Source of the DNA: Akkermansiaceae bacterium
GTDB lineage: Bacteria > Verrucomicrobiota > Verrucomicrobiia > Verrucomicrobiales > Akkermansiaceae
Assembly (NCBI GenBank): GCA_017798145.1
Contig: CP059069.1
Span: 62,001-126,000 of the forward strand
DNA length: 64,000 bases
Reading direction: 5' to 3'
Below the pieces are notes generated by a model. That model was given only the letters and a program-made list of their open reading frames with translations, did not search any database and was not told the origin of the DNA. Every line of letters begins with the position of its first letter. The stretch's first letter is position 1. The position numbers and the translations under genes were made by a program. Below, one piece after another: positions 1 to 64,000 of the stretch.

Positions 1-335
1 AGGTAGGTGATGGCCACGACGACCAGGGCGAAGGCGATGGGAGCCGAGTGGGGTTCGAGCCAGGGGATGGCGGCGATCCAGGGCTGGATATGGCCGGAGA
101 GGGCGGCGCCGCCGAAGGCGCCGGAGAGTACGCCGACAAGAGTGATGCCGATCTGGACGGAGCTGAGGAATCGCTCCGGATTTCCGAGAAGTACGAGTGC
201 CTGCCTGGCGCCTACGCTTCCTTCGTCGGCGAGTTGGCGGAGCCTGGCTTTCCGGGCTGAGACAAGCGCGATCTCTGTCATGGCGAAAACACCGTTGAAG
301 ACGAGAAGGACAAGGATGAGGATTACTTCGATCAT
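1..335 (-). CDS. CNNM/DUF21-domain membrane protein (CorC/HlyC-type), partial
   Basis: The reverse strand opens with MIEVILILVLLVFNGVFAM and continues TEIALVSARKARLRQLADEG, then about 60 more residues before the window edge. This is the start of the DUF21/CNNM transmembrane domain: a first hydrophobic helix, a conserved FxxTEIAL-type element and a basic RKxRL turn. Family members are inner-membrane proteins with CBS and CorC_HlyC domains downstream, linked to Mg/Co homeostasis; those parts lie outside the window. The start is the ATG read from 335; I see no convincing ribosome binding site. The family call is firm; the ion handled is not known. Confidence 0.85.
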   Translation of the reverse strand, partial: MIEVILILVLLVFNGVFAMTEIALVSARKARLRQLADEGSVGARQALVLLGNPERFLSSVQIGITLVGVLSGAFGGAALSGHIQPWIAAIPWLEPHSAPIAFALVVVAITY

Positions 336-519
336 TGGAGCGGCGGAGTCCGGAAGGAAAAATTGGAAAACACCACGGGGGGCATTACGCGGAGCCACGC
401 GGGAATGCAACTTGTTTGCGAAAAATTCGCGGAATGCCCGGGTGGGCGCGCGCTGCGGAGCCAATCACGGCGCCGGGCCTCATCGGGCGCCCAGCGCGTT
501 TCTTTGAGGGGATCCTATC

Positions 520-1197
520 CTACTGGCCGGCCAGCGGCGTCAGCTCGATCTTGCGGAACTCGACTTCCGAGCCTTCTGCCTGGATGGCGATCCTGCCCTT
601 GGTGGCGGTGGCGTTGGTGCCGTGGTTGACGAGGTCGCCGTTCACGTGGACGATGATCTCTGCTCCACGCGCCTCGATGGTCATGGTGTTCCATTCGCCG
701 ACGGGTTTTTCGGAACCGTCGGTTAGGTTGAGGATCTGTCGGGCGTCTTCCTTCGCGCCGCCGAATTTCTGGCCTTCCTTGTGCGGGCGGCGTTTCTCCA
801 TGTCCGGAACCTCTATGTTCTCCTGGATGCACCAGAAGTCCCCTGCGCTCTTGTGGGCCATCTGAACCTCGATGGACTGCGGGAACATGTCGTAGAGCGC
901 ACGAGGCTTGGAGGCGTGGATGAGGACACCGCAGTTGCCGGGCTTATCGGAGAAACGGTATTCCACGGTGAGCTTGTAGTCGGAAAATTCCTTGTCGGTG
1001 ATCAGGTGTCCGCCGGGGCTGCCGAGCGAGACGAGCAGCCCGTCGCGGACGGTGAAGCTCGGGTTCTTGTCCTCCTTGTCGTCGGCTGCGGGGACATCCG
1101 CATGCCATCCATCGAGGTTTTGCCCGTTGAACAGGGCGATGGGCTCGGCGGCATGAAGGGCGGCGGCGGACAACAGGAATACTCTCAGGAATTTCAT
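520..1197 (-). CDS. Secreted DUF1080 (3-keto-disaccharide hydrolase-like) protein
   Basis: This 225-residue protein starts with a signal peptide (MKFLRVFLLSAAALHAAEP, cleavage likely after HAA) and continues with the DUF1080 hallmark IALFNGQNLDGWH. Further family features are GNCGVLIHA, IEVQM, GEWNTMTIEARG, the HVNGDLVN turn and GRIAIQAEGSEVEFRKIEL near the end. The fold is a concanavalin-like jelly roll; members act on 3-keto-glycosides or as carbohydrate-binding modules and are abundant in Verrucomicrobiota and Planctomycetes. A longer reading frame exists upstream, but the ATG at 1197 starts the signal peptide. It appears to be a single-gene unit, convergent with nothing obvious. Family certain, substrate unknown. 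Confidence 0.88.
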   Translation of the reverse strand: MKFLRVFLLSAAALHAAEPIALFNGQNLDGWHADVPAADDKEDKNPSFTVRDGLLVSLGSPGGHLITDKEFSDYKLTVEYRFSDKPGNCGVLIHASKPRALYDMFPQSIEVQMAHKSAGDFWCIQENIEVPDMEKRRPHKEGQKFGGAKEDARQILNLTDGSEKPVGEWNTMTIEARGAEIIVHVNGDLVNHGTNATATKGRIAIQAEGSEVEFRKIELTPLAGQ

Positions 1198-1313
1198 GAT
1201 GAGTATGTTCGCGCCTCCTTCCGCGCCGGGCAAACGAAAACCGCAGCGACCCGGGCTTTGGAAGAAATATGGTGGCGCGGTGGGCGGGGAGCGGGCAGCT
1301 TAGCTGCGGAAAC

Positions 1314-2174
1314 ATGGAGAACATCACTTTTCTGAGCGTGAACGTGGCCTACGGTGCGGCTCTGGCGTTGCTTGTGCTCGCGGCGCTCTTTCGGCAGCGG
1401 CTCGCCGCAGGCAGGCCGGCCGGGGAGCCTCCGGCGCATCCTGCCGGCAAGGTGGCGGTTTGGCCTTACCGGGGGCTGGACTTGCTCGGCTTCCTGATGG
1501 TGATCGGGGTGTTTTACATGATGGCCGCCCTCAATGCCGTCGCCGGGGATTCGGATGCCGCACCGAAGATCAATGCGGTGGCCGTGGCTTTCTCCATCGG
1601 GTTCCAGTTTTTCATGGCGGGGATTGTCATCATCGTGGTGATCGGGCGGGTGAATCCTGTGGCATGGCTGGGGCTGGCATGGAAGAAATGGCCGATGGCT
1701 TTCCTGATCGCGCCGATGGCCGTGGTGTCCATGTGGGTTCTCTTCGCGGGGCTGCAGGTGGCGGGTTACATGGATCTGCTCGACAAGCTCGGGGTGGAAA
1801 AGGTCCAGGATACGGTGACCATGTTCCAGACCGAGAAGGACATCGTGGTGTTGGTTCTGCTGGCTGTTGCGGCAGCCTTGGTTGCTCCGATCTGTGAGGA
1901 AATCGTTTTTCGAGGTTACCTCTATCCGGTGGCGAAAAAGTATGCCGGGCCATGGGTCGCCGCGCTGGCCACGGCGCTGATTTTCTCCGCAGCGCACGGC
2001 AGTTTCTCGGCGCTGCTGCCGCTCTTTGCCTTTGGTCTCGCGCTGGTGGCGATCTATGAGTTCACAGGGTCGATCTGGGCGCCGATGGCAGTGCATTTCC
2101 TTTTCAACAGCGCGACGGTGGCGGCACAGTTCTACATTCGCTTCGCGGATATCGATGTGAAAGCGCTGCAATGA
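1314..2174 (+). CDS. CPBP-family intramembrane metalloprotease
   Basis: This 286-residue polytopic membrane protein has at least six hydrophobic segments. The C-terminal half carries the CPBP (Abi/Rce1-like) signature: CEEIVFRGYLYP with the EExxxR glutamates near residues 195-196, then FSAAHGSFSALLPLFAFGLAL with the metal-binding His, and a final VHFLFNSA with a third His motif. Members are predicted zinc endopeptidases in the inner membrane. I chose the ATG at 1314 because the 15 upstream in-frame residues are not hydrophobic. The stop overlaps the thiL start by ATGA at 2171-2174, so the two are co-translated. Confidence 0.87.
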   Translation: MENITFLSVNVAYGAALALLVLAALFRQRLAAGRPAGEPPAHPAGKVAVWPYRGLDLLGFLMVIGVFYMMAALNAVAGDSDAAPKINAVAVAFSIGFQFFMAGIVIIVVIGRVNPVAWLGLAWKKWPMAFLIAPMAVVSMWVLFAGLQVAGYMDLLDKLGVEKVQDTVTMFQTEKDIVVLVLLAVAAALVAPICEEIVFRGYLYPVAKKYAGPWVAALATALIFSAAHGSFSALLPLFAFGLALVAIYEFTGSIWAPMAVHFLFNSATVAAQFYIRFADIDVKALQ

Positions 2175-3049
2175 GCCTGCTGTCAGAGACCGGCGAGGAT
2201 GCCTTGATCGAGAGGCTGGTGCGGCTGGTGCCGACGCACCAGGGAGCCGGGGGGCCCGGTGATGACTGTGCGGTGGTGGACACCGGCGGCGGCAGGCTCA
2301 TCCTGCTCAAGGCGGACGGGTTGGTGGAGGGCGTGCATTTCCTCAAAACCGCCGACTCTGAGGCCGTCGGCTGGAAGGCGGTGGCGCGGGTGATTTCGGA
2401 TTTCGCGGCGATGGGTGGGGTGGCGGAGCGTTTCCTGGTGACGCTGGCCCTACCGGGGGCGATGGAGCTTTCCTGGATCGAGGGGGTTTACAGGGGGATG
2501 GGAAAATGTATGGAAACGTACGGGGCGAATCTGGTGGGCGGGGAGACCTGCAGGGTGCCGGATGGATCGGCGGCGGTGCTTTCCATCGCGGCGACAGGTT
2601 CCGTGGGGCGCGAGAAAATCGTGCTGCGCTCCGGAGGAATGCCGGGTGACTGCCTTTGGGTGACGGGGCGGCTGGGCGGATCTCTTGCCGGGAAGCACCT
2701 GGCGTTTTCCCCGAGGGTGGAGGAGGCGCAATGGATCGCAGAAAGGATGGCCGCGACCGCGATGATGGATGTTTCCGACGGGCTCGCGAAGGATTTGCCG
2801 AGGCTGGCGAAGGCATCCGGCTGCGGTTTCCTGTTGGAGATGGCCGATGTTCCGCTGACGCAAGGCTGCACGCTGGAGCAGGGGCTTTGCGATGGGGAGG
2901 ACTTCGAGCTGCTCTTCGCCGCTCCGGCGGATGCGGTGGCCGGGGGATGGGAACAGCGATTCCCGGGGCTGGAACTCACACGCATCGGGCGGCTGGTGGC
3001 GGCGGGGGAAGGGCAGTCGCTCGCCGGAGGCTGGGATCACTTTTCCTGA
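2171..3049 (+). CDS. thiL: Thiamine-monophosphate kinase
   Basis: This 292-residue ThiL phosphorylates thiamine monophosphate to the pyrophosphate cofactor. It starts MSLLSETGEDALIERL and shows the AIR-synthase-like nucleotide and metal site GPGDDCAVVD, the LLKADGLVEGVHF loop, WKAVARVISDFAAMGG, GGETCR and the late MMDVSDGLAKDL motif followed by CDGEDFELLF. All expected aspartates are visible and the length is typical. It overlaps the upstream CPBP protease gene by four bases (ATGA) and ends 6 bp before the convergent gene at 3056. Confidence 0.95.
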   Translation: MSLLSETGEDALIERLVRLVPTHQGAGGPGDDCAVVDTGGGRLILLKADGLVEGVHFLKTADSEAVGWKAVARVISDFAAMGGVAERFLVTLALPGAMELSWIEGVYRGMGKCMETYGANLVGGETCRVPDGSAAVLSIAATGSVGREKIVLRSGGMPGDCLWVTGRLGGSLAGKHLAFSPRVEEAQWIAERMAATAMMDVSDGLAKDLPRLAKASGCGFLLEMADVPLTQGCTLEQGLCDGEDFELLFAAPADAVAGGWEQRFPGLELTRIGRLVAAGEGQSLAGGWDHFS

Positions 3050-3055
3050 GATCGT

Positions 3056-3988
3056 TCAGGGGGCGCCCTCAGCGGGTGCAGCCTGGAGGAGAGACTTGAA
3101 TTCGTCAGTCCACTTCGGGGCATCCTCATGGGTGAGGTTTTCCTGGATGTGGGCGAGCATGCGCAGGGCGGCGCCGCGCTCGTCGCCATACCTGAAGAGA
3201 TCTTTTTCCGCATCCCACCTCAGCCTCGGAAGCGTCTCGGAAACGAACTTCACGTAGGCCGGCCCTTGCTGTCCTGCCTTTCCTTTGCCGTCCCCGGAGC
3301 TGTCCCATGTGTCCAGAAGGGTGCTTTCCTGAACCATGCGCTTTTTCCATGCATCGCTCAGGGAGGCAAGGCGGTCGGAGCGGCGCAGCGGCGGCAGGAT
3401 TACCTGCTCGTAGACCGCCGCGATGGGGATGGGGGAGGGCGGCCATTGCTCCGCCTTGACCCCGTTGATGTCGTAGGCACGTGCGAAGACGCTGCCGGTG
3501 CCCGGTTGCTGCAGGACGTTCCGGTGCTTGGTGAAATCCTCCGCCTGGGAGACGATGGATTCAAGCACCCTGGATGCCTCCGCAGCCAGCTTGTCGCGAT
3601 CCGGATCCTCGGAGGCGGCCTCCAGCGTGAGCACCAGCCAACGGAGCTGCTGGCGGAGGGCTTCCCGGAAATCCTTGTCGGAAAAAACCTCCGCGTTCCT
3701 TTTTTTCCACTCGCGGAAATCGGCTCCCTTCTTCTGCATTTCCTCAAAGTTCACCTTCTCCTCGCATTTCAGATAGAGATCCATCGCCGCATCATCGCTT
3801 GCCATGGCACTGCGGTATGCCGAGATGGCCGTGCGGAAGCGCGCATCGACCTTGGAACTGGCCTCCTCGCTGATTTTTTCGAGCCGTTCCAGGAGCGCCT
3901 CGCGGTCGGAATTGCTGAGCTTCTGGGCGGAGGCCGTGTGGCAGCATGCGGCAAGCAGAAGCAATAGCTTGAGTGGGTTCATTTCCAT
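3056..3988 (-). CDS. Hypothetical secreted protein
   Basis: This 310-residue protein starts MEMNPLKLLLLLAACCHTASAQ, a clear signal peptide with likely cleavage after ASA (the ATG at 3982 is an equally plausible start). The mature part is charged and mainly helical, with repeated E/K/R-rich stretches (SDREALLERLEKISEEAS, WKKRNAEVF) and a WPPSPIPIAAVYEQVILPPLR segment in the middle. I recognise no enzymatic motif. It probably functions in the periplasm. It converges with thiL with a 6-bp gap. Confidence 0.7.
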   Translation of the reverse strand: MEMNPLKLLLLLAACCHTASAQKLSNSDREALLERLEKISEEASSKVDARFRTAISAYRSAMASDDAAMDLYLKCEEKVNFEEMQKKGADFREWKKRNAEVFSDKDFREALRQQLRWLVLTLEAASEDPDRDKLAAEASRVLESIVSQAEDFTKHRNVLQQPGTGSVFARAYDINGVKAEQWPPSPIPIAAVYEQVILPPLRRSDRLASLSDAWKKRMVQESTLLDTWDSSGDGKGKAGQQGPAYVKFVSETLPRLRWDAEKDLFRYGDERGAALRMLAHIQENLTHEDAPKWTDEFKSLLQAAPAEGAP

Positions 3989-4183
3989 AGGACTACTCCC
4001 ACCTGCCTATCCCGCCAAGCACGAAGCTAGCGAGCCTTGGGCAGGCTTCCTGCAACGGGGAGGATGCCGCAACCACCGATTGCTAGCATGATCACGGACC
4101 AGGGGTTTTTTGCTTCGGTGATTTTCGTGCTGGCCAATGTTTGGGGTTCCTGATATTTCAGTTTTACGTAAACAAAAAACGAT

Positions 4184-4372
4184 ATGATGAAGATGATTTT
4201 TGCGACAGTGGCATTGTGCATGGCGGGCATGACGGTTTCCTGCAGGGTGAACCCGCCCCTCGATCCCATGACCATGAAACCTTCCTGCAAATGCTGCCCG
4301 GAAAATTACAGGCACGGCTACACTTCGGCTTGCGGGAAGTGCGAAGACGGCGCGATTGTCGGCTCGAAATGA
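4184..4372 (+). CDS. Small Cys-rich lipoprotein candidate
   Basis: This 62-residue ORF starts MMKMIFATVALCMAG and has a lipobox-like MTVSC, followed by a short mature peptide carrying CKCCPEN and CGKCEDG clusters. These four or five cysteines in CxCC and CxxC arrangements resemble small metal-binding or disulfide-rich periplasmic proteins. The stop overlaps the hisA start (ATGA at 4369-4372), which suggests translation of this reading frame and coupling to hisA. I do not recognise a family. Confidence 0.55.
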   Translation: MMKMIFATVALCMAGMTVSCRVNPPLDPMTMKPSCKCCPENYRHGYTSACGKCEDGAIVGSK

Positions 4373-5136
4373 GCTGCCGCTTCCGCCCCTGCATCGACCT
4401 CCACGGGGGAAAGGTGAAACAGATCGTAGGCGGCAGCTTGCGCGATGATGGTTCGGCCCCCAAGGAGAATTTCGTCTCCGAGCATCCGCCCGCATGGTTT
4501 GCCGGGAAATTCCGTGAGGATCGCCTCATGGGTGGCCATGTGATCATGCTCGGTAAGGGCAATGAGGCCGCCGCAGCCGAGGCGCTTGCCGCCTGGCCGG
4601 GCGGTATGCAGATCGGTGGCGGCATCCATGCGGGGAACGCGGCGGAATGGATCGACGCCGGTGCCAGCCATGTCATCGTCACTTCCGCGCTGTTCAGCGC
4701 GGAGGGGGAATTTCTCCCGGATTCGCTGGCGGCCCTCGTCGCCGCAGTGGGTGCCGGGAAACTGGTCATCGACCTTTCATGCCGCCGCACCGCATCCGGC
4801 TGGACGGTTGCGATGAACCGCTGGCAGACGCTCACGGACATGGATGTGACTGCGGAAACACTCGATCTCCTGCTGCCCTCCTGTGCCGAATTCCTGATCC
4901 ATGCCGCCGATGTCGAAGGGCTTTGCGGCGGGATTGATGAGGATCTCGTGGGGCTGTTGGGTGGCTGGGGGAAATGCCCGGTAACCTACGCCGGCGGAGC
5001 CGCCACGATGGCGGACGTGGAGCTTGTGGCCTGGAAGGGCAGGGGGCTTGTCGACGTCACGGTGGGCAGTGCCCTGGATCTTTTCGGAGGCAGCGGCATC
5101 CGCTACGCCGATCTCGTGGCGATGAACCGCGCCTGA
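4369..5136 (+). CDS. hisA: Phosphoribosylformimino-AICAR ribotide isomerase, eukaryotic-type HisA
   Basis: This 255-residue TIM-barrel isomerase catalyses the ProFAR to PRFAR step of histidine synthesis. It starts MSCRFRPCIDLHGGKVKQIV with the catalytic Asp at about residue 10; the second expected aspartate is near residue 135 in LVIDLSCRR. Segments such as NFVSEHPPAWFAGKFRED, GGHVIMLGKGNE and IHAADVEGLCGGIDEDL match the plant and fungal (His6-like) version of the enzyme rather than the usual bacterial HisA (MIIPAIDL...). The start overlaps the stop of the small upstream ORF. No other his gene is nearby. Confidence 0.85.
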   Translation: MSCRFRPCIDLHGGKVKQIVGGSLRDDGSAPKENFVSEHPPAWFAGKFREDRLMGGHVIMLGKGNEAAAAEALAAWPGGMQIGGGIHAGNAAEWIDAGASHVIVTSALFSAEGEFLPDSLAALVAAVGAGKLVIDLSCRRTASGWTVAMNRWQTLTDMDVTAETLDLLLPSCAEFLIHAADVEGLCGGIDEDLVGLLGGWGKCPVTYAGGAATMADVELVAWKGRGLVDVTVGSALDLFGGSGIRYADLVAMNRA

Positions 5137-5166
5137 GCGAAACGCCGGAAAATCGGCGATGCAGGC

Positions 5167-5194
5167 TTGTCAAGCGGCGGTGGATTCCTAGGGT
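5167..5194 (+). promoter_or_regulatory. Candidate sigma70-type promoter upstream of tkt
   Basis: A TTGTCA -35-like box at 5167-5172 and TAGGGT at 5189-5194 are separated by 16 bp, about 40 bp upstream of the transketolase start. The -35 is good and the -10 is weak. This is inferred from consensus only. Confidence 0.3.
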
Positions 5195-5232
5195 ATCCGC
5201 TCTTCTCCGGCAGATGAACCGCCGGGGATCCC

Positions 5233-7218
5233 ATGCACTTTATGAACACGACCGCACTATCCACCGCCGCCAACGAAGCCCGCGGCCTCGCCATGGACGC
5301 CATCCACGCCTGCAACTCCGGCCACCTCGGCCTTCCGCTAGGCTGCGCCGAAATCGGTGCCGTCCTCTTCGGCCAGGGCATGAATTTCAACCCGGACGCC
5401 CCGCGCTGGCTCAACCGCGACCGCTTCATCCTCTCCGCAGGCCACGGCTCCATGTTCCTCTACGGCTGGCTCCACCTCTCCGGATACAAGGTTTCCAAGG
5501 ACGATGTCGCATCCTTCCGCAAGCTCCACTCCATCACCCCGGGCCACCCCGAATATCATGAAACACCCGGAGTGGAGGCCACCACCGGCCCGCTCGGGCA
5601 GGGCATCGCGAATGCCGTCGGCTTCGCCATCTCCGGGAAACGCGCCGCCGCGAAGTTCAACACCGCCGATCACACACTCTTCGACCACCACGTCATCGCC
5701 CTCCACGGCGACGGCTGCCTCCAGGAGGGCGTTGCCAAGGAGGCCATCGCCTTCGCAGGCCACAACGCCCTCGACAACCTCATCCTCATCTACGATTCCA
5801 ACGACGTCACCCTCGACGCCATGGCGGATCTCACACAGAGCGAGGACGCGAAGATGTATTTCGAGTCGCAGCAATGGGATGCCGTGGAAATCGACGGCAA
5901 CGATCTCGCCGCCGTCGCCGAAGCCCTCAAGGCCGCCAAGGCAAACAACAACGGCAGGCCCAAGGTCATCATTGCCAAGACCCTGATCGGGAAAGGCATT
6001 CCGGAAGTCGCCGGCACAGCCAAGGCACACGGCGAGGGCGGCGCGAAATTCATCGCAGAAGCCCGCGCCGGGCTCGGCCTTCCCGCCGATGAGCACTTCT
6101 TCGTCTCCGAGGGAACGAAGGCCTTCTTCGCCGAGCGGAAAGAAACCCAGGCGAAGGCCTTCGCCGAGTGGCAGGCCACCTACGACGCATGGGCCAAGGC
6201 GAATCCGGAACTCTCGGAAGAACTCTCGCAAGGTGTTGCTTCCACGGTTCCCACGGATCTTTCCGGAATGATCGCCACCTTCCCAGCCGACTACAAGGAC
6301 GCCACCCGCTCCGCCGGCTCGAAGGTCATCAACGATGTGGCAAAGGCCATGCCGCAGTTCCTCACCGGCAGTGCCGATCTCTTCGGCTCCACGAAAAACT
6401 ACCTCTCGGGCGAGGGTGATTTCTCCGCAAAAAACCCGCTGGGCCGCAACATCTGGTTTGGCATCCGGGAGCACGCCATGGGCGCGATCTGCAACGGCAT
6501 CGCCTACGATGGCATCTTCCGCGCCAGCGGTGCGACCTTCTGCGTCTTCGCCGACTACGTCCGCCCCGCGATCCGCCTCGCCGCGCTTTCCGGGCTGCCC
6601 GTGAGCTTCATCTTCACCCACGACTCCGTCGGAGTCGGCGAGGACGGCCCGACCCACCAGCCGGTGGAAACGGTCAGCGGCCTCCGCGTGATCCCCGGCC
6701 TCGATGTCATCCGCCCCGGCGATGCGGAGGAAACCGCCGGCGCCTTCATCGCCGCGATGCACCGCACCGACGGCCCGAGCGCCCTCATCCTAACCCGCCA
6801 GGCCATCCCGATGCAGAATTCCGTCTCCGCCCAGGAGCGCCGCGACGGCGTGCTGCGGGGCGGCTATGTCCTCGTGAAGGAAACCGAAGCCCTCACAACC
6901 ATCCTCATCGGCACCGGCTCGGAGCTCCAGCATTGTGTCGAGGCCGCCAAGCAACTCGGCGGCGGAGTCCGCGTCGTCTCCATGCCCTGCACCGAGCGCT
7001 TCGACCGCCAGTCCGCCGAATACAAGGAAAGCATCCTTCCGAAATCCTGCACCAAGCGCATCGCCATCGAGGCCGGTGTCACCGATCTCTGGTGGAAATA
7101 CGTCGGCACCGAAGGCAAGGCGCTCGGTATCGACCGCTTTGGCATCAGCGCCCCGGGCGATGTGGTGATGAAAGAACTCGGCATGACCGCCGCAGACGTC
7201 GCCGCCGCCGCCAGGTAA
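5233..7218 (+). CDS. tkt: Transketolase
   Basis: This 661-residue thiamine-diphosphate enzyme transfers two-carbon units in the pentose phosphate pathway. Visible features are the N-terminal [12 protein letters not shown] and [13 protein letters not shown], the TPP-binding stretch with [10 protein letters not shown] and [10 protein letters not shown], the central pyrimidine domain ([37 protein letters not shown]) and a C-terminal transketolase domain. Length is standard. Another in-frame ATG at 5242 could be the true start. It stands alone between hisA and a strong terminator, with a candidate promoter just upstream. Confidence 0.96.
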
Positions 7219-7240
7219 GCGCAACACGACCCTTCCCATC

Positions 7241-7276
7241 CCCCCTGTGGCCTACTGCCGCAGGGGGGATTTTTCC
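7241..7276 (+). terminator. Rho-independent terminator after tkt
   Basis: A GC-rich inverted repeat, CCCCCTGTGG and CCGCAGGGGG with a 7-nt loop, is followed by a short T-rich run (ATTTTTCC). It lies 22 bp after the transketolase stop. Confidence 0.85.
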
Positions 7277-7339
7277 TTGGCACGGATGGCACTCCGTGCC
7301 CTCCGGAAATGGTTGCGGACAGCTCATGGAAGGTCGCGC

Positions 7340-7500
7340 CCGACTGCCAAGCAGTTTTCCCATTATGCGAATGTGGGTGTGGAGGAGCTGGATGCGAAGA
7401 AGCTGACCCCGCTGCTGAAGCTGAAGTATCATGACTCCATCCCGGATGCGGTGAAGGATCTAGGCGTGCCTGCGGAGATCGCGGAAACGAGGCGAAATTT
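7340..7500 (+). pseudogene. Fragment of a type I restriction enzyme R subunit (HsdR C-terminus)
   Basis: Within a small open frame (7247-7528) the stretch beginning FSHYANVGVEELDAKKLTPL and continuing through LKLKYHDSIPDAVKDLG matches the extreme C-terminal region of EcoEI-type HsdR proteins, where the pattern VDELDxxKLTPLLxLKYHxSIxDAVxDLG is characteristic. The rest of hsdR and any hsdS or hsdM are missing, and the frame continues into unrelated residues. It is most simply the remnant of a lost restriction system. The frame itself begins inside the tkt terminator, so expression is unlikely. Confidence 0.6.
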
Positions 7501-7670
7501 ATGGATAAGGGTGTGGTCGAGGGCTTGATGGCGCTCAAGTGGGTTGCTTGAGCGGAGCTGTTTTGCGCGGAATGGTTGTGAGCAAAGGAGTCGCGGCGCA
7601 AAGCTGGCCCTGCGTTCCGGGCTTTTTTCCTCGCAGCCCGTGGCTTTGCGCTTAGGCTTTGGGCAAACCT

Positions 7671-8213
7671 ATGGAACGCAGGGAACTGTTGAAAATCATG
7701 GCGATGACATTCGGGGGAAGTGTCGCACTTCCGGAAAGCGCCTTTGCAAAAATGGGCGAGCCTTTCGATCCGAACGAACTGGATTTTTTCAGGCCCGCCG
7801 AGCGGCAGCAGGTGGCGATCCTGGCCGAGGCGATCATTCCGAAGACCGATACGCCCGGCGCGATCGAGGCCGGGGTGCCGGGCTGGATCGAGGTCATCGT
7901 GAGGGATTGCCTCGAACCGGGTGCGCAGGCGCTCATCAAGGAAGGCCTGCCGAAAACCATGATGTCTTGCGCCAAGGAAAAAGGCGCAGGTCTCGGCGAT
8001 CTTCTGCCCGAAAAGCAGGTGGAGTTTCTCAACGAATACAATGCCGGGGGCGGGAAGCAGGCGGAGTTCCTCCAGAAGTTCAAGGAGCTTGCGAAATTCT
8101 GCTACGTGAACTCCGAGGTCGGCGCCACGCAGGCCTTCGATTACCAGCTGGTGCCCGGGAAATGGGTGCCGGACATGCCGCTCGAAGCGGGCATGAAACC
8201 CTCCCCCATGTAA
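7671..8213 (+). CDS. Gluconate 2-dehydrogenase subunit 3-family protein
   Basis: This 180-residue protein starts MERRELLKIMAMTFGGSVAL, a twin-basic, hydrophobic Tat-like export signal, then shows LDFFRPAERQQVAILAEAIIPKTDTPGA, the signature of the Gluconate_2-dh3 family. These proteins partner a GMC-type flavoprotein and help its export. The gene directly upstream of a GMC oxidoreductase gene (18-bp gap) fits that role. An in-frame TTG at 7659 is possible but the ATG at 7671 starts the signal better. Confidence 0.88.
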   Translation: MERRELLKIMAMTFGGSVALPESAFAKMGEPFDPNELDFFRPAERQQVAILAEAIIPKTDTPGAIEAGVPGWIEVIVRDCLEPGAQALIKEGLPKTMMSCAKEKGAGLGDLLPEKQVEFLNEYNAGGGKQAEFLQKFKELAKFCYVNSEVGATQAFDYQLVPGKWVPDMPLEAGMKPSPM

Positions 8214-8231
8214 CCCGAAATTTTTCCAAAC

Positions 8232-9944
8232 ATGAATCTCAACACCAAGGGGAAAGCGAAGCGCACGTATGATGCGATCGTCGTCGGCTCGGGGATCTCG
8301 GGCGGCTGGGCTGCCAAGGAGCTCTGCGAGAAGGGTCTCAATACGCTGGTGCTGGAGCGCGGCCACAAGCTCGAGCACATCACCGACTACACCACGACAA
8401 ACTCCGCACCTTGGGAACTCCAATGGCTGAACAAACCCTCGCGGGAAATGCTTTCCCAGCAGCAGAAACAAAGCCGCACCGGCTACACGATCGCACCTGC
8501 GCAGAGCCACCTTTTCGTCGATGACATCGATCACCCCTACGAGGAGAAGAAGCGCTTCGACTGGATGCGCGGCTACCACACCGGTGGGCGCTCCATCATG
8601 TGGGGCAGGCAGAGCTATCGGCTCAGCCCCATGGATTTCGAGGCGAACGCCAAGGAAGGGATTTCGATCCCGTGGCCCATCACGTATGATGAGCTGGCTC
8701 CCTGGTATTCCTATGTGGAGAAATTCGCGGGCATCAGCGGATCGCTGGAAGGGCTGGAGCAACTGCCTGACGGCGAGTTCCAGCCGCCGATGGCGCTCAC
8801 CCCGCCGGAGCTCGATCTCAAGGCCGCCATCGGGGCGAAATGGAAGGGGCGCACCCTGATCCCCGGCCGCTGCGCCCACCTGACGGCTCCCACCCGGGAG
8901 CAAACCGCGCTGGGCCGCTCCTCCTGCATGTACCGGAGCCTCTGCATCCGCGGCTGCCCCTTCGGCGCTTATTTCAGCAGCCAGGGGGCGACCCTGAAAG
9001 CGGCGGCAAACACGGGCAAGCTGACCCTGCGCACGCACTCCATCGTCCACTCCGTGATCTACGACGAAAAGGCAGGAAAAGCCATCGGCGTCCGGCTCAT
9101 CGACGAGGTTACCATGGAGACCACCGAGTATTTTGCGAAAATCATTTTCCTCAACGCCTCCGCCGTCGCCTCGACCGCGATCCTGATGAATTCCAAGTCC
9201 GGGCGGTTTCCGAACGGGATGGACGAGAGTGGATCGCTCGGCGGCTACCTGATGGACCATCATCTCGGGGTCGGCGGCAGGGGGCGGGTGGAGACCCACG
9301 CGGACAAGATCCACGTCGGCCGCCGCCCGAACGGCTTCTACATCCCGCGCTACCGGAATTTCAGCGAGAAGCCGGAGAAGGCGAACTACCTGCGGGGCTA
9401 CGGATTCCAGGGCGGCGGGATGCGCCAGGGATGGTTCCGCAACATCGAGGGTTTTGGCGCGGATTTCAAAAAGGAGCTAACATCCTTCGGCCCGTGGAGT
9501 GTGGGCATGTATGGTTTCGGCGAGTGCCTGCCCTATGAGAACAACCGCATCTCACTCAGTCCGGACAAGACCGACAAGTGGGGCCTGCCCATCGTGGTTG
9601 CGGACGCGGAGTTCCAGGAGAACGAGCGAGCCATGCGCGCGGACATGCAAAACGATGCGGCCGAGATGCTTGAGGCGCTGGGGGCGAAGGACATCAACAC
9701 CTACGACCGGGATTTTGCCATCGGCCTGGGCATCCATGAGATGGGCACCGCCCGCATGGGGGGCTCGCCGAAGGAATCCGTGCTCAACAGCCACAACCAG
9801 GTCTGGGGTGCACCCAACGTTTTTTGCACCGACGGCGCGGCGATGGTTTCCTCCGGCTGCCAGAATCCCTCGCTCACTTACATGGCTCTAACAGCTAGGG
9901 CGGCGGACCATGCCGTCTCGGAAATGAAGAAGGGGAATCTCTAG
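8232..9944 (+). CDS. GMC-family FAD-dependent oxidoreductase
   Basis: This 570-residue flavoprotein has the dinucleotide-binding motif DAIVVGSGISGGWAAKEL at about residues 14-31, the GGRSIMWGRQ flavin loop, a CIRGCPFGAYFS cysteine segment, and the C-terminal IHEMGTARMGGS and NVFCTDGAAMVSSGCQNPSLTYMAL, where GMC enzymes place their catalytic His and Asn. It likely oxidises a sugar or polyol in the periplasm, exported with its subunit-3 partner just upstream. The substrate cannot be told. No cytochrome subunit follows. Confidence 0.92.
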   Translation: MNLNTKGKAKRTYDAIVVGSGISGGWAAKELCEKGLNTLVLERGHKLEHITDYTTTNSAPWELQWLNKPSREMLSQQQKQSRTGYTIAPAQSHLFVDDIDHPYEEKKRFDWMRGYHTGGRSIMWGRQSYRLSPMDFEANAKEGISIPWPITYDELAPWYSYVEKFAGISGSLEGLEQLPDGEFQPPMALTPPELDLKAAIGAKWKGRTLIPGRCAHLTAPTREQTALGRSSCMYRSLCIRGCPFGAYFSSQGATLKAAANTGKLTLRTHSIVHSVIYDEKAGKAIGVRLIDEVTMETTEYFAKIIFLNASAVASTAILMNSKSGRFPNGMDESGSLGGYLMDHHLGVGGRGRVETHADKIHVGRRPNGFYIPRYRNFSEKPEKANYLRGYGFQGGGMRQGWFRNIEGFGADFKKELTSFGPWSVGMYGFGECLPYENNRISLSPDKTDKWGLPIVVADAEFQENERAMRADMQNDAAEMLEALGAKDINTYDRDFAIGLGIHEMGTARMGGSPKESVLNSHNQVWGAPNVFCTDGAAMVSSGCQNPSLTYMALTARAADHAVSEMKKGNL

Positions 9945-10099
9945 CAAGGGCGGAGGATTTCTTCGGGCGGATTGAAGGTTCCGAATGTCCATCCGCGGCG
10001 CAGCGGCGTACGGGATGCGGTGTGTGCAGGAATTGCGCTTTGCTGCCTGTATCCCAGCATGAGCTTTGTTTTCCTGTGCTCTTATGGTTGCTTGCTGGC

Positions 10100-11317
10100 A
10101 TGAGGTTGCTCCTGATCTTGCTGTGGATGCGGCTTTGGCTTCCGGCGGCGGCGGATGTGGAGGCGGGGGACTGGTGGAAGCATTGGCCGGAGGGCGGAGG
10201 CCTTGTCTTCGAGGATCAGGAATCGGCCTGGCTCCAGTCGCTCCATGTGGGTGGCTATGCGCATGTGCAGGCCGCGCACGTGGATGGCGATGCTGGGGGC
10301 GGCGGCTTGTCCTACACGCGCCGGTCGGATTGGCGCCGTGTGAGGGGCGTGGTGAAGGGGCGTGTTTTGAGAGCTTTGGATTTCAACATCCATCTCAATC
10401 TGGTTCAGGACGAGGGGGCTGCGGGCGGCGGGGTGGAGTTCGATTACCATTCGGTGTTCTTGGCGGAACTGGCGGTGGATCTTGCGCGGATGATCGATCT
10501 CGGTGACATCTCCTCGCTGCAGCTCGGCTACGGCAAGCGCAAGCTGGTGGAGCTCAGCGAGGAGATCGACACCTCGGTGAATTCGATCCTGAGTGTGGAG
10601 CGATCCGCGCTGGCGGGCTTGCTTGTCCCTTTCCGCCAGTCAACCGCGCCGACGGGTGCTTGGGTAAGGATGACGCGGGGTGATGAGCTGGTTTCGCTGG
10701 GGGTTTTCACAACGGATTCCTCGCCCGAATTCGGCGGCTGGGGCGGGGGCAGGGTTTTCCTGGCAAGCTGGAGGCATGATTTTTCCGAGAGCTGGGGGCT
10801 GGATGAGGCTTTGGTTTCGATCACTGGCGGGTGGCAGGATGCTGCTGCTGCGGATGAGCTTTACTCGCAGTGGGAATGGGTGGCGGCACCGTGGATGCGC
10901 CTTGGGCAGGGGCGGTGGGGCTTGCGGGTTAGCGGGGCGGTGGGGCAAAACGACGGAAGGTTGCCGGGTGCCGGGGGGGCTTTTGGCGGAGCGGTTGTCA
11001 TGCCGAGCTTCTGGCTGGTGGAAGGGCGTTTGCAGGGCGTGCTGCGCTATGCCGTGATGGCCTCGGAAGGTGAGGCCGGGCTGCGGCTGCCGTCCAGGTA
11101 TCTGCGGGAGGCCGGGCTGGCGGAAAACGGCGGGCTGCCGCTCCTTGCTGCGGGGGCGGGGGATTTCCATGAGTCCGCCTATGCAGGGCTGGTCTGTACC
11201 ATCGTGCCGGAGCATTTCACGCTGCTCGCCGGGCTGGAATGGGAAAGGCTGGAATCAAGGGATGTCAGGGTTTTCCAGGGTGTCACGGCATGGTTTTCGA
11301 CACGGCTGATTTTCTGA
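10100..11317 (+). CDS. Outer-membrane porin, OprO/OprP-like
   Basis: This 405-residue protein starts MRLLLILLWMRLWLPAAADV (signal peptide) and consists of alternating amphipathic strands rich in W, Y and G, ending in the aromatic TAWFSTRLIF typical of outer-membrane beta-barrels. The segments LSYTRRSDWRRVRGVVKG, LNLVQDEGA and LGYGKRKLVELSEEIDTS follow the phosphate-selective porin O/P family pattern. I set the start at the ATG at 10100, since the preceding frame adds a non-signal extension. Specificity for phosphate is not implied by the sequence alone. Confidence 0.75.
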   Translation: MRLLLILLWMRLWLPAAADVEAGDWWKHWPEGGGLVFEDQESAWLQSLHVGGYAHVQAAHVDGDAGGGGLSYTRRSDWRRVRGVVKGRVLRALDFNIHLNLVQDEGAAGGGVEFDYHSVFLAELAVDLARMIDLGDISSLQLGYGKRKLVELSEEIDTSVNSILSVERSALAGLLVPFRQSTAPTGAWVRMTRGDELVSLGVFTTDSSPEFGGWGGGRVFLASWRHDFSESWGLDEALVSITGGWQDAAAADELYSQWEWVAAPWMRLGQGRWGLRVSGAVGQNDGRLPGAGGAFGGAVVMPSFWLVEGRLQGVLRYAVMASEGEAGLRLPSRYLREAGLAENGGLPLLAAGAGDFHESAYAGLVCTIVPEHFTLLAGLEWERLESRDVRVFQGVTAWFSTRLIF

Positions 11318-11363
11318 GGCGCTCTTCTCGGGGCTTGCCCGCAGTGGCCGGGCGGGCTAGGGA

Positions 11364-11714
11364 ATGGGCATGGTTTCACCGAATCCAGATCCCCCCGGGC
11401 GGCTCAAGTACGCGATGCTAGGGAACGATGAATCGAGCACCGCCGAGAAGCTGGACAAATACACCGGGCAGGTGGATTGGACATACCTGCGCCCGCATCA
11501 TCTGAGCGGCGTGTTGTATTTCGTGGATCCCTCGCTGGCATTGGCGGAGGTTGGCGCTGCGTTTTCCGAGGATGGCAAAGCGCGGGTCGAAGCGTGGATC
11601 AAGGCCGGGGATATCGTGAAAATCGGTGATCTCCATGCCAAGCAGTGGGAAAACGGCGGAACGCAATTCGAGGCGCTGGTGGTCTCGCCCTTCGTGCTCT
11701 GCCGTCCGGTTTGA
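11364..11714 (+). CDS. DUF2288 family protein
   Basis: This 116-residue cytosolic protein contains the DUF2288 pattern: EKLDKYTGQVDWTYLRPHHL, then VLYFVDPSLALAEVGAAFS, ARVEAWIKAGDIVK and the closing EALVVSPFVLCRP. Function is unknown for the family. The start could be the second Met; no strong ribosome binding site is seen. It converges with phoH 9 bp downstream. Confidence 0.8.
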   Translation: MGMVSPNPDPPGRLKYAMLGNDESSTAEKLDKYTGQVDWTYLRPHHLSGVLYFVDPSLALAEVGAAFSEDGKARVEAWIKAGDIVKIGDLHAKQWENGGTQFEALVVSPFVLCRPV

Positions 11715-11723
11715 GCTTGCCCG

Positions 11724-12680
11724 CTAGGCGCGGAATTTTTCGTAGGCGTTGACGATGTGCTCCACGATGGGGTGGCGGACGATGTCTGCCGGCGAGAAGC
11801 GGCAGAAGGCGATGCGGTCTATGCCTTCCAAGGCGTGCTCCGCCTCATGGAGCCCGGAGCGGACGCCGGGCTTCAGATCGACCTGAGAGGCATCCCCGGT
11901 GACGACGATCTTGGATTCCTCGCCGAGCCTGGTGAGGGTCATGAACATCTGCTCGCGGGTGGTGTTCTGCGCCTCGTCGAGGATGACGAAGGAGCGCGAA
12001 AGCGTCCTGCCGCGCATGAAGGCGAGCGGGGCGATCTCGATGATGCCCTCGTCGAGGTAGCGCTGGGCCTCCTCGGGGTCGAGCATGTCGTGGATCGCGT
12101 CGTAGAGCGGGCGGAGGTAGGGCGCGACCTTTTCCTTGAGGTCTCCGGGAAGGAAACCGAGAGCCTCGCCGGCCTCGACGGCGGGTCGGGTGAGGATGAT
12201 GCGGTGGATGGCTCGCTTCTTGAGCATGTGCAGGCCGGCGGCCATGGCGAGGTAGGTTTTGCCCGTGCCTGCGGGACCGAGCCCGAAGGTCACATCGTTA
12301 TCTTGGATGGCTTTTACGTAGGCAAGCTGGTTCGGCGTGCGCGGGGACACGGCCTTGCGGTTCTTCGAGCCGACGAGACGGATGGTGGAGAGCGAGTTCA
12401 GCGGGGTGTCGCCGGCATTTTTCGCGACATCGACGGCGAGCCGGAAATCCCTGTCGGAAATGTGGAGGCCGTTGCGCTGGGTGGATTCCAGATCCTCGAA
12501 AACCTTTCTCGCAAGCATGGTGCCATGCTCCGCGCCGGTGAAGCTGATCCATCCGTCGCGGGTTACGGCTTTGACCTCCAGCGCGCCCTCCAGATAGGAG
12601 AGGTTGCGGCGGTCGTTCGCGAACAAGCCGTTGAGGAACTGCGGGGTGTCGTATTCGATCTTGAGGGTGACGGGTTTCAT
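11724..12680 (-). CDS. phoH: PhoH-family ATPase
   Basis: This 318-residue protein contains the PhoH P-loop domain: the Walker A motif GPAGTGKTYLAMA at about residues 137-149, EAGEALGFLPGDLKEKV, ISFMRGRTL-like AFMRGRTLSRSFVILDEAQNT with the Walker B aspartate, and ITRLGEESKIVVTGDASQVDL. The N-terminal 100 residues are the usual PhoH/YbeZ KH-like region. PhoH (YbeZ) proteins are implicated in ribosome and RNA quality control, often beside ybeY, which is not here. Confidence 0.93.
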   Translation of the reverse strand: MKPVTLKIEYDTPQFLNGLFANDRRNLSYLEGALEVKAVTRDGWISFTGAEHGTMLARKVFEDLESTQRNGLHISDRDFRLAVDVAKNAGDTPLNSLSTIRLVGSKNRKAVSPRTPNQLAYVKAIQDNDVTFGLGPAGTGKTYLAMAAGLHMLKKRAIHRIILTRPAVEAGEALGFLPGDLKEKVAPYLRPLYDAIHDMLDPEEAQRYLDEGIIEIAPLAFMRGRTLSRSFVILDEAQNTTREQMFMTLTRLGEESKIVVTGDASQVDLKPGVRSGLHEAEHALEGIDRIAFCRFSPADIVRHPIVEHIVNAYEKFRA

Positions 12681-12888
12681 AAGCCGGCGGACGTTTGCTT
12701 GTATGGCAGGTTGTTCTTGGCAGGTGGCGGCCCTATCGTTCCCCGCTTCCTAAAAATTGCCTTGGCGGGCGCCCGGGGGTGGGGCGGGCGCAGTCAGCCT
12801 CTGCGAGGAACCGGTCCAGTGGCTATCAAAAAAGACCCGCAGGATTTCTCCGGCGGGCCCTATCGGTGGAATCAAAGCCGGGGAGGGA

Positions 12889-13302
12889 TCACTCGTCCTC
12901 CATGAACTTGTCGTGGCCTTGTTTTTTGATGTCGCGCATGGACTCGACGATCTCCTTGACCTTGGCGAGGTCGCCATCGAGGAAGGCGAGTTCCATCCCG
13001 GCGAGGGTGGATATGAGATTGCCCATCATCTTGCGGTATTCGGCGGATGCCTTGGCCTTGTCGGCACCTTCGGGCATGGCCTTGACCATTTCGGGGAGTT
13101 CGGTGATGGCCTTGACCATGGCGTCCTGTGCCTCGCGGGCCAGGGCTGCTCCCTTCGACGGATCCTCCTCGCGGCGCATGGCCTTGTAGGCGTCGTTCAT
13201 CACCTCCATCTCCTTGGCAAGCGGGGAGTCCTCGTCGGCCTTGGCGGGCTGGACGAACATCAGTGTGGCGGCGAGGCCGCAGAGCATCATTTTCATTTTC
13301 AT
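12889..13302 (-). CDS. Cytochrome b562-like four-helix periplasmic protein
   Basis: This 137-residue protein has a signal peptide ending PAKA and a mature part of about 115 residues predicted as four helices. The first helix aligns by eye with E. coli cytochrome b562: SPLAKEMEVMNDAYKAM against ADLEDNMETLNDNLKVI puts a Met at the heme-ligand position, and the last helix has KKQGHDKFM where b562 has NAYHQKYR, placing a His at the other axial ligand. There is no CxxCH, so heme, if bound, is non-covalent. This homology is read by eye and needs a profile search. Confidence 0.6.
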   Translation of the reverse strand: MKMKMMLCGLAATLMFVQPAKADEDSPLAKEMEVMNDAYKAMRREEDPSKGAALAREAQDAMVKAITELPEMVKAMPEGADKAKASAEYRKMMGNLISTLAGMELAFLDGDLAKVKEIVESMRDIKKQGHDKFMEDE

Positions 13303-13406
13303 GCGGGGTGATTACGGGGGCAAACTGGCGGTTCTTCCAAGGCAAAAACACCGGAAGCCAATTTTGCGGAATAAAACTGCAAACGGGTCGCTTCCGGGTT
13401 AGTTCC

Positions 13407-15674
13407 ATGGACGTGCAAACGGAGCAATGCAGGCCGATCCGCAGGCGCCGCTGGAAGAAACCTGCGGTGTTTCTCCTTTCGCTTGTGCTTGCCGCAGCGC
13501 TTGCATGGTTCGCGCTTCCCTGGGCCTTCTCCTTGCCCCCCGGGCTCTCCAGCGATCCCGCCGCCACGCCGGTTCTCACGGACAGGAACGGCAGGGCGAT
13601 CCGCCACCTTGCCGCGGAGGATTTCACGCGATCCGCGCCGGTTCCGCTCTCGGAAATCCCCCTGATTTTCATCGACTGCACGCTGGCCGCCGAAGACAAG
13701 CGCTTTTACAGCCACCAGGGGATCGACCTGCTGGCGACGGGTCGCTCGGCCTTCGATTTCCTGAGGAACAGGCGTGTGGTTTCCGGCGCATCGACCGTGA
13801 CCCAGCAGCTTGCGAAAATCTCGTCCCCACCTGCACCGCGCAACCTGGCCTCGAAATTCCGCGAGGCGATGATAGCCCGCCGCCTGGAAATGAGCTGGGG
13901 GAAGGATCGAATACTCGGGACGTATTTCGCGCGGCTTGATTACGGGAATCTACGCATCAGCCCCACGGAGGCGGCGCGTTTCTATCTGCAGAAGCCGCTC
14001 TCCGATCTCTCGCTGGGCGAGTGCGCCCTGCTCGCCGGGCTGCCGCAGGCACCCTCTCGCCTGAACCCGATCCGCAATCCGAACAACGCAAAGGCGCGCC
14101 GCGACATGGTGCTCGACCGCCTTGCAAGGACCGGGAAATACGGGGCGGAGGAGATTGCGCTCGCCCGTGCCGAGCCGCTAAGGCTGCGCCCGCTGCGGGA
14201 ATCCACCGCCGCACCCTGGCTGAACCGCAGCCCCGGCTCCAGCACCCGCACAACGCTGGATCTTCCGCTCCAGCGGGAAATCGAGCGCATCGTGCGCGAG
14301 GAAACCGCAAAGCTGGAATCCGCCAACCTACGCCATGCCGCCGTGGTGATCATCGAAAACGCGAGCGGCGATATCCTTGCGATGGTCTCTTCGGCCGATT
14401 GGGATGATGCCCGCGGCGGACAGCTCCACGGCGCGCTGACCCCGCGCTCGCCCGGCTCCACGCTCAAGCCGTTCACCTACCTGCTCGGCTTCCGCCACCT
14501 CGGGCACTTGCCATGCACCGTCATCGCGGATATCCCCACGACACTCCTCACCGAGCAGGGCCTCCAGCTCCCGGAAAACTACGACCGCCGTCACCGCGGT
14601 CCGGTGACGGTGAGGCATGCCCTGGCCTGCTCGCTCAATGTCCCGGCCCTGCGCGAACTCAACGAGCTCGGCGGGCCGGAGAAGCTGTACCGCTTTCTCG
14701 GTGAGCTTGGCATTTCCAGCCTGAGCCAGCCTGCGGAGACCTACGGCCTCGGCCTGACGCTCGGAAACGCGCCGGTGAAACTCCTTGATCTGACAAACGC
14801 CTATTCCACCCTGGCCCGGCAGGGAAGCTATCTTCCCACCCGCCTTTTCATGGATGAGGAGATCCCCGCCGGGAAGGATCTGATCGATCCGGTGAATGCC
14901 TGGCTGATTTCCGACATCCTCTCCGACAAGGCCGCGCGTGCGCCGGCCTTTTCCACCGGCGGCCCGCTCGACCTGCCTTTTCGCAGCGCGGCGAAAACAG
15001 GGACCTCCTCGGATTTCAGGGACAACTGGTGTGTGGGCTACACCCCGGAATATACAGTCGGTGTCTGGGCTGGTAACTTCGAGAACAAGCCGATGAAAGG
15101 CATCTCAGGTGTCTCCGGTGCCGGTGCCATCTTCCACCGCAGCATGGTTCGGGCGCACCGCGAACACCCACCTACATGGTATCCGCGCCCTGCGGGAGGG
15201 AGCCTGGTGGAAGTCGATGTCCGGAACGGGAAAAGGCTCGATAACCGCCAGCATCAAAGGTTTTCCCTTACGGAATGGCTGCCTCCCTCAATCGGGATAC
15301 CCGCCGCCGCCGCGTCCGATTACGATGCCGAAGGCCGTGCCAAGCTCCCACCCATCTACGCCGACTGGTATGCCAGCCCGCAGAATCTGCGCCGCCATGA
15401 GCTAGTGATGGATGAAGCGGCGGAAAACACGATCCCGCTTCAGATCCACAGCCCGCGCAACGATACCACGATCCTGCTCGATCCCGAGATCCCCGGGAAT
15501 AATTCATATCTGCGCTTGGAGACAAATCTCCCCGCGCTGGTGCGGTGGTCTTGCGAGACGCTCGTGATTGAGGGTGATGTCGCGCTGCTGGTGCCCGGAA
15601 CCCATACCCTCATAGCCACGGACACCCGCGATGGCACGGAGCACATGGTGACGGTGACGGTGCGGAAGCTCTAG
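13407..15674 (+). CDS. pbpC: Penicillin-binding protein 1C
   Basis: This 755-residue bifunctional peptidoglycan synthase polymerises glycan strands and cross-links peptides at the inner membrane. After a basic N-terminus there is one membrane helix (VFLLSLVLAAALAWFALPW), a GT51 glycosyltransferase domain with CTLAAEDKRFYSHQGID (catalytic Glu) and GASTVTQQLAK, then a transpeptidase domain with SPGSTLKPF (active Ser and Lys), the CSLN motif and KTGTS, and a C-terminal BiPBP_C-like domain ending in beta strands. The start is the ATG at 13407; the frame is open further upstream but non-homologous. Confidence 0.95.
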   Translation: MDVQTEQCRPIRRRRWKKPAVFLLSLVLAAALAWFALPWAFSLPPGLSSDPAATPVLTDRNGRAIRHLAAEDFTRSAPVPLSEIPLIFIDCTLAAEDKRFYSHQGIDLLATGRSAFDFLRNRRVVSGASTVTQQLAKISSPPAPRNLASKFREAMIARRLEMSWGKDRILGTYFARLDYGNLRISPTEAARFYLQKPLSDLSLGECALLAGLPQAPSRLNPIRNPNNAKARRDMVLDRLARTGKYGAEEIALARAEPLRLRPLRESTAAPWLNRSPGSSTRTTLDLPLQREIERIVREETAKLESANLRHAAVVIIENASGDILAMVSSADWDDARGGQLHGALTPRSPGSTLKPFTYLLGFRHLGHLPCTVIADIPTTLLTEQGLQLPENYDRRHRGPVTVRHALACSLNVPALRELNELGGPEKLYRFLGELGISSLSQPAETYGLGLTLGNAPVKLLDLTNAYSTLARQGSYLPTRLFMDEEIPAGKDLIDPVNAWLISDILSDKAARAPAFSTGGPLDLPFRSAAKTGTSSDFRDNWCVGYTPEYTVGVWAGNFENKPMKGISGVSGAGAIFHRSMVRAHREHPPTWYPRPAGGSLVEVDVRNGKRLDNRQHQRFSLTEWLPPSIGIPAAAASDYDAEGRAKLPPIYADWYASPQNLRRHELVMDEAAENTIPLQIHSPRNDTTILLDPEIPGNNSYLRLETNLPALVRWSCETLVIEGDVALLVPGTHTLIATDTRDGTEHMVTVTVRKL

Positions 15675-15707
15675 TTGCGAAAGCCCGGAAGCTCGCCACC
15701 TTCCTGC

Positions 15708-16163
15708 ATGATCCACACGCTCACCCAAGAACAGTTCCTCCCCATCACGCTCGACGAGGCATGGGCATTTTTCTCAAGCCCGGCCAACCTCGACGAGATC
15801 ACGCCCTCCGATCTCGGCTTCAGGATCGTCTATCAGCCCGGCGACAAGATGTATGAGGGGCAGGTCATCGAATACCGGGTGATGATCGTTCCCGGTGTCT
15901 GGGTGCCGTGGGTCACGGAAATCAAATGTGTGCGTGAGCGCGTATCCTTTGTCGACGAACAGCGCTTCGGTCCCTACAAGTTCTGGCACCACCTGCACAC
16001 CTTCGAGGAAAAGGACGGAGGGGTGCTGATGAGGGATCTCGTCCACTACGCGCTGCCGCTCTGGCCTCTCGGGGAGATTGGGCACGACATTTTCGTAAGG
16101 CCGAAGCTCGAGCGCATCTTTGGGTTCCGCAAGGAAATCCTCTCAAAGCGGTTTTCCAAGTAG
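15708..16163 (+). CDS. SRPBCC (START-like) family protein
   Basis: This 151-residue protein starts MIHTLTQEQFLPITLDEAWA and continues FFSSPANLDEITPSDLGFRI, the opening of polyketide cyclase/dehydrase-type SRPBCC domains that bind hydrophobic ligands. The later LMRDLVHYALPLWPLGEIG and a C-terminal helix with FRKEIL complete the fold. It resembles cell-division-inhibitor-annotated SRPBCC proteins. It follows pbpC by 33 bp on the same strand. Ligand unknown. Confidence 0.82.
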   Translation: MIHTLTQEQFLPITLDEAWAFFSSPANLDEITPSDLGFRIVYQPGDKMYEGQVIEYRVMIVPGVWVPWVTEIKCVRERVSFVDEQRFGPYKFWHHLHTFEEKDGGVLMRDLVHYALPLWPLGEIGHDIFVRPKLERIFGFRKEILSKRFSK

Positions 16164-16177
16164 AGGCAAACCGATGC

Positions 16178-16209
16178 AAAAAGCCGCGGATCGGTCAAAG
16201 ATCTACGGC
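16178..16209 (-). terminator. Terminator downstream of tRNA-Lys
   Basis: On the reverse strand GCCGTAGATC and GATCCGCGGC form an imperfect 10-bp stem followed by a run of five T. It lies just past the 3' end of tRNA-Lys. Confidence 0.55.
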
Positions 16210-16222
16210 AGCAGGAAAGTGG

Positions 16223-16295
16223 TACGAGGACTGGGACTCGAACCCAGGACCAATTGGTTAAAAGCCAACTGCTCTACCAACTGAGCTATCCTCGC
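16223..16295 (-). tRNA. tRNA-Lys (anticodon TTT)
   Basis: A 73-nt cloverleaf is readable on the reverse strand: acceptor GCGAGGA paired with TCCTCGT, D-arm with AGCTCAGTTGGTAGAGC, anticodon loop CTTTTAA giving TTT, and T-arm GGTTCGAGTCC. The discriminator is A; no CCA is encoded. Confidence 0.97.
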
Positions 16296-16362
16296 AATTG
16301 GTGATTGCCGCTTTTCGGCGGCGGGGCGGCAAACTAGGGGAGGAGGATGGAAGTTGGCAAGC

Positions 16363-17061
16363 TCATTTTGGGAAAAACCTCGCCTCGTGCCATTCGGCGA
16401 AAGCGGCGAGGTCGGTGCGTGGGCGGTCGATGTGGAAGAAGGGCATCGCGGCGGCCTCCGCTGCGCCGCCGTCGGCCGTCAGGGAATCGCCGACCAAGCA
16501 GCAGTCTGCGGGGTTGGCCGCAGTGGTCTCCATGAGTCTACTCAGGATGGTGGGAGAGGGCTTGCGTGCGCCGACATCGGCTGAAGTGATCACATGGTCG
16601 AACTGGGCGGCGATGCCAAGCTCGCCGAGTATCCCGTGGAGGCGGGAATCGAAGTTGGAGACGATGGCGAGGCCTATGCCCTTCGCCTTGAGCGAGGATA
16701 GGACGGAATGTGTCTCGGGGAAAAGTTTCCATGCGGACCCGGATGCGAAGTGGGCGAAGAGCTCGCCGAAGGCATCGTCCATGGTGGCGGGGTCGGGGCG
16801 GATGCCGCTTGAGATCGCGGCATTGCCTACGAGGTCGCGCCACCATTGTTTTTCAGCCGCATCCCAATTCCCGGAGTCCCCGTACATGGGATCCGGGGTG
16901 ATCTCGTAAGCCCTGTGGAAGGCGGTTTTCCAGGTGCTCTCGGGGAGGCCGAAGCCGAGCGTGGAGAAGCAATCGGCATAGACGTTCTCTACCGGTTCGG
17001 CGGTTTCGAAGAGTGTCCCGGCCGCATCGAATGCGATCCATTTCCTGTCATTTGTTTTCAT
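16363..17061 (-). CDS. HAD-superfamily hydrolase
   Basis: This 232-residue protein starts MKTNDRKWIAFDAAGTLFET, the HAD motif I with the nucleophile replaced at the usual second aspartate (DAAGT rather than DxDGT). Motif II is IVSNFDSR and the late region has KPSPTIL and VGDSLTADGGAA (motifs III and IV). The pattern fits HDHD3-like/REG-2-like HAD phosphatases. The start lies 1 bp after the truA stop, so this is the last gene of the ruvX-truA-HAD operon. Substrate unknown. Confidence 0.88.
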   Translation of the reverse strand: MKTNDRKWIAFDAAGTLFETAEPVENVYADCFSTLGFGLPESTWKTAFHRAYEITPDPMYGDSGNWDAAEKQWWRDLVGNAAISSGIRPDPATMDDAFGELFAHFASGSAWKLFPETHSVLSSLKAKGIGLAIVSNFDSRLHGILGELGIAAQFDHVITSADVGARKPSPTILSRLMETTAANPADCCLVGDSLTADGGAAEAAAMPFFHIDRPRTDLAAFAEWHEARFFPK

Positions 17062-17062
17062 A

Positions 17063-17818
17063 TCAGTAGATGACTGTTTCGAGATACAGCCCGTCCGGCG
17101 GGGCGCACAGCGGGGATTTGCCGAGGGGCAGGTTTTGCGGCTGGTCGAGGTAGGCTGCAAGGTCATCGAGACGAAGCCGGCCTTGGGCTGCCTTGATCGC
17201 GGCGCCGGTGAGCATGCGAACCATCTTGTAGAGGAATCCATCGCCGTGGAAGGACATGCGGTAGCCGTCGGGGAGGGTGGTGAGTAAGGCGGAGTGGACG
17301 GTGCGGATGTAGTCGGTGTCCTCCAACTCGTTTCCCCGGTAGGCGGCGAAGGCGTGGAAATCGTGTTTCCCGGCGAACAGCGATAGCGCCTGTTGCAGGA
17401 CGTCGGCATCGAGCAGGCGCGGCAGGTGCCATGCAAGGCCGGCCTTGAGCGGGGGGAGGACGGGATCGGTGCAGATGTCGTAGAAATATTTCTTCCCGAC
17501 CGCGGAGAAACGGGCGTGGAAATCCGGCGGGACTTCCTCGCATTCCATCACACGGATGGTGGCGGGTAGCTTGGTGTTGAGGGCGGGCACCCAGTTGTAG
17601 GGGTTCATCGAGGTGCCGTCGGGCGCATCGAAGTGGGCCACCTGGCCAAGCGCGTGGACGCCGGTATCGGTGCGGCCGGAGCCCTGGAGGCGGAGGGGTT
17701 CCTTCGCGACGGATTCGAGGGCTTCGTGGAGGAGGTCCTGGATGGTGTTGCCGCCGGATTGGGATTGCCAGCCGAGGAAGGGGCGGCCGTCGTACGCGAT
17801 GGTGAGCTTGAGCCTCAT
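17063..17818 (-). CDS. truA: tRNA pseudouridine synthase A
   Basis: This 251-residue enzyme converts uridines 38-40 of tRNA anticodon stems. It has the N-terminal LKLTIAYDGRPFLGWQSQ, the catalytic aspartate in GSGRTDTGVHALGQVAHF, and YFYDICTDPVLPPL plus FLYKMVRMLTGAAIKAAQG in the C-terminal half. Length is normal. It overlaps ruvX upstream by four bases (ATGA at 17815-17818) and is followed at 1 bp by the HAD gene. Confidence 0.96.
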   Translation of the reverse strand: MRLKLTIAYDGRPFLGWQSQSGGNTIQDLLHEALESVAKEPLRLQGSGRTDTGVHALGQVAHFDAPDGTSMNPYNWVPALNTKLPATIRVMECEEVPPDFHARFSAVGKKYFYDICTDPVLPPLKAGLAWHLPRLLDADVLQQALSLFAGKHDFHAFAAYRGNELEDTDYIRTVHSALLTTLPDGYRMSFHGDGFLYKMVRMLTGAAIKAAQGRLRLDDLAAYLDQPQNLPLGKSPLCAPPDGLYLETVIY

Positions 17819-18267
17819 GAGATTCCCCCGATCCAGCGGTTCAGGATCTCGACGGCGGCAACCTGATCGATGATGTGTTTCTGTTTATGGGCTTTGCGGC
17901 CGGCCTCGCGGAGTTTCTCGGTGGCATCGGAGGTGGTGTAGGTCTCGTCCACGAAGAGCATGGGGATGCCCGGTAAGGTGTCGGCGAGTTTTTTTGCGAA
18001 AATCCGCACCTTTTTCGCGGAGTCCCCCTCGCTGCCATCTAGCCTAAGCGGCAGGCCGATGACGAGGGTCTGGATTTTCCGCATCGCGGCGATCGCGGCG
18101 ATCCTGCCAAGGGGATCCTTTCCATCCGTGGCGATGGTTTCCACCGGATGTGCCATGATGCCGAAGTCATCCGTCGCCGCAATGCCGATGCGCGAGTCAC
18201 CGTAGTCCACGCCAAGTGCGGGGTGTGGGGATGGCGGCGGAGATATGGGGCAGGGGTTGGTTTTCAA
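17815..18267 (-). CDS. ruvX: Putative pre-16S rRNA nuclease / Holliday junction resolvase YqgF
   Basis: This 150-residue RNase H-fold protein shows ALGVDYGDSRIGIAATD with the first catalytic Asp, VIGLPLRLDGSEGDSAKKVRIFA, and FVDETYTTSDAT with the Glu, ending in AVEILNRWI. YqgF acts in 16S rRNA 5' maturation. It heads a three-gene operon with truA and a HAD gene, with ATGA coupling. Confidence 0.93.
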   Translation of the reverse strand: MKTNPCPISPPPSPHPALGVDYGDSRIGIAATDDFGIMAHPVETIATDGKDPLGRIAAIAAMRKIQTLVIGLPLRLDGSEGDSAKKVRIFAKKLADTLPGIPMLFVDETYTTSDATEKLREAGRKAHKQKHIIDQVAAVEILNRWIGGIS

Positions 18268-18351
18268 AATGCTCCGGGAGCATCATCCGGACAGGTGCCG
18301 GAGATCAAGACAAGTGATAGCGCAGGGGCGGAATGTCCGTAGGAAGCGGGA

Positions 18352-18942
18352 ATGACATCCTGCGGGCTCATCGGATCATTTGTGCTGTCGATTTCGATGG
18401 CGGCTTCCCTTGCCGCAGGCACGGGTGGTAAAATCGTAGATGCCGCGCGGAAACAGATCGGGGTGACGGTGAGCTACGATCCGGCCTACGTCGGCCTGGA
18501 GTATCCCGGCGGCGATGTGCCGAGGGAAAAGGGTGTCTGCACCGATGTCCTGATCCGCGCCCTCCGCGACGGACTCGCGCAGGATCTGCAGAAGCTCGTG
18601 CATGAGGACATGAAGGCGAACTTCGCCAAGTATCCGAAAAACTGGGGTTTGAAGGGGCCGGACAAGAACATTGATCACCGCCGGGTTCCGAACCTGATGG
18701 CGTTTTTCGGAAGAAAACACACGGAGTTCGCGGTTCCGAAAGCCGGGGATAAGGCGAAATTCATGCCCGGCGATATTGTCACTTGCACAGTTCCCCCCCA
18801 CCTGCCGCACGTCATGATTGTCAGCGACCGCAGGAATGCGGACGGGCTGCCACTGGTGATCCACAACATCGGCGGCGGGACGCGTGAGGAGGACAGGCTC
18901 GGCGATTTCAAGCTAACCGGGCACTTCCGCTGGAAGGAGTGA
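18352..18942 (+). CDS. DUF1287 family secreted protein
   Basis: This 196-residue protein has a hydrophobic N-terminus (signal peptide through SLAAG) and the DUF1287 signatures AARKQIGVTVSYDPAYVGLE, YPGGDVPREKGVCTDVLIRA, NIDHRRVPNLMAFF and HVMIVSDR with IHNIGGGTREED. The conserved Cys and His residues resemble NlpC/P60-like papain folds, so an amidase-type role at the envelope is possible. The family has no established function. Confidence 0.88.
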   Translation: MTSCGLIGSFVLSISMAASLAAGTGGKIVDAARKQIGVTVSYDPAYVGLEYPGGDVPREKGVCTDVLIRALRDGLAQDLQKLVHEDMKANFAKYPKNWGLKGPDKNIDHRRVPNLMAFFGRKHTEFAVPKAGDKAKFMPGDIVTCTVPPHLPHVMIVSDRRNADGLPLVIHNIGGGTREEDRLGDFKLTGHFRWKE

Positions 18943-19314
18943 GGCGAATGATAAAAGAAAACCTGGTTTCCTAACCTCCCTTCCGACTCAATCGAATTAT
19001 GCGAGGTGCTCGCCGACATAAGGCCTTGGATCGGCTGGGCGCGCGCTCGGCCTGTCAGTTCGGATTTGGAGCAGGAATTGCCCTTGGTCGGCGAAAAAGT
19101 GAATCATGAAGCCGGTGCCCTGCTGGATCACATCCGCAAACATCCCAACACTGCGGAACGCAGCCTCAAGGGCTTTGAGTCCCGGCTCGCGGCTGCCGCG
19201 ACAGGACAAATAGGCCGGTTCTCACGAATTCAGGGTTGAATCTCCGATCTGGCAATGGTTTCTCCCGAATCGGAGCTTGTATTTTCCTCGAAACGTGTGC
19301 AACCGTCCTCCTCC
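18943..19314. other. Intergenic region with no supported gene
   Basis: This roughly 370-bp stretch between the DUF1287 gene and the DEAD-box helicase holds two overlapping short open frames on opposite strands (19006-19239 forward, 18997-19209 reverse). Neither has recognisable homology, a clear start context or a signal peptide. I see no tRNA or repeat in it. Confidence 0.5.
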
Positions 19315-19340
19315 CCGCGAAGATTCGCGGTTTTTCTTTT
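19315..19340 (+). promoter_or_regulatory. Terminator-like hairpin abutting the helicase start codon
   Basis: CCGCGAA and TTCGCGG form a perfect 7-bp stem with a tiny loop at 19315-19330 and are followed by TTTTTCTTTT at 19331-19340; the ATG of the helicase is the next base. The arrangement is that of an intrinsic terminator or attenuator in the leader of the mRNA, rather than between genes. Confidence 0.55.
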
Positions 19341-21044
<1,704 letters not shown>

Positions 21045-21066
21045 TCCCCGCGATAGGCGTTCCTTT

Positions 21067-21095
21067 TTGACAAGTCGGGGGTGAACACCTACGAA
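21067..21095 (+). promoter_or_regulatory. Candidate promoter of the hydroxyproline operon
   Basis: A perfect TTGACA box at 21067-21072 is followed, after 17 bp, by TACGAA at 21090-21095, about 50 bp upstream of the DapA-family gene. The -10 is weak; consensus match only. Confidence 0.35.
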
Positions 21096-21145
21096 CTGCG
21101 CCGCGACGGCGATGTGCCCGAACTCACAGAACGATTTACACAACC

Positions 21146-22084
21146 ATGAACGAGCCGATTTTCACCGGAACCATCCCCGCCCTGATGACACCCTGCAACG
21201 AAGCGGGGGAAATCAATTATGACGCCCTCGTCGAGACCGCCAAATTCCTGATGGGAAAAGGCATGCGCGGTGTCGTGTATTGCGGCTCCATGGGTGACTG
21301 GCCGCTGCTCACAGATGCCCAGCGCCAGGAAGGCGTGCGCCGCCTTGTCGAGGCCGGAATCCCGACGGTGGTTGGAACCGGTGCGCAGAACTCGAAGATC
21401 GCCGCCGAACACGCGGCACATGCGAAAGAGGTCGGCGCCGACGGCCTGATGGTCATTCCCCGCGTTCTCTCGCGTGGCAGCTCACCCGCTGCCCAGAAGG
21501 AGCATTTCCGCGGGATCCTCAAGGCTGGCGGAGACCTTCCGGCGGTCATTTACAACAGCCCCTACTATGGTTTCGAAACCAAGGCCGACCTCTTTTTCGC
21601 GCTGCGTGCGGAGTTCCCTAGCCTGATCGGGTTCAAGGAATTCGGCGGTGCGAAATCGCTGAGCTACGCGGCGGAGTTCATCACCAGCGGCGACGACGAG
21701 CTCACGCTGATGGCGGGTGTGGACACCCAGGTTTTCCACGGTTTCGTCAACTGCGGTGCGACGGGCGCGATCACCGGCGTGGGCAACGCGCTCCCCGCCG
21801 AGATCCTGCGTTTTGTGGAGCTTTGCAAGTCCGCCGCGAAGGGCGATAACCAGGCTCGCAGATACGCCCTGGAGCTTTCCGAGGCGCTCACCGTCCTCTC
21901 CACCTTCGATGAGGGTCCCGATCTGGTGCTGCATTACAAGGAACTCATGGTGCTCGAAGGCCACGATGCCTACCGCCATCAGATCTACGGATCAGACAAG
22001 CTCAGCGCCAGCCAGAAGCAGTTCCTGCACACCCAGTGGAAGCTGTTCCGCGAATGGTGGTCAAACTGGGACGGCCGCGCCTGA
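21146..22084 (+). CDS. DapA-family lyase, probable 1-pyrroline-4-hydroxy-2-carboxylate deaminase
   Basis: This 312-residue class I aldolase-fold protein contains GTIPALMTPCNEAGEINYDAL, CGSMGDWPLLTDAQR (in place of the GGxxGE of true DapA), PAVIYNSPYYGFE with the catalytic Tyr, and LIGFKEFGGAK with the Schiff-base Lys. Its immediate neighbours are a proline-racemase-family epimerase (stop and next start are adjacent) and a DadA-like oxidase, the set that degrades 4-hydroxyproline. In that pathway this family removes ammonia and water from pyrroline-4-hydroxy-2-carboxylate. The role is inferred mainly from context. Confidence 0.8.
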   Translation: MNEPIFTGTIPALMTPCNEAGEINYDALVETAKFLMGKGMRGVVYCGSMGDWPLLTDAQRQEGVRRLVEAGIPTVVGTGAQNSKIAAEHAAHAKEVGADGLMVIPRVLSRGSSPAAQKEHFRGILKAGGDLPAVIYNSPYYGFETKADLFFALRAEFPSLIGFKEFGGAKSLSYAAEFITSGDDELTLMAGVDTQVFHGFVNCGATGAITGVGNALPAEILRFVELCKSAAKGDNQARRYALELSEALTVLSTFDEGPDLVLHYKELMVLEGHDAYRHQIYGSDKLSASQKQFLHTQWKLFREWWSNWDGRA

Positions 22085-23050
22085 ATGAAACGTCTTCGCG
22101 TCATCGACTCCCACACCGTCGGCGAGCCGACGCGCGTGTTGATTTCCGGCGGGCCCATCATGCCGGAAAGGGGCGCAGCCTTCGCCCGCAAGTTCCTACG
22201 CGATGAGGCCGACTGGATGCGCCGCTGCCTCATTGATGAACCGCGCGGATTCGATGCCGTGGTGGGGGCTTTCCTCTGCGAGCCGGCCGATGGATCCTGC
22301 GTTTCCGGCGTGGTTTTTTTCAACAACGGCGGCTACCTTCCGAGCTGCATCCACGGTACTATCGGCGTGATCCGCACCCTCCAGCACATGGGGCGCATCG
22401 ATGTGGGCTCGCACCGTTTGGAGACCCCTGTCGGCATCGTGACGGCGGTTCTTTCCAAGGATGGAAACGTGACGGTGGAAAATGTCCCGAGCTACCGGAC
22501 GCGGAAGGATGTCCTGTTAGATGTGCCGGGATACGGAGAAATCACCGGCGACATCGCCTGGGGAGGGAACTGGTTCTTCCTCATCGAGGGACAGGGGCCG
22601 CCGGTCAGTCAGTCCGGCATCGCGGAGCTCATGGCCTTCACCACGGCAGTAAGGCGGGCGCTTGATTCCTCCGGGATCCGCAGCGAAGAGGGGGATCTCA
22701 TCGACCATGTGGAGGTTTTTGCGGAGCCACAGGAAGGTGTGATTGCAGACAGCCAGAATTTCGTCCTCTGCCCGGGCGGGGCGTATGACAGGTCGCCGTG
22801 CGGGACGGGGACAAGCGGGAAGCTCGCCTGCCTCGCGGCGGATGGCGATCTTGCCGAGGGGCGGGTTTTCCGGCAGGCGGGCATCGTCGGAACGGTTTTC
22901 GAAGCGAGCTACCGCCGCATCGATGCGGAGAGGATCACGCCCATCGTCACCGGCAAGGCATGGATCACGGCGGAGAGTGAGATCATCATGGAACCGGACG
23001 ATCCATTCCGGCACGGCATCGGGACGGAAACCATTTTCGGGAGAATCTGA
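22085..23050 (+). CDS. 4-hydroxyproline 2-epimerase (proline racemase family)
   Basis: This 321-residue protein starts MKRLRVIDSHTVGEPTRVL, the family opening. It keeps both catalytic cysteines: Cys88 in NNGGYLPSCIHGTIG and Cys239 in DRSPCGTGTSG, which indicates epimerase rather than dehydratase chemistry (3-hydroxyproline dehydratases have Ser or Thr at the first position). The residue after Cys88 is Ile where Gly is usual (CGHGTIG). It interconverts trans-4-hydroxy-L-proline and cis-4-hydroxy-D-proline. It abuts the DapA-family gene with no gap and overlaps the oxidase gene by one base. Confidence 0.88.
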   Translation: MKRLRVIDSHTVGEPTRVLISGGPIMPERGAAFARKFLRDEADWMRRCLIDEPRGFDAVVGAFLCEPADGSCVSGVVFFNNGGYLPSCIHGTIGVIRTLQHMGRIDVGSHRLETPVGIVTAVLSKDGNVTVENVPSYRTRKDVLLDVPGYGEITGDIAWGGNWFFLIEGQGPPVSQSGIAELMAFTTAVRRALDSSGIRSEEGDLIDHVEVFAEPQEGVIADSQNFVLCPGGAYDRSPCGTGTSGKLACLAADGDLAEGRVFRQAGIVGTVFEASYRRIDAERITPIVTGKAWITAESEIIMEPDDPFRHGIGTETIFGRI

Positions 23051-24300
23051 TGGGCGCGGAGAATGTGGTGGTTGTCGGCGGCGGTGTGATCGGCTTGGCG
23101 AGCGCTTATTACCTCGCAAAGTCCGGGCGCAAGGTGACGGTGCTTGAGCGCGATCCATCGCTGCTTTCCGGCTGCTCGGCGGGCAACGCGGGAATGGTCG
23201 TCCCAAGCCATTTCATTCCTCTCGCTGCACCGGGCGTCATCGGCCAGGGGCTACGCTGGATGCTCGATCCCAAGAGCCCGTTTTTCCTGCGCCCGCGCAT
23301 CGACCTCGACCTCGCACGCTGGGTATGGACTTTTTTCCGCCACGCGAACGCCCGGCATGTCGCTGAAAGCGAAGAACTTTTGCGCGATCTCAGCCTGGAG
23401 AGCCGTCGCCTGCACCAGGAGCTTTCCAAGGCGGAGGGATTCGATCTGACGGAACGCGGGCTGCTCATGCTATGCCAGGGCGAGAAAGGTCTGGAGGACG
23501 AGAGTGAGGTTATCGCGGCGGCGCATCGGCTCGGGCTTGAGGCGGAGATTTTCGGAAAGGAAAAACTTCGGGAGTTCGAGCCGGAGACGGAGGTGAATGC
23601 GATCGGCGGCGTCTGGTGGAAACAGGATTGCCATCTCTCTCCCGTGGATTTCGCGAATGCACTGATACGCGGAATTTTACGCGACGGCGGGACTTTTGTA
23701 GAGGGCGAAGCGGTGGATTTCATCCGCGAAGGAAAGGATGTGACAGGTGTGAAAACGGCAGCGGGTGAAGAGATCACAGGCGGCCGCATTGTCCTGGCCG
23801 GTGGGATCGCCACCATCAAACTCGCCCGCAGGCTCGGGCTGCGGATGCCGATGCAGGGCGGGAAGGGTTACAGTTTCACCCTGCCGAAACCTCGCAAATC
23901 CCTGCGCCTTTGCAGCCTGCTCAAGGAAGGCCGCGTGGCGGTGACACCGATGGGAGAAAAGCTGCTCGTCGCCGGGACGATGGAAATCTGCGGCTCGGAC
24001 ACTTCGATCAGCCGCCTTCGTCTGGAAGGGATCATTGACCATTTCTGCCGATTCTATCCGGATTTCCGCAAAGAGGATTTCGATGGCATCGAGCCATGGG
24101 TCGGTCTCCGCCCCTGCTCGCCCGATGGGCTCCCATACCTCGGATACATCCCCGGCCAACCGCGGGTCATCGCCGCAACCGGCCACGCCATGATGGGCCT
24201 CAGCCTCGCCCCTTCGACGGGTTGGCTGGTTGAAAAACTTGTCTCCGGCGAGCCTGGCCCCATCCCGCTCACGCAGCTCGATCCGGCGAGGTTCGGGTGA
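23050..24300 (+). CDS. FAD-dependent D-amino acid (D-hydroxyproline) oxidase/dehydrogenase, DadA-like
   Basis: This 416-residue protein begins MGAENVVVVGGGVIGLASAY, an FAD-binding GxGxxG at about residues 10-15, followed by an acidic residue closing the fold (TVLERD). The DAO domain is complete, with WWKQDCHLSPVDFANAL, GKGYSFTL and the C-terminal GLRPCSPDGLPYLGYIP and GHAMMGLSLAPSTG. In hydroxyproline operons this enzyme oxidises cis-4-hydroxy-D-proline to the pyrroline. The start overlaps the epimerase stop (TGATG), supporting one transcript. Confidence 0.85.
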   Translation: MGAENVVVVGGGVIGLASAYYLAKSGRKVTVLERDPSLLSGCSAGNAGMVVPSHFIPLAAPGVIGQGLRWMLDPKSPFFLRPRIDLDLARWVWTFFRHANARHVAESEELLRDLSLESRRLHQELSKAEGFDLTERGLLMLCQGEKGLEDESEVIAAAHRLGLEAEIFGKEKLREFEPETEVNAIGGVWWKQDCHLSPVDFANALIRGILRDGGTFVEGEAVDFIREGKDVTGVKTAAGEEITGGRIVLAGGIATIKLARRLGLRMPMQGGKGYSFTLPKPRKSLRLCSLLKEGRVAVTPMGEKLLVAGTMEICGSDTSISRLRLEGIIDHFCRFYPDFRKEDFDGIEPWVGLRPCSPDGLPYLGYIPGQPRVIAATGHAMMGLSLAPSTGWLVEKLVSGEPGPIPLTQLDPARFG

Positions 24301-24346
24301 ACATAAGCGTTTCCCGTCGGTGATTCCCGGCTAGCTTCCAGGAAGG

Positions 24347-25633
24347 ATGAGCGACGAAACCAGCAAGAATCCCGGCAGGTATGTCTGCTTCACCACCCTC
24401 TACAACGCCCGCGCCTACTACCCGGTGCTCGCCATCCTGTTCCTCGATCTCGGCCTCACGCTCGACCAGTATGTGATGCTCAACCTCGTCTGGGCGGCGA
24501 CGATTTTCCTCTTCGAGGTTCCTTCCGGGGCACTGGCCGACACCCTCGGGAGGAAGACGCTTCTTGTCACCGCCTCCGTCCTGATGATCGTGGAAATGTC
24601 ATGCCTGCTTTTCGCGCCGAAGGACGGCGGGTGGATCCTCTTTTCCCTCTGTGTGGCGAACCGCCTGCTCTCCGGCCTTTCCGAAGCTGCCGCCAGCGGA
24701 GCGGATGAGGCTCTGGCCTACGATTCCTTGCCGGAGGAAAACCGCGAACAGGCATGGGATGATGTCCTTGCAAAAGCCATGCGCTACCGCGCCGCCGGTT
24801 TCGTGATCGCGATGATCGCCGGAGGCTTTCTCTACGATCCCTCCATCGCCAACCGCATCCTTCCGGATGGGATGGAGATCTCGGCAAGCTTCGCCCACCG
24901 CCTTCCGGTAGCGCTGGTGCTGCTCCAGGCGATCGCCTGCCTTGTCATCACCCTGCGCATGGTGGAGTCCACCAAAACCCACTTGGAAGGCACGTGGGAA
25001 GCCTGCCGGAAAGCCATAGCCCTCACCCTGGAGACGGCGAAATGGGTCTTCACACACCGGGCAACCTGCGTGGTGGTCATGATCGGCCTGTCGATTGATG
25101 CGGTGGTCAGGAATTTCGCGACGATCACCTCCAGCTATTATCGCCTGATCGGTCTCCCGGAATGGACGTTCGGTTTCCTCGGTGCTCTCGTCGGGCTTGC
25201 CGGGTTTGTCGTTCCATCCATCGCCGCGGAGCTCAACAAGCGCTTCGGCACCCTCGCGAACCTCGGTTTTGCGGCCGCTCTGGCGCTCATCGGGCTATCC
25301 GGGATTGTCTCGGGAAACTCCCTTTGGTGCCTCATTCCGGCCATGCTCCTGATGATGACCATGGGCTTCCTCGGATTCACCATCAGCCGCTCTCTCAACC
25401 GCGAGTCGGACTCCTCCCGCCGCGCCACCGTCCTTTCCGTCAAAGGCCTTGCGTTCAACCTCGCCTACGGCGGCTTCAGCCTCGGCTTCTCCCGCTTGCT
25501 CGCATCCAATGACGGCCCCGGCGACGATGCCCTGCGCCACGCATTGCTCTGGCAGGTGCCGTTTTTCGCCCTTCTCACCGCTTGCCTGCTGATGTGGGGG
25601 AAATGGCAGATGGGAAAAGCGAGGGCATCGTAG
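24347..25633 (+). CDS. Major facilitator superfamily transporter
   Basis: This 428-residue protein has about twelve hydrophobic helices. The cytoplasmic loop after helix 2 carries FEVPSGALADTLGRKTLLV, the MFS motif A variant with G-x-LAD-x-x-GRK, and a conserved acidic SGADEALAYDSL follows helix 4, which is typical of an uncharacterised MFS group resembling tetracycline-type exporters. It lies 46 bp after the hydroxyproline oxidase gene on the same strand, so a link with that operon is possible but unproven. Substrate unknown. Confidence 0.85.
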   Translation: MSDETSKNPGRYVCFTTLYNARAYYPVLAILFLDLGLTLDQYVMLNLVWAATIFLFEVPSGALADTLGRKTLLVTASVLMIVEMSCLLFAPKDGGWILFSLCVANRLLSGLSEAAASGADEALAYDSLPEENREQAWDDVLAKAMRYRAAGFVIAMIAGGFLYDPSIANRILPDGMEISASFAHRLPVALVLLQAIACLVITLRMVESTKTHLEGTWEACRKAIALTLETAKWVFTHRATCVVVMIGLSIDAVVRNFATITSSYYRLIGLPEWTFGFLGALVGLAGFVVPSIAAELNKRFGTLANLGFAAALALIGLSGIVSGNSLWCLIPAMLLMMTMGFLGFTISRSLNRESDSSRRATVLSVKGLAFNLAYGGFSLGFSRLLASNDGPGDDALRHALLWQVPFFALLTACLLMWGKWQMGKARAS

Positions 25634-25695
25634 CATTCCGCGCCATCAGCGTGCCATCCGGGGAAAATGGCGTGATGAAGCTCCCCGCCATTCGG

Positions 25696-25715
25696 GACTG
25701 ATCACGTGATCAGTC
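25696..25715. repeat. Perfect 20-bp palindrome
   Basis: GACTGATCAC is followed immediately by its reverse complement GTGATCAGTC. The palindrome overlaps the last codons and stop of the lipocalin gene on the reverse strand. It has no following T-run, so it may be an operator or a weak terminator. Confidence 0.6.
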
Positions 25716-26249
25716 GGGGATCCGCTTCGGGTTGAAAATGAGTTCGCCGGTATTGTAACCCAGTTGTTCGGCCTTGCGGATCTGCGGCTGGTAGTCGCCC
25801 TTGTCCATGGGATTCCTGTCGAGGATCCACAGGAACCTGTAGTCCGGCGAGCCTACCAGGGCGCGGGTGTAGCCAGGGTTGATGTCGAGAATCCAGTAGT
25901 CGCCCTCGAAAAGGTTGGCCGGAAATGCATCAAACCGGACGAGTAGCTTGCCGGGAGCGGAAGGGTCGGCTGGTCTGGCCGTGCCCTTGATGGACGTAAG
26001 TTTCCCATCGCTCCTGAGCCCTTGGTTATGGACGCTGATGCTGCCGTCGTCGTTGACCCCGTAGCTTGCCTTGGCTGCGACCAGGCCTTTCTCAAAGAAA
26101 TTCGGAAGGCGCGCGATCTCGTGCCATTCCCCCGCATAACGAGCCTTGTCCAACGATGAAACCGTGGCCGGCGGGCGGGATCCCGTTCCGGAGCAAGATG
26201 CCAATTGAAACACGAGCGAGGCGAGGACTGCGGCAGCGGTTGGCTTCAT
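25710..26249 (-). CDS. blc: Outer-membrane lipocalin (Blc-like lipoprotein)
   Basis: This 179-residue protein has a lipoprotein signal ending in the lipobox LASC at about residues 16-19, then the lipocalin opening GEWHEIARLPNFFEKGLVA. The middle includes GTARPADPSAPGKLLVRF and the FEGDYWILDINPGYTRALVGSP pattern typical of bacterial Blc/apolipoprotein-D-like proteins, with YRFLWILDRNP after it. Such lipocalins bind lysophospholipids or fatty acids at the outer membrane. Single gene, convergent with the MFS gene. Confidence 0.92.
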   Translation of the reverse strand: MKPTAAAVLASLVFQLASCSGTGSRPPATVSSLDKARYAGEWHEIARLPNFFEKGLVAAKASYGVNDDGSISVHNQGLRSDGKLTSIKGTARPADPSAPGKLLVRFDAFPANLFEGDYWILDINPGYTRALVGSPDYRFLWILDRNPMDKGDYQPQIRKAEQLGYNTGELIFNPKRIPD

Positions 26250-26283
26250 GGTATCCTATTACGCTTGGAGATCGCCTTACCCT

Positions 26284-27681
26284 TCAATGCCCCTGCTTGC
26301 CCTTCTTCGGCGGCTCCCATTCGCGTCGGCGGCGGGAACGGCAGGAGAAGATCACCGGAATGCCGGGGGCGGGGTGCGCCTCGCGGAACTGGTTGGTCAG
26401 GTAGGCCTCGTAGGAATCCGTCAGCAGGGTCTTGTCGTTGACGAAAAGCACGATGGTCGGCACGGGGATGACCGTGTATTTCTCGTTGAGCGCCGTGGTG
26501 GTGTAGAAAAGCTTGAGGCGCTTCGCCTTGTTGTCAGTGGGCGGCGGATTCTTCGCCATCGCCGCCTGGATGATGCGGTTGAGCTTCCCGGTGCCGGGGA
26601 TGTCCTGGGCTCCCTTTTTGATGGCGATGGCTTTTTTCAGGACATGCTCGGTGGAGTCACCTGTCTTCGCTGAGCAGGCGACGAAAGGCGCGTAGGAAAG
26701 GAAGAACAGCTCGCGGCGGACATGTTCCTCCGCCTCCGCAACGCGATCCTTGTAGTCCGCTCCGGGGTGAAAGAGGTCGAATTTGTTCAGCACGATGAGG
26801 CAGGGCTTTTTCTCCTCCAGGATGAGCTGCGCGATCTTTCGATCCTGGGCGGTGACACCGGCGGCGAGGTCGATGACGAGCACGCATAGATCGGCGCGGC
26901 GTATCGCCTTTTCCGAGCGGATCGCTGAAAATACCTCCACGGAGTTGTCGCGCTTGCCGCGCGGACGCAGGCCGGCGGTGTCGATGAGGGTGAAATTCTC
27001 GCCCGCAAAGGAGTAGGGGAGATCCACCGCGTCCCGCGTTGTCCCTGCGATGGAGGATACGATCGTGCGCTCGTCCTTGAGGATCGCATTGATGAGCGAT
27101 GATTTCCCGGCATTCGGCCGGCCGACGATGGCAAGCTTGATGCCGACCTTTTCCACCACTTCCATGATCTCGGCATCCTCGGTGGCCAGCGGTTCCAGCA
27201 CCTCATCGATCTTTTCTATCAGTTCGCCGAAGTTACGCCCGTGCTCCGCGGAGACGAATACGCTGTCTCCCAGGCCGAGCCGCGAGAAATCCGAGAACGA
27301 TGCCTCATGCTTGTCGTGGTCCACCTTGTTCAACACCAGCAGCACCGGCGGCTTCGCCTTGCGCAGCTTCTGGGCGAGCGCCTGGTCTATGGAAGTCAGC
27401 CCTTCCTGGGCATCGACGAGGAAAAGGATGAGGTCGGCCGTCTGCATCGCGATGTCCGCCTCGATGGCGACCTGCTCGCCGAAGCCGTCGTCAAGCGTCG
27501 CGCCGATCCCGCCGGTGTCGATCAGCGTGCAGGGATGGCCGGTGAGGGTGCAAGGCGCGGCGATCCGATCCCTGGTGACTCCGGGCTGGTCGTGGACGAT
27601 GGCGATCTTCCGCCCGGCAAGGCGGTTGAAGAGGGCGGACTTCCCGACATTCGGGCGGCCTACTATTGCTACGGTGGGCAT
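26284..27681 (-). CDS. der: Ribosome-assembly GTPase Der (EngA)
   Basis: This 465-residue protein has the double G-domain architecture of Der. The first domain has GRPNVGKSALFN, then DTGGIG and NKVDH; the second has GRPNAGKSSLINAI, DTAGLRPRG and NKFDLF. A C-terminal KH-like domain includes LNRIIQAAM and TTTALNEKYTVIPVPTIVLF. It functions in 50S subunit maturation. The ATG at 27681 is well placed; tRNA-Asp and its terminator lie upstream on the same strand. Confidence 0.96.
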   Translation of the reverse strand: MPTVAIVGRPNVGKSALFNRLAGRKIAIVHDQPGVTRDRIAAPCTLTGHPCTLIDTGGIGATLDDGFGEQVAIEADIAMQTADLILFLVDAQEGLTSIDQALAQKLRKAKPPVLLVLNKVDHDKHEASFSDFSRLGLGDSVFVSAEHGRNFGELIEKIDEVLEPLATEDAEIMEVVEKVGIKLAIVGRPNAGKSSLINAILKDERTIVSSIAGTTRDAVDLPYSFAGENFTLIDTAGLRPRGKRDNSVEVFSAIRSEKAIRRADLCVLVIDLAAGVTAQDRKIAQLILEEKKPCLIVLNKFDLFHPGADYKDRVAEAEEHVRRELFFLSYAPFVACSAKTGDSTEHVLKKAIAIKKGAQDIPGTGKLNRIIQAAMAKNPPPTDNKAKRLKLFYTTTALNEKYTVIPVPTIVLFVNDKTLLTDSYEAYLTNQFREAHPAPGIPVIFSCRSRRRREWEPPKKGKQGH

Positions 27682-27740
27682 GATCAGGGAATTCTAAGCT
27701 CTAAATTCGAAAGCCGAAATGAAGAAGATTGTTGAAAAGA

Positions 27741-27780
27741 AAAACCCCGCCTTGTGGCTTTTGAGGGCCGTTTGGCGGGG
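27741..27780 (-). terminator. Terminator of tRNA-Asp
   Basis: On the reverse strand CCCCGCC and GGCGGGG flank a 22-nt loop with further pairing and are followed by TTTTTCTTTTC. It lies directly downstream of tRNA-Asp and upstream of der. Confidence 0.85.
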
Positions 27781-27799
27781 TCAACTCGAATGGGAATGG

Positions 27800-27873
27800 C
27801 GGAGCGGACGGGGCTCGAACCCGCGACCTCCAACGTGACAGGCTGGCGCTCTAACCAACTGAGCTACCGCTCC
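27800..27873 (-). tRNA. tRNA-Asp (anticodon GTC)
   Basis: The reverse strand folds as a cloverleaf: acceptor GGAGCGG paired with CCGCTCC, D-arm with AGCTCAGTTGGTTAGAGC, anticodon loop CTGTCAC giving GTC, T-arm GGTTCGAGCCC, and discriminator G as usual for tRNA-Asp. No CCA encoded. Confidence 0.97.
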
Positions 27874-28031
27874 ATCCCGTTCGGGTGGGCGGGACGCTAT
27901 GGAGCTGCCGCGGTGCGTGCAATCTCTTTTTTGAAAGGAGACGAATTTTTTTGGGAGGTGCCTGAGAAAAAGTGGTTGCGCAGCCCGCGCCTTTGCCCCT
28001 AGCTTCGCCGCCCGGAGGGAAACCTCTTCAA

Positions 28032-28106
28032 GCGCGGTTAGCTCAGTGGTAGAGCACCTCCCTGACACGGAGGGGGTCACTGGTTCGAACCCAGTATCGC
28101 GCACCA
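28032..28106 (+). tRNA. tRNA-Val (anticodon GAC), CCA encoded
   Basis: The forward strand folds as a cloverleaf: acceptor GCGCGGT paired with ATCGCGC, D-arm AGCTCAGTGGTAGAGC, anticodon loop CTGACAC giving GAC, and T-arm GGTTCGAACCC. The 3' CCA is encoded, unlike the other two tRNAs in the window. Confidence 0.97.
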
Positions 28107-28382
28107 TCCTTTGTTTATAAGGATTCCATTCGAAGAGCGGTCTGGAGAAGGGCTTTCTGGCAACAATTAGGCAATATGCCAAACAGGCTGGCACTCAGTC
28201 AGCCAGATGCATCGCGATGCTTTGCGATGCTGCCAAACGCCGAGTTTTTGATTGGTGCCGGCGGTTCCCGTGAGGTCGATGCCTGACAACGCGGTAGGTG
28301 GTTTGTGAGCTTTCACCGGAGTTCGGCGGGTGGCTTCCTGCCATGACGGTTGCAAAGTTCGGCTGTCCGGGTAGAAGGGGAG

Positions 28383-28784
28383 ATGACACTTGAGGTCTCC
28401 ACCCCTGCGCTGCTTTTTCCGGCGATCAGCCTGCTGTTTCTTTCATATACGAACCGCTTCCTGCACCTCTCCGCGCTGATCCGCACCCTTCACCGCGAGT
28501 GGCTGGAGCGTGGTGACTGTGTGGCGCGCAAGCAGATCGACAATCTCCGCCGCCGCCTCGTGCTGATACGCGGGATGCAACTGCTCGGTGCCGTCAGCCT
28601 GCTGCTCTGCGTGGTGGCAATGGTCACCGTGGTGCTGGATATGAATGCTCTGGCGATCCTTGCCTTCGGCGTGGCCCTGCTGCTGATGGGAGCCTCGCTG
28701 ACCTGCCTTGTCTGGGAAATCTGGATCTCCGGTGGCGCGCTGAACATCATGCTTTCCGCCGTGGAGGCAGGGGACACAGAATGA
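28383..28784 (+). CDS. DUF2721 family membrane protein
   Basis: This 133-residue protein has three hydrophobic segments. It starts MTLEVSTPALLFPAISLLFL and has SYTNRFLHLSALIRTLH followed by a charged helix (ARKQIDNLRRRLVLI) between the first and second membrane segments, the pattern of DUF2721. Function unknown. Its stop overlaps the next gene's start (ATGA at 28781-28784), so it heads a small membrane-protein operon. Confidence 0.78.
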   Translation: MTLEVSTPALLFPAISLLFLSYTNRFLHLSALIRTLHREWLERGDCVARKQIDNLRRRLVLIRGMQLLGAVSLLLCVVAMVTVVLDMNALAILAFGVALLLMGASLTCLVWEIWISGGALNIMLSAVEAGDTE

Positions 28785-29524
28785 TTTCCGACAAAGCCAT
28801 CCCACACACCGCGATGAGCATGGATGCGAGCAATGTCATCGCCCTCCTTGCTGTTCCGGGCCTGTTCGCTGTTGCCATTGGCGCAGTTTTGTTGCGGCGG
28901 GCATTTTCCTTGCGGAATCCGCTTCCCGAGGAGTTCGCGTTCGCGGTGGCATGGGTGTTCCTTGTCGGCAGCCTGGTCTGGCTGGGGGTGTATCTCAGCG
29001 GATCGGTCTTGCTGGGATTCGGCCCGCCATGGAACTGGCTTGCGGCGGCGCATTTTGCGACAGCCGGTTTCGGGGCGCTGACAGTCACTGCGTTCTGCTG
29101 TCGCGCCGTGAGCGGCAGCGGGGCCTTGCGAGCATTGCGCATCCTGTTGCTTGCCCATCCGGCAACTTATCTCGTGACCGCCGCCGGAATTTACGGATTC
29201 CGCTTTTGCGATGAGCTTGGTTCGGCAGGATACGGGCTGATTTTCTTGATCCAGCTTGCGGCGTTCCTTTGCGGGCGTCCGCATCGCATGCGGCGTGGGG
29301 CTTGTATCATGGCCACCGTGGCGTTGCTCGTGCCGGTGTTGACGGTGATTCCCGCGATGGCCTGGGCATGGGGCAGGCCTATCCTCGACATTCCGGAGAT
29401 GATCCGATATCACGGCATTGTGAATGCAATCGGCCATGTCGGGCTGGGGCTTGCCGCATTTGCATGGGGCAAACCGCCGTCTCATTCCGCTTTGCCTGAT
29501 AAGACAAATGCCCTTCCGGGCTGA
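28781..29524 (+). CDS. YndJ-like multi-pass membrane protein
   Basis: This 247-residue protein has about seven hydrophobic segments. The C-terminal MIRYHGIVNAIGHVGLGLAAF matches the conserved (R/T)YHGxxNAxG motif of the YndJ family, and the preceding GRPHRMRRGA separates membrane spans. It could also be an isolated C-terminal YndJ domain, since longer homologues exist. No enzymatic motif is recognised. It sits between DUF2721 and CrtA-like genes with overlapping starts and stops (ATGA upstream, TGATG downstream). Confidence 0.65.
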   Translation: MISDKAIPHTAMSMDASNVIALLAVPGLFAVAIGAVLLRRAFSLRNPLPEEFAFAVAWVFLVGSLVWLGVYLSGSVLLGFGPPWNWLAAAHFATAGFGALTVTAFCCRAVSGSGALRALRILLLAHPATYLVTAAGIYGFRFCDELGSAGYGLIFLIQLAAFLCGRPHRMRRGACIMATVALLVPVLTVIPAMAWAWGRPILDIPEMIRYHGIVNAIGHVGLGLAAFAWGKPPSHSALPDKTNALPG

Positions 29525-30240
29525 TGCAAAACGCCATGAGGATTTTCAGTTACCATCTTGCGACTACGAGTCCCGCCACGACGCTACGCGCCATGTGCCG
29601 CCCTCCCACCAGGCACACCAGCCCCGGCCTGCATCACGCGGAGTGCATGGCGACCATGGCGCTCGGCGCACCCATCCTTTCCCCGGAGAGGATGCAGTTG
29701 CGCAGCCTGGCGGTCTTTGCCTCGTGGGAAAGCGAAGCGGCCCTTGAAGATTTCCTATCATTCAGCGAGCTAGGCTCCACCCTCTACAGCGGCTGGCATG
29801 TTCGCCTCCGCTTCCTGCGTCGCTGGGGGAATGTGCCTGAATTCGATGGGCTCCCGGAGGGCGATGGGAAGACGGATCCCGCCCTGCCTGTCGTCGCAGT
29901 GACATTGGCGCGGCTGAAGCTTCCACAAGCATTGCGTTTCATCCGCTGGGGCAGGCCGGTGGAAAAGCTCGTGCGGGATCATCCGGCCACCACCATGGCT
30001 CTTGCCGCGCTTCGTCCCTTGCGGACATTCAGCACATTCTCCGTGTGGCGCTCCCAACGGGAAATGACCGACATGGTCCGCGGCCATGGCTCCTCCCCAG
30101 ACGCTGCGCATCACGCGGGTGCTATGGCGGAGCGCGAGCGGAAGGATTTCCACCACGGCTTTGCTACCTACCGTTTCCGCGCCATTTCGGAACACGGCCA
30201 ATGGGATGGGCGCAGCCGCATGGTGCCGGAGGGAAGTTAG
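29524..30240 (+). CDS. CrtA (spheroidene monooxygenase)-like protein
   Basis: This 238-residue protein resembles the CrtA-like family in its last 130 residues: two ferredoxin-like halves with LAVFASWESEAALEDFL and later TFSTFSVWRSQREMTDMVRG, then RKDFHHGFATYRFRAISEHG, which corresponds to the terminal helix and strand of CrtA homologues. True CrtA adds a keto group to carotenoids; many homologues lack carotenoid context, as here, and bind heme or are uncharacterised. Start may be the ATG at 29536 instead. It ends the DUF2721-YndJ-CrtA operon. Confidence 0.65.
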   Translation: MQNAMRIFSYHLATTSPATTLRAMCRPPTRHTSPGLHHAECMATMALGAPILSPERMQLRSLAVFASWESEAALEDFLSFSELGSTLYSGWHVRLRFLRRWGNVPEFDGLPEGDGKTDPALPVVAVTLARLKLPQALRFIRWGRPVEKLVRDHPATTMALAALRPLRTFSTFSVWRSQREMTDMVRGHGSSPDAAHHAGAMAERERKDFHHGFATYRFRAISEHGQWDGRSRMVPEGS

Positions 30241-30331
30241 GCAGTCCGGGCCGGATCAGGGCTGACCTGCCGAAGCGCCGCCGCCCCGCTAGGCGCTTGC
30301 GGAATTTCCCGGAAAGGGCTATGCCCGCACC

Positions 30332-30799
30332 ATGGTCAGCGAGCCGCACAAGGAACTGAGGTTCACCCGCGCCGGCCAGGCGGCGGGCTTCTGTGTTGCA
30401 GGTGCCGTGCTCGCTGGGATCGCCGTGACGCTGGCGGCGACAGGATACTACCGGCCAATCAATCCCGCCGTGCCACACCCGGCATGGGCCTTGCCCTTCG
30501 CTGCAGCTTCCGCCGTTTTTTTCCTGCTCGGGTGGCATCTCACGAAGCACGCCTACCTGATCCTGACCCCGATGGGGCTGGAGGTTTTCCCGTTCTTCCG
30601 CCCCTCCAAGGGGATGCAGGTGGTGATGTGGCAGGAGATCGATGCGGCGGAGGTGAATGACACGGAAACGCGGCTGTCCTTGCATTACAACCCGGACAAA
30701 ACCGCCGGGATGCACCTTTCGCTGCGCCCCCTTCGCAGAAAAACCCGGAGCTTGCTTGCCAAGGCGGTGCTCGGGCGGGTATCGGGTGTCGCCACATGA
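30332..30799 (+). CDS. Hypothetical membrane protein
   Basis: This 155-residue protein has two hydrophobic segments (FCVAGAVLAGIAVTLAATG and FAAASAVFFLLGWHL) followed by a PH-like beta-rich C-terminal half with AYLILTPMGLEVFPFF and WQEIDAAEVND. No family is firmly recognised; the C-terminal half may be a bacterial PH domain. Its stop overlaps the start of the YbjN-like gene (ATGA at 30796-30799). Confidence 0.6.
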   Translation: MVSEPHKELRFTRAGQAAGFCVAGAVLAGIAVTLAATGYYRPINPAVPHPAWALPFAAASAVFFLLGWHLTKHAYLILTPMGLEVFPFFRPSKGMQVVMWQEIDAAEVNDTETRLSLHYNPDKTAGMHLSLRPLRRKTRSLLAKAVLGRVSGVAT

Positions 30800-31311
30800 G
30801 ACCGCATTCAAGGCAGATCCTTTCGGTGGAAGAGGTTTTTGGGAAAAACGGCTGGCACGCCGAGCTCGTCGAGGGGCGCGATGTCCTCCGCGCGGGCTTC
30901 GAGGCGCACCATACCCGCGTCGATCTGGTGGTGCAGGCTTTCCCGGAACTCAATGCGCTGAGCATCGTCGGCGAGACTCCGATGTTCGTCGCCGAGCCGC
31001 AGATGCCCGCTCTGCTGGAGTTGCTGATGCGCGGCAACAAACAGCTTACCCTCGGCGGCTTCGAGTATGACATCGACCGCGAGATGCTGGTCTTCCGCGT
31101 GACGAACCTTTTCGAGCGCGAGAAATTCGATGCGGACATCGTGGTCTCCATGGTGCATTGCGCGATCGCGGAGCTGGATCGCATCGTGCCCTACGCAGCC
31201 ACCGTCAGGAGCACGCCCGCCGACCTGATTGCGGATCTCGACCTACAGCGGCTGTTGGAAAGGGAGGATCTCATCCCGCCGGTGCCGGGCGAGGAAGAGG
31301 AGGAGTATTGA
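30796..31311 (+). CDS. YbjN/type III secretion chaperone-like protein
   Basis: This 171-residue cytosolic protein reads as an alternating helix-strand fold of the YbjN or T3S-chaperone type: QILSVEEVFGKNGWHAELV, AFPELNALSIVGETPMFV and KFDADIVVSMVHCAIAELDRI, ending in an acidic tail (PGEEEEEY). The family binds partner proteins; no partner is evident. It is translationally coupled to the membrane protein upstream. Confidence 0.5.
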   Translation: MRPHSRQILSVEEVFGKNGWHAELVEGRDVLRAGFEAHHTRVDLVVQAFPELNALSIVGETPMFVAEPQMPALLELLMRGNKQLTLGGFEYDIDREMLVFRVTNLFEREKFDADIVVSMVHCAIAELDRIVPYAATVRSTPADLIADLDLQRLLEREDLIPPVPGEEEEEY

Positions 31312-31333
31312 AACTCTAAACCCCAAGGAAGAG

Positions 31334-31458
31334 TTACTTCGCCGCGAGCAGCGGGCCGACGCGGGCGTGGCGGACCAGAAATTCTTCGGCGAGCTGGCCG
31401 TAGGCGGCGGCACCGAGACCCGTTGGGTCGTGTTCGAAGATGGTTTTTCCGCGTGAGG
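31334..31458 (-). pseudogene. Duplicated 3' end of parA (fragment)
   Basis: Reading the reverse strand gives SRGKTIFEHDPTGLGAAAYG and QLAEEFLVRHARVGPLLAAK then stop, which matches the last 40 residues of the intact ParA at 45869-46663 almost exactly. Similarity ends abruptly at 31458, beside the IS91-type element. Only the C-terminal tail of the gene is present. Confidence 0.85.
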
Positions 31459-33286
31459 GATGAACTCTACCACACCTACCCTAACTTTCCCCATATCCGA
31501 TCTATCACCACCGATCTTGCCCAACTCATTGTATGTTCTTATGAGCACTCTTTGTGCCGTCCATCTATCAGCCCCGCCGCCCCCGAGCCTCACCTCTCCG
31601 GCAGCTTGTCAATCATGGCTGGAGTTCCTTTGTCGCTGATTACGAAAAAACACACCGCCCCATACTCGGTCCTCTCAAATCGGCCGCCGTCGCCACCGTC
31701 GAATCCTTCCTCCGCTGCGGCGACCTCGCCTCCGGATTCACGCGCCCCGAATGCTCCGATTGCGGCCACGAGCGCCTCCTTGCCTTCACCTGCAAAACCC
31801 GCCACTTCTGTCCCGCCTGCCACCAACGACGCGTGCGATCCACCAGTGAATGGATCGCGGGATCTGTATGCCATCAAGTCCCGCATCGACAGGTGGTTTT
31901 CACCATTCCCAAAGTGCTGCGCGGCATCTTTCGCAAACGTCGCCCATTACTCTCTCTTCTGTTCCAAAGTGCGATCGATACCCTGACCGAATCATTTCGT
32001 CTGCAACTCGGTCTTGCCGAAGGCAAACTCGGAGCCGTCGCCGCCGTTCATACCTTTGGCGATTACCTCGTCTTCCATCCCCATCTCCATGTGCTCGTCG
32101 CCGACGGCTTGTTTGCCCCCGACGGGCGCTTTCACTGCCTGCCGCAAGGAGCCATCGGCCCCATGACCGAGTTGTTTCGCCATCGCTTCCTCGCCATCCT
32201 CAGGGAAAAGAAACTCATCAGCCCTAGTAAACTCAGCGACCTGCTCGGTTGGAAACATTCCGGATTTCACGTTCACGACGGCAGAGACGATCTCATCGCC
32301 GCAGATAACCGAGACGGACGCAAGCGGCTTGCGGAATACCTGCTCCGCCATCCTTTTTCCCTCCAGAAAATCACCTGGAACGCCACCAGCAAAACCGTCA
32401 TCTACCGCTCCAAGCGCCATCACAACACCAAACGCAACTTCGAGATCTTCAAGGCTCCCGGTTTCATCGCCGCCGCCCTTTTGCACCTACCGCCCAAGGG
32501 ACAGCAAACAGTGCGTTACTACGGCGTTTATTCCAACAAGATCCGCGGACGAGTTAGGGACAAATTACCGTCTTTGATCAAGGAGAGTGCTATTGGTCCT
32601 TCGGCTAATTCTGAAAATCAAACATCAACAATCGTCAATCATCAATCGGAGTTCCTGCTCGTGGAGCCACCACCCAAGCGCAGCGCCCGCATGATGCGTC
32701 CTTTGTGGCGTGATCTCATTCTACAAGTCTGGGGTGGTGATCCTCTCGAATGTCCCTGCTGCCACGGAACGATGAAAATCAAGCGGCCTGTGCTGCGCCG
32801 TGAGGAAGTCGAATTCTTTCTGCGTCTCCACGGGCTATGGGAAGGTGTGGTCAACTTGCCTCGACCGCCACCGCCACCTTTCGACATCGAGAACCTACAG
32901 CGCATCGAGCCGCCTTGGAGAGCCATCAAGGAATGGATCCCCGACGAAGAACCCGACCTCGATTGGTTCAACCGTCCTCGGAATTCTACAAATCCTGATC
33001 CTGACGGCATTGATCAGCGCCAGGAATGGAAACCCAAGGAAATCCAATTGGAGGACGGTCGGACTCTGGTTCTCGAATACACCTGACAGGCAGCAAGCTC
33101 ACCAGCCGAAAAGCCGCGACCAAAAAAGATCTTGGCAAAGCGGTCTGGAGATCTACGCTCGCGGCGATTGAACGTCGCAGTAAATTCTCCCGATCTCGCC
33201 AATCTCGGCGTTCTGCGGAGCATTCTTCCTTTCAGCGTTTCAGTTTTCAGCATTTCAGCTCTACCCAAATCCCCCTTTTCCCCCGC
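31459..33286 (+). mobile_element. IS91-type insertion region (boundaries approximate)
   Basis: The left limit is set where the parA similarity stops, the right limit where a dispersed repeat begins. The interval contains an intact IS91-family transposase and about 200 bp of downstream sequence without features. IS91-type elements have no terminal inverted repeats, so exact ends cannot be fixed by eye. Confidence 0.5.
31554..33086 (+). CDS. IS91-family transposase (Y2 HUH)
   Basis: This 510-residue transposase has an N-terminal zinc-binding region (TRPECSDCGHERLLAFTC then KTRHFCPACHQRR), the HUH motif in DYLVFHPHLHVLVADG, and a TVRYYGVYSNKIRG segment where the catalytic tyrosine is expected, followed by a second CxxC pair (LECPCCHGTMKI). 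These are the Zn_Tnp_IS91 and Y2_Tnp domains of rolling-circle IS91 elements. The gene is full length with no frameshift. Codon use and the lower GC of its C-terminal part differ from neighbours, as expected for a mobile gene. Confidence 0.92.
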   Translation: MPSIYQPRRPRASPLRQLVNHGWSSFVADYEKTHRPILGPLKSAAVATVESFLRCGDLASGFTRPECSDCGHERLLAFTCKTRHFCPACHQRRVRSTSEWIAGSVCHQVPHRQVVFTIPKVLRGIFRKRRPLLSLLFQSAIDTLTESFRLQLGLAEGKLGAVAAVHTFGDYLVFHPHLHVLVADGLFAPDGRFHCLPQGAIGPMTELFRHRFLAILREKKLISPSKLSDLLGWKHSGFHVHDGRDDLIAADNRDGRKRLAEYLLRHPFSLQKITWNATSKTVIYRSKRHHNTKRNFEIFKAPGFIAAALLHLPPKGQQTVRYYGVYSNKIRGRVRDKLPSLIKESAIGPSANSENQTSTIVNHQSEFLLVEPPPKRSARMMRPLWRDLILQVWGGDPLECPCCHGTMKIKRPVLRREEVEFFLRLHGLWEGVVNLPRPPPPPFDIENLQRIEPPWRAIKEWIPDEEPDLDWFNRPRNSTNPDPDGIDQRQEWKPKEIQLEDGRTLVLEYT

Positions 33287-33360
33287 AACCCCCTTTTCCC
33301 CGCCTCCGGTCTGGCCACCGACTCCCTTAACGGCCTCAACCCCAAAAGCAAATTCCTAGC
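33287..33360 (+). repeat. Dispersed repeat, copy A
   Basis: One of three related stretches of about 75 bp sharing AACCCCCTTTTCCCC at the start, CCTCCGGT in the middle and CCCCAAAAGCAAATTCC at the end. The others start at 38160 and 45782, in the same orientation. The closing TTCCTAGCATT is duplicated 15 bp downstream. Confidence 0.75.
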
Positions 33361-33396
33361 ATTCATTAATTCCTAGCATTTCTCATCCACCGCGCC

Positions 33397-33822
33397 GTGC
33401 ATGTCTTCGTCCTGAACAGGAACGGCGACCTCTATCTCCAGAAGCGCTCGCGCCTCAAGGACATGAATCCGGGGGTATGGGACTCAAGTGTCTCCGGCCA
33501 TCTCGATGCCGGGGAGGATTATCTCCACGCCGCCGTCCGCGAGGTGGGTGAGGAAATCGGCATAGCGGGGGCGAATCCGGATGAGCTTGAACTTGTGGCA
33601 AACCTTATGCCATCGGAGCAAACCGGCTGGGAACACATACACCTTTTCCTCATACGTCACTCCGGTGCCGTGAATTTCCCGGCTTCTGAAATCGAATCCA
33701 TGCTGCCGTTCCCGATCATAGAGATCGAAGCATGGATGGCCGCCAGCCCGGAAGATTTCTCGCCGGCTTTCCGGCTGATTTTCGGGGAATTTCTGGTTAA
33801 GACAAGCTCTGCAACCATTTGA
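33397..33822 (+). pseudogene. NUDIX hydrolase, 5'-truncated
   Basis: The frame opens at a GTG and runs 141 residues. It contains the NUDIX box (GHLDAGEDYLHAAVREVGEEIGI, with G-x5-E and REVGEE) and resembles IDI/YfcD-type members with LYLQKRSRLKDMNPGVWDSS. These proteins usually have about 30 residues before this point; here the reading frame goes LIHRAVHVFVLN upstream of the GTG and hits a stop at 33367 in the dispersed repeat. The 5' end therefore appears to have been replaced. A short functional product from the GTG is possible but would lack the first beta strand. Confidence 0.75.
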
Positions 33823-33946
33823 CCCCGCTGTGGGGCAGGCTGTGCAGGCTTGGAGCCACAGTTCCAGTCCCGGCCAGTTGCAACGCCTGATAGGCCCCGC
33901 GCTGCCACCCGAACCTGCTTTGGGCTTTGGCACCTTCGGATTGGTT

Positions 33947-34648
33947 CTACGGCCTGAAGAGCCTGTAAAACTGTTTTGGCAAGGTGGCAGGCAAGACGAC
34001 GGGATTCGTCGCCCCACTGGGAGAATTCTCCCACGAGACTGGAGACAAAATCAAGCTCTCCTGCAATACAAAGCCCGGAGAGGGCGGATCCCACGAGATT
34101 GTAACCTGTCCCGGCGCGGAAGAACGGATCGTGAGCTTGGGGATAACAAAATAGTTGAACTGGTAAAAGGCATCCGGCGTCCCATCCCCGGCCAATCCGG
34201 ATCCGTCGGCAATGATCCGAATCCGGTCCGCCGAGAGCCCCGTCGCCGAGACCGTCACGAAGTCGCCCCCCGGCAGTGCGAAACTGGCAAAAACGCCGCT
34301 GGGCGAAGTGGGATCCGGGAACACGACATTTTGGGAATAGGTTACGCCATCCAGCACGAAAGAAATCGATCCCGGCCCGATGTGCGCCCCGAAGTTGCGG
34401 AATGATATCGCGTAGTAGCTTCCGTAGCTGAGCGTAATGGTTGAGTCGCTTTCGTTCAAAAAGGGTTGTGCAAGGTCAGCCGTTGGCGTGAACGCCAGCG
34501 GGGAAGTGCTCCCATTGACAATGGTGTCGTTGATGTAGGCCCCCTCGTTTGAAGTCCAGGTAATGTCCGAAATGCCGGCAGCAATGGCCGGACCCGCCGC
34601 CACCCCAAAAGCCAGAGCCCACAATCCGATACGGTGATATGCATTCAT
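33947..34648 (-). CDS. Hypothetical secreted protein
   Basis: This 233-residue protein has a signal peptide (MNAYHRIGLWALAFGVAAGP, cleavage near AIAAG) and a beta-rich mature part. The C-terminal segment QVTISWDPPSPGFVLQE then PKQFYRLFRP is a tail typical of Verrucomicrobiota exported proteins (a fibronectin-like end following LQES...W). No catalytic motif is seen. The start at 34648 begins the signal; the longer frame upstream does not. Confidence 0.7.
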   Translation of the reverse strand: MNAYHRIGLWALAFGVAAGPAIAAGISDITWTSNEGAYINDTIVNGSTSPLAFTPTADLAQPFLNESDSTITLSYGSYYAISFRNFGAHIGPGSISFVLDGVTYSQNVVFPDPTSPSGVFASFALPGGDFVTVSATGLSADRIRIIADGSGLAGDGTPDAFYQFNYFVIPKLTIRSSAPGQVTISWDPPSPGFVLQESLILSPVSWENSPSGATNPVVLPATLPKQFYRLFRP

Positions 34649-34841
34649 CTGTAATCCATCTGTTCTGCCTGATCGATTGCTTGCGCCCTCCCCGGTATTG
34701 CAACAAGCCGATCGCTGATTGGCGGTTGGGGTCATGCAATCAATCTGGGGGCGAGATCCTAACGGGAAGTTGGTTGCTCCGTCCAGCCCAAAAGTCCCGC
34801 CGTAAGCGGGATCAGTTTGTCAAAACGACCTTTCGCGCTTT

Positions 34842-35125
34842 CTAGTCCAACAGTTCATCCAGCATCCCGAGCACCACGCCGATGGAGATGCCCAGCGATT
34901 CTGCGGATATGATCGCGGCGTTGTCGCCGGTGTTGTGCCACCATGCTTTCCGCGGGAAATCGCCTATGATGTCGATGGTGGGGATGCCGACGAGGTTGAG
35001 CGGCACGTGATCATCGAGGATTTCACCGGGAGCCGTTCCGAAGTGGCCGGCGACCCCCTGTTTCTTGGCCTCGGAAAACATCAGTTCGGCGAGCTTCTTC
35101 GGCGAGTCGGAGGGGATGTATTTGT
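34842..35125 (-). pseudogene. Peptidase M28 C-terminal fragment
   Basis: The reverse strand reads KYIPSDSPKKLAELMFSEAKK, then GEILDDHVPLNLVGIPTIDI, WWHNTGDNAAIISAESLGIS and a final helix. This is the C-terminal part of an M28-type metallopeptidase or glutaminyl-cyclase-like protein: DDHVPL carries a metal/His position and WHNTGD the last metal-binding His. The frame breaks at about 35126, exactly where the RAYT element begins. The rest of the gene is not found on the far side of the element. Confidence 0.8.
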
Positions 35126-35240
35126 ATTTGGGGTCAGGTGTCGCATTTCAACATTTTCCTTGATTACTGGTAGAAGCTGCGTGTATTTGGGGTCAGGTGT
35201 CGCATTTCAACATTTTCCTTGATTACTGGTAGAAGCTGCG
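35123..35240 (+). repeat. 59-bp tandem duplication at the left end of the RAYT element
   Basis: Positions 35123-35181 and 35182-35240 are two identical copies of a 59-bp unit. Each contains the 33-bp sequence that is inverted at the right end of the element. Confidence 0.95.
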
Positions 35241-35252
35241 GATGCTCGCGGC

Positions 35253-36257
35253 ATGCCGAGGGCGTTGCGACACGAGTATCCGGGCGCGGTCTATCATGTG
35301 ATGGCACGCGGCGACGGCGGGAAGGCGATCTTCGAGGGCGACGACGATCGCAAGGCTTTCCTTTTCCGGCTCGGGCAGGTTTGCGGGAGCCACGGCTGGC
35401 GCGTCCACGCGTGGGTGCTGATGGGGAACCATTTCCACCTCCTCCTCGAAACCCCGGAACCCAACCTCGTCACGGGGATGAAATGGCTGCTCGGCACCTT
35501 CAGCCAGGGATGGAACGCCCGGCGCTCGCGGCGCGGCCATGTTTTCCAGGGACGCTACAAGGCGGTGCCCGTAAGCGCGGCGGCGGGGAGTCCGCATTAT
35601 TTCCGGATCGTGGCGGATTACATCCACCTCAATCCCGCGCGGGCGGGGCTGGCGGGCGGGCAACGGGGCAAGCTCGTTTCGTGGAAATGGAGCAGCCTGG
35701 GCGATTACGCGCGGGGCAAGGGGCCGGGCTGGCTGGTCTTCGACAGGTTGCTCGCGGCGTTCGAACTCGCCAAGGACGGGCGTGGGAGGCGGGCATACGT
35801 CGCTTGGCTTGAGGAGCGGGCGGCTGACGGCGGGGATGGGATCGGCGCTGAGGCGATGGCGGCGCTGAAGCGGGGCTGGTATCTGGGTGACCCGTCCTTC
35901 GCCGACAAATTGCGCTCGCTGGTGGAGGGCAAGCGCAGCCGGGTGACCGGGGCCGATCCCGTGGCTCGTTCGCACGATGAGGAAGGGGCGGAGGATCTTG
36001 CCGTGCGGGCGTTGGCCGCAGTGGGGCTTCCGGCGGACACCGGATCGCTTTCGGAACTGCGAAAGGGGGATGGAGGCAAGATCCTTGTGGCGGCTCTCCT
36101 CCGGAAACACACATCGGCTGGCAACCGCTGGCTTGCACGCCGCCTCGCGATGGGGCACACGGGAAGCGTGAGCCGGCTGGTAGGGGCTTTCGGCAAGGGC
36201 AAGGCGAACCTCGCGAAACTGAGCGAACTGGAGAAAATGTTGAAATGCGACACCTGA
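35253..36257 (+). CDS. REP-associated tyrosine transposase (RAYT/Y1 Tnp)
   Basis: This 334-residue protein starts MPRALRHEYPGAVYHVMARG, the usual opening of Y1 transposases, and has the HUH motif GNHFHLLLETPE at about residues 67-78 and the YIHLNPARAG tyrosine motif near residue 125. Residues 130-334 are a RAYT-type C-terminal extension with a helical DNA-binding look. The stop codon falls inside the right inverted repeat (last residues KMLKCDT). RAYTs normally mobilise REP sequences; here the gene is flanked by its own inverted repeats. Confidence 0.93.
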   Translation: MPRALRHEYPGAVYHVMARGDGGKAIFEGDDDRKAFLFRLGQVCGSHGWRVHAWVLMGNHFHLLLETPEPNLVTGMKWLLGTFSQGWNARRSRRGHVFQGRYKAVPVSAAAGSPHYFRIVADYIHLNPARAGLAGGQRGKLVSWKWSSLGDYARGKGPGWLVFDRLLAAFELAKDGRGRRAYVAWLEERAADGGDGIGAEAMAALKRGWYLGDPSFADKLRSLVEGKRSRVTGADPVARSHDEEGAEDLAVRALAAVGLPADTGSLSELRKGDGGKILVAALLRKHTSAGNRWLARRLAMGHTGSVSRLVGAFGKGKANLAKLSELEKMLKCDT

Positions 36258-36265
36258 CCCCAAAT
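36233..36265 (-). repeat. Right 33-bp inverted repeat of the RAYT element
   Basis: Exact reverse complement of 35185-35217. It codes for the last residues and stop of the transposase on the forward strand and ends in CACCTGACCCCAAAT. Confidence 0.95.
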
Positions 36266-36458
36266 GACGTGACCCCAAATGACGGCAATATTTTCAAGAA
36301 CGTGGAATGTATCGCGGCGAAGGCCTACCCGAAGGCGAAACGCTTCACGCATACCCTTTTTGTTGCGGATCGGGATTGAGGCAAAATAGCCGTTGTCACC
36401 TGATTCCACCGGCGGAATCCCCTTGACTCTTTTCCCGGAACGACCGTGATTTGCGGCG

Positions 36459-37178
36459 ATGAGATTCATTGCTGTTATTCTTACGGCCTCCGCAATCCAA
36501 GCCGATGCCTTCCAGCTTTTCCTAACAACCAAAACCGGCGAAACGATGAGCTTCGAGGTCGAGGCAAACGAGGCGATCGAGAACGTCAAAGCCAAGATTT
36601 TTGATGGGGAGTTGATCCCCCAAGACCAACAGCGGCTTTTCTTCGAGGGCGTATATCTCGAAGACGGAAATACCCTTGATTACTACAATGTGATGAAGGG
36701 GGCGACCCTCGATTTTGGCGCGCCTTTTGCAAATATCCATATTGCTGGAACGGGTGAGCTTCCAGCGGGGGGAGCCCGGGGAATCATCATTTCCGCTGGA
36801 AACGGAAGGAGCGACACGCTGATCTATTCGGATTCGCTGTCCATATCCTCCACCGCGCTCAACCCGTTCACGATCCGGCTCGCCGGTTGGGCAGGAGATG
36901 TTTTCGACGTCTCGATTGCCGGAACCTATACCCTGTTTGATTCGGACGCCGCTGTTGGGGCATTCGATCCGGATCAGTTCGTGATCGATACCAGCGGCCT
37001 AACCTTCAGCGGCACGCCCGGCACGTTTCAGATCGTGCAGGGAAGCATCGCCCTCGCCTACACCCCGATCCCGGAACCTTCAGCTGCGTGCCTAGCCGGG
37101 CTGATGCTCGGAATGATAGCAATTTTCCACCGCCCTAACCGCCCGACAGCTCGAAGATCCCAAGGCACTTGGCGATGA
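36459..37178 (+). CDS. Secreted ubiquitin-like domain protein with PEP-CTERM anchor
   Basis: This 239-residue protein has a 17-residue signal peptide (cleavage after ADA). The mature protein begins FQLFLTTKTGETMSFEVE, and residues 18-87 align without gaps to ubiquitin positions 1-70: about 39 of 70 identities by hand, including TIENVKAKI-like AIENVKAKIFD, IPQDQQRLFF and LEDGNTL. Ubiquitin K27, K29 and K63 are kept; K48 becomes Val, and the L8/I44/V70 patch becomes K/F/G. The C-terminal LRLRGG is absent. Residues 88-204 form a beta-rich domain; PEP at 205-207, a short hydrophobic stretch and RPNRPTARR give an exosortase-type PEP-CTERM tail. Function unknown; conjugation like that of ubiquitin is not expected. 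Confidence 0.85.
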   Translation: MRFIAVILTASAIQADAFQLFLTTKTGETMSFEVEANEAIENVKAKIFDGELIPQDQQRLFFEGVYLEDGNTLDYYNVMKGATLDFGAPFANIHIAGTGELPAGGARGIIISAGNGRSDTLIYSDSLSISSTALNPFTIRLAGWAGDVFDVSIAGTYTLFDSDAAVGAFDPDQFVIDTSGLTFSGTPGTFQIVQGSIALAYTPIPEPSAACLAGLMLGMIAIFHRPNRPTARRSQGTWR

Positions 37179-38067
37179 CTTCGGTCTGAAAGTCGGGAGG
37201 GAACAGCCAGCCCAAAGGCAGCGCAACGGCAAGGAATGCCGGGATTTTCCCCAGCGGCCGCCCCCGTTTCCTTTCCACGACGGCCAGCAATCCGTGGAGG
37301 GTGAAAAAGAGTGTCGGCAATCCGAAGCCGGAGCGGACGGGAAGGGTGATCGCCAGTTCGTGCAGCAGGCCGGAAATGACGAACACGGCCATGATCCCGG
37401 CGTTTTCACCCAGGAGTGCCCCGCATGGACGCCCGACGCAGCGCTGCATCATCTGCGAGTATCCGGTGTTCCAGCGCCTGCTCCAGAAGTCGCCGGTGCC
37501 TTGCGTTTCGAGAGGGTTTGGGAAAAGCGTCCTGACCGGAAATCCCGCGGACCGCAATCCGCCTTTCAGCACCCGCAGCGCGCCGAAGTGGAAGCCGAGG
37601 CTCATCGGGAGAAACATGACAAGGATGTTCCGCCAAGCCATCGCCCAGACCAGCCATGCCCCGAGTGTTCCGATCAGCATCAGGAGCAGGCCGATCGCGG
37701 TGTCCCGCTTCCAGCTCAGCCCATTCCGCCTGACCCGGAAACTGCCCGGATCCATGCCGAACCAGAGGAACGCGAAGATCCCATAGCGGGGAAGGGGAAG
37801 CGGTTGAGAACCCGCCCACTCCGCATAGACGAGCCCTTTCATGCCGCCCAGAAGCACGCAGCAAATCGCAACCATTCGCCAGAGCGGTTCCACATCCCTG
37901 ACGGCAAAATCGGCAGCCACGATGATCGCCGCCAGCAGAAGCCAGCCGGTGCTGCGCCTCAGTGCAACTGACCCCAGCCTCGCCAACAAGGGGCCGGCGG
38001 AAACACCGGTTAGGACAAGCAGTGGGATCGCTGCGGTCATCGGGTCGGCCATCCGAGGTTCCAGCAA
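37135..38067 (-). CDS. Wax-synthase-like/MBOAT family acyltransferase
   Basis: This 310-residue membrane protein has about eight hydrophobic segments. The core DFWSRRWNTGYSQMMQRCVGRP, then IMAVFVISGLLHELAITLP, matches the wax synthase-like MBOAT signature, in which the FWxRRW region and the late intramembrane His (LLHEL) are the expected catalytic elements. It would acylate a lipid alcohol or glycan hydroxyl at the membrane. Its 3' end overlaps the convergent ubiquitin-like gene by 44 bp. A start at the second Met is possible. Confidence 0.75.
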   Translation of the reverse strand: MLEPRMADPMTAAIPLLVLTGVSAGPLLARLGSVALRRSTGWLLLAAIIVAADFAVRDVEPLWRMVAICCVLLGGMKGLVYAEWAGSQPLPLPRYGIFAFLWFGMDPGSFRVRRNGLSWKRDTAIGLLLMLIGTLGAWLVWAMAWRNILVMFLPMSLGFHFGALRVLKGGLRSAGFPVRTLFPNPLETQGTGDFWSRRWNTGYSQMMQRCVGRPCGALLGENAGIMAVFVISGLLHELAITLPVRSGFGLPTLFFTLHGLLAVVERKRGRPLGKIPAFLAVALPLGWLFPPDFQTEVIAKCLGIFELSGG

Positions 38068-38159
38068 AGCAGTCCGCCGAAGAGTGCGACCAACCCGCCG
38101 AACAGGAGGGTCAGCAGATGCTTGGCGACGCGGTTGAAACAGGTTGCATTGATCTCGTC

Positions 38160-38235
38160 AACCCCCTTTTCCCCGCCCTCCGGTTCGACCCAATGGCTCT
38201 TTCAGGAGCCTCTCGCAGAAAGCAAATTCTTAGCA
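38160..38235 (+). repeat. Dispersed repeat, copy B
   Basis: Shares AACCCCCTTTTCCCCGCC, CTCCGGTTCGACC, GGCTCTTTC and AAAGCAAATTCTTAGCA with copies A (33287) and C (45782). About 90 bp downstream of it an open stretch reads FEVEVARTKFISSFEHEKDW, possibly a gene remnant I cannot name. Confidence 0.7.
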
Positions 38236-38370
38236 GTGCGGCCTGTTCGAGGTGGAGGTCGCCCGGACGAAATTCATTTCCAGCTTCGAGCACGAGAAGG
38301 ACTGGCTTGCGCTTGCCGGGGCCGTTGAGCTAGAATCCAGATTCCTTTTTCATCCTGTCGGCCATACCCC

Positions 38371-39267
38371 TCAGTGCGAGGAGTCCTGTTCGTAGAATTT
38401 CGAGGCCGGAAGAACGATTTTCGGATCCGGCTTCCGCGCGATTTCCTTGTCCTTGCCCGGGTAGTCGAGGGAGTGGAGGAAGTGCCGCAGGCAATTGATG
38501 CGGGCGCGCTTTTTGTCGTCCGATTTGATCACGGTCCAAGGTGCGTAGGGCGTATCGGTGTGCTGGAACATGGCCTGCTTGGCTGCTGTATATTCGTCCC
38601 ATTTGTCCAGCGAAGCCCGATCGACCGGGCTGAGCTTCCATTGTTTGAGCGGGTTGCTCTCGCGGGCATGGAACCGCCGGCCTTGCTCCATGCGGCTCAC
38701 CGAAAACCAATATTTGAAAAAGGTGATCCCGGTTTCGACGATGACCTTTTCGATCAAGGGGGCGTGCCGCAGGAATTCCTTGTACTCGCCCTTATCACAG
38801 AAACCCATGACCCGCTCCACTCCCGCCCGGTTGTACCAGGAGCGGTCGAAAAATGCCATCTCGCCACGGCTCGGAAGGTGTTCGATGTAGCGCTGGAAGT
38901 ACCACTGGCCGCGTTCGTAGTTTGTCGGCTTCTCAAGGGCCACGACCTGGGCAAGCCGCGGATTGAGGTGCTCCATGAAGCGCTTGATGGTTCCGCCCTT
39001 GCCCGCCGCATCCCGGCCTTCGAAAAGGGCCACCACACGCCGGGCATCGTCCTGGACCCACTTCTGGACCTTCATGAGCTCCGCCTGGAGGAGCGCCTTC
39101 GTCTTCTCATATTTCTGGGTTCCCATGGGCTCCGCATACGGGTACGCGCCGGCCTCATGGAGAGCCTGGAGGGTGGCGGCCCTGGAAGTCCGCTCAGCGT
39201 CTTCCGGGGGATTAGAGAGGAAATCGCGGGGGATTTTCACCGATTTACGATCAGACTTTTGATTCAT
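38371..39267 (-). CDS. ppk2: Polyphosphate kinase 2
   Basis: This 298-residue kinase uses polyphosphate to phosphorylate nucleotides (or the reverse). It has the P-loop LFEGRDAAGKGGTIKRFMEHLNPR, the lid and Walker B region FFDRSWYNRAGVERVMGFC, and FFKYWFSVSRMEQ followed by WKLSPVDRASLDKW; the C-terminal LDYPGKD motif is also present. It is the last gene of a phosphate operon with an NptA-like transporter and a small charged protein; the 70-bp gap to the small gene is modest. No terminator is evident. Confidence 0.95.
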   Translation of the reverse strand: MNQKSDRKSVKIPRDFLSNPPEDAERTSRAATLQALHEAGAYPYAEPMGTQKYEKTKALLQAELMKVQKWVQDDARRVVALFEGRDAAGKGGTIKRFMEHLNPRLAQVVALEKPTNYERGQWYFQRYIEHLPSRGEMAFFDRSWYNRAGVERVMGFCDKGEYKEFLRHAPLIEKVIVETGITFFKYWFSVSRMEQGRRFHARESNPLKQWKLSPVDRASLDKWDEYTAAKQAMFQHTDTPYAPWTVIKSDDKKRARINCLRHFLHSLDYPGKDKEIARKPDPKIVLPASKFYEQDSSH

Positions 39268-39337
39268 GGTTTTGTGAAAGTGATGGGCTGTGGATTCTCT
39301 TCACGGCTGATGGCTCTGCCTCTGCGAGTCCGGGAAA

Positions 39338-39616
39338 TCAGATCTCAATGCTAGGCGGCAAGGAATTTTTCCCCTTCTTCAACGCCTTGAGGATCTTGAG
39401 AGCCTTCTTACGGTGGGCATGCGCGAGTGTGATTTCCTTCCCGATGCTATCCTTGGCCTGCTCATCGACCTCAGCGTCGAGCTGCTCACCCAGTTTTTTC
39501 TCATGCTTTTTGAGCTTCCTGATCACATGCTTGAGATGCTTGCGCTTCTCCTTGCGCTTGCGCTCTTCCGCATTGAGGAATGCCCCGGCTTTCTCTAACA
39601 GTTTTTGGATATTCAT
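39338..39616 (-). CDS. Small highly charged helical protein
   Basis: This 92-residue protein is almost entirely Lys/Glu/Arg-rich helix (AEERKRKEKRKHLKHVIRKL, LKKHEKKLGEQLDAEVDEQA). It likely forms a coiled coil and may bind nucleic acid or polyphosphate. The start overlaps the stop of the phosphate transporter gene (ATGA at 39613-39616), so it is co-translated with it. No family is recognised. Confidence 0.7.
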   Translation of the reverse strand: MNIQKLLEKAGAFLNAEERKRKEKRKHLKHVIRKLKKHEKKLGEQLDAEVDEQAKDSIGKEITLAHAHRKKALKILKALKKGKNSLPPSIEI

Positions 39617-41439
39617 TGCGGTGTATCGGGTTGCGGGTTGTCGGAATTCTCAACGATCTCGTCGATCTCGCCGCTATCCAGCGAGACGCTGCGCTCCGCT
39701 TCACGGAGGCGCATTTCCCCGGTGGAGAAAAAGGCTTCACCCATCTTGACGAGGTTTTTGGTGACATCGTAGGCGTATCCGCTGTCGTTCATCAAGGAAA
39801 TGGACATCGGCGCACTGATGAGACCTTCCCGGATCAAGGTGTTCAATCGGAAGTCCAGGTCACGGTCATACTCCTTCATGGCAATTTTCAGCGAATCGAG
39901 GGAGAGAACGGCGGCCGAATCACCCCCTTGTTGCCGCACGGCATCGAGCTTCCGCAGAACCGTGGCCAGGCTTGACCGGATCCGGTCGTATTCCTTCCGG
40001 ATCTCCCTGTTCTCGCTCACCATGTAGTGGGAAAGGTTCTTCTGCAGGTGCTTGGTGTCCTTGATCGCCTCCACGATGTCCCGGCCTGCGGCCCGCAGCA
40101 CGAAGAGTTCCTCGGATTGCGCGGGTGTCATTGCCCCCTGTGCGCGGCTGATGAATTGCACGATTTCCCCATACAGCCCTTTCACGCATTCGTTGTAGTT
40201 TTCGTCGATGTCGAATGTCACCGGCCTTCGTGCCTTTGCAACAATCTCGTCAATCGGCCGATCCGAGAGGATCTCCGCCAGATTCAGGCTGAGTCCGGCT
40301 GCGATGATCTCGGAGGCATTGTCAAAGAGGTGCAAGGTCTCCCGCCTGACGGCTTCGATGGCGGTGTCCGGCAATTCAATGGACACCGCATGGAGATACC
40401 GCGGCTGGGCTTTCGACCGCGTGCGGGGTTTGATGATCCGCTGCAAAAATCGGACCATCAGCTTGATGAAGGGGAGCATCAGGAGGATGCCGAGCAGATT
40501 GAAGATGGTGTGGAAGACCGCCAGTTTCAGGGTGTAATTCTCGCTTCCGATCCCGCACCAGGCACTCACCACATCGACCAGTTGCGTCAGTTGGTGGATC
40601 ATCCCGATCGCGACGATCGCCGTGACCAGGTTGAAGATCAGGTGGGCTCCGGCGAGGCGCCGTCCATTCACATTGGAACCGATCGATCCGATGATGGCGG
40701 TGATGGTTGTCCCAATGTTGGCTCCGATTGCCAAGGCGAGCGCGTTCTCATAGGTGATCTGCCGCGCTGCCAGGGCCGTGATGGTAAGGACCAGGGTGGC
40801 GTGGCTGGACTGCATGACGACGGTCGCCGCGAGCCCGATCAAGGCGAAGAGAAAGACGCCGGGATAACCTTCCACGGCGTAGGCCGTCAGATCGATGGTC
40901 TCTTTGAACGCCTCAAAACCCTCTTTCATGTGATGGATCCCAAGGAACAGGAACCCGAGCCCCGAAAGGATGTAGCCGCACCCCTTCAGTCCCTTGCCTT
41001 TCTGGAAAACCAGGATGATGCCGAAGACAAGCATCGGCATGGCATAGGCGGCGATATTGACCTTGAGCCCGAAGCCGGCAACCAGCCATGCCCCGGTCGT
41101 TGTCCCCAGATTCGCACCGAAGACGATTCCCACCCCGGCAACGAGGGAAATGAGGTCTGCGGAGATGAAGGAAATCGCGATCACCGACACCAGCGAGCTG
41201 GACTGCATCAGGGTCGTCGAAATCACCCCGAAGCTGAGGCTTTTCCAGAGCTTGTCAGTCGTCCTGCGCAGAATGCGCTCCAGCACCCCGCCGGTGAACG
41301 CCTTGAATCCCTCCTCAAGGGAAAGCATGCCGAACAGGAAGATCGCCACCCCAGCCGCGATTTCCTTGAAATCCGGACTCATCCAAAACCCGTAGGTCAG
41401 GATGAGAAATATCGTCGGCAGGATGATTTTCTTAATCAC
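39613..41439 (-). CDS. Na/Pi cotransporter family protein with PhoU-like domain
   Basis: This 608-residue protein has two NptA-type repeats of membrane helices containing the QSSS and QSSHA motifs (TTLMQSSSLVSVIAISF and AATVVMQSSHATLVL), with GANLGTTTGAW and GANIGTTITAI as the conserved glycine turns. Residues 360-600 form a cytoplasmic PhoU-like helical domain. Members import phosphate with sodium. With the small charged protein and PPK2 it forms a phosphate/polyphosphate operon. A phoB-phoR pair lies 16 kb away, not adjacent. Confidence 0.92.
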   Translation of the reverse strand: MIKKIILPTIFLILTYGFWMSPDFKEIAAGVAIFLFGMLSLEEGFKAFTGGVLERILRRTTDKLWKSLSFGVISTTLMQSSSLVSVIAISFISADLISLVAGVGIVFGANLGTTTGAWLVAGFGLKVNIAAYAMPMLVFGIILVFQKGKGLKGCGYILSGLGFLFLGIHHMKEGFEAFKETIDLTAYAVEGYPGVFLFALIGLAATVVMQSSHATLVLTITALAARQITYENALALAIGANIGTTITAIIGSIGSNVNGRRLAGAHLIFNLVTAIVAIGMIHQLTQLVDVVSAWCGIGSENYTLKLAVFHTIFNLLGILLMLPFIKLMVRFLQRIIKPRTRSKAQPRYLHAVSIELPDTAIEAVRRETLHLFDNASEIIAAGLSLNLAEILSDRPIDEIVAKARRPVTFDIDENYNECVKGLYGEIVQFISRAQGAMTPAQSEELFVLRAAGRDIVEAIKDTKHLQKNLSHYMVSENREIRKEYDRIRSSLATVLRKLDAVRQQGGDSAAVLSLDSLKIAMKEYDRDLDFRLNTLIREGLISAPMSISLMNDSGYAYDVTKNLVKMGEAFFSTGEMRLREAERSVSLDSGEIDEIVENSDNPQPDTPQ

Positions 41440-41680
41440 GGATTGATCTGGGTGTGGGCGGGCGGCAACGGGGCTTTATCGAGGCGAAAGGGTCGAATCC
41501 GACTCGAGGGAGAGGAGCAGGGTTAGATCATGCGGGCGCGATGCCCCTCCGCGCCACAACTGACCATGCATGCATTGTGACCGGGAAACAACCGTACAGC
41601 TCCCCGTCATCTGGTAAATGCTACGCGAATCCTATCATCTGAGCCGGGAGTGAATGGCGATGACCATGGGACAGGTGGAA
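41440..41680. other. Intergenic region between the transporter gene and IS4 remnant
   Basis: About 240 bp with no gene, repeat or RNA that I can support. Promoters for the transporter operon must lie here. Confidence 0.5.
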
Positions 41681-42440
41681 CGGACCCAACCTCAAGGCCG
41701 TCGACGGCAGCTCCGTCCAGCTCATGGACACGGATGAAAACCAGGCGGCCTATCCCCAGCCGACGAGCCAGAAGGAGGGATGCGGCTTCCCCCACATGGG
41801 CATCGTCGGGCCGGTCAACCCCGGCCACGGCGGCTGGGAGCATGTCGAGACCTGCCCGCAATCGCGCCCTGAGTCCATTGCCGCGGCGGCGCTCACAAGG
41901 CACCTTGCGGAAGGCGACCTGCTTCTCGGAGACCGCGCTTTCGGCTCCTACGAACTCATCTGCCGCTGCCGCGCCCAAAAAGCCCACGTGCTCATGCGCC
42001 TGCACCAGGCGCGCGACCGCGCCCTGGACTGGAGGAAGGGGGAAAGGATCTCGCCACATGAAAGGCTCGTGACCTGGAAGCGCCCGCAACAACCGGCCGG
42101 AACCTCCATGTCCCGCGGGGAGTGGGAAGCGCTGCCGGAAAAGATCGAAGTCCGCCTCATCAAGGTCTCCTACGGGAACCGCGCCAAGGAGAAGGGCGGC
42201 TGGTTCTCGTCACGACACTCACCGGCCACCGGAAACACGACGGCATCGAGCTGGCAGACCTCTACGCCCGCCGCTGGGACATCGAGCTGAAGCTGCGCCA
42301 CCAAGCTGATCGAGATCCGCCCCTTCCGAAGCGAGCCAAGGGCGGTGAAACGACGACCGAAGAACCACCCGCTTCTCAACGCACCGCGCCACGAATACGT
42401 CGAGGTGTTCCACCGCTCACGGTACTTTCGGAAAACTGCT
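41680..42440 (+). pseudogene. IS4-family DDE transposase, broken
   Basis: The forward strand encodes an N-terminally truncated transposase: LKAVDGSSVQLMDTDENQAA carries the first Asp and LLLGDRAFGSYELICRC the second Asp (DRxF). A frameshift near 42190-42235 moves translation to the frame reading GHRKHDGIELADLYARRWDIELKLRH with the expected YxxRWxIE glutamate, after which the C-terminus degenerates. The 5' third, including the DNA-binding region, is absent. Confidence 0.8.
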
Positions 42441-42555
42441 TAATCCCGTGCCATTCCACCTGACCCCAAAATCGAACTTCTGAGAAATGGTCTAGGATCG
42501 CATGGGAATGGCCGACTGCGCCTAGTGTTAGGCCGGTTTTAGGTGCCACATACGC

Positions 42556-44295
42556 TCATCGATCCGCTTCCTTGATCTTCGCCTTGGGCTTTTTCACACG
42601 GATTTGTGATGCGGTCAGGATCTGTTTCGCGCCCAGCAGCCTCTCACGCAGAGCAGGATAGGGAACGTCATGGGTGGCGACGCCCTGATCGATCGCAAGA
42701 CCCGCCGCCACCGCCGCGCTTTCCGACAGCGCCATGAACACTGGCTCCATACGTATCGAACCGTGCGCGACGTGCGAGGCGCCGAGGCAGATCGGCGCGA
42801 ACAGGTTTTCGCACTCGCCTTTGCGTGGGATGATGGAGCGATAGGAGATTCCATACGGTTCGGGCGGCACCCGCCAGATGACGCCCTCATTCTGCACCGT
42901 TCCCTTGTCGGTGACGAAATGCTGGACGCAGTGCGAGTCCATCCCGAAGGAACCGAGCGCCACCGGGTCGGGCGCGGTCTTCTGGCCCATGCAATCGTGC
43001 TGCGTCATCACGTAGTCGCTGACCATGCGTCTCGCCTCGCGGATGTAGATCATCCACGGCCAGCCTCGGTTGTCGGTGAATTCGTCTTTGCTCAAACCGT
43101 AAGCCGCCGTCCTCTTGCGGATGGCCTCGGGCACGCGCGGGTTGTTCGCCATCGTCCACAGGAACCCGCGGATGTAGGTTTCGTGCTCCTTTTCGATCTC
43201 TTGGCGGCGTTCGTAGCTGGCTTCGGGGTAATCCCAGTTTGCGCCGGGTAGATCCGATCCGACGGCGTGCATGTTGTTCCAGTCCACCTTTTGCCGCCCG
43301 CCCGCGAGCGGCTCAATGAGCGCCGGCATCCGTTCATCGCCCGCTTCGAAGTTCCGCAGCAGCAATTCGTGATCCATCTCCCGATAGCCCTCGGGCTTTT
43401 TGATCGGAATGCGCAGCTTCGGGTCGCTCGTGAGGCAGACGCGATAATTGTAAGCTTGGATCTTCTTGTCGCCCTGCCCGTTGGCCAGACCGTCGATTTT
43501 GAAAACGTGCGGCAATAGGCCGCTGCCACTGTCGCCGGGCTTGATGTGGGGATCCACGTCCTTGACGAAATGATCCTTGTCGCGCTGCGTGTAGTGAAGG
43601 CGCGGCTTGGTGTCGCCGCGCCGGACTCCCGCCATGTCTTCACCGTATTGGCTCTCCGGTTCGCGGCCCACGGTGTAGGTGATCCCCGCCGCCGCCATCA
43701 GGTCGCCCACATACGTCGCATCGATGAACATCTTGCCGCGATACGTTTTCCCGCTGAGCGTGGTGATGGAATCGATCCGGTTTCCGCTCATCTTCACGCC
43801 CTTGCCCGGCGTGCGGTCGAGCAGCTCGTTGTAAACGACCGTAACGCCGGAATCGGCGATCATCTTCTCGAAGACCTGCTTGCCCACGTGCGGCTCGAAG
43901 CTGCGTATGTGCTCGGCCCCGTAGGCTGTTGCAATGTTGTCATAGAACTCCGAAGCGATGCCGCCGAACGTGTTGCGGTGCCCGAGGAAGTCGGTTGCGC
44001 CGAGGCCGCTCGAACTCATTCCACCGGGAAAGCCTGTGGGATTCACGAGTATGACCGAGCGCCCTTGTCGCTTGGCCGAGATGGCGGCGGTGACCGCGCC
44101 GGACGAGTCGCCGTAAACGACCAGATCGTAAGCCGATGGTTCATCGGGACTGGTGGCGGCAAGCTGTGGTTGGGGAATGATTTCGGCATGGGAAAGCCCG
44201 CCCAGCAAGAGCGGCAGACCGATGCATCTTGCGGCGGAGGACGCCCGTTCATTGAGAGCGCTCGTAAGGTTTCGGGCAGGGCGGGGGATCTTCAT
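42556..44295 (-). CDS. FAD-dependent oxidoreductase, xanthan-lyase-like (FAD_oxidored)
   Basis: This 579-residue protein has a hydrophobic N-terminal export segment (IGLPLLLGGLSHAE), the FAD-binding VVYGDSSGAVTAAISAKRQGR at about residues 58-78, then FPGGMSSSGLGATDFLGHRN and a GKMFIDATYVGDLMAAAGI motif shared by FAD_oxidored and xan-lyase-type proteins. The C-terminal CLGASHVAHGSIRMEPVFM is also typical of this family, which is frequent in Verrucomicrobiota and Planctomycetes. Substrate unknown. No partner gene is adjacent; IS remnants flank it. Confidence 0.85.
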   Translation of the reverse strand: MKIPRPARNLTSALNERASSAARCIGLPLLLGGLSHAEIIPQPQLAATSPDEPSAYDLVVYGDSSGAVTAAISAKRQGRSVILVNPTGFPGGMSSSGLGATDFLGHRNTFGGIASEFYDNIATAYGAEHIRSFEPHVGKQVFEKMIADSGVTVVYNELLDRTPGKGVKMSGNRIDSITTLSGKTYRGKMFIDATYVGDLMAAAGITYTVGREPESQYGEDMAGVRRGDTKPRLHYTQRDKDHFVKDVDPHIKPGDSGSGLLPHVFKIDGLANGQGDKKIQAYNYRVCLTSDPKLRIPIKKPEGYREMDHELLLRNFEAGDERMPALIEPLAGGRQKVDWNNMHAVGSDLPGANWDYPEASYERRQEIEKEHETYIRGFLWTMANNPRVPEAIRKRTAAYGLSKDEFTDNRGWPWMIYIREARRMVSDYVMTQHDCMGQKTAPDPVALGSFGMDSHCVQHFVTDKGTVQNEGVIWRVPPEPYGISYRSIIPRKGECENLFAPICLGASHVAHGSIRMEPVFMALSESAAVAAGLAIDQGVATHDVPYPALRERLLGAKQILTASQIRVKKPKAKIKEADR

Positions 44296-44337
44296 GTCGG
44301 TGGATCGTAGTGTTTTGAGTCCCGATGGGAAGGGACT

Positions 44338-44463
44338 TCATTCGATGGCGTGGACGTAACCATCCCCGGCGAGGACGAAGACCTTGTCGCGGTAGATGCA
44401 GAGGGTGGATTCCTCGATGCGCTGGTTGAACTTGTGGATCCAGATGGGCTTTCCAGCGAGGGC
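44338..44463 (-). pseudogene. C-terminal fragment of a PQQ-like beta-propeller protein
   Basis: The reverse strand encodes GKPIWIHKFNQRIEESTLCI and YRDKVFVLAGDGYVHAIE then stop. The last part matches a PQQ-type propeller blade (V(Y/F)VxxGDGxVHAIE). The frame breaks upstream at about 44465, at a TTTGGGGTCA box. Only about 40 codons remain. Confidence 0.6.
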
Positions 44464-44468
44464 GTCTG

Positions 44469-44503
44469 TTTGGGGTCATCTGACCTCAAAAGCAGACCCC
44501 AAA
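44469..44503. repeat. Short inverted repeat with TTTGGGGTC ends
   Basis: TTTGGGGTC at 44469-44477 faces GACCCCAAA at 44495-44503. The same 10-bp terminus (TGACCCCAAA) occurs at the RAYT element's right end and at 42461. It may be a scar of a related element. Confidence 0.5.
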
Positions 44504-44584
44504 AGCGGTGGGATGATCATGCTGTTTTGGAGCCCGTGCGAGGTGCGGCTTACGGTTGGGGGCGGATTGCGTGGGCCGGGATTT

Positions 44585-45592
44585 TCAGGGAATCAGGCTG
44601 GCTTCGATGCGCAGGAAGCGGGGTGATTCCGAAACGGGGATGCTTGCCGTGGTCACCCCGGCTTCATCCGGTGTCCCCTGGCTGACCCCGCTTTCCGTCC
44701 ATGGATCGCCTGTGCCAAGGTCGGAGGAGGCTTTCACCGAATAGTTCACATATGCCTGCTGCGCGCGGGTGTAGGTAAGGCTGAGGACTCCGCTCTGATT
44801 TGCGGCAACGGGAAGGGTGCTGTGTGCCATTGGCGGGAGTCCGAGGGCGAATTCCAGGAGATTCACCACCCCGTCCTTGTCGGGATCGTCAAACGCCCCG
44901 CGCTGATCGGAGGGGACGTCGGCCGCGACAAGGTAATTTTCCAAGGCGACCTCGGGAGTCGGTCCCGTTGCAGGAGTGAACCTCAGGTAGGGTGCATTGC
45001 TGCCGGCATCCGCAGAGGTGATCGTGAAGCCGGAATTCCTGAAGTATCCTGCGGTATTGTAATTGAGGCTGAATGCCGCATGGGAATATCCGGCTGTCAG
45101 GTCATTCATGACCTCGGAGGTGACATCTATCGACAGCCAGCCGTTGGGTACGTCCTTGATCTCCGCAACCTGGACATCCCCTTCCAGTCTCTGCGAAGCG
45201 AGGCCGTTGGCGGTGCTTGAGTTCGTCCGATGCCTGACGTAGCCGGCCGATGTGCTGTCGTCATGATAATAGTTGTTCGTTATGTGAAGGTTCAAAGTGA
45301 TCGATTCGTATTCGACCCCACTCGGCAGGCTCCCGAGCGCGAACTGAAGGTAGCCGGTGTTCTGATTCACCGTATCACTCGTCCCCGCGAAATAGTAGGA
45401 CACACCGATCGAAGCGGATGTGCTGTCGAAGAAGTCGTAGGCGGTCCCAAGTTCGTTGTGATAAAGCCCATCGCCTGTCGGTGTTGTGGGGATATCCGTC
45501 GCCGCATTCCCAAGCTGCGGGGAAAGGGCGAGAATGGAGAGGAGTCCTGCGGTGGGAAGCAGGCGGGATGATGGGAATGGATGGGTTTTCAT
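44585..45592 (-). CDS. Secreted DNRLRE-type beta-rich protein
   Basis: This 335-residue protein has a signal peptide (MKTHPFPSSRLLPTAGLLSI) and a beta-sandwich reminiscent of DNRLRE domains (TGYLQFALGSLPSGVEYESI, LNLHITNNYY, SIDVTSEVM). Residues about 210-240 hold DDPDKDGVVNLLEFALGL, the DxDGxxNLxEFA element common in Verrucomicrobiota exported proteins, and the end is RFLRIEASLIP. Surface or extracellular role assumed; no catalytic motif. The start at 45592 begins the signal peptide. Confidence 0.72.
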   Translation of the reverse strand: MKTHPFPSSRLLPTAGLLSILALSPQLGNAATDIPTTPTGDGLYHNELGTAYDFFDSTSASIGVSYYFAGTSDTVNQNTGYLQFALGSLPSGVEYESITLNLHITNNYYHDDSTSAGYVRHRTNSSTANGLASQRLEGDVQVAEIKDVPNGWLSIDVTSEVMNDLTAGYSHAAFSLNYNTAGYFRNSGFTITSADAGSNAPYLRFTPATGPTPEVALENYLVAADVPSDQRGAFDDPDKDGVVNLLEFALGLPPMAHSTLPVAANQSGVLSLTYTRAQQAYVNYSVKASSDLGTGDPWTESGVSQGTPDEAGVTTASIPVSESPRFLRIEASLIP

Positions 45593-45781
45593 ATTTTCGT
45601 GGTTGCTGTGGAGTTGGAAAGGAAGCGAATTGCTTGATTCCCCATGGGACTTCCCCATGTGTCACAATATAGGGTGGCAACAGTGCAGAAGCTCCGCAGA
45701 AACCGCCGGAAACTCAGCATTGCATATCATTCCGGGGTGACGAGGCCCGCTCTACACGAACCACGCGCGGGATCTTCTTCC

Positions 45782-45854
45782 AACCCCCTTTTTCCCCCTC
45801 CGGTTCGGTCAACGGCTCTTTCAAAGGCCTTCACCCCAAAAGCAAATTCCCAGC
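45782..45854 (+). repeat. Dispersed repeat, copy C
   Basis: The best-preserved copy: AACCCCCTTTTTCCCC, CTCCGGTTCGGTC, GGCTCTTTC, CCCCAAAAGCAAATTCC. It lies 15 bp from the 3' end of parA; copies A and B are at 33287 and 38160. Confidence 0.75.
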
Positions 45855-45868
45855 GAAAAACGGGATTT

Positions 45869-46663
45869 TCACTTCGCCGCAAGCAGCGGGCCGACCCTTG
45901 CGTGGCGGACGAGGAACTCGTCGGCGAGTTTTCCGTAGGCATCTGCGCCGAGACCGGTGGGGTCGTGCTCGAAAATGGTTTTCCCGTGTGAGGGGGCCTC
46001 GCCGATGCGGATCGTGCGCGGGATGACGTTCTGATAGATTTCCTCGGGAAAATAGTTCGAGACCTCCTCGACGACCTGCCGGGAAAGCAGGGTGCGGCCG
46101 TCGTACATCGTCATCACGATGCCTTCGAGAACGAGGTCGGGATTCGCCCCGGAACCGCGGATCTCATCAAGCACGCCGACGATTTTCGCCAAGCCCTCAA
46201 GGCCGAACCACTCGCATTGCAGCGGGATGAGGATCTCATCGGCGGCGGCGAGGGCGGCGGTCATCAGCACGCCGAGCGAGGGCGGTGTGTCTAGGATGCA
46301 GTATTCGAAAAGGTCGTTCGGCTTCAGCCCCTGCAGGATGCCGCGCAGACGGGTGAGGTGGTCGTCGGAGCGCGCAAGCTCGATCTCGATGCCGGCGAGA
46401 TCCATTTCGGAGGGGACGAAAGTCAGGTTCTCGCGTCCGCCGGTGACGAACTGCTCGCGGATGTCCTTTTCGCCTAACAGCACAGGGTAGATCGACGACA
46501 TGGGGGCGGCCTCGATGCCCAGGCCGGAGGTGCAGTTCGCCTGGGAGTCGAGATCCATCAGCAGCACCCTCTGCCCGCGCAGGGCCAGTCCGTGCGAGAG
46601 ATTCATGGCGGTGGTGGTTTTTCCAACCCCTCCCTTCTGGTTTGCGACGGCGATGACTTTCAC
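45869..46663 (-). CDS. parA: ParA/Soj-family chromosome-partitioning ATPase
   Basis: This 264-residue protein starts with GTG: VKVIAVANQKGGVGKTTTAM, with the deviant Walker A (KGGVGKTT, signature Lys) and LLMDLDSQANCTSGLG next. Walker B is YCILDTPPSLGVLMTAALA and later regions (IPLQCEWFGLEGLA, GEAPSHGKTIFEHDP) are typical of Soj-type ParA. It should act with ParB in origin segregation; no parB is adjacent in this window. The last 40 residues are duplicated at 31334-31458. Confidence 0.93.
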   Translation of the reverse strand: MKVIAVANQKGGVGKTTTAMNLSHGLALRGQRVLLMDLDSQANCTSGLGIEAAPMSSIYPVLLGEKDIREQFVTGGRENLTFVPSEMDLAGIEIELARSDDHLTRLRGILQGLKPNDLFEYCILDTPPSLGVLMTAALAAADEILIPLQCEWFGLEGLAKIVGVLDEIRGSGANPDLVLEGIVMTMYDGRTLLSRQVVEEVSNYFPEEIYQNVIPRTIRIGEAPSHGKTIFEHDPTGLGADAYGKLADEFLVRHARVGPLLAAK

Positions 46664-46860
46664 GGGGAGCAAAGAATGGCCGGGAAATATTTTTTTGGAA
46701 CGCAAAACTTCATGGCCCCCCCCCTTGCACCCCCTTTGCCGGGTCTGGAAGCGGCCCGCTGCCTGGTTCGGGGGCGCAAAATTCCGGTGCAAGTGTCGGC
46801 ACCGCCCGGATAATTCCGTTGCAATCCCTCGCGCTAGCGGTGATTAGTCCGTGCCCGGAC

Positions 46861-47553
46861 ATGCCTTCCATGACACTGAACAAAACACGAAGCCTTGCGA
46901 CGCTGCTGCTGCTGTCGCTCATTGCGTTGCCTGGGTTAGGGCAGGAAACCGATAAGGATGCAAAGCCCGCCGCCGAGGAAGCCGGGAAACAGGAACCCAA
47001 GGGCGATGCGGAACCCGAGGATGCGAAGGCTGGCGAGGACAAGCCCGAGATCGATCCGGACGACGAGGCGGCCCTTGAGGAGGAGGAGGCGGCTGCGGTC
47101 GCCAGACCGGTTCCCGCGGAGCCGGTGCAGGTCTATGGATGGCGCGAAAAGGTCACCATAGACGGGATGGAGAAATCGATCTACGCGAAGCTCGACACCG
47201 GGGCCTACACCAGCTCGATCCATGCGGAGGAGATGGAACTCTTCGAGCGCGATGGGAAAAAGTGGGTTCGTTTCATCGTCACCGAGCCGCGCAAGAAAGA
47301 CTCGCCGCGCGTCCGCATCGAGGCACCGCTTGTGCGCATCGCCAGGATCAAGAACCCGGGCGGTGAATCCGAATCCCGCGAGGTCGTCAAGCTGGCCTTC
47401 AAGATCGGCGAGAAGAAACTGCGCGGTGATTTCACGCTCAACAACCGCTCCAACATGCTCTCGGCTGTGCTCATCGGGCGGACAACGATCAAGGAACTCG
47501 GCTGGATCGATCCTTCCCGGACGAATCTTGCCGATGACGAGATCATGCGCTGA
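46861..47553 (+). CDS. Retropepsin-like RimB/ATP-dependent zinc protease family protein
   Basis: This 230-residue exported protein has a signal segment ending GLGQE, an acidic low-complexity linker of about 70 residues (EEAGKQEPKG, EEEEAA), then a retropepsin-like domain: VYGWREKVTIDGMEKSIYAK followed by LDTGAYTSSIHAEEM (DTG catalytic motif) and RSNMLSAVLIGRTTIKELGW. It is followed at 25 bp by a transglutaminase-7TM gene and then an ATP-grasp gene, a conserved trio predicted to modify peptides or amino-acid tails. A start at 46870 is as likely. Confidence 0.85.
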   Translation: MPSMTLNKTRSLATLLLLSLIALPGLGQETDKDAKPAAEEAGKQEPKGDAEPEDAKAGEDKPEIDPDDEAALEEEEAAAVARPVPAEPVQVYGWREKVTIDGMEKSIYAKLDTGAYTSSIHAEEMELFERDGKKWVRFIVTEPRKKDSPRVRIEAPLVRIARIKNPGGESESREVVKLAFKIGEKKLRGDFTLNNRSNMLSAVLIGRTTIKELGWIDPSRTNLADDEIMR

Positions 47554-47577
47554 TTCGGCGCTTCCTGAGATACCCAT

Positions 47578-49113
47578 ATGACCCCACAGGGAAAATTGCT
47601 CACGGCCGTGATCGGCCTCACGGCGCTCGGCGGCGGGCTTGCCGCCTACAAGTCCCATAAGCTCGGCGTCCCTTTCTGGCAGGGCGAGCGAGTGGACGAG
47701 TGGCTGGTGGAGGCGAAGGTTTCCTTCCTTGCCACCGGGAAGCAGGTCAAGGCCAGGCTCTCGCTGCCAACGGATGCTGTCAGGAAAGGCTCGGGCCAGG
47801 AATCGGGATCGCTCGGCTACCATTACGACGAGGAGGAAAACCAGGACGAATACACGGCCGTCTGGTCCGCCCGCGAGCGCGAGGACACCCAGGCGCTCTA
47901 CTACCGCGTGCGTTTCAAGCAGGGGCTTGCCAGCGGTGGCGAGCCAAGGCCGGCCTTGGAGAAACCTGCGGCTCCCGATGTGCCGAAGCTGCCGGGCTCC
48001 CTCGGGGCCGCCGCACAGAACATCGTCAACCAGGCCAAGAGCGTTTCCGCAGATCCCGATTCGCTTTTTGTGGCGCTCTTCCGCCAGATCAACGACGCGA
48101 GCTCTTCGCAGGAATACGTTCTGGTCAAGAGGCACTATGAGAAGGAAGCCGTGGTGAACCCGAACATCGCGATGGGCATCGATCTCCTGGGCCTGGCCGG
48201 TATCCCCGCGCGCCTGGCATACGGTGTCAGGCTGAGCGATGAGAACGCCGGCCAGGCTCCCATCCCTCTGCTTGAGTATTATGATGGAGCATTCTGGAAA
48301 GTCCGCGATCCGCTGGAACCTTCCAAGCTCCCCGATGGCCGCGAGATGTTCGTCTGGCACCGCGGCGGCGGGCCGCTGCTCGAGGTCAGCGGCGGGGTGG
48401 AGAACTCGCGCGTCACCTTCACCGTCGCCAAAGACCGCATCCCCCTGGCCACGCTCACTGACCTGAGGGATTCGCCTTTCCTCATCTCCACGATCCTCGC
48501 GCTTCCGGTTTCCGAGCGGGCGGTGTTCCGCTACATCGTCCTCATACCGCTCGGGGCTTTCGTGGTGGTGATCATGCGCAACCTCATCGGCGTGCCCACC
48601 CTCGGCACCTTCATGCCGGTGCTGCTTGCGCTTGCGTTGCTGGAGATCGCGCCGCTCAAGGCCATCCTGATGTTCTCCATCCTGGTGGGTGCCGGCCTGT
48701 GGTTCCGTTTCCTGCTTTCGCGGATGAACCTGCTCGTGGTGCCGCGTGTGGCCGCCTGTGTGGTCATCGTCACCCTGCTGATGATGCTGATGGGCGTGGT
48801 CAGCTTCCAGCTCGGCTTCAGCGTTGGCATCAAGATCACCCTCTTCCCGATGATCATCATCGCATGGACGCTGGAGCGCATGTCCCTGATCTGGGAGGAG
48901 GAGGGGAAACGCAGCGCCCTCGTCCAGGTCACCGGCTCGATGGTCGTCGCGGTCTGCGCCTACTATTTCATGAACGTTTCGCAGATCCAGTACTGGGCGT
49001 TCTATTTCCCCGAGATGCTGCTCATCCTTCTCGCGGGCATCCTCCTCATCGGGCGCTACACCGGCTACCGCCTGTCGGAACTGATCCGCTTCAAGACCTT
49101 CAAGAATGCCTGA
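47578..49113 (+). CDS. Inactive transglutaminase fused to seven transmembrane helices
   Basis: This 511-residue protein has one N-terminal hydrophobic segment (KLLTAVIGLTALGGGLAAYK), a periplasmic transglutaminase-like domain (about residues 40-290) with NPNIAMGIDLLGLAGIPARLAYGV, and a C-terminal block of seven membrane helices (residues 320-495) ending YTGYRLSELIRFK. This is the 7TM-transglutaminase architecture of the amidoligase gene trio; the catalytic Cys appears missing. It overlaps the ATP-grasp gene by 8 bp. Confidence 0.88.
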   Translation: MTPQGKLLTAVIGLTALGGGLAAYKSHKLGVPFWQGERVDEWLVEAKVSFLATGKQVKARLSLPTDAVRKGSGQESGSLGYHYDEEENQDEYTAVWSAREREDTQALYYRVRFKQGLASGGEPRPALEKPAAPDVPKLPGSLGAAAQNIVNQAKSVSADPDSLFVALFRQINDASSSQEYVLVKRHYEKEAVVNPNIAMGIDLLGLAGIPARLAYGVRLSDENAGQAPIPLLEYYDGAFWKVRDPLEPSKLPDGREMFVWHRGGGPLLEVSGGVENSRVTFTVAKDRIPLATLTDLRDSPFLISTILALPVSERAVFRYIVLIPLGAFVVVIMRNLIGVPTLGTFMPVLLALALLEIAPLKAILMFSILVGAGLWFRFLLSRMNLLVVPRVAACVVIVTLLMMLMGVVSFQLGFSVGIKITLFPMIIIAWTLERMSLIWEEEGKRSALVQVTGSMVVAVCAYYFMNVSQIQYWAFYFPEMLLILLAGILLIGRYTGYRLSELIRFKTFKNA

Positions 49114-50134
49114 TGCAGCTGAAAAAACCGCCGCGGAGGACACCGGCGAGCGCTGGTGGCACCGCTGGTTCCGCACCCCGCGCGAGCTGCGCGAGCTGGG
49201 CGTCGTCGGCATCAATATGCGCAACGCCCGCTTCCTCCTTCCTAACAACCCGCGCCGCCTCTATGACCTTGTGGACAACAAGCTCCGCACCAAGGCGCTC
49301 GCCGAGGCGGAGGGCATGAAGGTCGCGGAAACCTACGGCGTGCTGCTATCCCCCCACGATGCGAACCGCGTCGAGAAATTCGTCGAAGGCCGCGATGCCT
49401 TCGTGATCAAGCCGACCCGCGGCTCGGGCGGCAAGGGGATCATGGTCATCGACAAGCGGGCTGGGAAAAATTTCGTGAAACCCAGCGGGGCGGAAGTCAC
49501 TCCCGGCGACCTGAAGAACCACGTTTCCAACATCCTCGCAGGCCTGTTCAGCCTCGGCGGAAAGCGCGACTACGCCCTCATCGAATACCGCGTCCAGCCG
49601 GCGAAGCTGCTCACGGCGCTGAGCTTCCAGGGCGCACCGGACATCCGCGTGGTCATGCTCCACGGCTATCCGGTCATGGCCATGCTCCGCGCCTCCACCA
49701 AGGAGTCCGACGGCCGGTCCAACCTCCACCAGGGAGCCGTCGGCATCGGCATCGACATCGCCACCGGGATGACGGTCCGCGCCATCCACCACGGCAAGCC
49801 CATCACCGAGCATCCGGATCTCGGCATCGGCCTCATCGGCGTGCAGATCCCGGACTGGGACACCATCCTGCACATGGCCGTCACCTGCCAGCTCATGACC
49901 GGCCTAGGTTACCTCGGCGTCGATATCATGATCGATGAGACCCTGGGGCCGCTGATGATCGAGGTGAACGCCCGGCCAGGCCTCGCCATCCAGATGGCCA
50001 ACGGAATCGGCCTGCTGCGGCGGCTTGAGCCCGTGGTGGCTCAGCATTTGAAACATCCCACCGCCGATCTCGAGGCGAAGATCGCGTTTTCCAAAAAGCA
50101 TTTCCGCGCGAAGCTCCCGCCCGCAAGGGATTGA
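49106..50134 (+). CDS. ATP-grasp alpha-L-glutamate ligase-like protein (RimK-related)
   Basis: This 342-residue ATP-grasp enzyme has VIKPTRGSGGKGIMVI (nucleotide-binding loop), YALIEYRVQPAKLL, DIRVVMLHGYPVMAMLR, a GIDIATGMTVRAIHHG turn and the metal-binding end GYLGVDIMIDE with MIEVNARPGLAIQMANG. It is the probable amide-bond-forming enzyme of the trio with the retropepsin-like and transglutaminase-7TM proteins. Predicted to ligate an amino acid such as glutamate to an unknown target. Confidence 0.88.
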   Translation: MPDAAEKTAAEDTGERWWHRWFRTPRELRELGVVGINMRNARFLLPNNPRRLYDLVDNKLRTKALAEAEGMKVAETYGVLLSPHDANRVEKFVEGRDAFVIKPTRGSGGKGIMVIDKRAGKNFVKPSGAEVTPGDLKNHVSNILAGLFSLGGKRDYALIEYRVQPAKLLTALSFQGAPDIRVVMLHGYPVMAMLRASTKESDGRSNLHQGAVGIGIDIATGMTVRAIHHGKPITEHPDLGIGLIGVQIPDWDTILHMAVTCQLMTGLGYLGVDIMIDETLGPLMIEVNARPGLAIQMANGIGLLRRLEPVVAQHLKHPTADLEAKIAFSKKHFRAKLPPARD

Positions 50135-50201
50135 TGGCCGGGTTTTGGCGAAGCCAAGGGCACTGCGGAGAGCTTCCCCCACATCACGGTGAAATAAGGC
50201 A

Positions 50202-51212
50202 TCATCCGCGTTTTCTCAATCCGATCACCCAGACGAAACACGCCAGCATCGCGATCGCGGATGCGTCAGTATGCGAACGATTCCGTGCATCGTTCCCGGC
50301 GATGGTCCTCGGCCTGGCAACCGGCGAGAAATACACGTCACCGGCGGCTTTCCTGTAAGGCCACCGATCCTCGATTTCCGTCAGCCACCACTCCGACGGG
50401 CCGCTTGATTCGGGGAGATTGAGTTTATCCAGCAAGGATTGGCGGTGTTGGGTGATCCTGCCCGACCACTTTGTTTTTCCAGTCCATGGCCGGTTTCCGC
50501 CTATCTTCCCTTCGTATTGGGTGTCGGCGATGAAATAGATGCGCAGCAGGCGGTTCTTCGCATCGAGGTTTCCTGTGGCTGCCATGGAGTCAGGCTCGCG
50601 ATAGGGGAAAAGCGGGCGATCCGTCCTGAAGCTGATGCGCAGAGCGGCGGCCTTGACCTCATCATTCCCTCTGTTGTTTTTCGCGACCTTCAATGCGGTG
50701 AAATGCCAGTCGCCGCCCAGGTAAGGCCGCGCCCAATCGGCGACGGCTGGCGAGTAGGCGTAGCCGTTTTTCCTCAGCCATTCCACCAGATCATCGCCGG
50801 AGCGGGCGGTGAGGACGGTTGCGTCGAATCCGGCGACGCGCTTTTCCTCGATGACCGTTACGCGGGATTGCAAGGTGATTGCCTGCGGCGCCGCGGAGCA
50901 TCCAAGCGGGAAACCACCGCCATGGCTTGCCTTCGGTGCGGTGATGGCGGCGAGTTCGGAGAACGCGCCGTTGCCGGACTCATCGAGCTGCGGGCGGGAC
51001 GGGGAGGGGACAAGGAAGCCGATCTCATCGGCATCCGTTCTGAAATCCGCCTTGCGGATGAAATGCTGGGTCTGCCGCTTTTTGTCCCAGACCATGATGA
51101 CTGTCTGGTCTGCGTTCAGCACGTGGTTGAGCATTCCCGCTACGGCGCAGCAGCCTTGGCCGGGCATCGGGGAGGATGCCAGGAGCATGCACACCACAGC
51201 TGCGGGTTTCAT
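50202..51212 (-). CDS. DUF2330 family protein
   Basis: This 336-residue protein has a signal peptide (MKPAAVVCMLLASSPMPGQG), then CCAVAGMLNHVLNADQTVIMVWDKKRQTQHF and RKADFRTDADEIGFLVPSPS, which is the DUF2330 pattern with NADQTVxxxWD and QHFIRKADF. The middle resembles a globular periplasmic domain, and the end has one more hydrophobic helix (ASAIAMLACFVWVIGL) with basic residues after it. Function unknown. Start at 51212 begins the signal. Confidence 0.82.
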   Translation of the reverse strand: MKPAAVVCMLLASSPMPGQGCCAVAGMLNHVLNADQTVIMVWDKKRQTQHFIRKADFRTDADEIGFLVPSPSRPQLDESGNGAFSELAAITAPKASHGGGFPLGCSAAPQAITLQSRVTVIEEKRVAGFDATVLTARSGDDLVEWLRKNGYAYSPAVADWARPYLGGDWHFTALKVAKNNRGNDEVKAAALRISFRTDRPLFPYREPDSMAATGNLDAKNRLLRIYFIADTQYEGKIGGNRPWTGKTKWSGRITQHRQSLLDKLNLPESSGPSEWWLTEIEDRWPYRKAAGDVYFSPVARPRTIAGNDARNRSHTDASAIAMLACFVWVIGLRKRG

Positions 51213-51281
51213 CGACCGACTGGATCTCATTGCTCAGACACTATCAGGGATGTCGCTGCCTGCACAATCGGAAAGGCTGGC

Positions 51282-52127
51282 TTACCTCGCCTTGAGGATC
51301 AGGAAATTCCTAACGGGGCGGTTCAGCATGCCCCTGCGGTTCACCGGGCCGCCGGGTATCGAGGCGGAGATGAAAAGATCGGTGGAACGGCCTCCGTCCA
51401 GGTTGAGGGCGTTGCGGATCCCCCATGCTGCGGGGGATGCGGTGGCCAGTGCGGAGCCGAGCTCGGCAAGTGTGCAGGAGGATGTCCTGCCGATCCACCA
51501 GCGCCGGCCGCCATCGGTCAGGACAATGGAGCGCAGCGCCGACTTGCTGGCTTCCAGTCCGCCGATGCTCTTCCCGTTTTCCAACAGCAGCGGGCCGGCC
51601 TGCAGAAGCTCCAGGTAATCCGATGTGACCGGGCGCAAGTTGCGGCGTGAGATCGAAAGGCTGCCATTGCGGGTTTCGCGGAAAACCCCGTTGCCCAGGG
51701 ATGAGGAGGAATTCCATGCTCCGGCAGCCCTGCCGTTTGATACCAGCAGACCAAGCGGTTTCCCCTCTGGGGTGAAAAAGCCGGCATTGATGGCGAGAAG
51801 TGCGTTGTGCCTCTGGGCGGCATCCGCAGCGGAGGTGAACTCCGATCCCGGCCCGGCTGCCTGATCCACGACGAGGAGGCGATGTGTCCGCGAATCGAAA
51901 GCCACCCCCTCGAACTCGATGCCCCGTATCGTTTTGCGCGATAGTGCGGGAGCGGCTGCGGTGGTTTCGCCGGGCGGCGTGGACTCGTCTGGTGCGACCG
52001 TGTCCCTACCCTGGATCGGTGTGGGTATGGCTGCGGGGCTTGCCAAACGCTTTGCGAGTGGCACCGCAGGCTGGCAGGAGCAGAGCAGAAGAATCGCAAG
52101 CGGCAGGGATCTTTTCGGGCTACACAT
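51282..52127 (-). CDS. Phosphodiester glycosidase family protein (NAGPA-like)
   Basis: This 281-residue exported protein has a lipobox-like LLLCSC, a Pro/Thr-rich linker, and the NAGPA/DUF2233 core: LLAINAGFFTPEGKPLGLLV, LLQAGPLLLENG, and ALNLDGGRSTDLFISA near residue 245. Such domains cleave phosphodiester-linked sugars (in mammals, the uncovering enzyme; in bacteria, wall or exopolysaccharide substrates). Target unknown. The gene lies 70 bp upstream of the DUF2330 gene on the same strand, possibly one transcript. Confidence 0.83.
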   Translation of the reverse strand: MCSPKRSLPLAILLLCSCQPAVPLAKRLASPAAIPTPIQGRDTVAPDESTPPGETTAAAPALSRKTIRGIEFEGVAFDSRTHRLLVVDQAAGPGSEFTSAADAAQRHNALLAINAGFFTPEGKPLGLLVSNGRAAGAWNSSSSLGNGVFRETRNGSLSISRRNLRPVTSDYLELLQAGPLLLENGKSIGGLEASKSALRSIVLTDGGRRWWIGRTSSCTLAELGSALATASPAAWGIRNALNLDGGRSTDLFISASIPGGPVNRRGMLNRPVRNFLILKAR

Positions 52128-52466
52128 GTGTCCAGCTAATTGGGTAATGGGGTGAGTGGCAAGGGCGTGGAGCTGGTCTCATCCGCTTTTCGATGGGGAA
52201 CAACCAGGCATCTATCATCCCCCGTTTCATGCTCTTCTCCCGACCCCGAAAATTGGTTGTGAAATTTCTAGTGCAACCATGCGCTCCGGATAGGTTCGCG
52301 TGTTAGCCCCCTGACCGCAAAAGCCCATCGGCTTTCCGGAAATTCGCTGCTTCCGACAAACCAGTTTCCACCGCCCCATCCGGTCATTCGGAGCCCTTCG
52401 CCTCACTCCTGTTTGTGCGCAGACCGACTGCCTTGCACCCAAATCATGCATTTTTTGCAAACCCAA
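52128..52466. other. Intergenic region with no supported gene
   Basis: About 340 bp between divergent genes. I see no RNA, repeat or ORF with support here; promoters for both sides presumably lie in it. Confidence 0.5.
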
Positions 52467-52860
52467 TGAAAACACACACACTCATTTCCGCTGATGCGAT
52501 CCTTGCCTGCCTCGGGCTTTCCGCAACGTCCGCCCCCGCCGAGAAAAAGGCGCCGAAGAAATTCGGGAAAGGCAATTCGTCCCAGGTCGAAGGGCTTCCA
52601 AACGGGGAACTCAAAACCAAGCTACGCGCCCCAATGCCAAGAAGCGCGACAAGGCGATGGCATGGCCGCACTCCATTCAGGATGAGGAATTGCGCAGGGA
52701 AACCGCCCGCGCGATGGCGGGTGTCATCCTCCGGCAGACGCGGGAAATCCAGGACGACCGGCTCCGTCACGCCGATGCGCGCATCCTTGGCGAACTCGAG
52801 CGGCAGCGGGAGCAGGCACTCCTTGATGTGGGGGATGACCTTCCCAGGCCTTCGGAGTGA
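52467..52860 (+). pseudogene. Frameshifted small secreted helical protein
   Basis: The first frame starts MKTHTLISADAILACLGLSA (signal peptide) and runs PKKFGKGNSSQVEGLPNGEL, a segment found at the start of some Verrucomicrobiota exported proteins. At about 52615-52625 the likely reading moves to another frame with NAKKRDKAMAWPHSIQDEEL then RRETARAMAGVILRQTREIQ, ending DLPRPSE. Either one indel (a real mutation or a sequence error) or two separate small ORFs explain this. Confidence 0.5.
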
Positions 52861-52920
52861 GCTGTCAATCTGACCCATTGGCGGTTGCGGGCACGCCGCG
52901 ACGGTGCAAGGTTGTTGAAA

Positions 52921-53538
52921 ATGACCGGCCTGAACCTCCCGAAGAAATGCGGCGTGATGCTGCTCCCCGATTGCACGCTCTTTCCGCACGGCGGCCTTCC
53001 GCTCTACATCTTCGAGCAACGCTATCGCGACATGCTGGACGATGCCCTCGCCGGGGATTGTGTGTTCGCGGTGGGGCGGGTGCGGGAAGGCGATGATGGA
53101 AAGGAGGAGATTGCGGAAATCGGCACCGCAGGACTTGTCAGGGCATCGCGCCTGGGCGGGGACGGCACCTCGCAGCTGCTTTTGCACGGTGTCATCCGCG
53201 TCAGGTTCTGCGAATGGCTCGATGAGGGCAAGGCATATCCCCTTGCCCTCATCGAGCCGGTCATTCCTGAACCTCTCGAAGGCAAGCGGGGCGAGGCAGC
53301 AATGAAAACCCTGCGCGGGGCGGTGGAGGACGGCATCTCCGGCCTGCCCGGCGACGTGCAGGCCGGCGTCCTCGCCCTGCTCGACCAAGCCGATGAGCCA
53401 GGCCTCATGGCGGATCTGGTGGCACAGCAGTTCGTCCACGAGCCGGATCTCAGGCAGGAGCTCCTGGAAACGGCCGCCGTGGGGGACAGGGTGCGCATGC
53501 TCTGCGGATTCTTTGCAAACCTGCGGACGGATGCCTGA
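52921..53538 (+). CDS. LON substrate-binding-domain protein
   Basis: This 205-residue protein starts MTGLNLPKKCGVMLLPDCTL and shows FPHGGLPLYIFEQRYRDML, the opening of the Lon N-terminal (PUA-like) domain, then VGRVREGDD and the GLVRASRLGGDGTSQLLLHG strands. It lacks any AAA or protease domain, so it is a stand-alone LON domain, possibly an adaptor or stress regulator. Start chosen at 52921; the frame is open upstream. Confidence 0.85.
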   Translation: MTGLNLPKKCGVMLLPDCTLFPHGGLPLYIFEQRYRDMLDDALAGDCVFAVGRVREGDDGKEEIAEIGTAGLVRASRLGGDGTSQLLLHGVIRVRFCEWLDEGKAYPLALIEPVIPEPLEGKRGEAAMKTLRGAVEDGISGLPGDVQAGVLALLDQADEPGLMADLVAQQFVHEPDLRQELLETAAVGDRVRMLCGFFANLRTDA

Positions 53539-53740
53539 TAGCCGGGCGTGTTTCTGCCGGAGCCAACCGGGCCACCAAGGAATCATCGGCAGGTATGGAT
53601 GACCCGATCTCTTGATGCCATGGGGCTTTCCATTGCCTTTGGCGGGAGTCCGGAAGATGCCGACCCATCGGAAACCGCCGTGTTCGCATCCATTTTTCGG
53701 GATTGCTAGGCGGGATGGCGCGGGCTTACGCTGCGGCAGC

Positions 53741-54463
53741 ATGATTTTGGCTTCGTGGGAGGTATCGGGACTGGTTGAGAAGGGCGGGCCGCTTGTATGG
53801 GTGCTCTTCGCGCTCGGTTTCTTCGGCTCCGTATGTGTCGTGGAGCGCATGTTCTTTTTCCACAGGTCCAGGATCAATGTCAGCACCCTGCTTGTCGGGC
53901 TAGGACTCCATGTGAAACGGCGCGCCTTTGCGGAGGCTGTCCATGAGGCTGCCCGGGCTCCCGGCCCTGTCGGCAGGGTGGCACATGCGGGGCTGCTGAG
54001 ATATTACCTGGAGCGGCGAGATCTCAACGATGTCGTCCGCGAGGCCGGGCAGCTTGAGGTGCCCCGTATCGAGAAAAACATCCGTGCCATCCTATCCGTC
54101 GCCCTGCTGGCACCGCTGATCGGGATGCTGGGCACGATGCTGGGGATGGTGGATGCCTTCCAGAGGGTCAGCGAGCAGGGAGGCATCTCCAGCCCGGGGG
54201 AGCTTTCCGCAGGTGTCATGACGGCGCTCATCACCTCCGTGACGGGGCTCACGGTGGCGGTGCCCATGTATGTTTTCTACCTCTACTTCGTGGGCCGGTC
54301 GAAACGCCTGGTCAGCAGGATCGAGCGCGCCGGGATCGAGATCGTCAACATGATCGCCGACGCCCGGGAGGAAGAGGAATACGCCCCTTTCCGCGGTGAG
54401 GTTACCCACGGCCGGAAAAAGAAGCTGCCCTCCGGCAAAACCCCCGGGACGCAGGCACCATGA
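53741..54463 (+). CDS. exbB: MotA/TolQ/ExbB proton channel family protein
   Basis: This 240-residue inner-membrane protein has three helices: VWVLFALGFFGSVCVVERM near the N-terminus, then IRAILSVALLAPLIGMLGTM and ALITSVTGLTVAVPMYVFYL. The conserved LGTxxGMxxAF and AL.T...GL..A.P motifs identify ExbB/TolQ. It forms the stator with the ExbD gene overlapping at ATGA (54460-54463) and should energise the TonB-like protein encoded next. Confidence 0.9.
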   Translation: MILASWEVSGLVEKGGPLVWVLFALGFFGSVCVVERMFFFHRSRINVSTLLVGLGLHVKRRAFAEAVHEAARAPGPVGRVAHAGLLRYYLERRDLNDVVREAGQLEVPRIEKNIRAILSVALLAPLIGMLGTMLGMVDAFQRVSEQGGISSPGELSAGVMTALITSVTGLTVAVPMYVFYLYFVGRSKRLVSRIERAGIEIVNMIADAREEEEYAPFRGEVTHGRKKKLPSGKTPGTQAP

Positions 54464-54915
54464 GGCTGGAAACGACACTCGATGAGCGCCCCGGGTTCCT
54501 ACACGCGCTGCCTCTCTTCGACCTTTTCTCGCTCGTCACCATGCTTCTCCTGCTCGGGCCCATGTTCCTGAGCCAGAGCGGCATCGGCGTGGAGGTGCCC
54601 GCATCGCGTTTTCAGATGCAGAGATATTCCAAGAGCATCGTCATCACCGTCGGTCCCGGCGGAAAAGAGGCCAGCCTCTACCTCGGACGGCAGGCGGTCA
54701 CGCTCGGAGATCTTCCTGGCAAGCTTGCCGCGCTCAAGGCCGATGAGGCGATGTCGCGTGCTGTGGTTTTGCTTAAAACGGATGTTGGGACTTCCGTTGG
54801 GATGGAGCGAAGCGTGGCCGAGCTTGTGCTTGGCGCTGGGTTTGACCTGGCTCTGGTCGGCGATCCACAGAAGGAAGCGGACGTTTCAAAGGAGCGGAAA
54901 GGGGAGCGGGAATGA
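54460..54915 (+). CDS. exbD: ExbD/TolR-family biopolymer transport protein
   Basis: This 151-residue protein has one N-terminal membrane helix (LFDLFSLVTMLLLLGPMFL) with Asp21 of PLFDLF at its cytoplasmic edge, the proton-carrying position in ExbD, then a periplasmic domain with PASRFQMQRYSKSIVITVG and RAVVLLKTDVGTSVG. It overlaps exbB and the TonB-like gene by ATGA at both ends. Confidence 0.85.
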   Translation: MRLETTLDERPGFLHALPLFDLFSLVTMLLLLGPMFLSQSGIGVEVPASRFQMQRYSKSIVITVGPGGKEASLYLGRQAVTLGDLPGKLAALKADEAMSRAVVLLKTDVGTSVGMERSVAELVLGAGFDLALVGDPQKEADVSKERKGERE

Positions 54916-55667
54916 CCAGGGGGGAGCTGCTTTACGACTGGCAGAAATCGGAAGGGTCATTCCGGATCAAGATCATTGCATTTACATTGGTTGGGATCAT
55001 TTTTACATTTTTTCTGGGTTTCTTGGATGTGCGGATTGTATCACCCACGCAGGAGCGTTCCTCAAGCGCCTCGGTGTTGCTGTTCAAGGATGACGAAGTG
55101 GGGCGCTCGTGGAATCTTCAGGCGGAGGAAGGTGGCCCCTTCCCGGGGCGGATGGAATTGGAGGGTTTTGGTGGAAGGCTGGATGGGTTTGGGGTCGAAG
55201 GTAGCTTGGGGTGGAGCGATTACCAGAGCGAGCTACGGAGCATCGGTGATGAGGGCGGTATCGCCCCCGAGCGGATTGCGGCAAAGGGCGGGAGGGTCTT
55301 TCCTTCCCTCGGCGGATCGGGCGATGGCCATGATGCGGCTCCACCAGCAGTCGCCGGGATGAAAAAGGTGCCGCGGCTCATTCCCTATGATTCCGCCTCG
55401 CTGGCCTGGATGCCGGATCGCTTGCCCGCGTTCGTGATGCCGGAGGGGACGGAGAAGGTTTCCGCGTCATGGCGGTTTACCGTCAACCTGCGGGCTGATG
55501 GCTCTGTCCGGGAGTCCATCTCGCTGGGCGGCGGTGATGACGCAGGCCAGGCTGCCATGGAGGACTGGCTCCTCGGCGTGCGTTTCAAGGAAGGGGCCGG
55601 CGACCGCTGGCTGGGGCTGCGCGTCGAGTTCGTGAACATACCTGGAGATGGAACTGGGGCTGAGTGA
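54912..55667 (+). CDS. TonB-like periplasmic energy transducer
   Basis: This 251-residue protein has one N-terminal helix (KIIAFTLVGIIFTFFLGFLD), then a flexible Gly-rich periplasmic region and a C-terminal domain of about 70 residues (KVSASWRFTVNLRADGSVRE and beyond) compatible with a TonB_C-like fold, though I cannot see the classical YP motif. Its position directly after ExbB and ExbD (ATGA overlap) supports the role. It overlaps the next gene by 20 bp. Confidence 0.65.
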   Translation: MTRGELLYDWQKSEGSFRIKIIAFTLVGIIFTFFLGFLDVRIVSPTQERSSSASVLLFKDDEVGRSWNLQAEEGGPFPGRMELEGFGGRLDGFGVEGSLGWSDYQSELRSIGDEGGIAPERIAAKGGRVFPSLGGSGDGHDAAPPAVAGMKKVPRLIPYDSASLAWMPDRLPAFVMPEGTEKVSASWRFTVNLRADGSVRESISLGGGDDAGQAAMEDWLLGVRFKEGAGDRWLGLRVEFVNIPGDGTGAE

Positions 55668-55887
55668 TTTCGTCGTTGCGGTGCTATGGGGGGCGCTGCT
55701 GCTGGTGGGGTTCTTTTCCGTGGTTTCCAGATTCCTGCATGGCAGGGCGGAGCGGCGGCTGGCGGCGACGAGGACGGTATGCCGGCTATGCGGGCATGTC
55801 TTCGCGACCTCGCATTCCGGCGGAGTGGCCGAATGCAAGTCTTGCGGCAAGCCGAACCTGCACCGCCACAACGGCAGCCTGGGCTGA
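55648..55887 (+). CDS. Small membrane protein with zinc ribbon
   Basis: This 79-residue protein has one N-terminal helix (FVVAVLWGALLLVGFFSVV) and a cytoplasmic zinc ribbon with CRLCGHVFATS and ECKSCGKPNLH, two CxxC pairs. It overlaps the TonB-like gene and is probably its operon partner. No function can be assigned. Confidence 0.7.
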   Translation: MELGLSDFVVAVLWGALLLVGFFSVVSRFLHGRAERRLAATRTVCRLCGHVFATSHSGGVAECKSCGKPNLHRHNGSLG

Positions 55888-56094
55888 ACTGCTGGAGCGC
55901 TGGCTTCCGGCAGGCCTGGCGGATTGCGGGAAAATGGGATTCCGCCGAAGAATTTTCGTGTGTCCCATGGTTGCAAATGCTTTGATCCATTCCAACCCAT
56001 GCAAGCGTCCCTCCTTCCAGCTAGAAATCCGGTCTTCTGCGCTCCGATCACCGCAAACCGGGATCTGGGAGCCTGCCTGATCGCAAACGTGCCG

Positions 56095-56904
56095 ATGAAA
56101 GACCTGCTATCCGCAGAGTTGGTGCGCGCCGGCTTCCAGCTGGTGGAGCCTGAGGATGCCAGCACCAGAACCCTGCGTGTCCCCATCGACACGTGGATCG
56201 AGCTCGGCGCGCTTCTCATGCTGGGAAGGAACACGAAAACGGCTCGCTTGTGCGACTCGGATGGGGTGGTGCTGGCATGGAAGGGATTCGAGAAACCGGA
56301 GGAATGCGAGGAGGAGATACGCACCGAGGCGGGCTGTTTCCCCATCGCCTATCCGTGGGACCTGCTGCGCATGAACGAGGAGGTTCTGGAACTGATGGAC
56401 GAGAGCTCGCTCAACGGCGATGTCAGCCCGCTCGCCACGATCTCCGGGTGCGTGCGCCTCGGCCAGGGCGCCCGGATCCACCCCGGAACTGTCATTGAGG
56501 GGCCTGTTGTCATCGGCGCCGGTACGCAGATCGGCCCCAACGCGCTGATCAGGGGAGCCACGAGCATAGGCGCGAACTGCTACATCGGGCAAGGGGCGGA
56601 GGTGAAAAATTCTGTGATCTATCCGAACACCTACATCTCCAGGCATTGCTACATCGGGGATTCCATCATCGGCTCGCACGTGACCCTGGGTGCGGGCACC
56701 AGAACGGAAAACCACCGCCACGATGGCAGGCACCACATTTCCATGGTGCGCGGGAAAGCGGTGGACACCGGTCGCGTCAAGCTCGGCGCCATCGTTGGGG
56801 ACGGGGTCAGGACCGGAGTGAACACCTCGCTTGAGGCCGGCGTGAAAATCGGCGTCGCCCGCACCACGAAGCCGGGCAGCTACGTCGAGAAAGACATGCT
56901 GTGA
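56095..56904 (+). CDS. Left-handed beta-helix acyltransferase/nucleotidyltransferase-like protein
   Basis: This 269-residue protein has a poorly defined N-terminal half (MKDLLSAELVRAGFQLVEPE) followed by hexapeptide repeats: GVVxLGQGA-like VRLGQGARIHPGTVIEGPVV, then IGAGTQIGPNALIRGATSIG and further turns to KIGVARTTKPGSY. Such helices occur in GlmU-type and sugar O-acyltransferase proteins. A longer start at 55999 (MQASLLPARNPVF) is in frame and possible. The enzymatic half is not recognised. Confidence 0.72.
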   Translation: MKDLLSAELVRAGFQLVEPEDASTRTLRVPIDTWIELGALLMLGRNTKTARLCDSDGVVLAWKGFEKPEECEEEIRTEAGCFPIAYPWDLLRMNEEVLELMDESSLNGDVSPLATISGCVRLGQGARIHPGTVIEGPVVIGAGTQIGPNALIRGATSIGANCYIGQGAEVKNSVIYPNTYISRHCYIGDSIIGSHVTLGAGTRTENHRHDGRHHISMVRGKAVDTGRVKLGAIVGDGVRTGVNTSLEAGVKIGVARTTKPGSYVEKDML

Positions 56905-56934
56905 CCAAATCGTCACAATCCCGCCGTTCCCGTG

Positions 56935-57648
56935 ATGACAGACGACGCGCTAGACCACTTGCATATGCAGAGGGTTTTGGTCGTCGAGGACGAGGTTGAT
57001 ATCGCGGATCTGATCATGTTCAACCTCCAGCGGGCGGGTTATGAGGTGTTGAAGGCGCACGACGGCATCGCCGGCGCCGAGGTGGCGATCCGCGAGCGGC
57101 CGGATCTCGTGGTGCTCGACCTGATGCTGCCGGGCAGGGACGGATATTCCGTTTTCCGGGAGATCCGGAGGGATGCCCGCACCTCGCACATCCCGGTGAT
57201 CATGCTCACCGCGCGCGCCCAGACGGAAGACCGCATCCAGGGCCTTGAGGCGGGCGCGGACGATTACCTGACCAAGCCCTTCAGCCCGAAGGAACTCGTC
57301 CTGCGCGTCAATGCCATACTGCGCCGCTCCGATGCGCCCCCCGGAGCCGCCCTGTTCGACTTCGGCCCCTTCCGTTTCGACAAGAATTCCGTACGCTTCT
57401 ACCTGGAGAACGAGCCGGTCGATCTCACGGCCACGGAGTTCAAGCTCCTGCTCTATCTCTGCGAGCGCTCCGGCAAGCCCCAGGATCGCAACGATCTCCT
57501 CCGCACCGTCTGGGGATACAGCGATGAGGTGCACAGCCGCACGCTCGACACCCACATGAAACGGCTCCGCCAAAAGCTCGGGCCGCATGGGGCTTTGGTT
57601 GAAACGGTGAGGGGAGTGGGTTATTGCGTGGCGAGCCCCGTCACATGA
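56935..57648 (+). CDS. phoB: PhoB-type response regulator
   Basis: This 237-residue OmpR/PhoB-family regulator has a receiver domain (QRVLVVEDEVDIADLI, the phospho-acceptor in LVVLDLMLPGRDG, and Lys in YLTKPFSPKEL) and a winged helix C-terminal domain ending RLRQKLGPHGALVETVRGVG. It overlaps the kinase gene by four bases (ATGA at 57645-57648). The pair probably controls phosphate starvation genes, though this follows from family resemblance. Start at 56935 or the preceding Met at 56932. Confidence 0.9.
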   Translation: MTDDALDHLHMQRVLVVEDEVDIADLIMFNLQRAGYEVLKAHDGIAGAEVAIRERPDLVVLDLMLPGRDGYSVFREIRRDARTSHIPVIMLTARAQTEDRIQGLEAGADDYLTKPFSPKELVLRVNAILRRSDAPPGAALFDFGPFRFDKNSVRFYLENEPVDLTATEFKLLLYLCERSGKPQDRNDLLRTVWGYSDEVHSRTLDTHMKRLRQKLGPHGALVETVRGVGYCVASPVT

Positions 57649-58859
57649 CAGAACACTTCGCAATCTTCGCAAGCCTTGCCGCATTCGCAGCCCTTTTCAT
57701 CCAGGTCATCCGCATCAAGCGATCCAGGAAGGAATACGAATCCGAGGTGAAGTCATGGAAGCTGCGCCTGGAACTCGATTTGAAACATGCAAAGGATGAA
57801 AGAAACCGCCTGCTCGACGCCCTTGGGGATGCCTTCCTCATCGTGGATTCGCGGGCGAACATCACCTTTGCAAACGCCGCCGCCCAGGAGCTTTTCCGGG
57901 GCCGCGCGCTCACCGGCCGCCCCGTGCGTGAGGCCTTCCTCGACACCCGCCTTGCAGAGGCCTTGCTCACCTGCCTGGAGACCGGGGAACCGGTCCAGTC
58001 CCGGGTCGTCCTTCCACAGCAAACTTCGCCGCTCGGCGACCTCGAGACCCGCGGCAACAACGCATGGGTCATCGATGCCGCGCAGCTTTCCGATACTCCC
58101 GATGGCAACCCCAGCACCCGAGTCGTGATCCGTGACGTCACATCCGAGCACCAGCTCGACCAGATCCGCAAGGATTTCGTTGCGAACGCCTCCCACGAGC
58201 TGCGCACACCCTTGGCCATCATCAACGGGTATCTGGAAAACCTGCTCGAAGACGGGGTCTTGGAGGAACCGGAAATGGCGCGGCGTTTCCTCTCCGTGAT
58301 GAAAAAGCACACGGAACGCATCTCCCGCATCGTGGAGGACATGCTGGTGATTTCCCGGCTGGAATCCGGCGAGGCATCCGCGATCAAGATCGAGCCGTTC
58401 AGGCTCCGCTCCTGCGTGAAGGATGTCCTGGAGCGCCTTGAGTCCGTGGTGCAGAGCCAGAAGGCGATTGTTGAGGTCAATCTCCATGACGATGCGGCGT
58501 CCCTGAACGGCGATCGCTTTTACTGGACGCAAGTCCTTTTCAACCTCGTGGAAAACGCCCTCAAGCAGAACCCGCACATGGATCTGAAGGTAGAGGTTGG
58601 ATCATCGGAAAACCGTGAAAATGTCCAGATATGGGTTAAAGACAATGGGATAGGTATTCCTAGTGTCGATCTTCCTCATATATTCCGGCGATTCTACCGG
58701 GTGGAAAAGCATCACTCCCAGCTAGAGATCAAGGGCACCGGTTTGGGCTTGTCCATCGTGAAACGGGCGATTGAAGCACACCATGGGATCATCACCGTGA
58801 CATCCGTTCCCGGGCAGGAAACGAAATTCCTGATGACGATCCCCAAAGATACGGCGTAG
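57645..58859 (+). CDS. phoR: PhoR-type sensor histidine kinase
   Basis: This 404-residue kinase has one N-terminal membrane helix (IFASLAAFAALFIQVIRI), a PAS domain at about residues 55-155, a HisKA domain with phospho-acceptor His in NASHELRTPLAIINGYLENL, and the HATPase domain with NLVENALKQ, VKDNGIGIP and GTGLGLSIVKRAIEAHHG. Its architecture is that of PhoR. It is translationally coupled to the regulator gene upstream. Confidence 0.9.
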   Translation: MTEHFAIFASLAAFAALFIQVIRIKRSRKEYESEVKSWKLRLELDLKHAKDERNRLLDALGDAFLIVDSRANITFANAAAQELFRGRALTGRPVREAFLDTRLAEALLTCLETGEPVQSRVVLPQQTSPLGDLETRGNNAWVIDAAQLSDTPDGNPSTRVVIRDVTSEHQLDQIRKDFVANASHELRTPLAIINGYLENLLEDGVLEEPEMARRFLSVMKKHTERISRIVEDMLVISRLESGEASAIKIEPFRLRSCVKDVLERLESVVQSQKAIVEVNLHDDAASLNGDRFYWTQVLFNLVENALKQNPHMDLKVEVGSSENRENVQIWVKDNGIGIPSVDLPHIFRRFYRVEKHHSQLEIKGTGLGLSIVKRAIEAHHGIITVTSVPGQETKFLMTIPKDTA

Positions 58860-58869
58860 TGTCGCAGCC

Positions 58870-59409
58870 ATGAGGATAGGGATTTTCGGAGGATCGTTCG
58901 ATCCGGTGCATGAGGGGCACATCCACCTCGCGGGTCTGGCGAGGCGGGCGGCATCGCTTGATGAGGTCTGGTTCCTGCCGTGCCGTATTTCCCCGCACAA
59001 GGCAGCCAGCCCTCCCACTGCCGGTGAGACCCGCGTGAGATGGCTTGAAATCGCCACCGCGGATCTGCCGTGGGCGAGGATCGAGAACTACGAGCTGCAA
59101 AGGGAAGGGGCGTCATATTCCTACAAGACCATGCAGGCTTTGGCGGAAATGCATCCCGGCCATGAGTGGTTCTGGATCATGGGCGGCGACCAATGGACAG
59201 CGCTCCCGACATGGAAGCATCCCGAGATCATCGCGGGGCTGGCGTCCTTCATCGTCCTCGCGCGCAATGGCTCCATCGTTCCGGAAAGGCCAGGCTACCG
59301 CCTCCAGACTGTCACCGGCGAGCACCCCGCCTCCGCCACCGAGATCCGCCGGGCTCTTGCGGCCGGGGAAACCGGGATCCCTTTCCTCGATCCGCGGATC
59401 GGGGCTTGA
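58870..59409 (+). CDS. nadD: Nicotinate-nucleotide adenylyltransferase
   Basis: This 179-residue enzyme adenylates nicotinate mononucleotide in NAD synthesis. It starts MRIGIFGGSFDPVHEGHIHL with the (H/T)xGH nucleotidyltransferase motif, and has SYKTMQALAEMHPGHEWFWI with the MGGDQW loop, then PASATEIRRAL (the ISSTxIR-like motif). Length is slightly short but complete. It lies 10 bp after phoR. Confidence 0.92.
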   Translation: MRIGIFGGSFDPVHEGHIHLAGLARRAASLDEVWFLPCRISPHKAASPPTAGETRVRWLEIATADLPWARIENYELQREGASYSYKTMQALAEMHPGHEWFWIMGGDQWTALPTWKHPEIIAGLASFIVLARNGSIVPERPGYRLQTVTGEHPASATEIRRALAAGETGIPFLDPRIGA

Positions 59410-59492
59410 AACTCACCTTGTGAAAAATTTCACAAACCGGGAAAATCGCATTGGCCATCTTGCCCGCAGACTCCATATTCCCGCCGCCGCTT

Positions 59493-60884
59493 ATGATTTC
59501 CTACACGAAACAGCCCCACGAACGCGAGCATAGGCTCATTTTCAAGAACATCGACCGCAAGGGCTGGGATCCGTCCATCGCCACCTACATGTCGGATGGG
59601 GGTTATGATGACCTCAGGAAAGCCATTGCGATGGCGCCCAAGGACATCACCGAAGAAGTCAAAAAATCAGGACTGCGGGGCAGGGGGGGCGCGGGATTCC
59701 CGACCGGCATGAAGTGGACTTTCATCCCGCCGAACAACACCAAGCCCGTCTATCTGATCTGCAATGGCGACGAATCCGAGCCAGGCACGTTCAAGGATCG
59801 TTACATCGTCCACCAGGATCCCCACCAGCTCATCGAGGGCATGGTCATCTCCTGCTTCGCCACAGGCGCCCACACCGCCTACATCTACCTGCGCGAGGAA
59901 TTCCCCGAGGCTGCGATCATCGTTGAGAAGGCGATCGAGGAGGCCAGGGAAAAAGGGTTCGTCGGGAAAAACATCCTCGGCTCCGGCTTCGACCTGGAGA
60001 TCTACGTCCACCGCGGCGCGGGTGCCTACATCTGCGGCGAGGAGACCGGCCTGATCGAATCGCTGGAAGGCAAGCGCCCCTATCCGCGCATCAAGCCTCC
60101 CTATTTCCCGGCCGCACTCGGCCTCTACATGTGCCCGACCATCGTCAACAACGTCGAGTCGCTCTGCCACGTGAAGCACATCATCCGCATGGGTGGCGAT
60201 GAATACGCCAAGCTCGGCGTAGCGCGCAACACCGGCACCCGCATCCTCTGTGTCTCAGGGGATGTGAGGAACCCCGGCTACTTCGAGGTCGAGGTCGGGA
60301 AAGTCACCATGCGTGAGCTGCTTTACGACATGTGCGGCGGGCCGAAGGACGGCCGGGAGATCAAGGCGGTCATCCCCGGCGGATCTTCCTCGAAAATCCT
60401 TAAAGCGGATGAGGTTTTCAAGCTCAGGAATCCCGACGGCACGGAGCGCGAGCTGGCCTTCTGGGATATCCCGATGGATTTCGACTCACTGGCTGCCTGC
60501 GGCTCCATGGCCGGCTCCGGCGGTGTCATCGTTCTGGATGACACCCGGAAGATGTCCTGGGTGCTGAACAACATCAATGCCTTCTACGCCCACGAATCCT
60601 GCGGCCAGTGCACCCCGTGCCGCGAGGGCTCCACATGGATGAAGAAGATTTCCGACCGCCTCGTGGAAGGCAAGGCGACCCCCAAGGACATCGAGACCTT
60701 GGAAAGCGTGGCCTACCAGATCGACGGCCGCACGATCTGCGCCTTCGGCGAGGCCTCCTCCTGGCCTGTCGAGGCGATCATCGCGAAGTTCCGCGACGAG
60801 CTGCTCTCGGAAACCAGGGAATCGATCCCGGAAGGTGAAACGAATCCCGAGGCGGCGGAGCAGCGGAAGTTCTTGGTATCGTGA
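59493..60884 (+). CDS. nuoF: NADH-quinone oxidoreductase subunit F
   Basis: This 463-residue flavoprotein accepts electrons from NADH in complex I. It has GLRGRGGAGFPTGMKW and the FMN/NADH motifs CNGDESEPGTFKDR and GAGAYICGEETGLIESLEGK, and a C-terminal 4Fe-4S motif SCGQCTPCREG followed by a distal Cys in RTICAFGEA. The start is set at 59493. No nuoE, nuoG or other nuo gene is adjacent, unusual for this subunit. Confidence 0.93.
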   Translation: MISYTKQPHEREHRLIFKNIDRKGWDPSIATYMSDGGYDDLRKAIAMAPKDITEEVKKSGLRGRGGAGFPTGMKWTFIPPNNTKPVYLICNGDESEPGTFKDRYIVHQDPHQLIEGMVISCFATGAHTAYIYLREEFPEAAIIVEKAIEEAREKGFVGKNILGSGFDLEIYVHRGAGAYICGEETGLIESLEGKRPYPRIKPPYFPAALGLYMCPTIVNNVESLCHVKHIIRMGGDEYAKLGVARNTGTRILCVSGDVRNPGYFEVEVGKVTMRELLYDMCGGPKDGREIKAVIPGGSSSKILKADEVFKLRNPDGTERELAFWDIPMDFDSLAACGSMAGSGGVIVLDDTRKMSWVLNNINAFYAHESCGQCTPCREGSTWMKKISDRLVEGKATPKDIETLESVAYQIDGRTICAFGEASSWPVEAIIAKFRDELLSETRESIPEGETNPEAAEQRKFLVS

Positions 60885-60911
60885 ACTTCCGTCCCTGACC
60901 GGGCATGGGGC

Positions 60912-60942
60912 AAAGAAAAAGGCGAGCAGATTCGCTCGCCTT
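60912..60942 (-). terminator. Terminator of the bactofilin gene
   Basis: AAGGCGAG and CTCGCCTT form an 8-bp stem with an 8-nt loop; on the reverse strand it is followed by TTTTTCTTTG. It stands between the convergent nuoF and bactofilin genes and may serve both. Confidence 0.8.
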
Positions 60943-60971
60943 GGTCACCTGTTGGATGAGGGGGGATGAAA

Positions 60972-61292
60972 TCAGCTTCCGATTTCGGTGCGACCTGTGA
61001 GCTGGGCACCTTCTTCCATGGAGAAGACCTTGGATTTGATATCGCCGTTGATCCTGGATTTGTCCTTCAGCTCGCAGCGCTGGGAGGTGATCTTGCCCTC
61101 GACGTTGCCATAGACCTTGACCTCGCCTGCGGTCACATCGCCCTTGATCCTCGCGTTCTCGCCGATGGTGACCTTGCCCTTGTCCGAGGTGATCTCACCT
61201 TCGATCTTGCCGTCGATGATCATGTCGTTGGAGAAGCGGATGGAGCCGGTGATTTCGATTCCGGTGGAGAGGACGTTGGTAGCATTTGCCAT
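60972..61292 (-). CDS. Bactofilin
   Basis: This 106-residue protein is a bactofilin (DUF583): after a short N-terminal tail it consists of right-handed beta-helix repeats such as GTEITGSIRFSNDMIIDG-like IEITGSIRFSNDMIIDGKIE, DKGKVTIGENARIKGDVTAG and VKVYGNVEGKI. Such proteins polymerise into filaments involved in cell shape or division-site processes. The start was trimmed to the ATG at 61292. It ends at a strong terminator. Confidence 0.9.
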   Translation of the reverse strand: MANATNVLSTGIEITGSIRFSNDMIIDGKIEGEITSDKGKVTIGENARIKGDVTAGEVKVYGNVEGKITSQRCELKDKSRINGDIKSKVFSMEEGAQLTGRTEIGS

Positions 61293-61421
61293 GGCGGGGC
61301 GCATCAAAGCAGAGGGAGGGGTGGCTGGCAACCCGAAAGAATTTGCGGAATCCCGGTTTTTTCGCGTGTGGGGAAATGAAAGTTTTCGCTAGAATGTGCG
61401 AAATCTGTCCGTTCACATACC

Positions 61422-62048
61422 ATGCCCAGAGTCATCATCACCGTCCCGGAGAAGAATCCCCAGCCCTACCGTTTCCAGTTGGACCGAAAGGTCGTGAGCC
61501 TCGGGCGGGGCAGCGACAACGACATTGTCATCGACAGCGGCTCGGTATCCGGGAGGCACGCGGAAATGCACAGGGTGGAGGGTGGCTACGAGCTTGCGGA
61601 TCTCGGATCGACGAATGGGATCAAATACGACGGCGCCCGCGAACGGGTTCTACCACTCCGTTCCGGGATGTCGGTGAAGCTGGGGGATGTCAGCTTCGAT
61701 TTCAGCCTTACGGAGGAAGAGCTGGAAACCCTGGGTCGTGAGAAGCCTGCCAACGAATCTCCGGTGCGGAGGGAGCAGGAGATTCCCCGGCAAGCGCGGG
61801 ATCAGGAAGATGCTCCGAAACCCAGGCCCAAGGCTGTGCCGCGCCCGTCCTTGCCGCCCGCAGCCGAATCCGGTGTGAGCGCCGGCATGATCGTTCTTTT
61901 CCTCATCCTTGCAGCCAGCGCCTTCTTCGCCGGGCTGGAAATCCGCCACCGCAAGGAAACCGGCGGCCAATCCTTCCTCAACGGGCTAAGCAGCGCGCCG
62001 GAAGCGCAGAAACCAGATCCGCAGCCCGCCGGGGGGGCGGCCGAATAG
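61422..62048 (+). CDS. FHA-domain membrane protein
   Basis: This 208-residue protein has an N-terminal forkhead-associated domain (VSLGRGSDNDIVIDSGSVSG then RHAEMHR and ELADLGSTNGIKYDG) that binds phosphothreonine. A Pro/Arg/Gln-rich linker follows and one membrane helix (GMIVLFLILAASAFFAGLEI) near residue 160, with a short tail after it. Single helix near the C-terminus suggests a cytoplasmic FHA domain anchored in the membrane. Partner kinase not in the window. Confidence 0.9.
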   Translation: MPRVIITVPEKNPQPYRFQLDRKVVSLGRGSDNDIVIDSGSVSGRHAEMHRVEGGYELADLGSTNGIKYDGARERVLPLRSGMSVKLGDVSFDFSLTEEELETLGREKPANESPVRREQEIPRQARDQEDAPKPRPKAVPRPSLPPAAESGVSAGMIVLFLILAASAFFAGLEIRHRKETGGQSFLNGLSSAPEAQKPDPQPAGGAAE

Positions 62049-62060
62049 CTTTCCGCGTGA

Positions 62061-63176
62061 TCAGACGTTGAAGCGGAACTCGATCACATCGCCGTCCTTG
62101 ACGACGTATTCCTTGCCCTCGATGCGGACTTTTCCGGCAGTCTTCGCGGCGGTCTTGGTTCCGGCTGCCACAAGGTCATCGTAGTGGACGACCTCCGCAG
62201 CGATGAAACCGCGTTCAAAATCCGTATGGATCACGCCGGCGGCGGCCGGTGCCTTGTCACCCTGGGTGATGGTCCAGGCGCGGGTTTCCTGCACCCCGGT
62301 GGTGAGGTAGGTGCGCAGGCCGAGCAGGTGATAGACACCGCGGATCAGGCCGGAGACACCGGAGTCCCTGACTCCCATCTCGGCGAGGAATTCGTTGGCC
62401 TCCTCCTCGGGCATTTCGCTCAGTTCCTCCTCGATGCGGGCGGAAATGACAACCGCCTCCGCCCCGGAGTGCTCGGCGGCGTATGTGCGCACCTTGGCCA
62501 CCTGTGCGTGGGAGTCGGGGTTTTCCGTGGCTCCCGCCAGCTCGTCCTCGGAGACATTGCAGGCATAGATCGTGCGCTTCGAGGAGAGTAGGAAGAAATC
62601 CTTCACCACCTCGGCATCTTCCACGGAAAAATCCAGGGTGAGCGCGGGCTTTCCCTGATCCAGGTGCGGCAGGATGATGTCGATCAGCTCGACCTCCTTC
62701 TTGGATTCCTTGTCGCCGCCCTTGGCCTTCTTCTCGCGGGACGCACGGCGCTTTTCCAGCGCGGCCATGTCGGCGAGGATCAGTTCCGCGTTGATGATCT
62801 CGATGTCGCGGATCGGATCTACGGAGCCGAGCTCGTGGATGATGTCGTCGTTTTCAAAGCAACGGACGACCTGGACGATGGCATCGGTTTCGCGGATGTT
62901 GGCGAGGAACTTGTTGCCCAGCCCCGCGCCCTCCGAGGCACCCTCCACGAGTCCGGCGATATCGACGAACTCAATGGCCGTGGGGACAAGTTTCTGGGAG
63001 CCGGAGATTTTCGAAAGCACGGCGAGGCGCTCATCCGGCACCATCACGATGCCGACGTTCGGATCGATCGTGCAGAACGGGTAGTTCGCGGCCTCCGCCT
63101 TGCGGGTGCGGGTGACGGCATTGAAAAGGGTGGATTTCCCGACGTTTGGCAGACCTACGATTCCGGCTTTGAGCAT
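62061..63176 (-). CDS. ychF: Redox-regulated ATPase YchF (Obg-family)
   Basis: This 371-residue protein starts MLKAGIVGLPNVGKSTLFNA and shows the YchF features: DPNVGIVMVPDERL, DIAGLVEGASEGAGLGNKFL, a helical coiled-coil insert (residues about 130-200), and a C-terminal TGS domain ending EYVVKDGDVIEFRFNV. YchF binds ATP rather than GTP and associates with ribosomes. Single gene, convergent with the FHA gene. Confidence 0.95.
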   Translation of the reverse strand: MLKAGIVGLPNVGKSTLFNAVTRTRKAEAANYPFCTIDPNVGIVMVPDERLAVLSKISGSQKLVPTAIEFVDIAGLVEGASEGAGLGNKFLANIRETDAIVQVVRCFENDDIIHELGSVDPIRDIEIINAELILADMAALEKRRASREKKAKGGDKESKKEVELIDIILPHLDQGKPALTLDFSVEDAEVVKDFFLLSSKRTIYACNVSEDELAGATENPDSHAQVAKVRTYAAEHSGAEAVVISARIEEELSEMPEEEANEFLAEMGVRDSGVSGLIRGVYHLLGLRTYLTTGVQETRAWTITQGDKAPAAAGVIHTDFERGFIAAEVVHYDDLVAAGTKTAAKTAGKVRIEGKEYVVKDGDVIEFRFNV

Positions 63177-63321
63177 GGCGGGCGGAGGTTGTCCGTGCCG
63201 GGGGGCTTGGGCGAGAGAAAAATGCCGCGCAGGCTGGCGGGAGGGCCTCTTCCGGCTTCATGCAGATGGCCGGATCGAATCGCAGCTTGCAGGGAGGCGG
63301 GAACGAGGCTTTGATGAATGG

Positions 63322-63855
63322 ATGAAATTCCTGCGCCTCGCCATTCTCTGTGCCTGCGGAATGCTGCCCGTTTTCTCTGAGGAAGCGGGCTTCGACTCGG
63401 TGGACGGCCCCAACGTGCGGGTGATGCGGCATGACGACGGCTCGCGGACGATATTCACCCGCAGCCCGGACAACCGCGTGCTCACCAAGAAGACCTTCAC
63501 CGCGAACGGTGCGCTCTTCCTTGTCACGATCTACCGGATGGATGCACACGGCAACCCGATGAACTGCAAGATCTACGACGGGCAGCGGAACGAGATGTTC
63601 AAGTCCAGCTACGGCTACAGGAATTCCGACGGCCTGTTGGTCGAGGAGCGGATGTTCGACTCGCGGGTCAAGCGGACGGCACCTGGCACGGATGTTGAGA
63701 TACCGGTGCGCATTTTCAAATACACCTACGATGCGCTCGGGAACCGCAGCAAGCCGATCGCGACCACCCTGATCCCCGGTGCCACCGCCGAGGATGTGTT
63801 CGGTGGGCCGAGCGCACTGGATGTGAATCCGTTTTCGGTGCCGGGTGGCAGATGA
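63322..63855 (+). CDS. Hypothetical secreted protein
   Basis: This 177-residue protein has a signal peptide (MKFLRLAILCACGMLPVFSE) and a beta-rich mature part with FKYTYDALGNRSKPIATTLI, reminiscent of one RHS-type strand (YDALGN). The rest, VRVMRHDDGSRTIFTRSPDN and KTFTANGALFLVTIYRMDAH, is not recognised. The start at 63322 begins the signal. Its stop overlaps the next start by ATGA. Confidence 0.7.
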   Translation: MKFLRLAILCACGMLPVFSEEAGFDSVDGPNVRVMRHDDGSRTIFTRSPDNRVLTKKTFTANGALFLVTIYRMDAHGNPMNCKIYDGQRNEMFKSSYGYRNSDGLLVEERMFDSRVKRTAPGTDVEIPVRIFKYTYDALGNRSKPIATTLIPGATAEDVFGGPSALDVNPFSVPGGR

Positions 63856-64000
63856 TTTCCGCAGGGATGATTTCCGGGAAACACTTGCTGCCGCTGCTGG
63901 TGGGGACGGCCATCGCCGCCGCAGGCTGGATGCGCCCGGCGGGAGCGCGCTCCCAAGGGGACGCGGCTGGCGATGCGGACCTGCTGCAGCGCATAGGGAT
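63852..64000 (+). CDS. Exported protein, partial at the right edge
   Basis: The frame starts MISAGMISGKHLLPLLVGTA and continues IAAAGWMRPAGARS, a signal peptide, followed by about 15 residues before the window ends. Translation is coupled to the upstream gene (ATGA at 63852-63855); the ATG at 63867 is an alternative. Identity cannot be told. Confidence 0.6.
   Translation, partial: MISAGMISGKHLLPLLVGTAIAAAGWMRPAGARSQGDAAGDADLLQRIG

What the first reader, a model, noticed from the sequence alone, without database searches (positions are those of the whole stretch)
36459..37178. A secreted ubiquitin-fold protein with a PEP-CTERM anchor
Directly visible: residues 18-87 align without gaps to ubiquitin positions 1-70 with about 39 identities, the expected signal peptidase cut (after ADA) falls exactly at ubiquitin position 1, and the C-terminus has PEP, a hydrophobic stretch and an Arg-rich tail. 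Known: ubiquitin homologues are rare in bacteria (for example BfUbb of Bacteroides fragilis), and PEP-CTERM proteins are sorted by exosortase. I do not know a described combination of both. The lack of LRLRGG and the changed L8/I44/V70 patch (K/F/G) argue against conjugation, so this may be a structural or binding module, or one acquired from a eukaryote and repurposed for the cell surface. K27, K29 and K63 are retained, K48 is not.
Basis: partly seen in the sequence, partly recalled or inferred. Interest (0 to 1): 0.92.

Follow-up and report, generated by a model that had tools for sequence, protein, structure and literature searches.

The report
Secreted, surface-anchored bacterial ubiquitin relative
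This bacterium encodes an exported protein that carries a relative of ubiquitin, the well-known eukaryotic protein tag, as its front domain and a bacterial surface-sorting signal at its end; it looks like a strongly altered member of a scattered, apparently undescribed group of bacterial proteins that place ubiquitin outside the cell.

Summary
Confirmed. Window 36459-37178 (+) encodes 239 aa: signal peptide, ubiquitin domain (Pfam E 7.4e-15; 39 of 70 identities; confident ubiquitin fold), spacer, PEP-CTERM-like end. The genome has two exosortases and 59 PEP-CTERM matches over the cut-off. It is not alone: PF00240 matches 14 of 387 sampled phylum genomes and 8 of 73 genus genomes, and one genome scan kept 80 loci, 17 from cultured strains by title. 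Of 117 distinct ubiquitin frames, 98 follow a signal-peptide-like lead directly. The head sits on unrelated local anchors (autotransporter barrel, IPTL/PEP/VPDSG-CTERM, dockerin, SLH, T9SS tail). In the 98 the recognition face is largely kept (76 of 98) and the Gly-Gly end mostly lost; in 24 of 24 disjoint pairs ubiquitin has lower dN than the tail. I read the family as displayed ubiquitin that binds non-covalently. The window copy is the most diverged of the 98: it lost the L8/I44/H68/V70 face and four of seven lysines but kept the core, so it is more likely a re-tooled binding head than a ubiquitin mimic. The secreted ubiquitin toxin of Bacteroides fragilis is the closest described relative. 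Function is untested here.

The parts
36459..37178 (+). Whole gene: signal peptide, ubiquitin domain, spacer, PEP-CTERM-like end; 239 aa plus stop
36459..36509 (+). Signal peptide, residues 1-17, ending A-D-A
   Evidence: Sequence; same position of a hydrophobic lead in 98 of 117 distinct ubiquitin frames
36510..36719 (+). Ubiquitin domain, residues 18-87
   Evidence: PF00240 E 7.4e-15, PDB match, model and Foldseek, 39/70 identities
36720..37064 (+). Spacer, residues 88-202, poorly modelled; its last third together with the end resembles another PEP-CTERM frame of the same genome
   Evidence: sub-threshold NCBIfam PEP-CTERM matches
37065..37175 (+). PEP-CTERM-like sorting end, residues 203-239: PEP, hydrophobic helix, Arg-rich tail
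   Evidence: PF07589 16.8 bits, below the cut-off of 20.7; helix 209-223; two exosortases elsewhere in the genome
35253..36257 (+). IS200-type transposase gene just upstream (context, possible route of acquisition; inference)
   Evidence: PF01797 E 1.8e-6

Best explanation
The gene makes an envelope or surface protein. Shown: the N-terminal domain is a true ubiquitin relative, and many other bacteria carry the same signal-peptide-plus-ubiquitin head on unrelated surface anchors. Inferred: Sec export, signal peptidase cleavage just before the ubiquitin domain, and recognition of the PEP-CTERM-like end by a resident exosortase. I infer that the head is a display module that moves between anchors and acts by non-covalent binding, not by conjugation, because in the family the recognition face is largely kept while the Gly-Gly end is mostly gone. 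In this copy the face itself has changed but the fold is kept, so it most likely serves as a derived binding head for another, unknown ligand on a PEP-CTERM stalk.
For: Profile, PDB and fold matches. 98 of 117 distinct ubiquitin frames have a lead directly before the domain; the first residue is M in 94 of 98 and the residue before it A, G or S in 96 of 98. Anchors in the 98: Autotransporter 20, IPTL-CTERM 6, dockerin 6, SLH 5, Por_Secre_tail 3, plus PEP-CTERM and VPDSG-CTERM; in the L055 model ubiquitin is the only globular passenger before a helix and a barrel. Face kept in 76 of 98, G75/G76 in 24%/15%. dN lower in ubiquitin than in the tail in 24 of 24 disjoint pairs. Window copy: all 14 core positions hydrophobic although 7 changed; neutral simulations keep the frame open in 34 of 2000 and the core hydrophobic in 104 of 2000. 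Two exosortases and 59 PEP-CTERM matches over the cut-off in the genome.
Against: No binding partner is known and no expression data exist. The PEP-CTERM score is below Pfam's cut-off. The spacer is not modelled with confidence. The scan query held signal peptides, which favours signal-bearing hits. Tails may be loosely constrained, so slow ubiquitin evolution relative to them is a soft control, and 3 of 75 pairs go the other way. No close orthologue of the window gene was found, so selection on it could not be measured directly.
Confidence: 0.5

Rival explanations
1. Eukaryote-directed mimicry: displayed ubiquitin engages ubiquitin-binding proteins, deubiquitinases or receptors of protists, fungi, plants or animals as decoy or adhesin; the window copy descends from such a protein and may keep part of that role.
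For: Median identity of the 98 to human ubiquitin 1-70 is 90%, up to 98.6%. Barrel-type members with tails only 23-37% identical keep ubiquitin 92-96% identical in 10 pairs. Surface residues without an obvious folding role (H68, K63) are kept in 92-93%. Dyella OK004 encodes a signal peptide plus a complete 76-aa ubiquitin ending LRLRGG.
Against: The window copy has lost the face. Other barrel-type pairs are less conserved (88-89% with L079, 88% for L074/L112, 68% for L044/L119). Repeated recent acquisition could also give high identity, and the tree does not resolve origins. No host association was tested.
Confidence: 0.25
2. Antagonism of other bacteria as with BfUbb: the exported head harms sensitive relatives, here by contact because it is anchored.
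For: BfUbb is a secreted ubiquitin whose mature form starts exactly at ubiquitin residue 1 and inhibits other B. fragilis strains, apparently without an immunity protein (PMC5705921, sections 8 and 11 read). The family has the same start position, and no immunity-like partner gene recurs among 63 loci. Some members are a signal peptide plus ubiquitin only.
Against: Bovine ubiquitin had no activity in that assay (PMC5705921, section 8), so high identity to eukaryotic ubiquitin is not what toxicity needs. The window protein is neither free nor 76 aa. Nothing here tests toxicity.
Confidence: 0.12
3. A decaying or recently captured gene without function.
For: Lowest identity to human ubiquitin of the 98 (55.7%); GC3 0.62-0.63 against 0.67-0.80 in five nearby genes; transposase genes upstream; no match in 65 of 73 genus genomes, some of them incomplete.
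Against: Intact frame, signal peptide, sorting end and core; neutral simulations rarely keep the frame open (34 of 2000) or the core hydrophobic (104 of 2000).
Confidence: 0.13

Closest known systems
BfUbb, secreted ubiquitin of Bacteroides fragilis (PMC3352274, PMC5705921)
   Same: Signal peptide directly before ubiquitin residue 1; no C-terminal Gly-Gly; bacterial
   Different: BfUbb is a free 76-aa protein 63% identical to human ubiquitin with shown inhibitory activity; the window protein is 56% identical, 239 aa, has a spacer and a sorting end, and its activity is unknown
PEP-CTERM proteins sorted by exosortase
   Same: Signal peptide, PEP, hydrophobic stretch, basic tail; exosortases and many PEP-CTERM frames in the same genome
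   Different: The front domain is a ubiquitin; the PEP-CTERM score is below the Pfam cut-off
Secreted ubiquitin-extension protein of the nematode Globodera rostochiensis (as described in PMC5705921, section 11)
   Same: Signal peptide, then ubiquitin, then a C-terminal extension
   Different: A eukaryotic effector with a 12-aa extension; no surface anchor
Bacterial cytoplasmic ubiquitin-like conjugation operons (recalled, no call)
   Same: Ubiquitin-like fold in bacteria
   Different: Those are cytoplasmic with E1/E2/peptidase neighbours; here the protein has a signal peptide and the neighbours are transposase and MBOAT genes

Membership tests
Ubiquitin family (PF00240) | Profile match over the curated cut-off | tested here: met
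   54.9 bits against 25.4
Ubiquitin family (PF00240) | Ubiquitin fold | tested here: met
   Model block means 86-97 over residues 21-90; Foldseek top matches are ubiquitins
Ubiquitin as a conjugated modifier | C-terminal LRLRGG | tested here: not met
   Positions 71-76 read A-P-F-A-N-I
Ubiquitin as a conjugated modifier | L8/I44/H68/V70 recognition face | tested here: not met
   K/F/D/G
PEP-CTERM/exosortase substrates | PEP, hydrophobic stretch and basic tail at the C-terminus | tested here: inconclusive
   Present by eye; Pfam 16.8 bits, under the cut-off of 20.7
PEP-CTERM/exosortase substrates | Exosortase in the same genome | tested here: met
   Two PF09721 matches over the cut-off; both reach TIGR04178, one also TIGR02602
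BfUbb-type secreted ubiquitin toxin | Signal peptide ending at ubiquitin residue 1 | tested here: met
   A-D-A before residue 18; ungapped alignment from residue 18
BfUbb-type secreted ubiquitin toxin | Free mature protein of about 76 aa | tested here: not met
   222 aa follow the predicted cut
BfUbb-type secreted ubiquitin toxin | Growth inhibition of relatives | not testable with these tools
   Needs an experiment
Bacterial ubiquitin-like conjugation operon | E1, E2 or peptidase genes next to it | tested here: not met
   Eight nearby frames scanned with Pfam: transposases, NUDIX, MBOAT, PPK2, Na/Pi transporter, one frame without match, one weak AAA-like match
Bacterial ubiquitin-like conjugation operon | E2-like protein in the genome | tested here: inconclusive
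   PF00179 matched in 0 of 15 genomes, but also in none of 14 controls, so absence is not shown

The most novel reading that the evidence does not exclude
Bacteria of several phyla display ubiquitin on their surface by joining one secreted ubiquitin head to whatever anchor they own, and its surface has been held close to eukaryotic ubiquitin because it engages eukaryotic ubiquitin-binding partners outside the bacterial cell. The window protein is a branch in which the head has been re-tooled for another ligand.
Probability: 0.28. Interest if true: 0.88.

Novelty: new variant of a known kind. Interest (0 to 1): 0.7.

Why it matters
Ubiquitin is the textbook eukaryotic signal, and the papers read here name one secreted bacterial case. 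A recurrent bacterial module that carries near-identical ubiquitin outside the cell on lineage-specific anchors would raise a directly testable question: what outside a bacterium reads ubiquitin? It also supplies natural variants, such as the window copy, that separate the fold from the recognition face, and secreted ubiquitins that keep Gly-Gly and might be used by eukaryotic enzymes.

Tried and rejected
Contamination: rejected for the window (single contig, bacterial neighbours, bacterial sorting end). It is a likely explanation for L007 and possibly for other frames without a lead; 10 of those 19 carry LRLRGG. MAG binning may misplace some of the other loci; the cultured strains and the finished R. 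albus 7 plasmid do not depend on it.

A ubiquitin operon: no partner among eight nearby frames. Among 63 relatives with long flanks (only clusters of three or more loci printed) no gene recurs widely. Of the seven clusters, the four largest (60, 25, 11 and 10 loci) I take, without checking each, to be the ubiquitin frames and overlapping frames of the same DNA; then one ABC-transporter ATPase in four loci and two trios (L051/L066/L110 and L055/L067/L079), whose example frames match no Pfam family.

Phylogeny: the 110-row, 72-column tree is unresolved (1 of 106 inner branches starred). Secreted and eukaryotic-type rows are mixed (10 changes against a shuffled mean of 11.7; 28 of 500 shuffles as low), so neither one origin nor many is shown; the window row has an end branch of 1.37.

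Promoter scan: none found; one terminator-like site against 1.2 expected. Phage collection: no match; plasmids: 3 records. Literature: the ten searches listed no paper that by title or abstract start describes bacterial ubiquitin on surface anchors; the library holds open-licence papers only, so this does not prove novelty. I recall a 2024 paper naming a prolyl isomerase as BfUbb target; the search for it found nothing and I have not read it.

Full report
Observation. The ORF at 36459-37178 (+) codes for 239 aa. The first 17 residues look like a short signal peptide ending A-D-A (sequence). Residues 18-87 align without gaps to ubiquitin 1-70 with 39 identities. Pfam ubiquitin matches at 7.4e-15, single PDB ubiquitin chains at about 2e-18 to 6e-18. 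The AlphaFold2 model, made from the window protein and 31 relatives, is confident over the ubiquitin part only (block means 86-97 for residues 21-90; 95 of 239 residues below 50), and Foldseek's top matches are ubiquitins. The end has PEP, a helix (209-223) and an Arg-rich tail; Pfam PEP-CTERM gives 16.8 bits against a cut-off of 20.7.

Genome context. The window is part of a single 4.39-Mb contig, 98.5% complete, with one ubiquitin match, two exosortase matches (both reach the exosortase/archaeosortase signature TIGR04178, one also TIGR02602) and 63 listed PEP-CTERM matches, 59 over the cut-off. Neighbours are an IS91-type transposase, a NUDIX protein, a frame without a Pfam match, an IS200-type transposase just upstream, then an MBOAT gene on the other strand that overlaps the 3' end, PPK2 and a Na/Pi transporter. 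GC3 is 0.62-0.63 against 0.67-0.80 in five nearby genes, which fits later acquisition. The end of the protein resembles another frame of the same genome (39% over residues 151-229, E 5.1e-4) that ends in a PEP-CTERM match (the same place is listed), as if a ubiquitin head had been placed on a resident PEP-CTERM end (inference).

Relatives. With the Pfam profile alone, 14 of 387 genomes sampled from the phylum match, 8 of 73 of the genus and 5 of 348 of the phylum of Ruminococcus albus 8 (two at E about 1e-30, the rest weak). 16 of the 17 phylum matches (all but L007) and the 10 separate genus genes, the window gene being in both sets, have a signal-like lead. By their titles 17 of the 80 are cultured strains, for example R. 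albus 8, Dyella OK004, Rhodopirellula maiorica SM1, Cohnella phaseoli, Pseudovibrio denitrificans and Saccharibacillus sacchari. A finished plasmid of R. albus 7 carries a gene annotated as 'ubiquitin family protein'. In viral contigs 11 loci matched.

Architecture. Pooling the loci (126 frames, 117 distinct), 98 have a hydrophobic lead directly before the domain by my own threshold (25 from genome searches, 69 from genome contigs, 4 from viral contigs). The first ubiquitin residue is M in 94 of 98 and the residue before it A, G or S in 96 of 98. The scan query contained signal peptides, which favours such hits. Of the 19 frames without a lead, 10 carry LRLRGG. Of the 98, Pfam finds Autotransporter in 20, IPTL-CTERM in 6, dockerin in 6, SLH in 5, OMP_b-brl in 3 and Por_Secre_tail in 3 (counts may overlap, and many tails have no recognised anchor). 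PEP-CTERM is over the cut-off in L016 and below it in L028 and the window; L014 has VPDSG-CTERM. In the modelled barrel version (L055) the only globular passenger is ubiquitin (24-94), followed by a helix (102-140) and a beta-barrel. Some members are a signal peptide plus ubiquitin alone: L051, L053 and L110 end in LRLRGG, L066 in LRL. In these and the short IPTL-CTERM members (e.g. L078, L111) ubiquitin is the whole payload.

Selection. Against human ubiquitin 1-70 the 98 range from 55.7% (the window) to 98.6%, median 90%. L8, I44, H68, V70 are kept in 89, 84, 93, 76%; counting conservative changes the four-residue face is kept in 76 of 98. K11, K27, K29, K33, K63 are kept in 91-98%, K6 and K48 in 82-83%; G75 and G76 in 24 and 15%. 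The most variable positions before the tail are 16, 19, 22, 28 and 57. Among 75 tail-homologous pairs the median ratio of dN in ubiquitin to dN in the tail is 0.27, and dN is lower in ubiquitin in 24 of 24 pairs that share no locus. Ten barrel-type pairs with tails 23-37% identical keep ubiquitin 92-96% identical; others are lower (88-89% with L079, 88% for L074/L112, 68% for L044/L119). Against the pattern, 3 of 75 pairs have a ratio above 1, all among tandem Ig-type paralogues, and tails may simply be loosely constrained.

The window copy. It is the lowest of the 98. Its face reads K8/F44/D68/G70; K6, K11, K33, K48 are gone, K27, K29, K63 stay; all 14 core positions are hydrophobic, 7 of them changed (the list of core positions is recalled). 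With L028 and L016 it forms a PEP-CTERM subset whose ubiquitins have also diverged from each other (0.40 for L003/L028, 0.49 for L016/L028). In 2000 neutral simulations to the same divergence, 34 kept the frame open and 104 kept the core hydrophobic, so it has probably not drifted free for most of its divergence.

Mechanism. Shown: homology, fold, family layout, loss of the conjugating end, slow evolution of the head in most pairs. Inferred: export, processing, exosortase sorting, binding. I favour a binding head on a surface stalk, re-tooled in this copy. Eukaryote-directed mimicry is the boldest reading for the canonical members. Antagonism has an experimental precedent in BfUbb (PMC5705921: abstract and sections 8 and 11 read; PMC3352274: abstract and section 10 read), whose mature form also begins exactly at ubiquitin residue 1.

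Literature. A 2024 review of extracellular ubiquitin (PMC10892293, passages only) names Pup and the B. fragilis protein as prokaryotic cases. PMC3482391 (passages only) discusses peptidase toxins of the ubiquitin system, not ubiquitin as a displayed domain. The ten searches listed no paper on bacterial ubiquitin fused to surface anchors, judging by titles and abstract starts; subscription papers are not held, so this is not proof of novelty.

Noticed in passing
L051:5962-6288, L053:5974-6288, L110:4811-5137: Signal peptide plus a complete 76-aa ubiquitin ending LRLRGG at the stop codon (Dyella OK004, a Burkholderiales MAG, a viral contig): secreted ubiquitins that look fit for conjugation.
   Followed up: partly
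L005/L017 and L010/L019: Tandem signal-ubiquitin-Ig-like paralogues; in three pairs the ubiquitin part has higher dN than its tail (ratios 1.09-1.71), the opposite of the usual pattern.
   Followed up: partly
L020:461-1831 (with L029): Signal-ubiquitin protein with a second, degenerate ubiquitin-like repeat (PF00240 E 1.9e-4) behind the first.
   Followed up: no
L099 and L103: Actinomycete MAG contigs with three and two ubiquitin genes in tandem, without a detected signal-like lead, each followed by a similar domain of about 150 aa.
   Followed up: no
L007: Eukaryotic-type ubiquitin with LRLRGG and no lead in a genome of the same class; likely a contaminant contig.
   Followed up: no
L055, L067, L079 upstream of the ubiquitin gene: A shared upstream frame in three loci (example L067:4795-5799), no Pfam match.
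   Followed up: partly
window 37135-37178: The 3' end of the ubiquitin gene overlaps the 3' end of a convergent MBOAT gene by 44 bases.
   Followed up: no
window 33947-34735 (-): A 262-aa frame with no Pfam match, between the two transposase genes.
   Followed up: no
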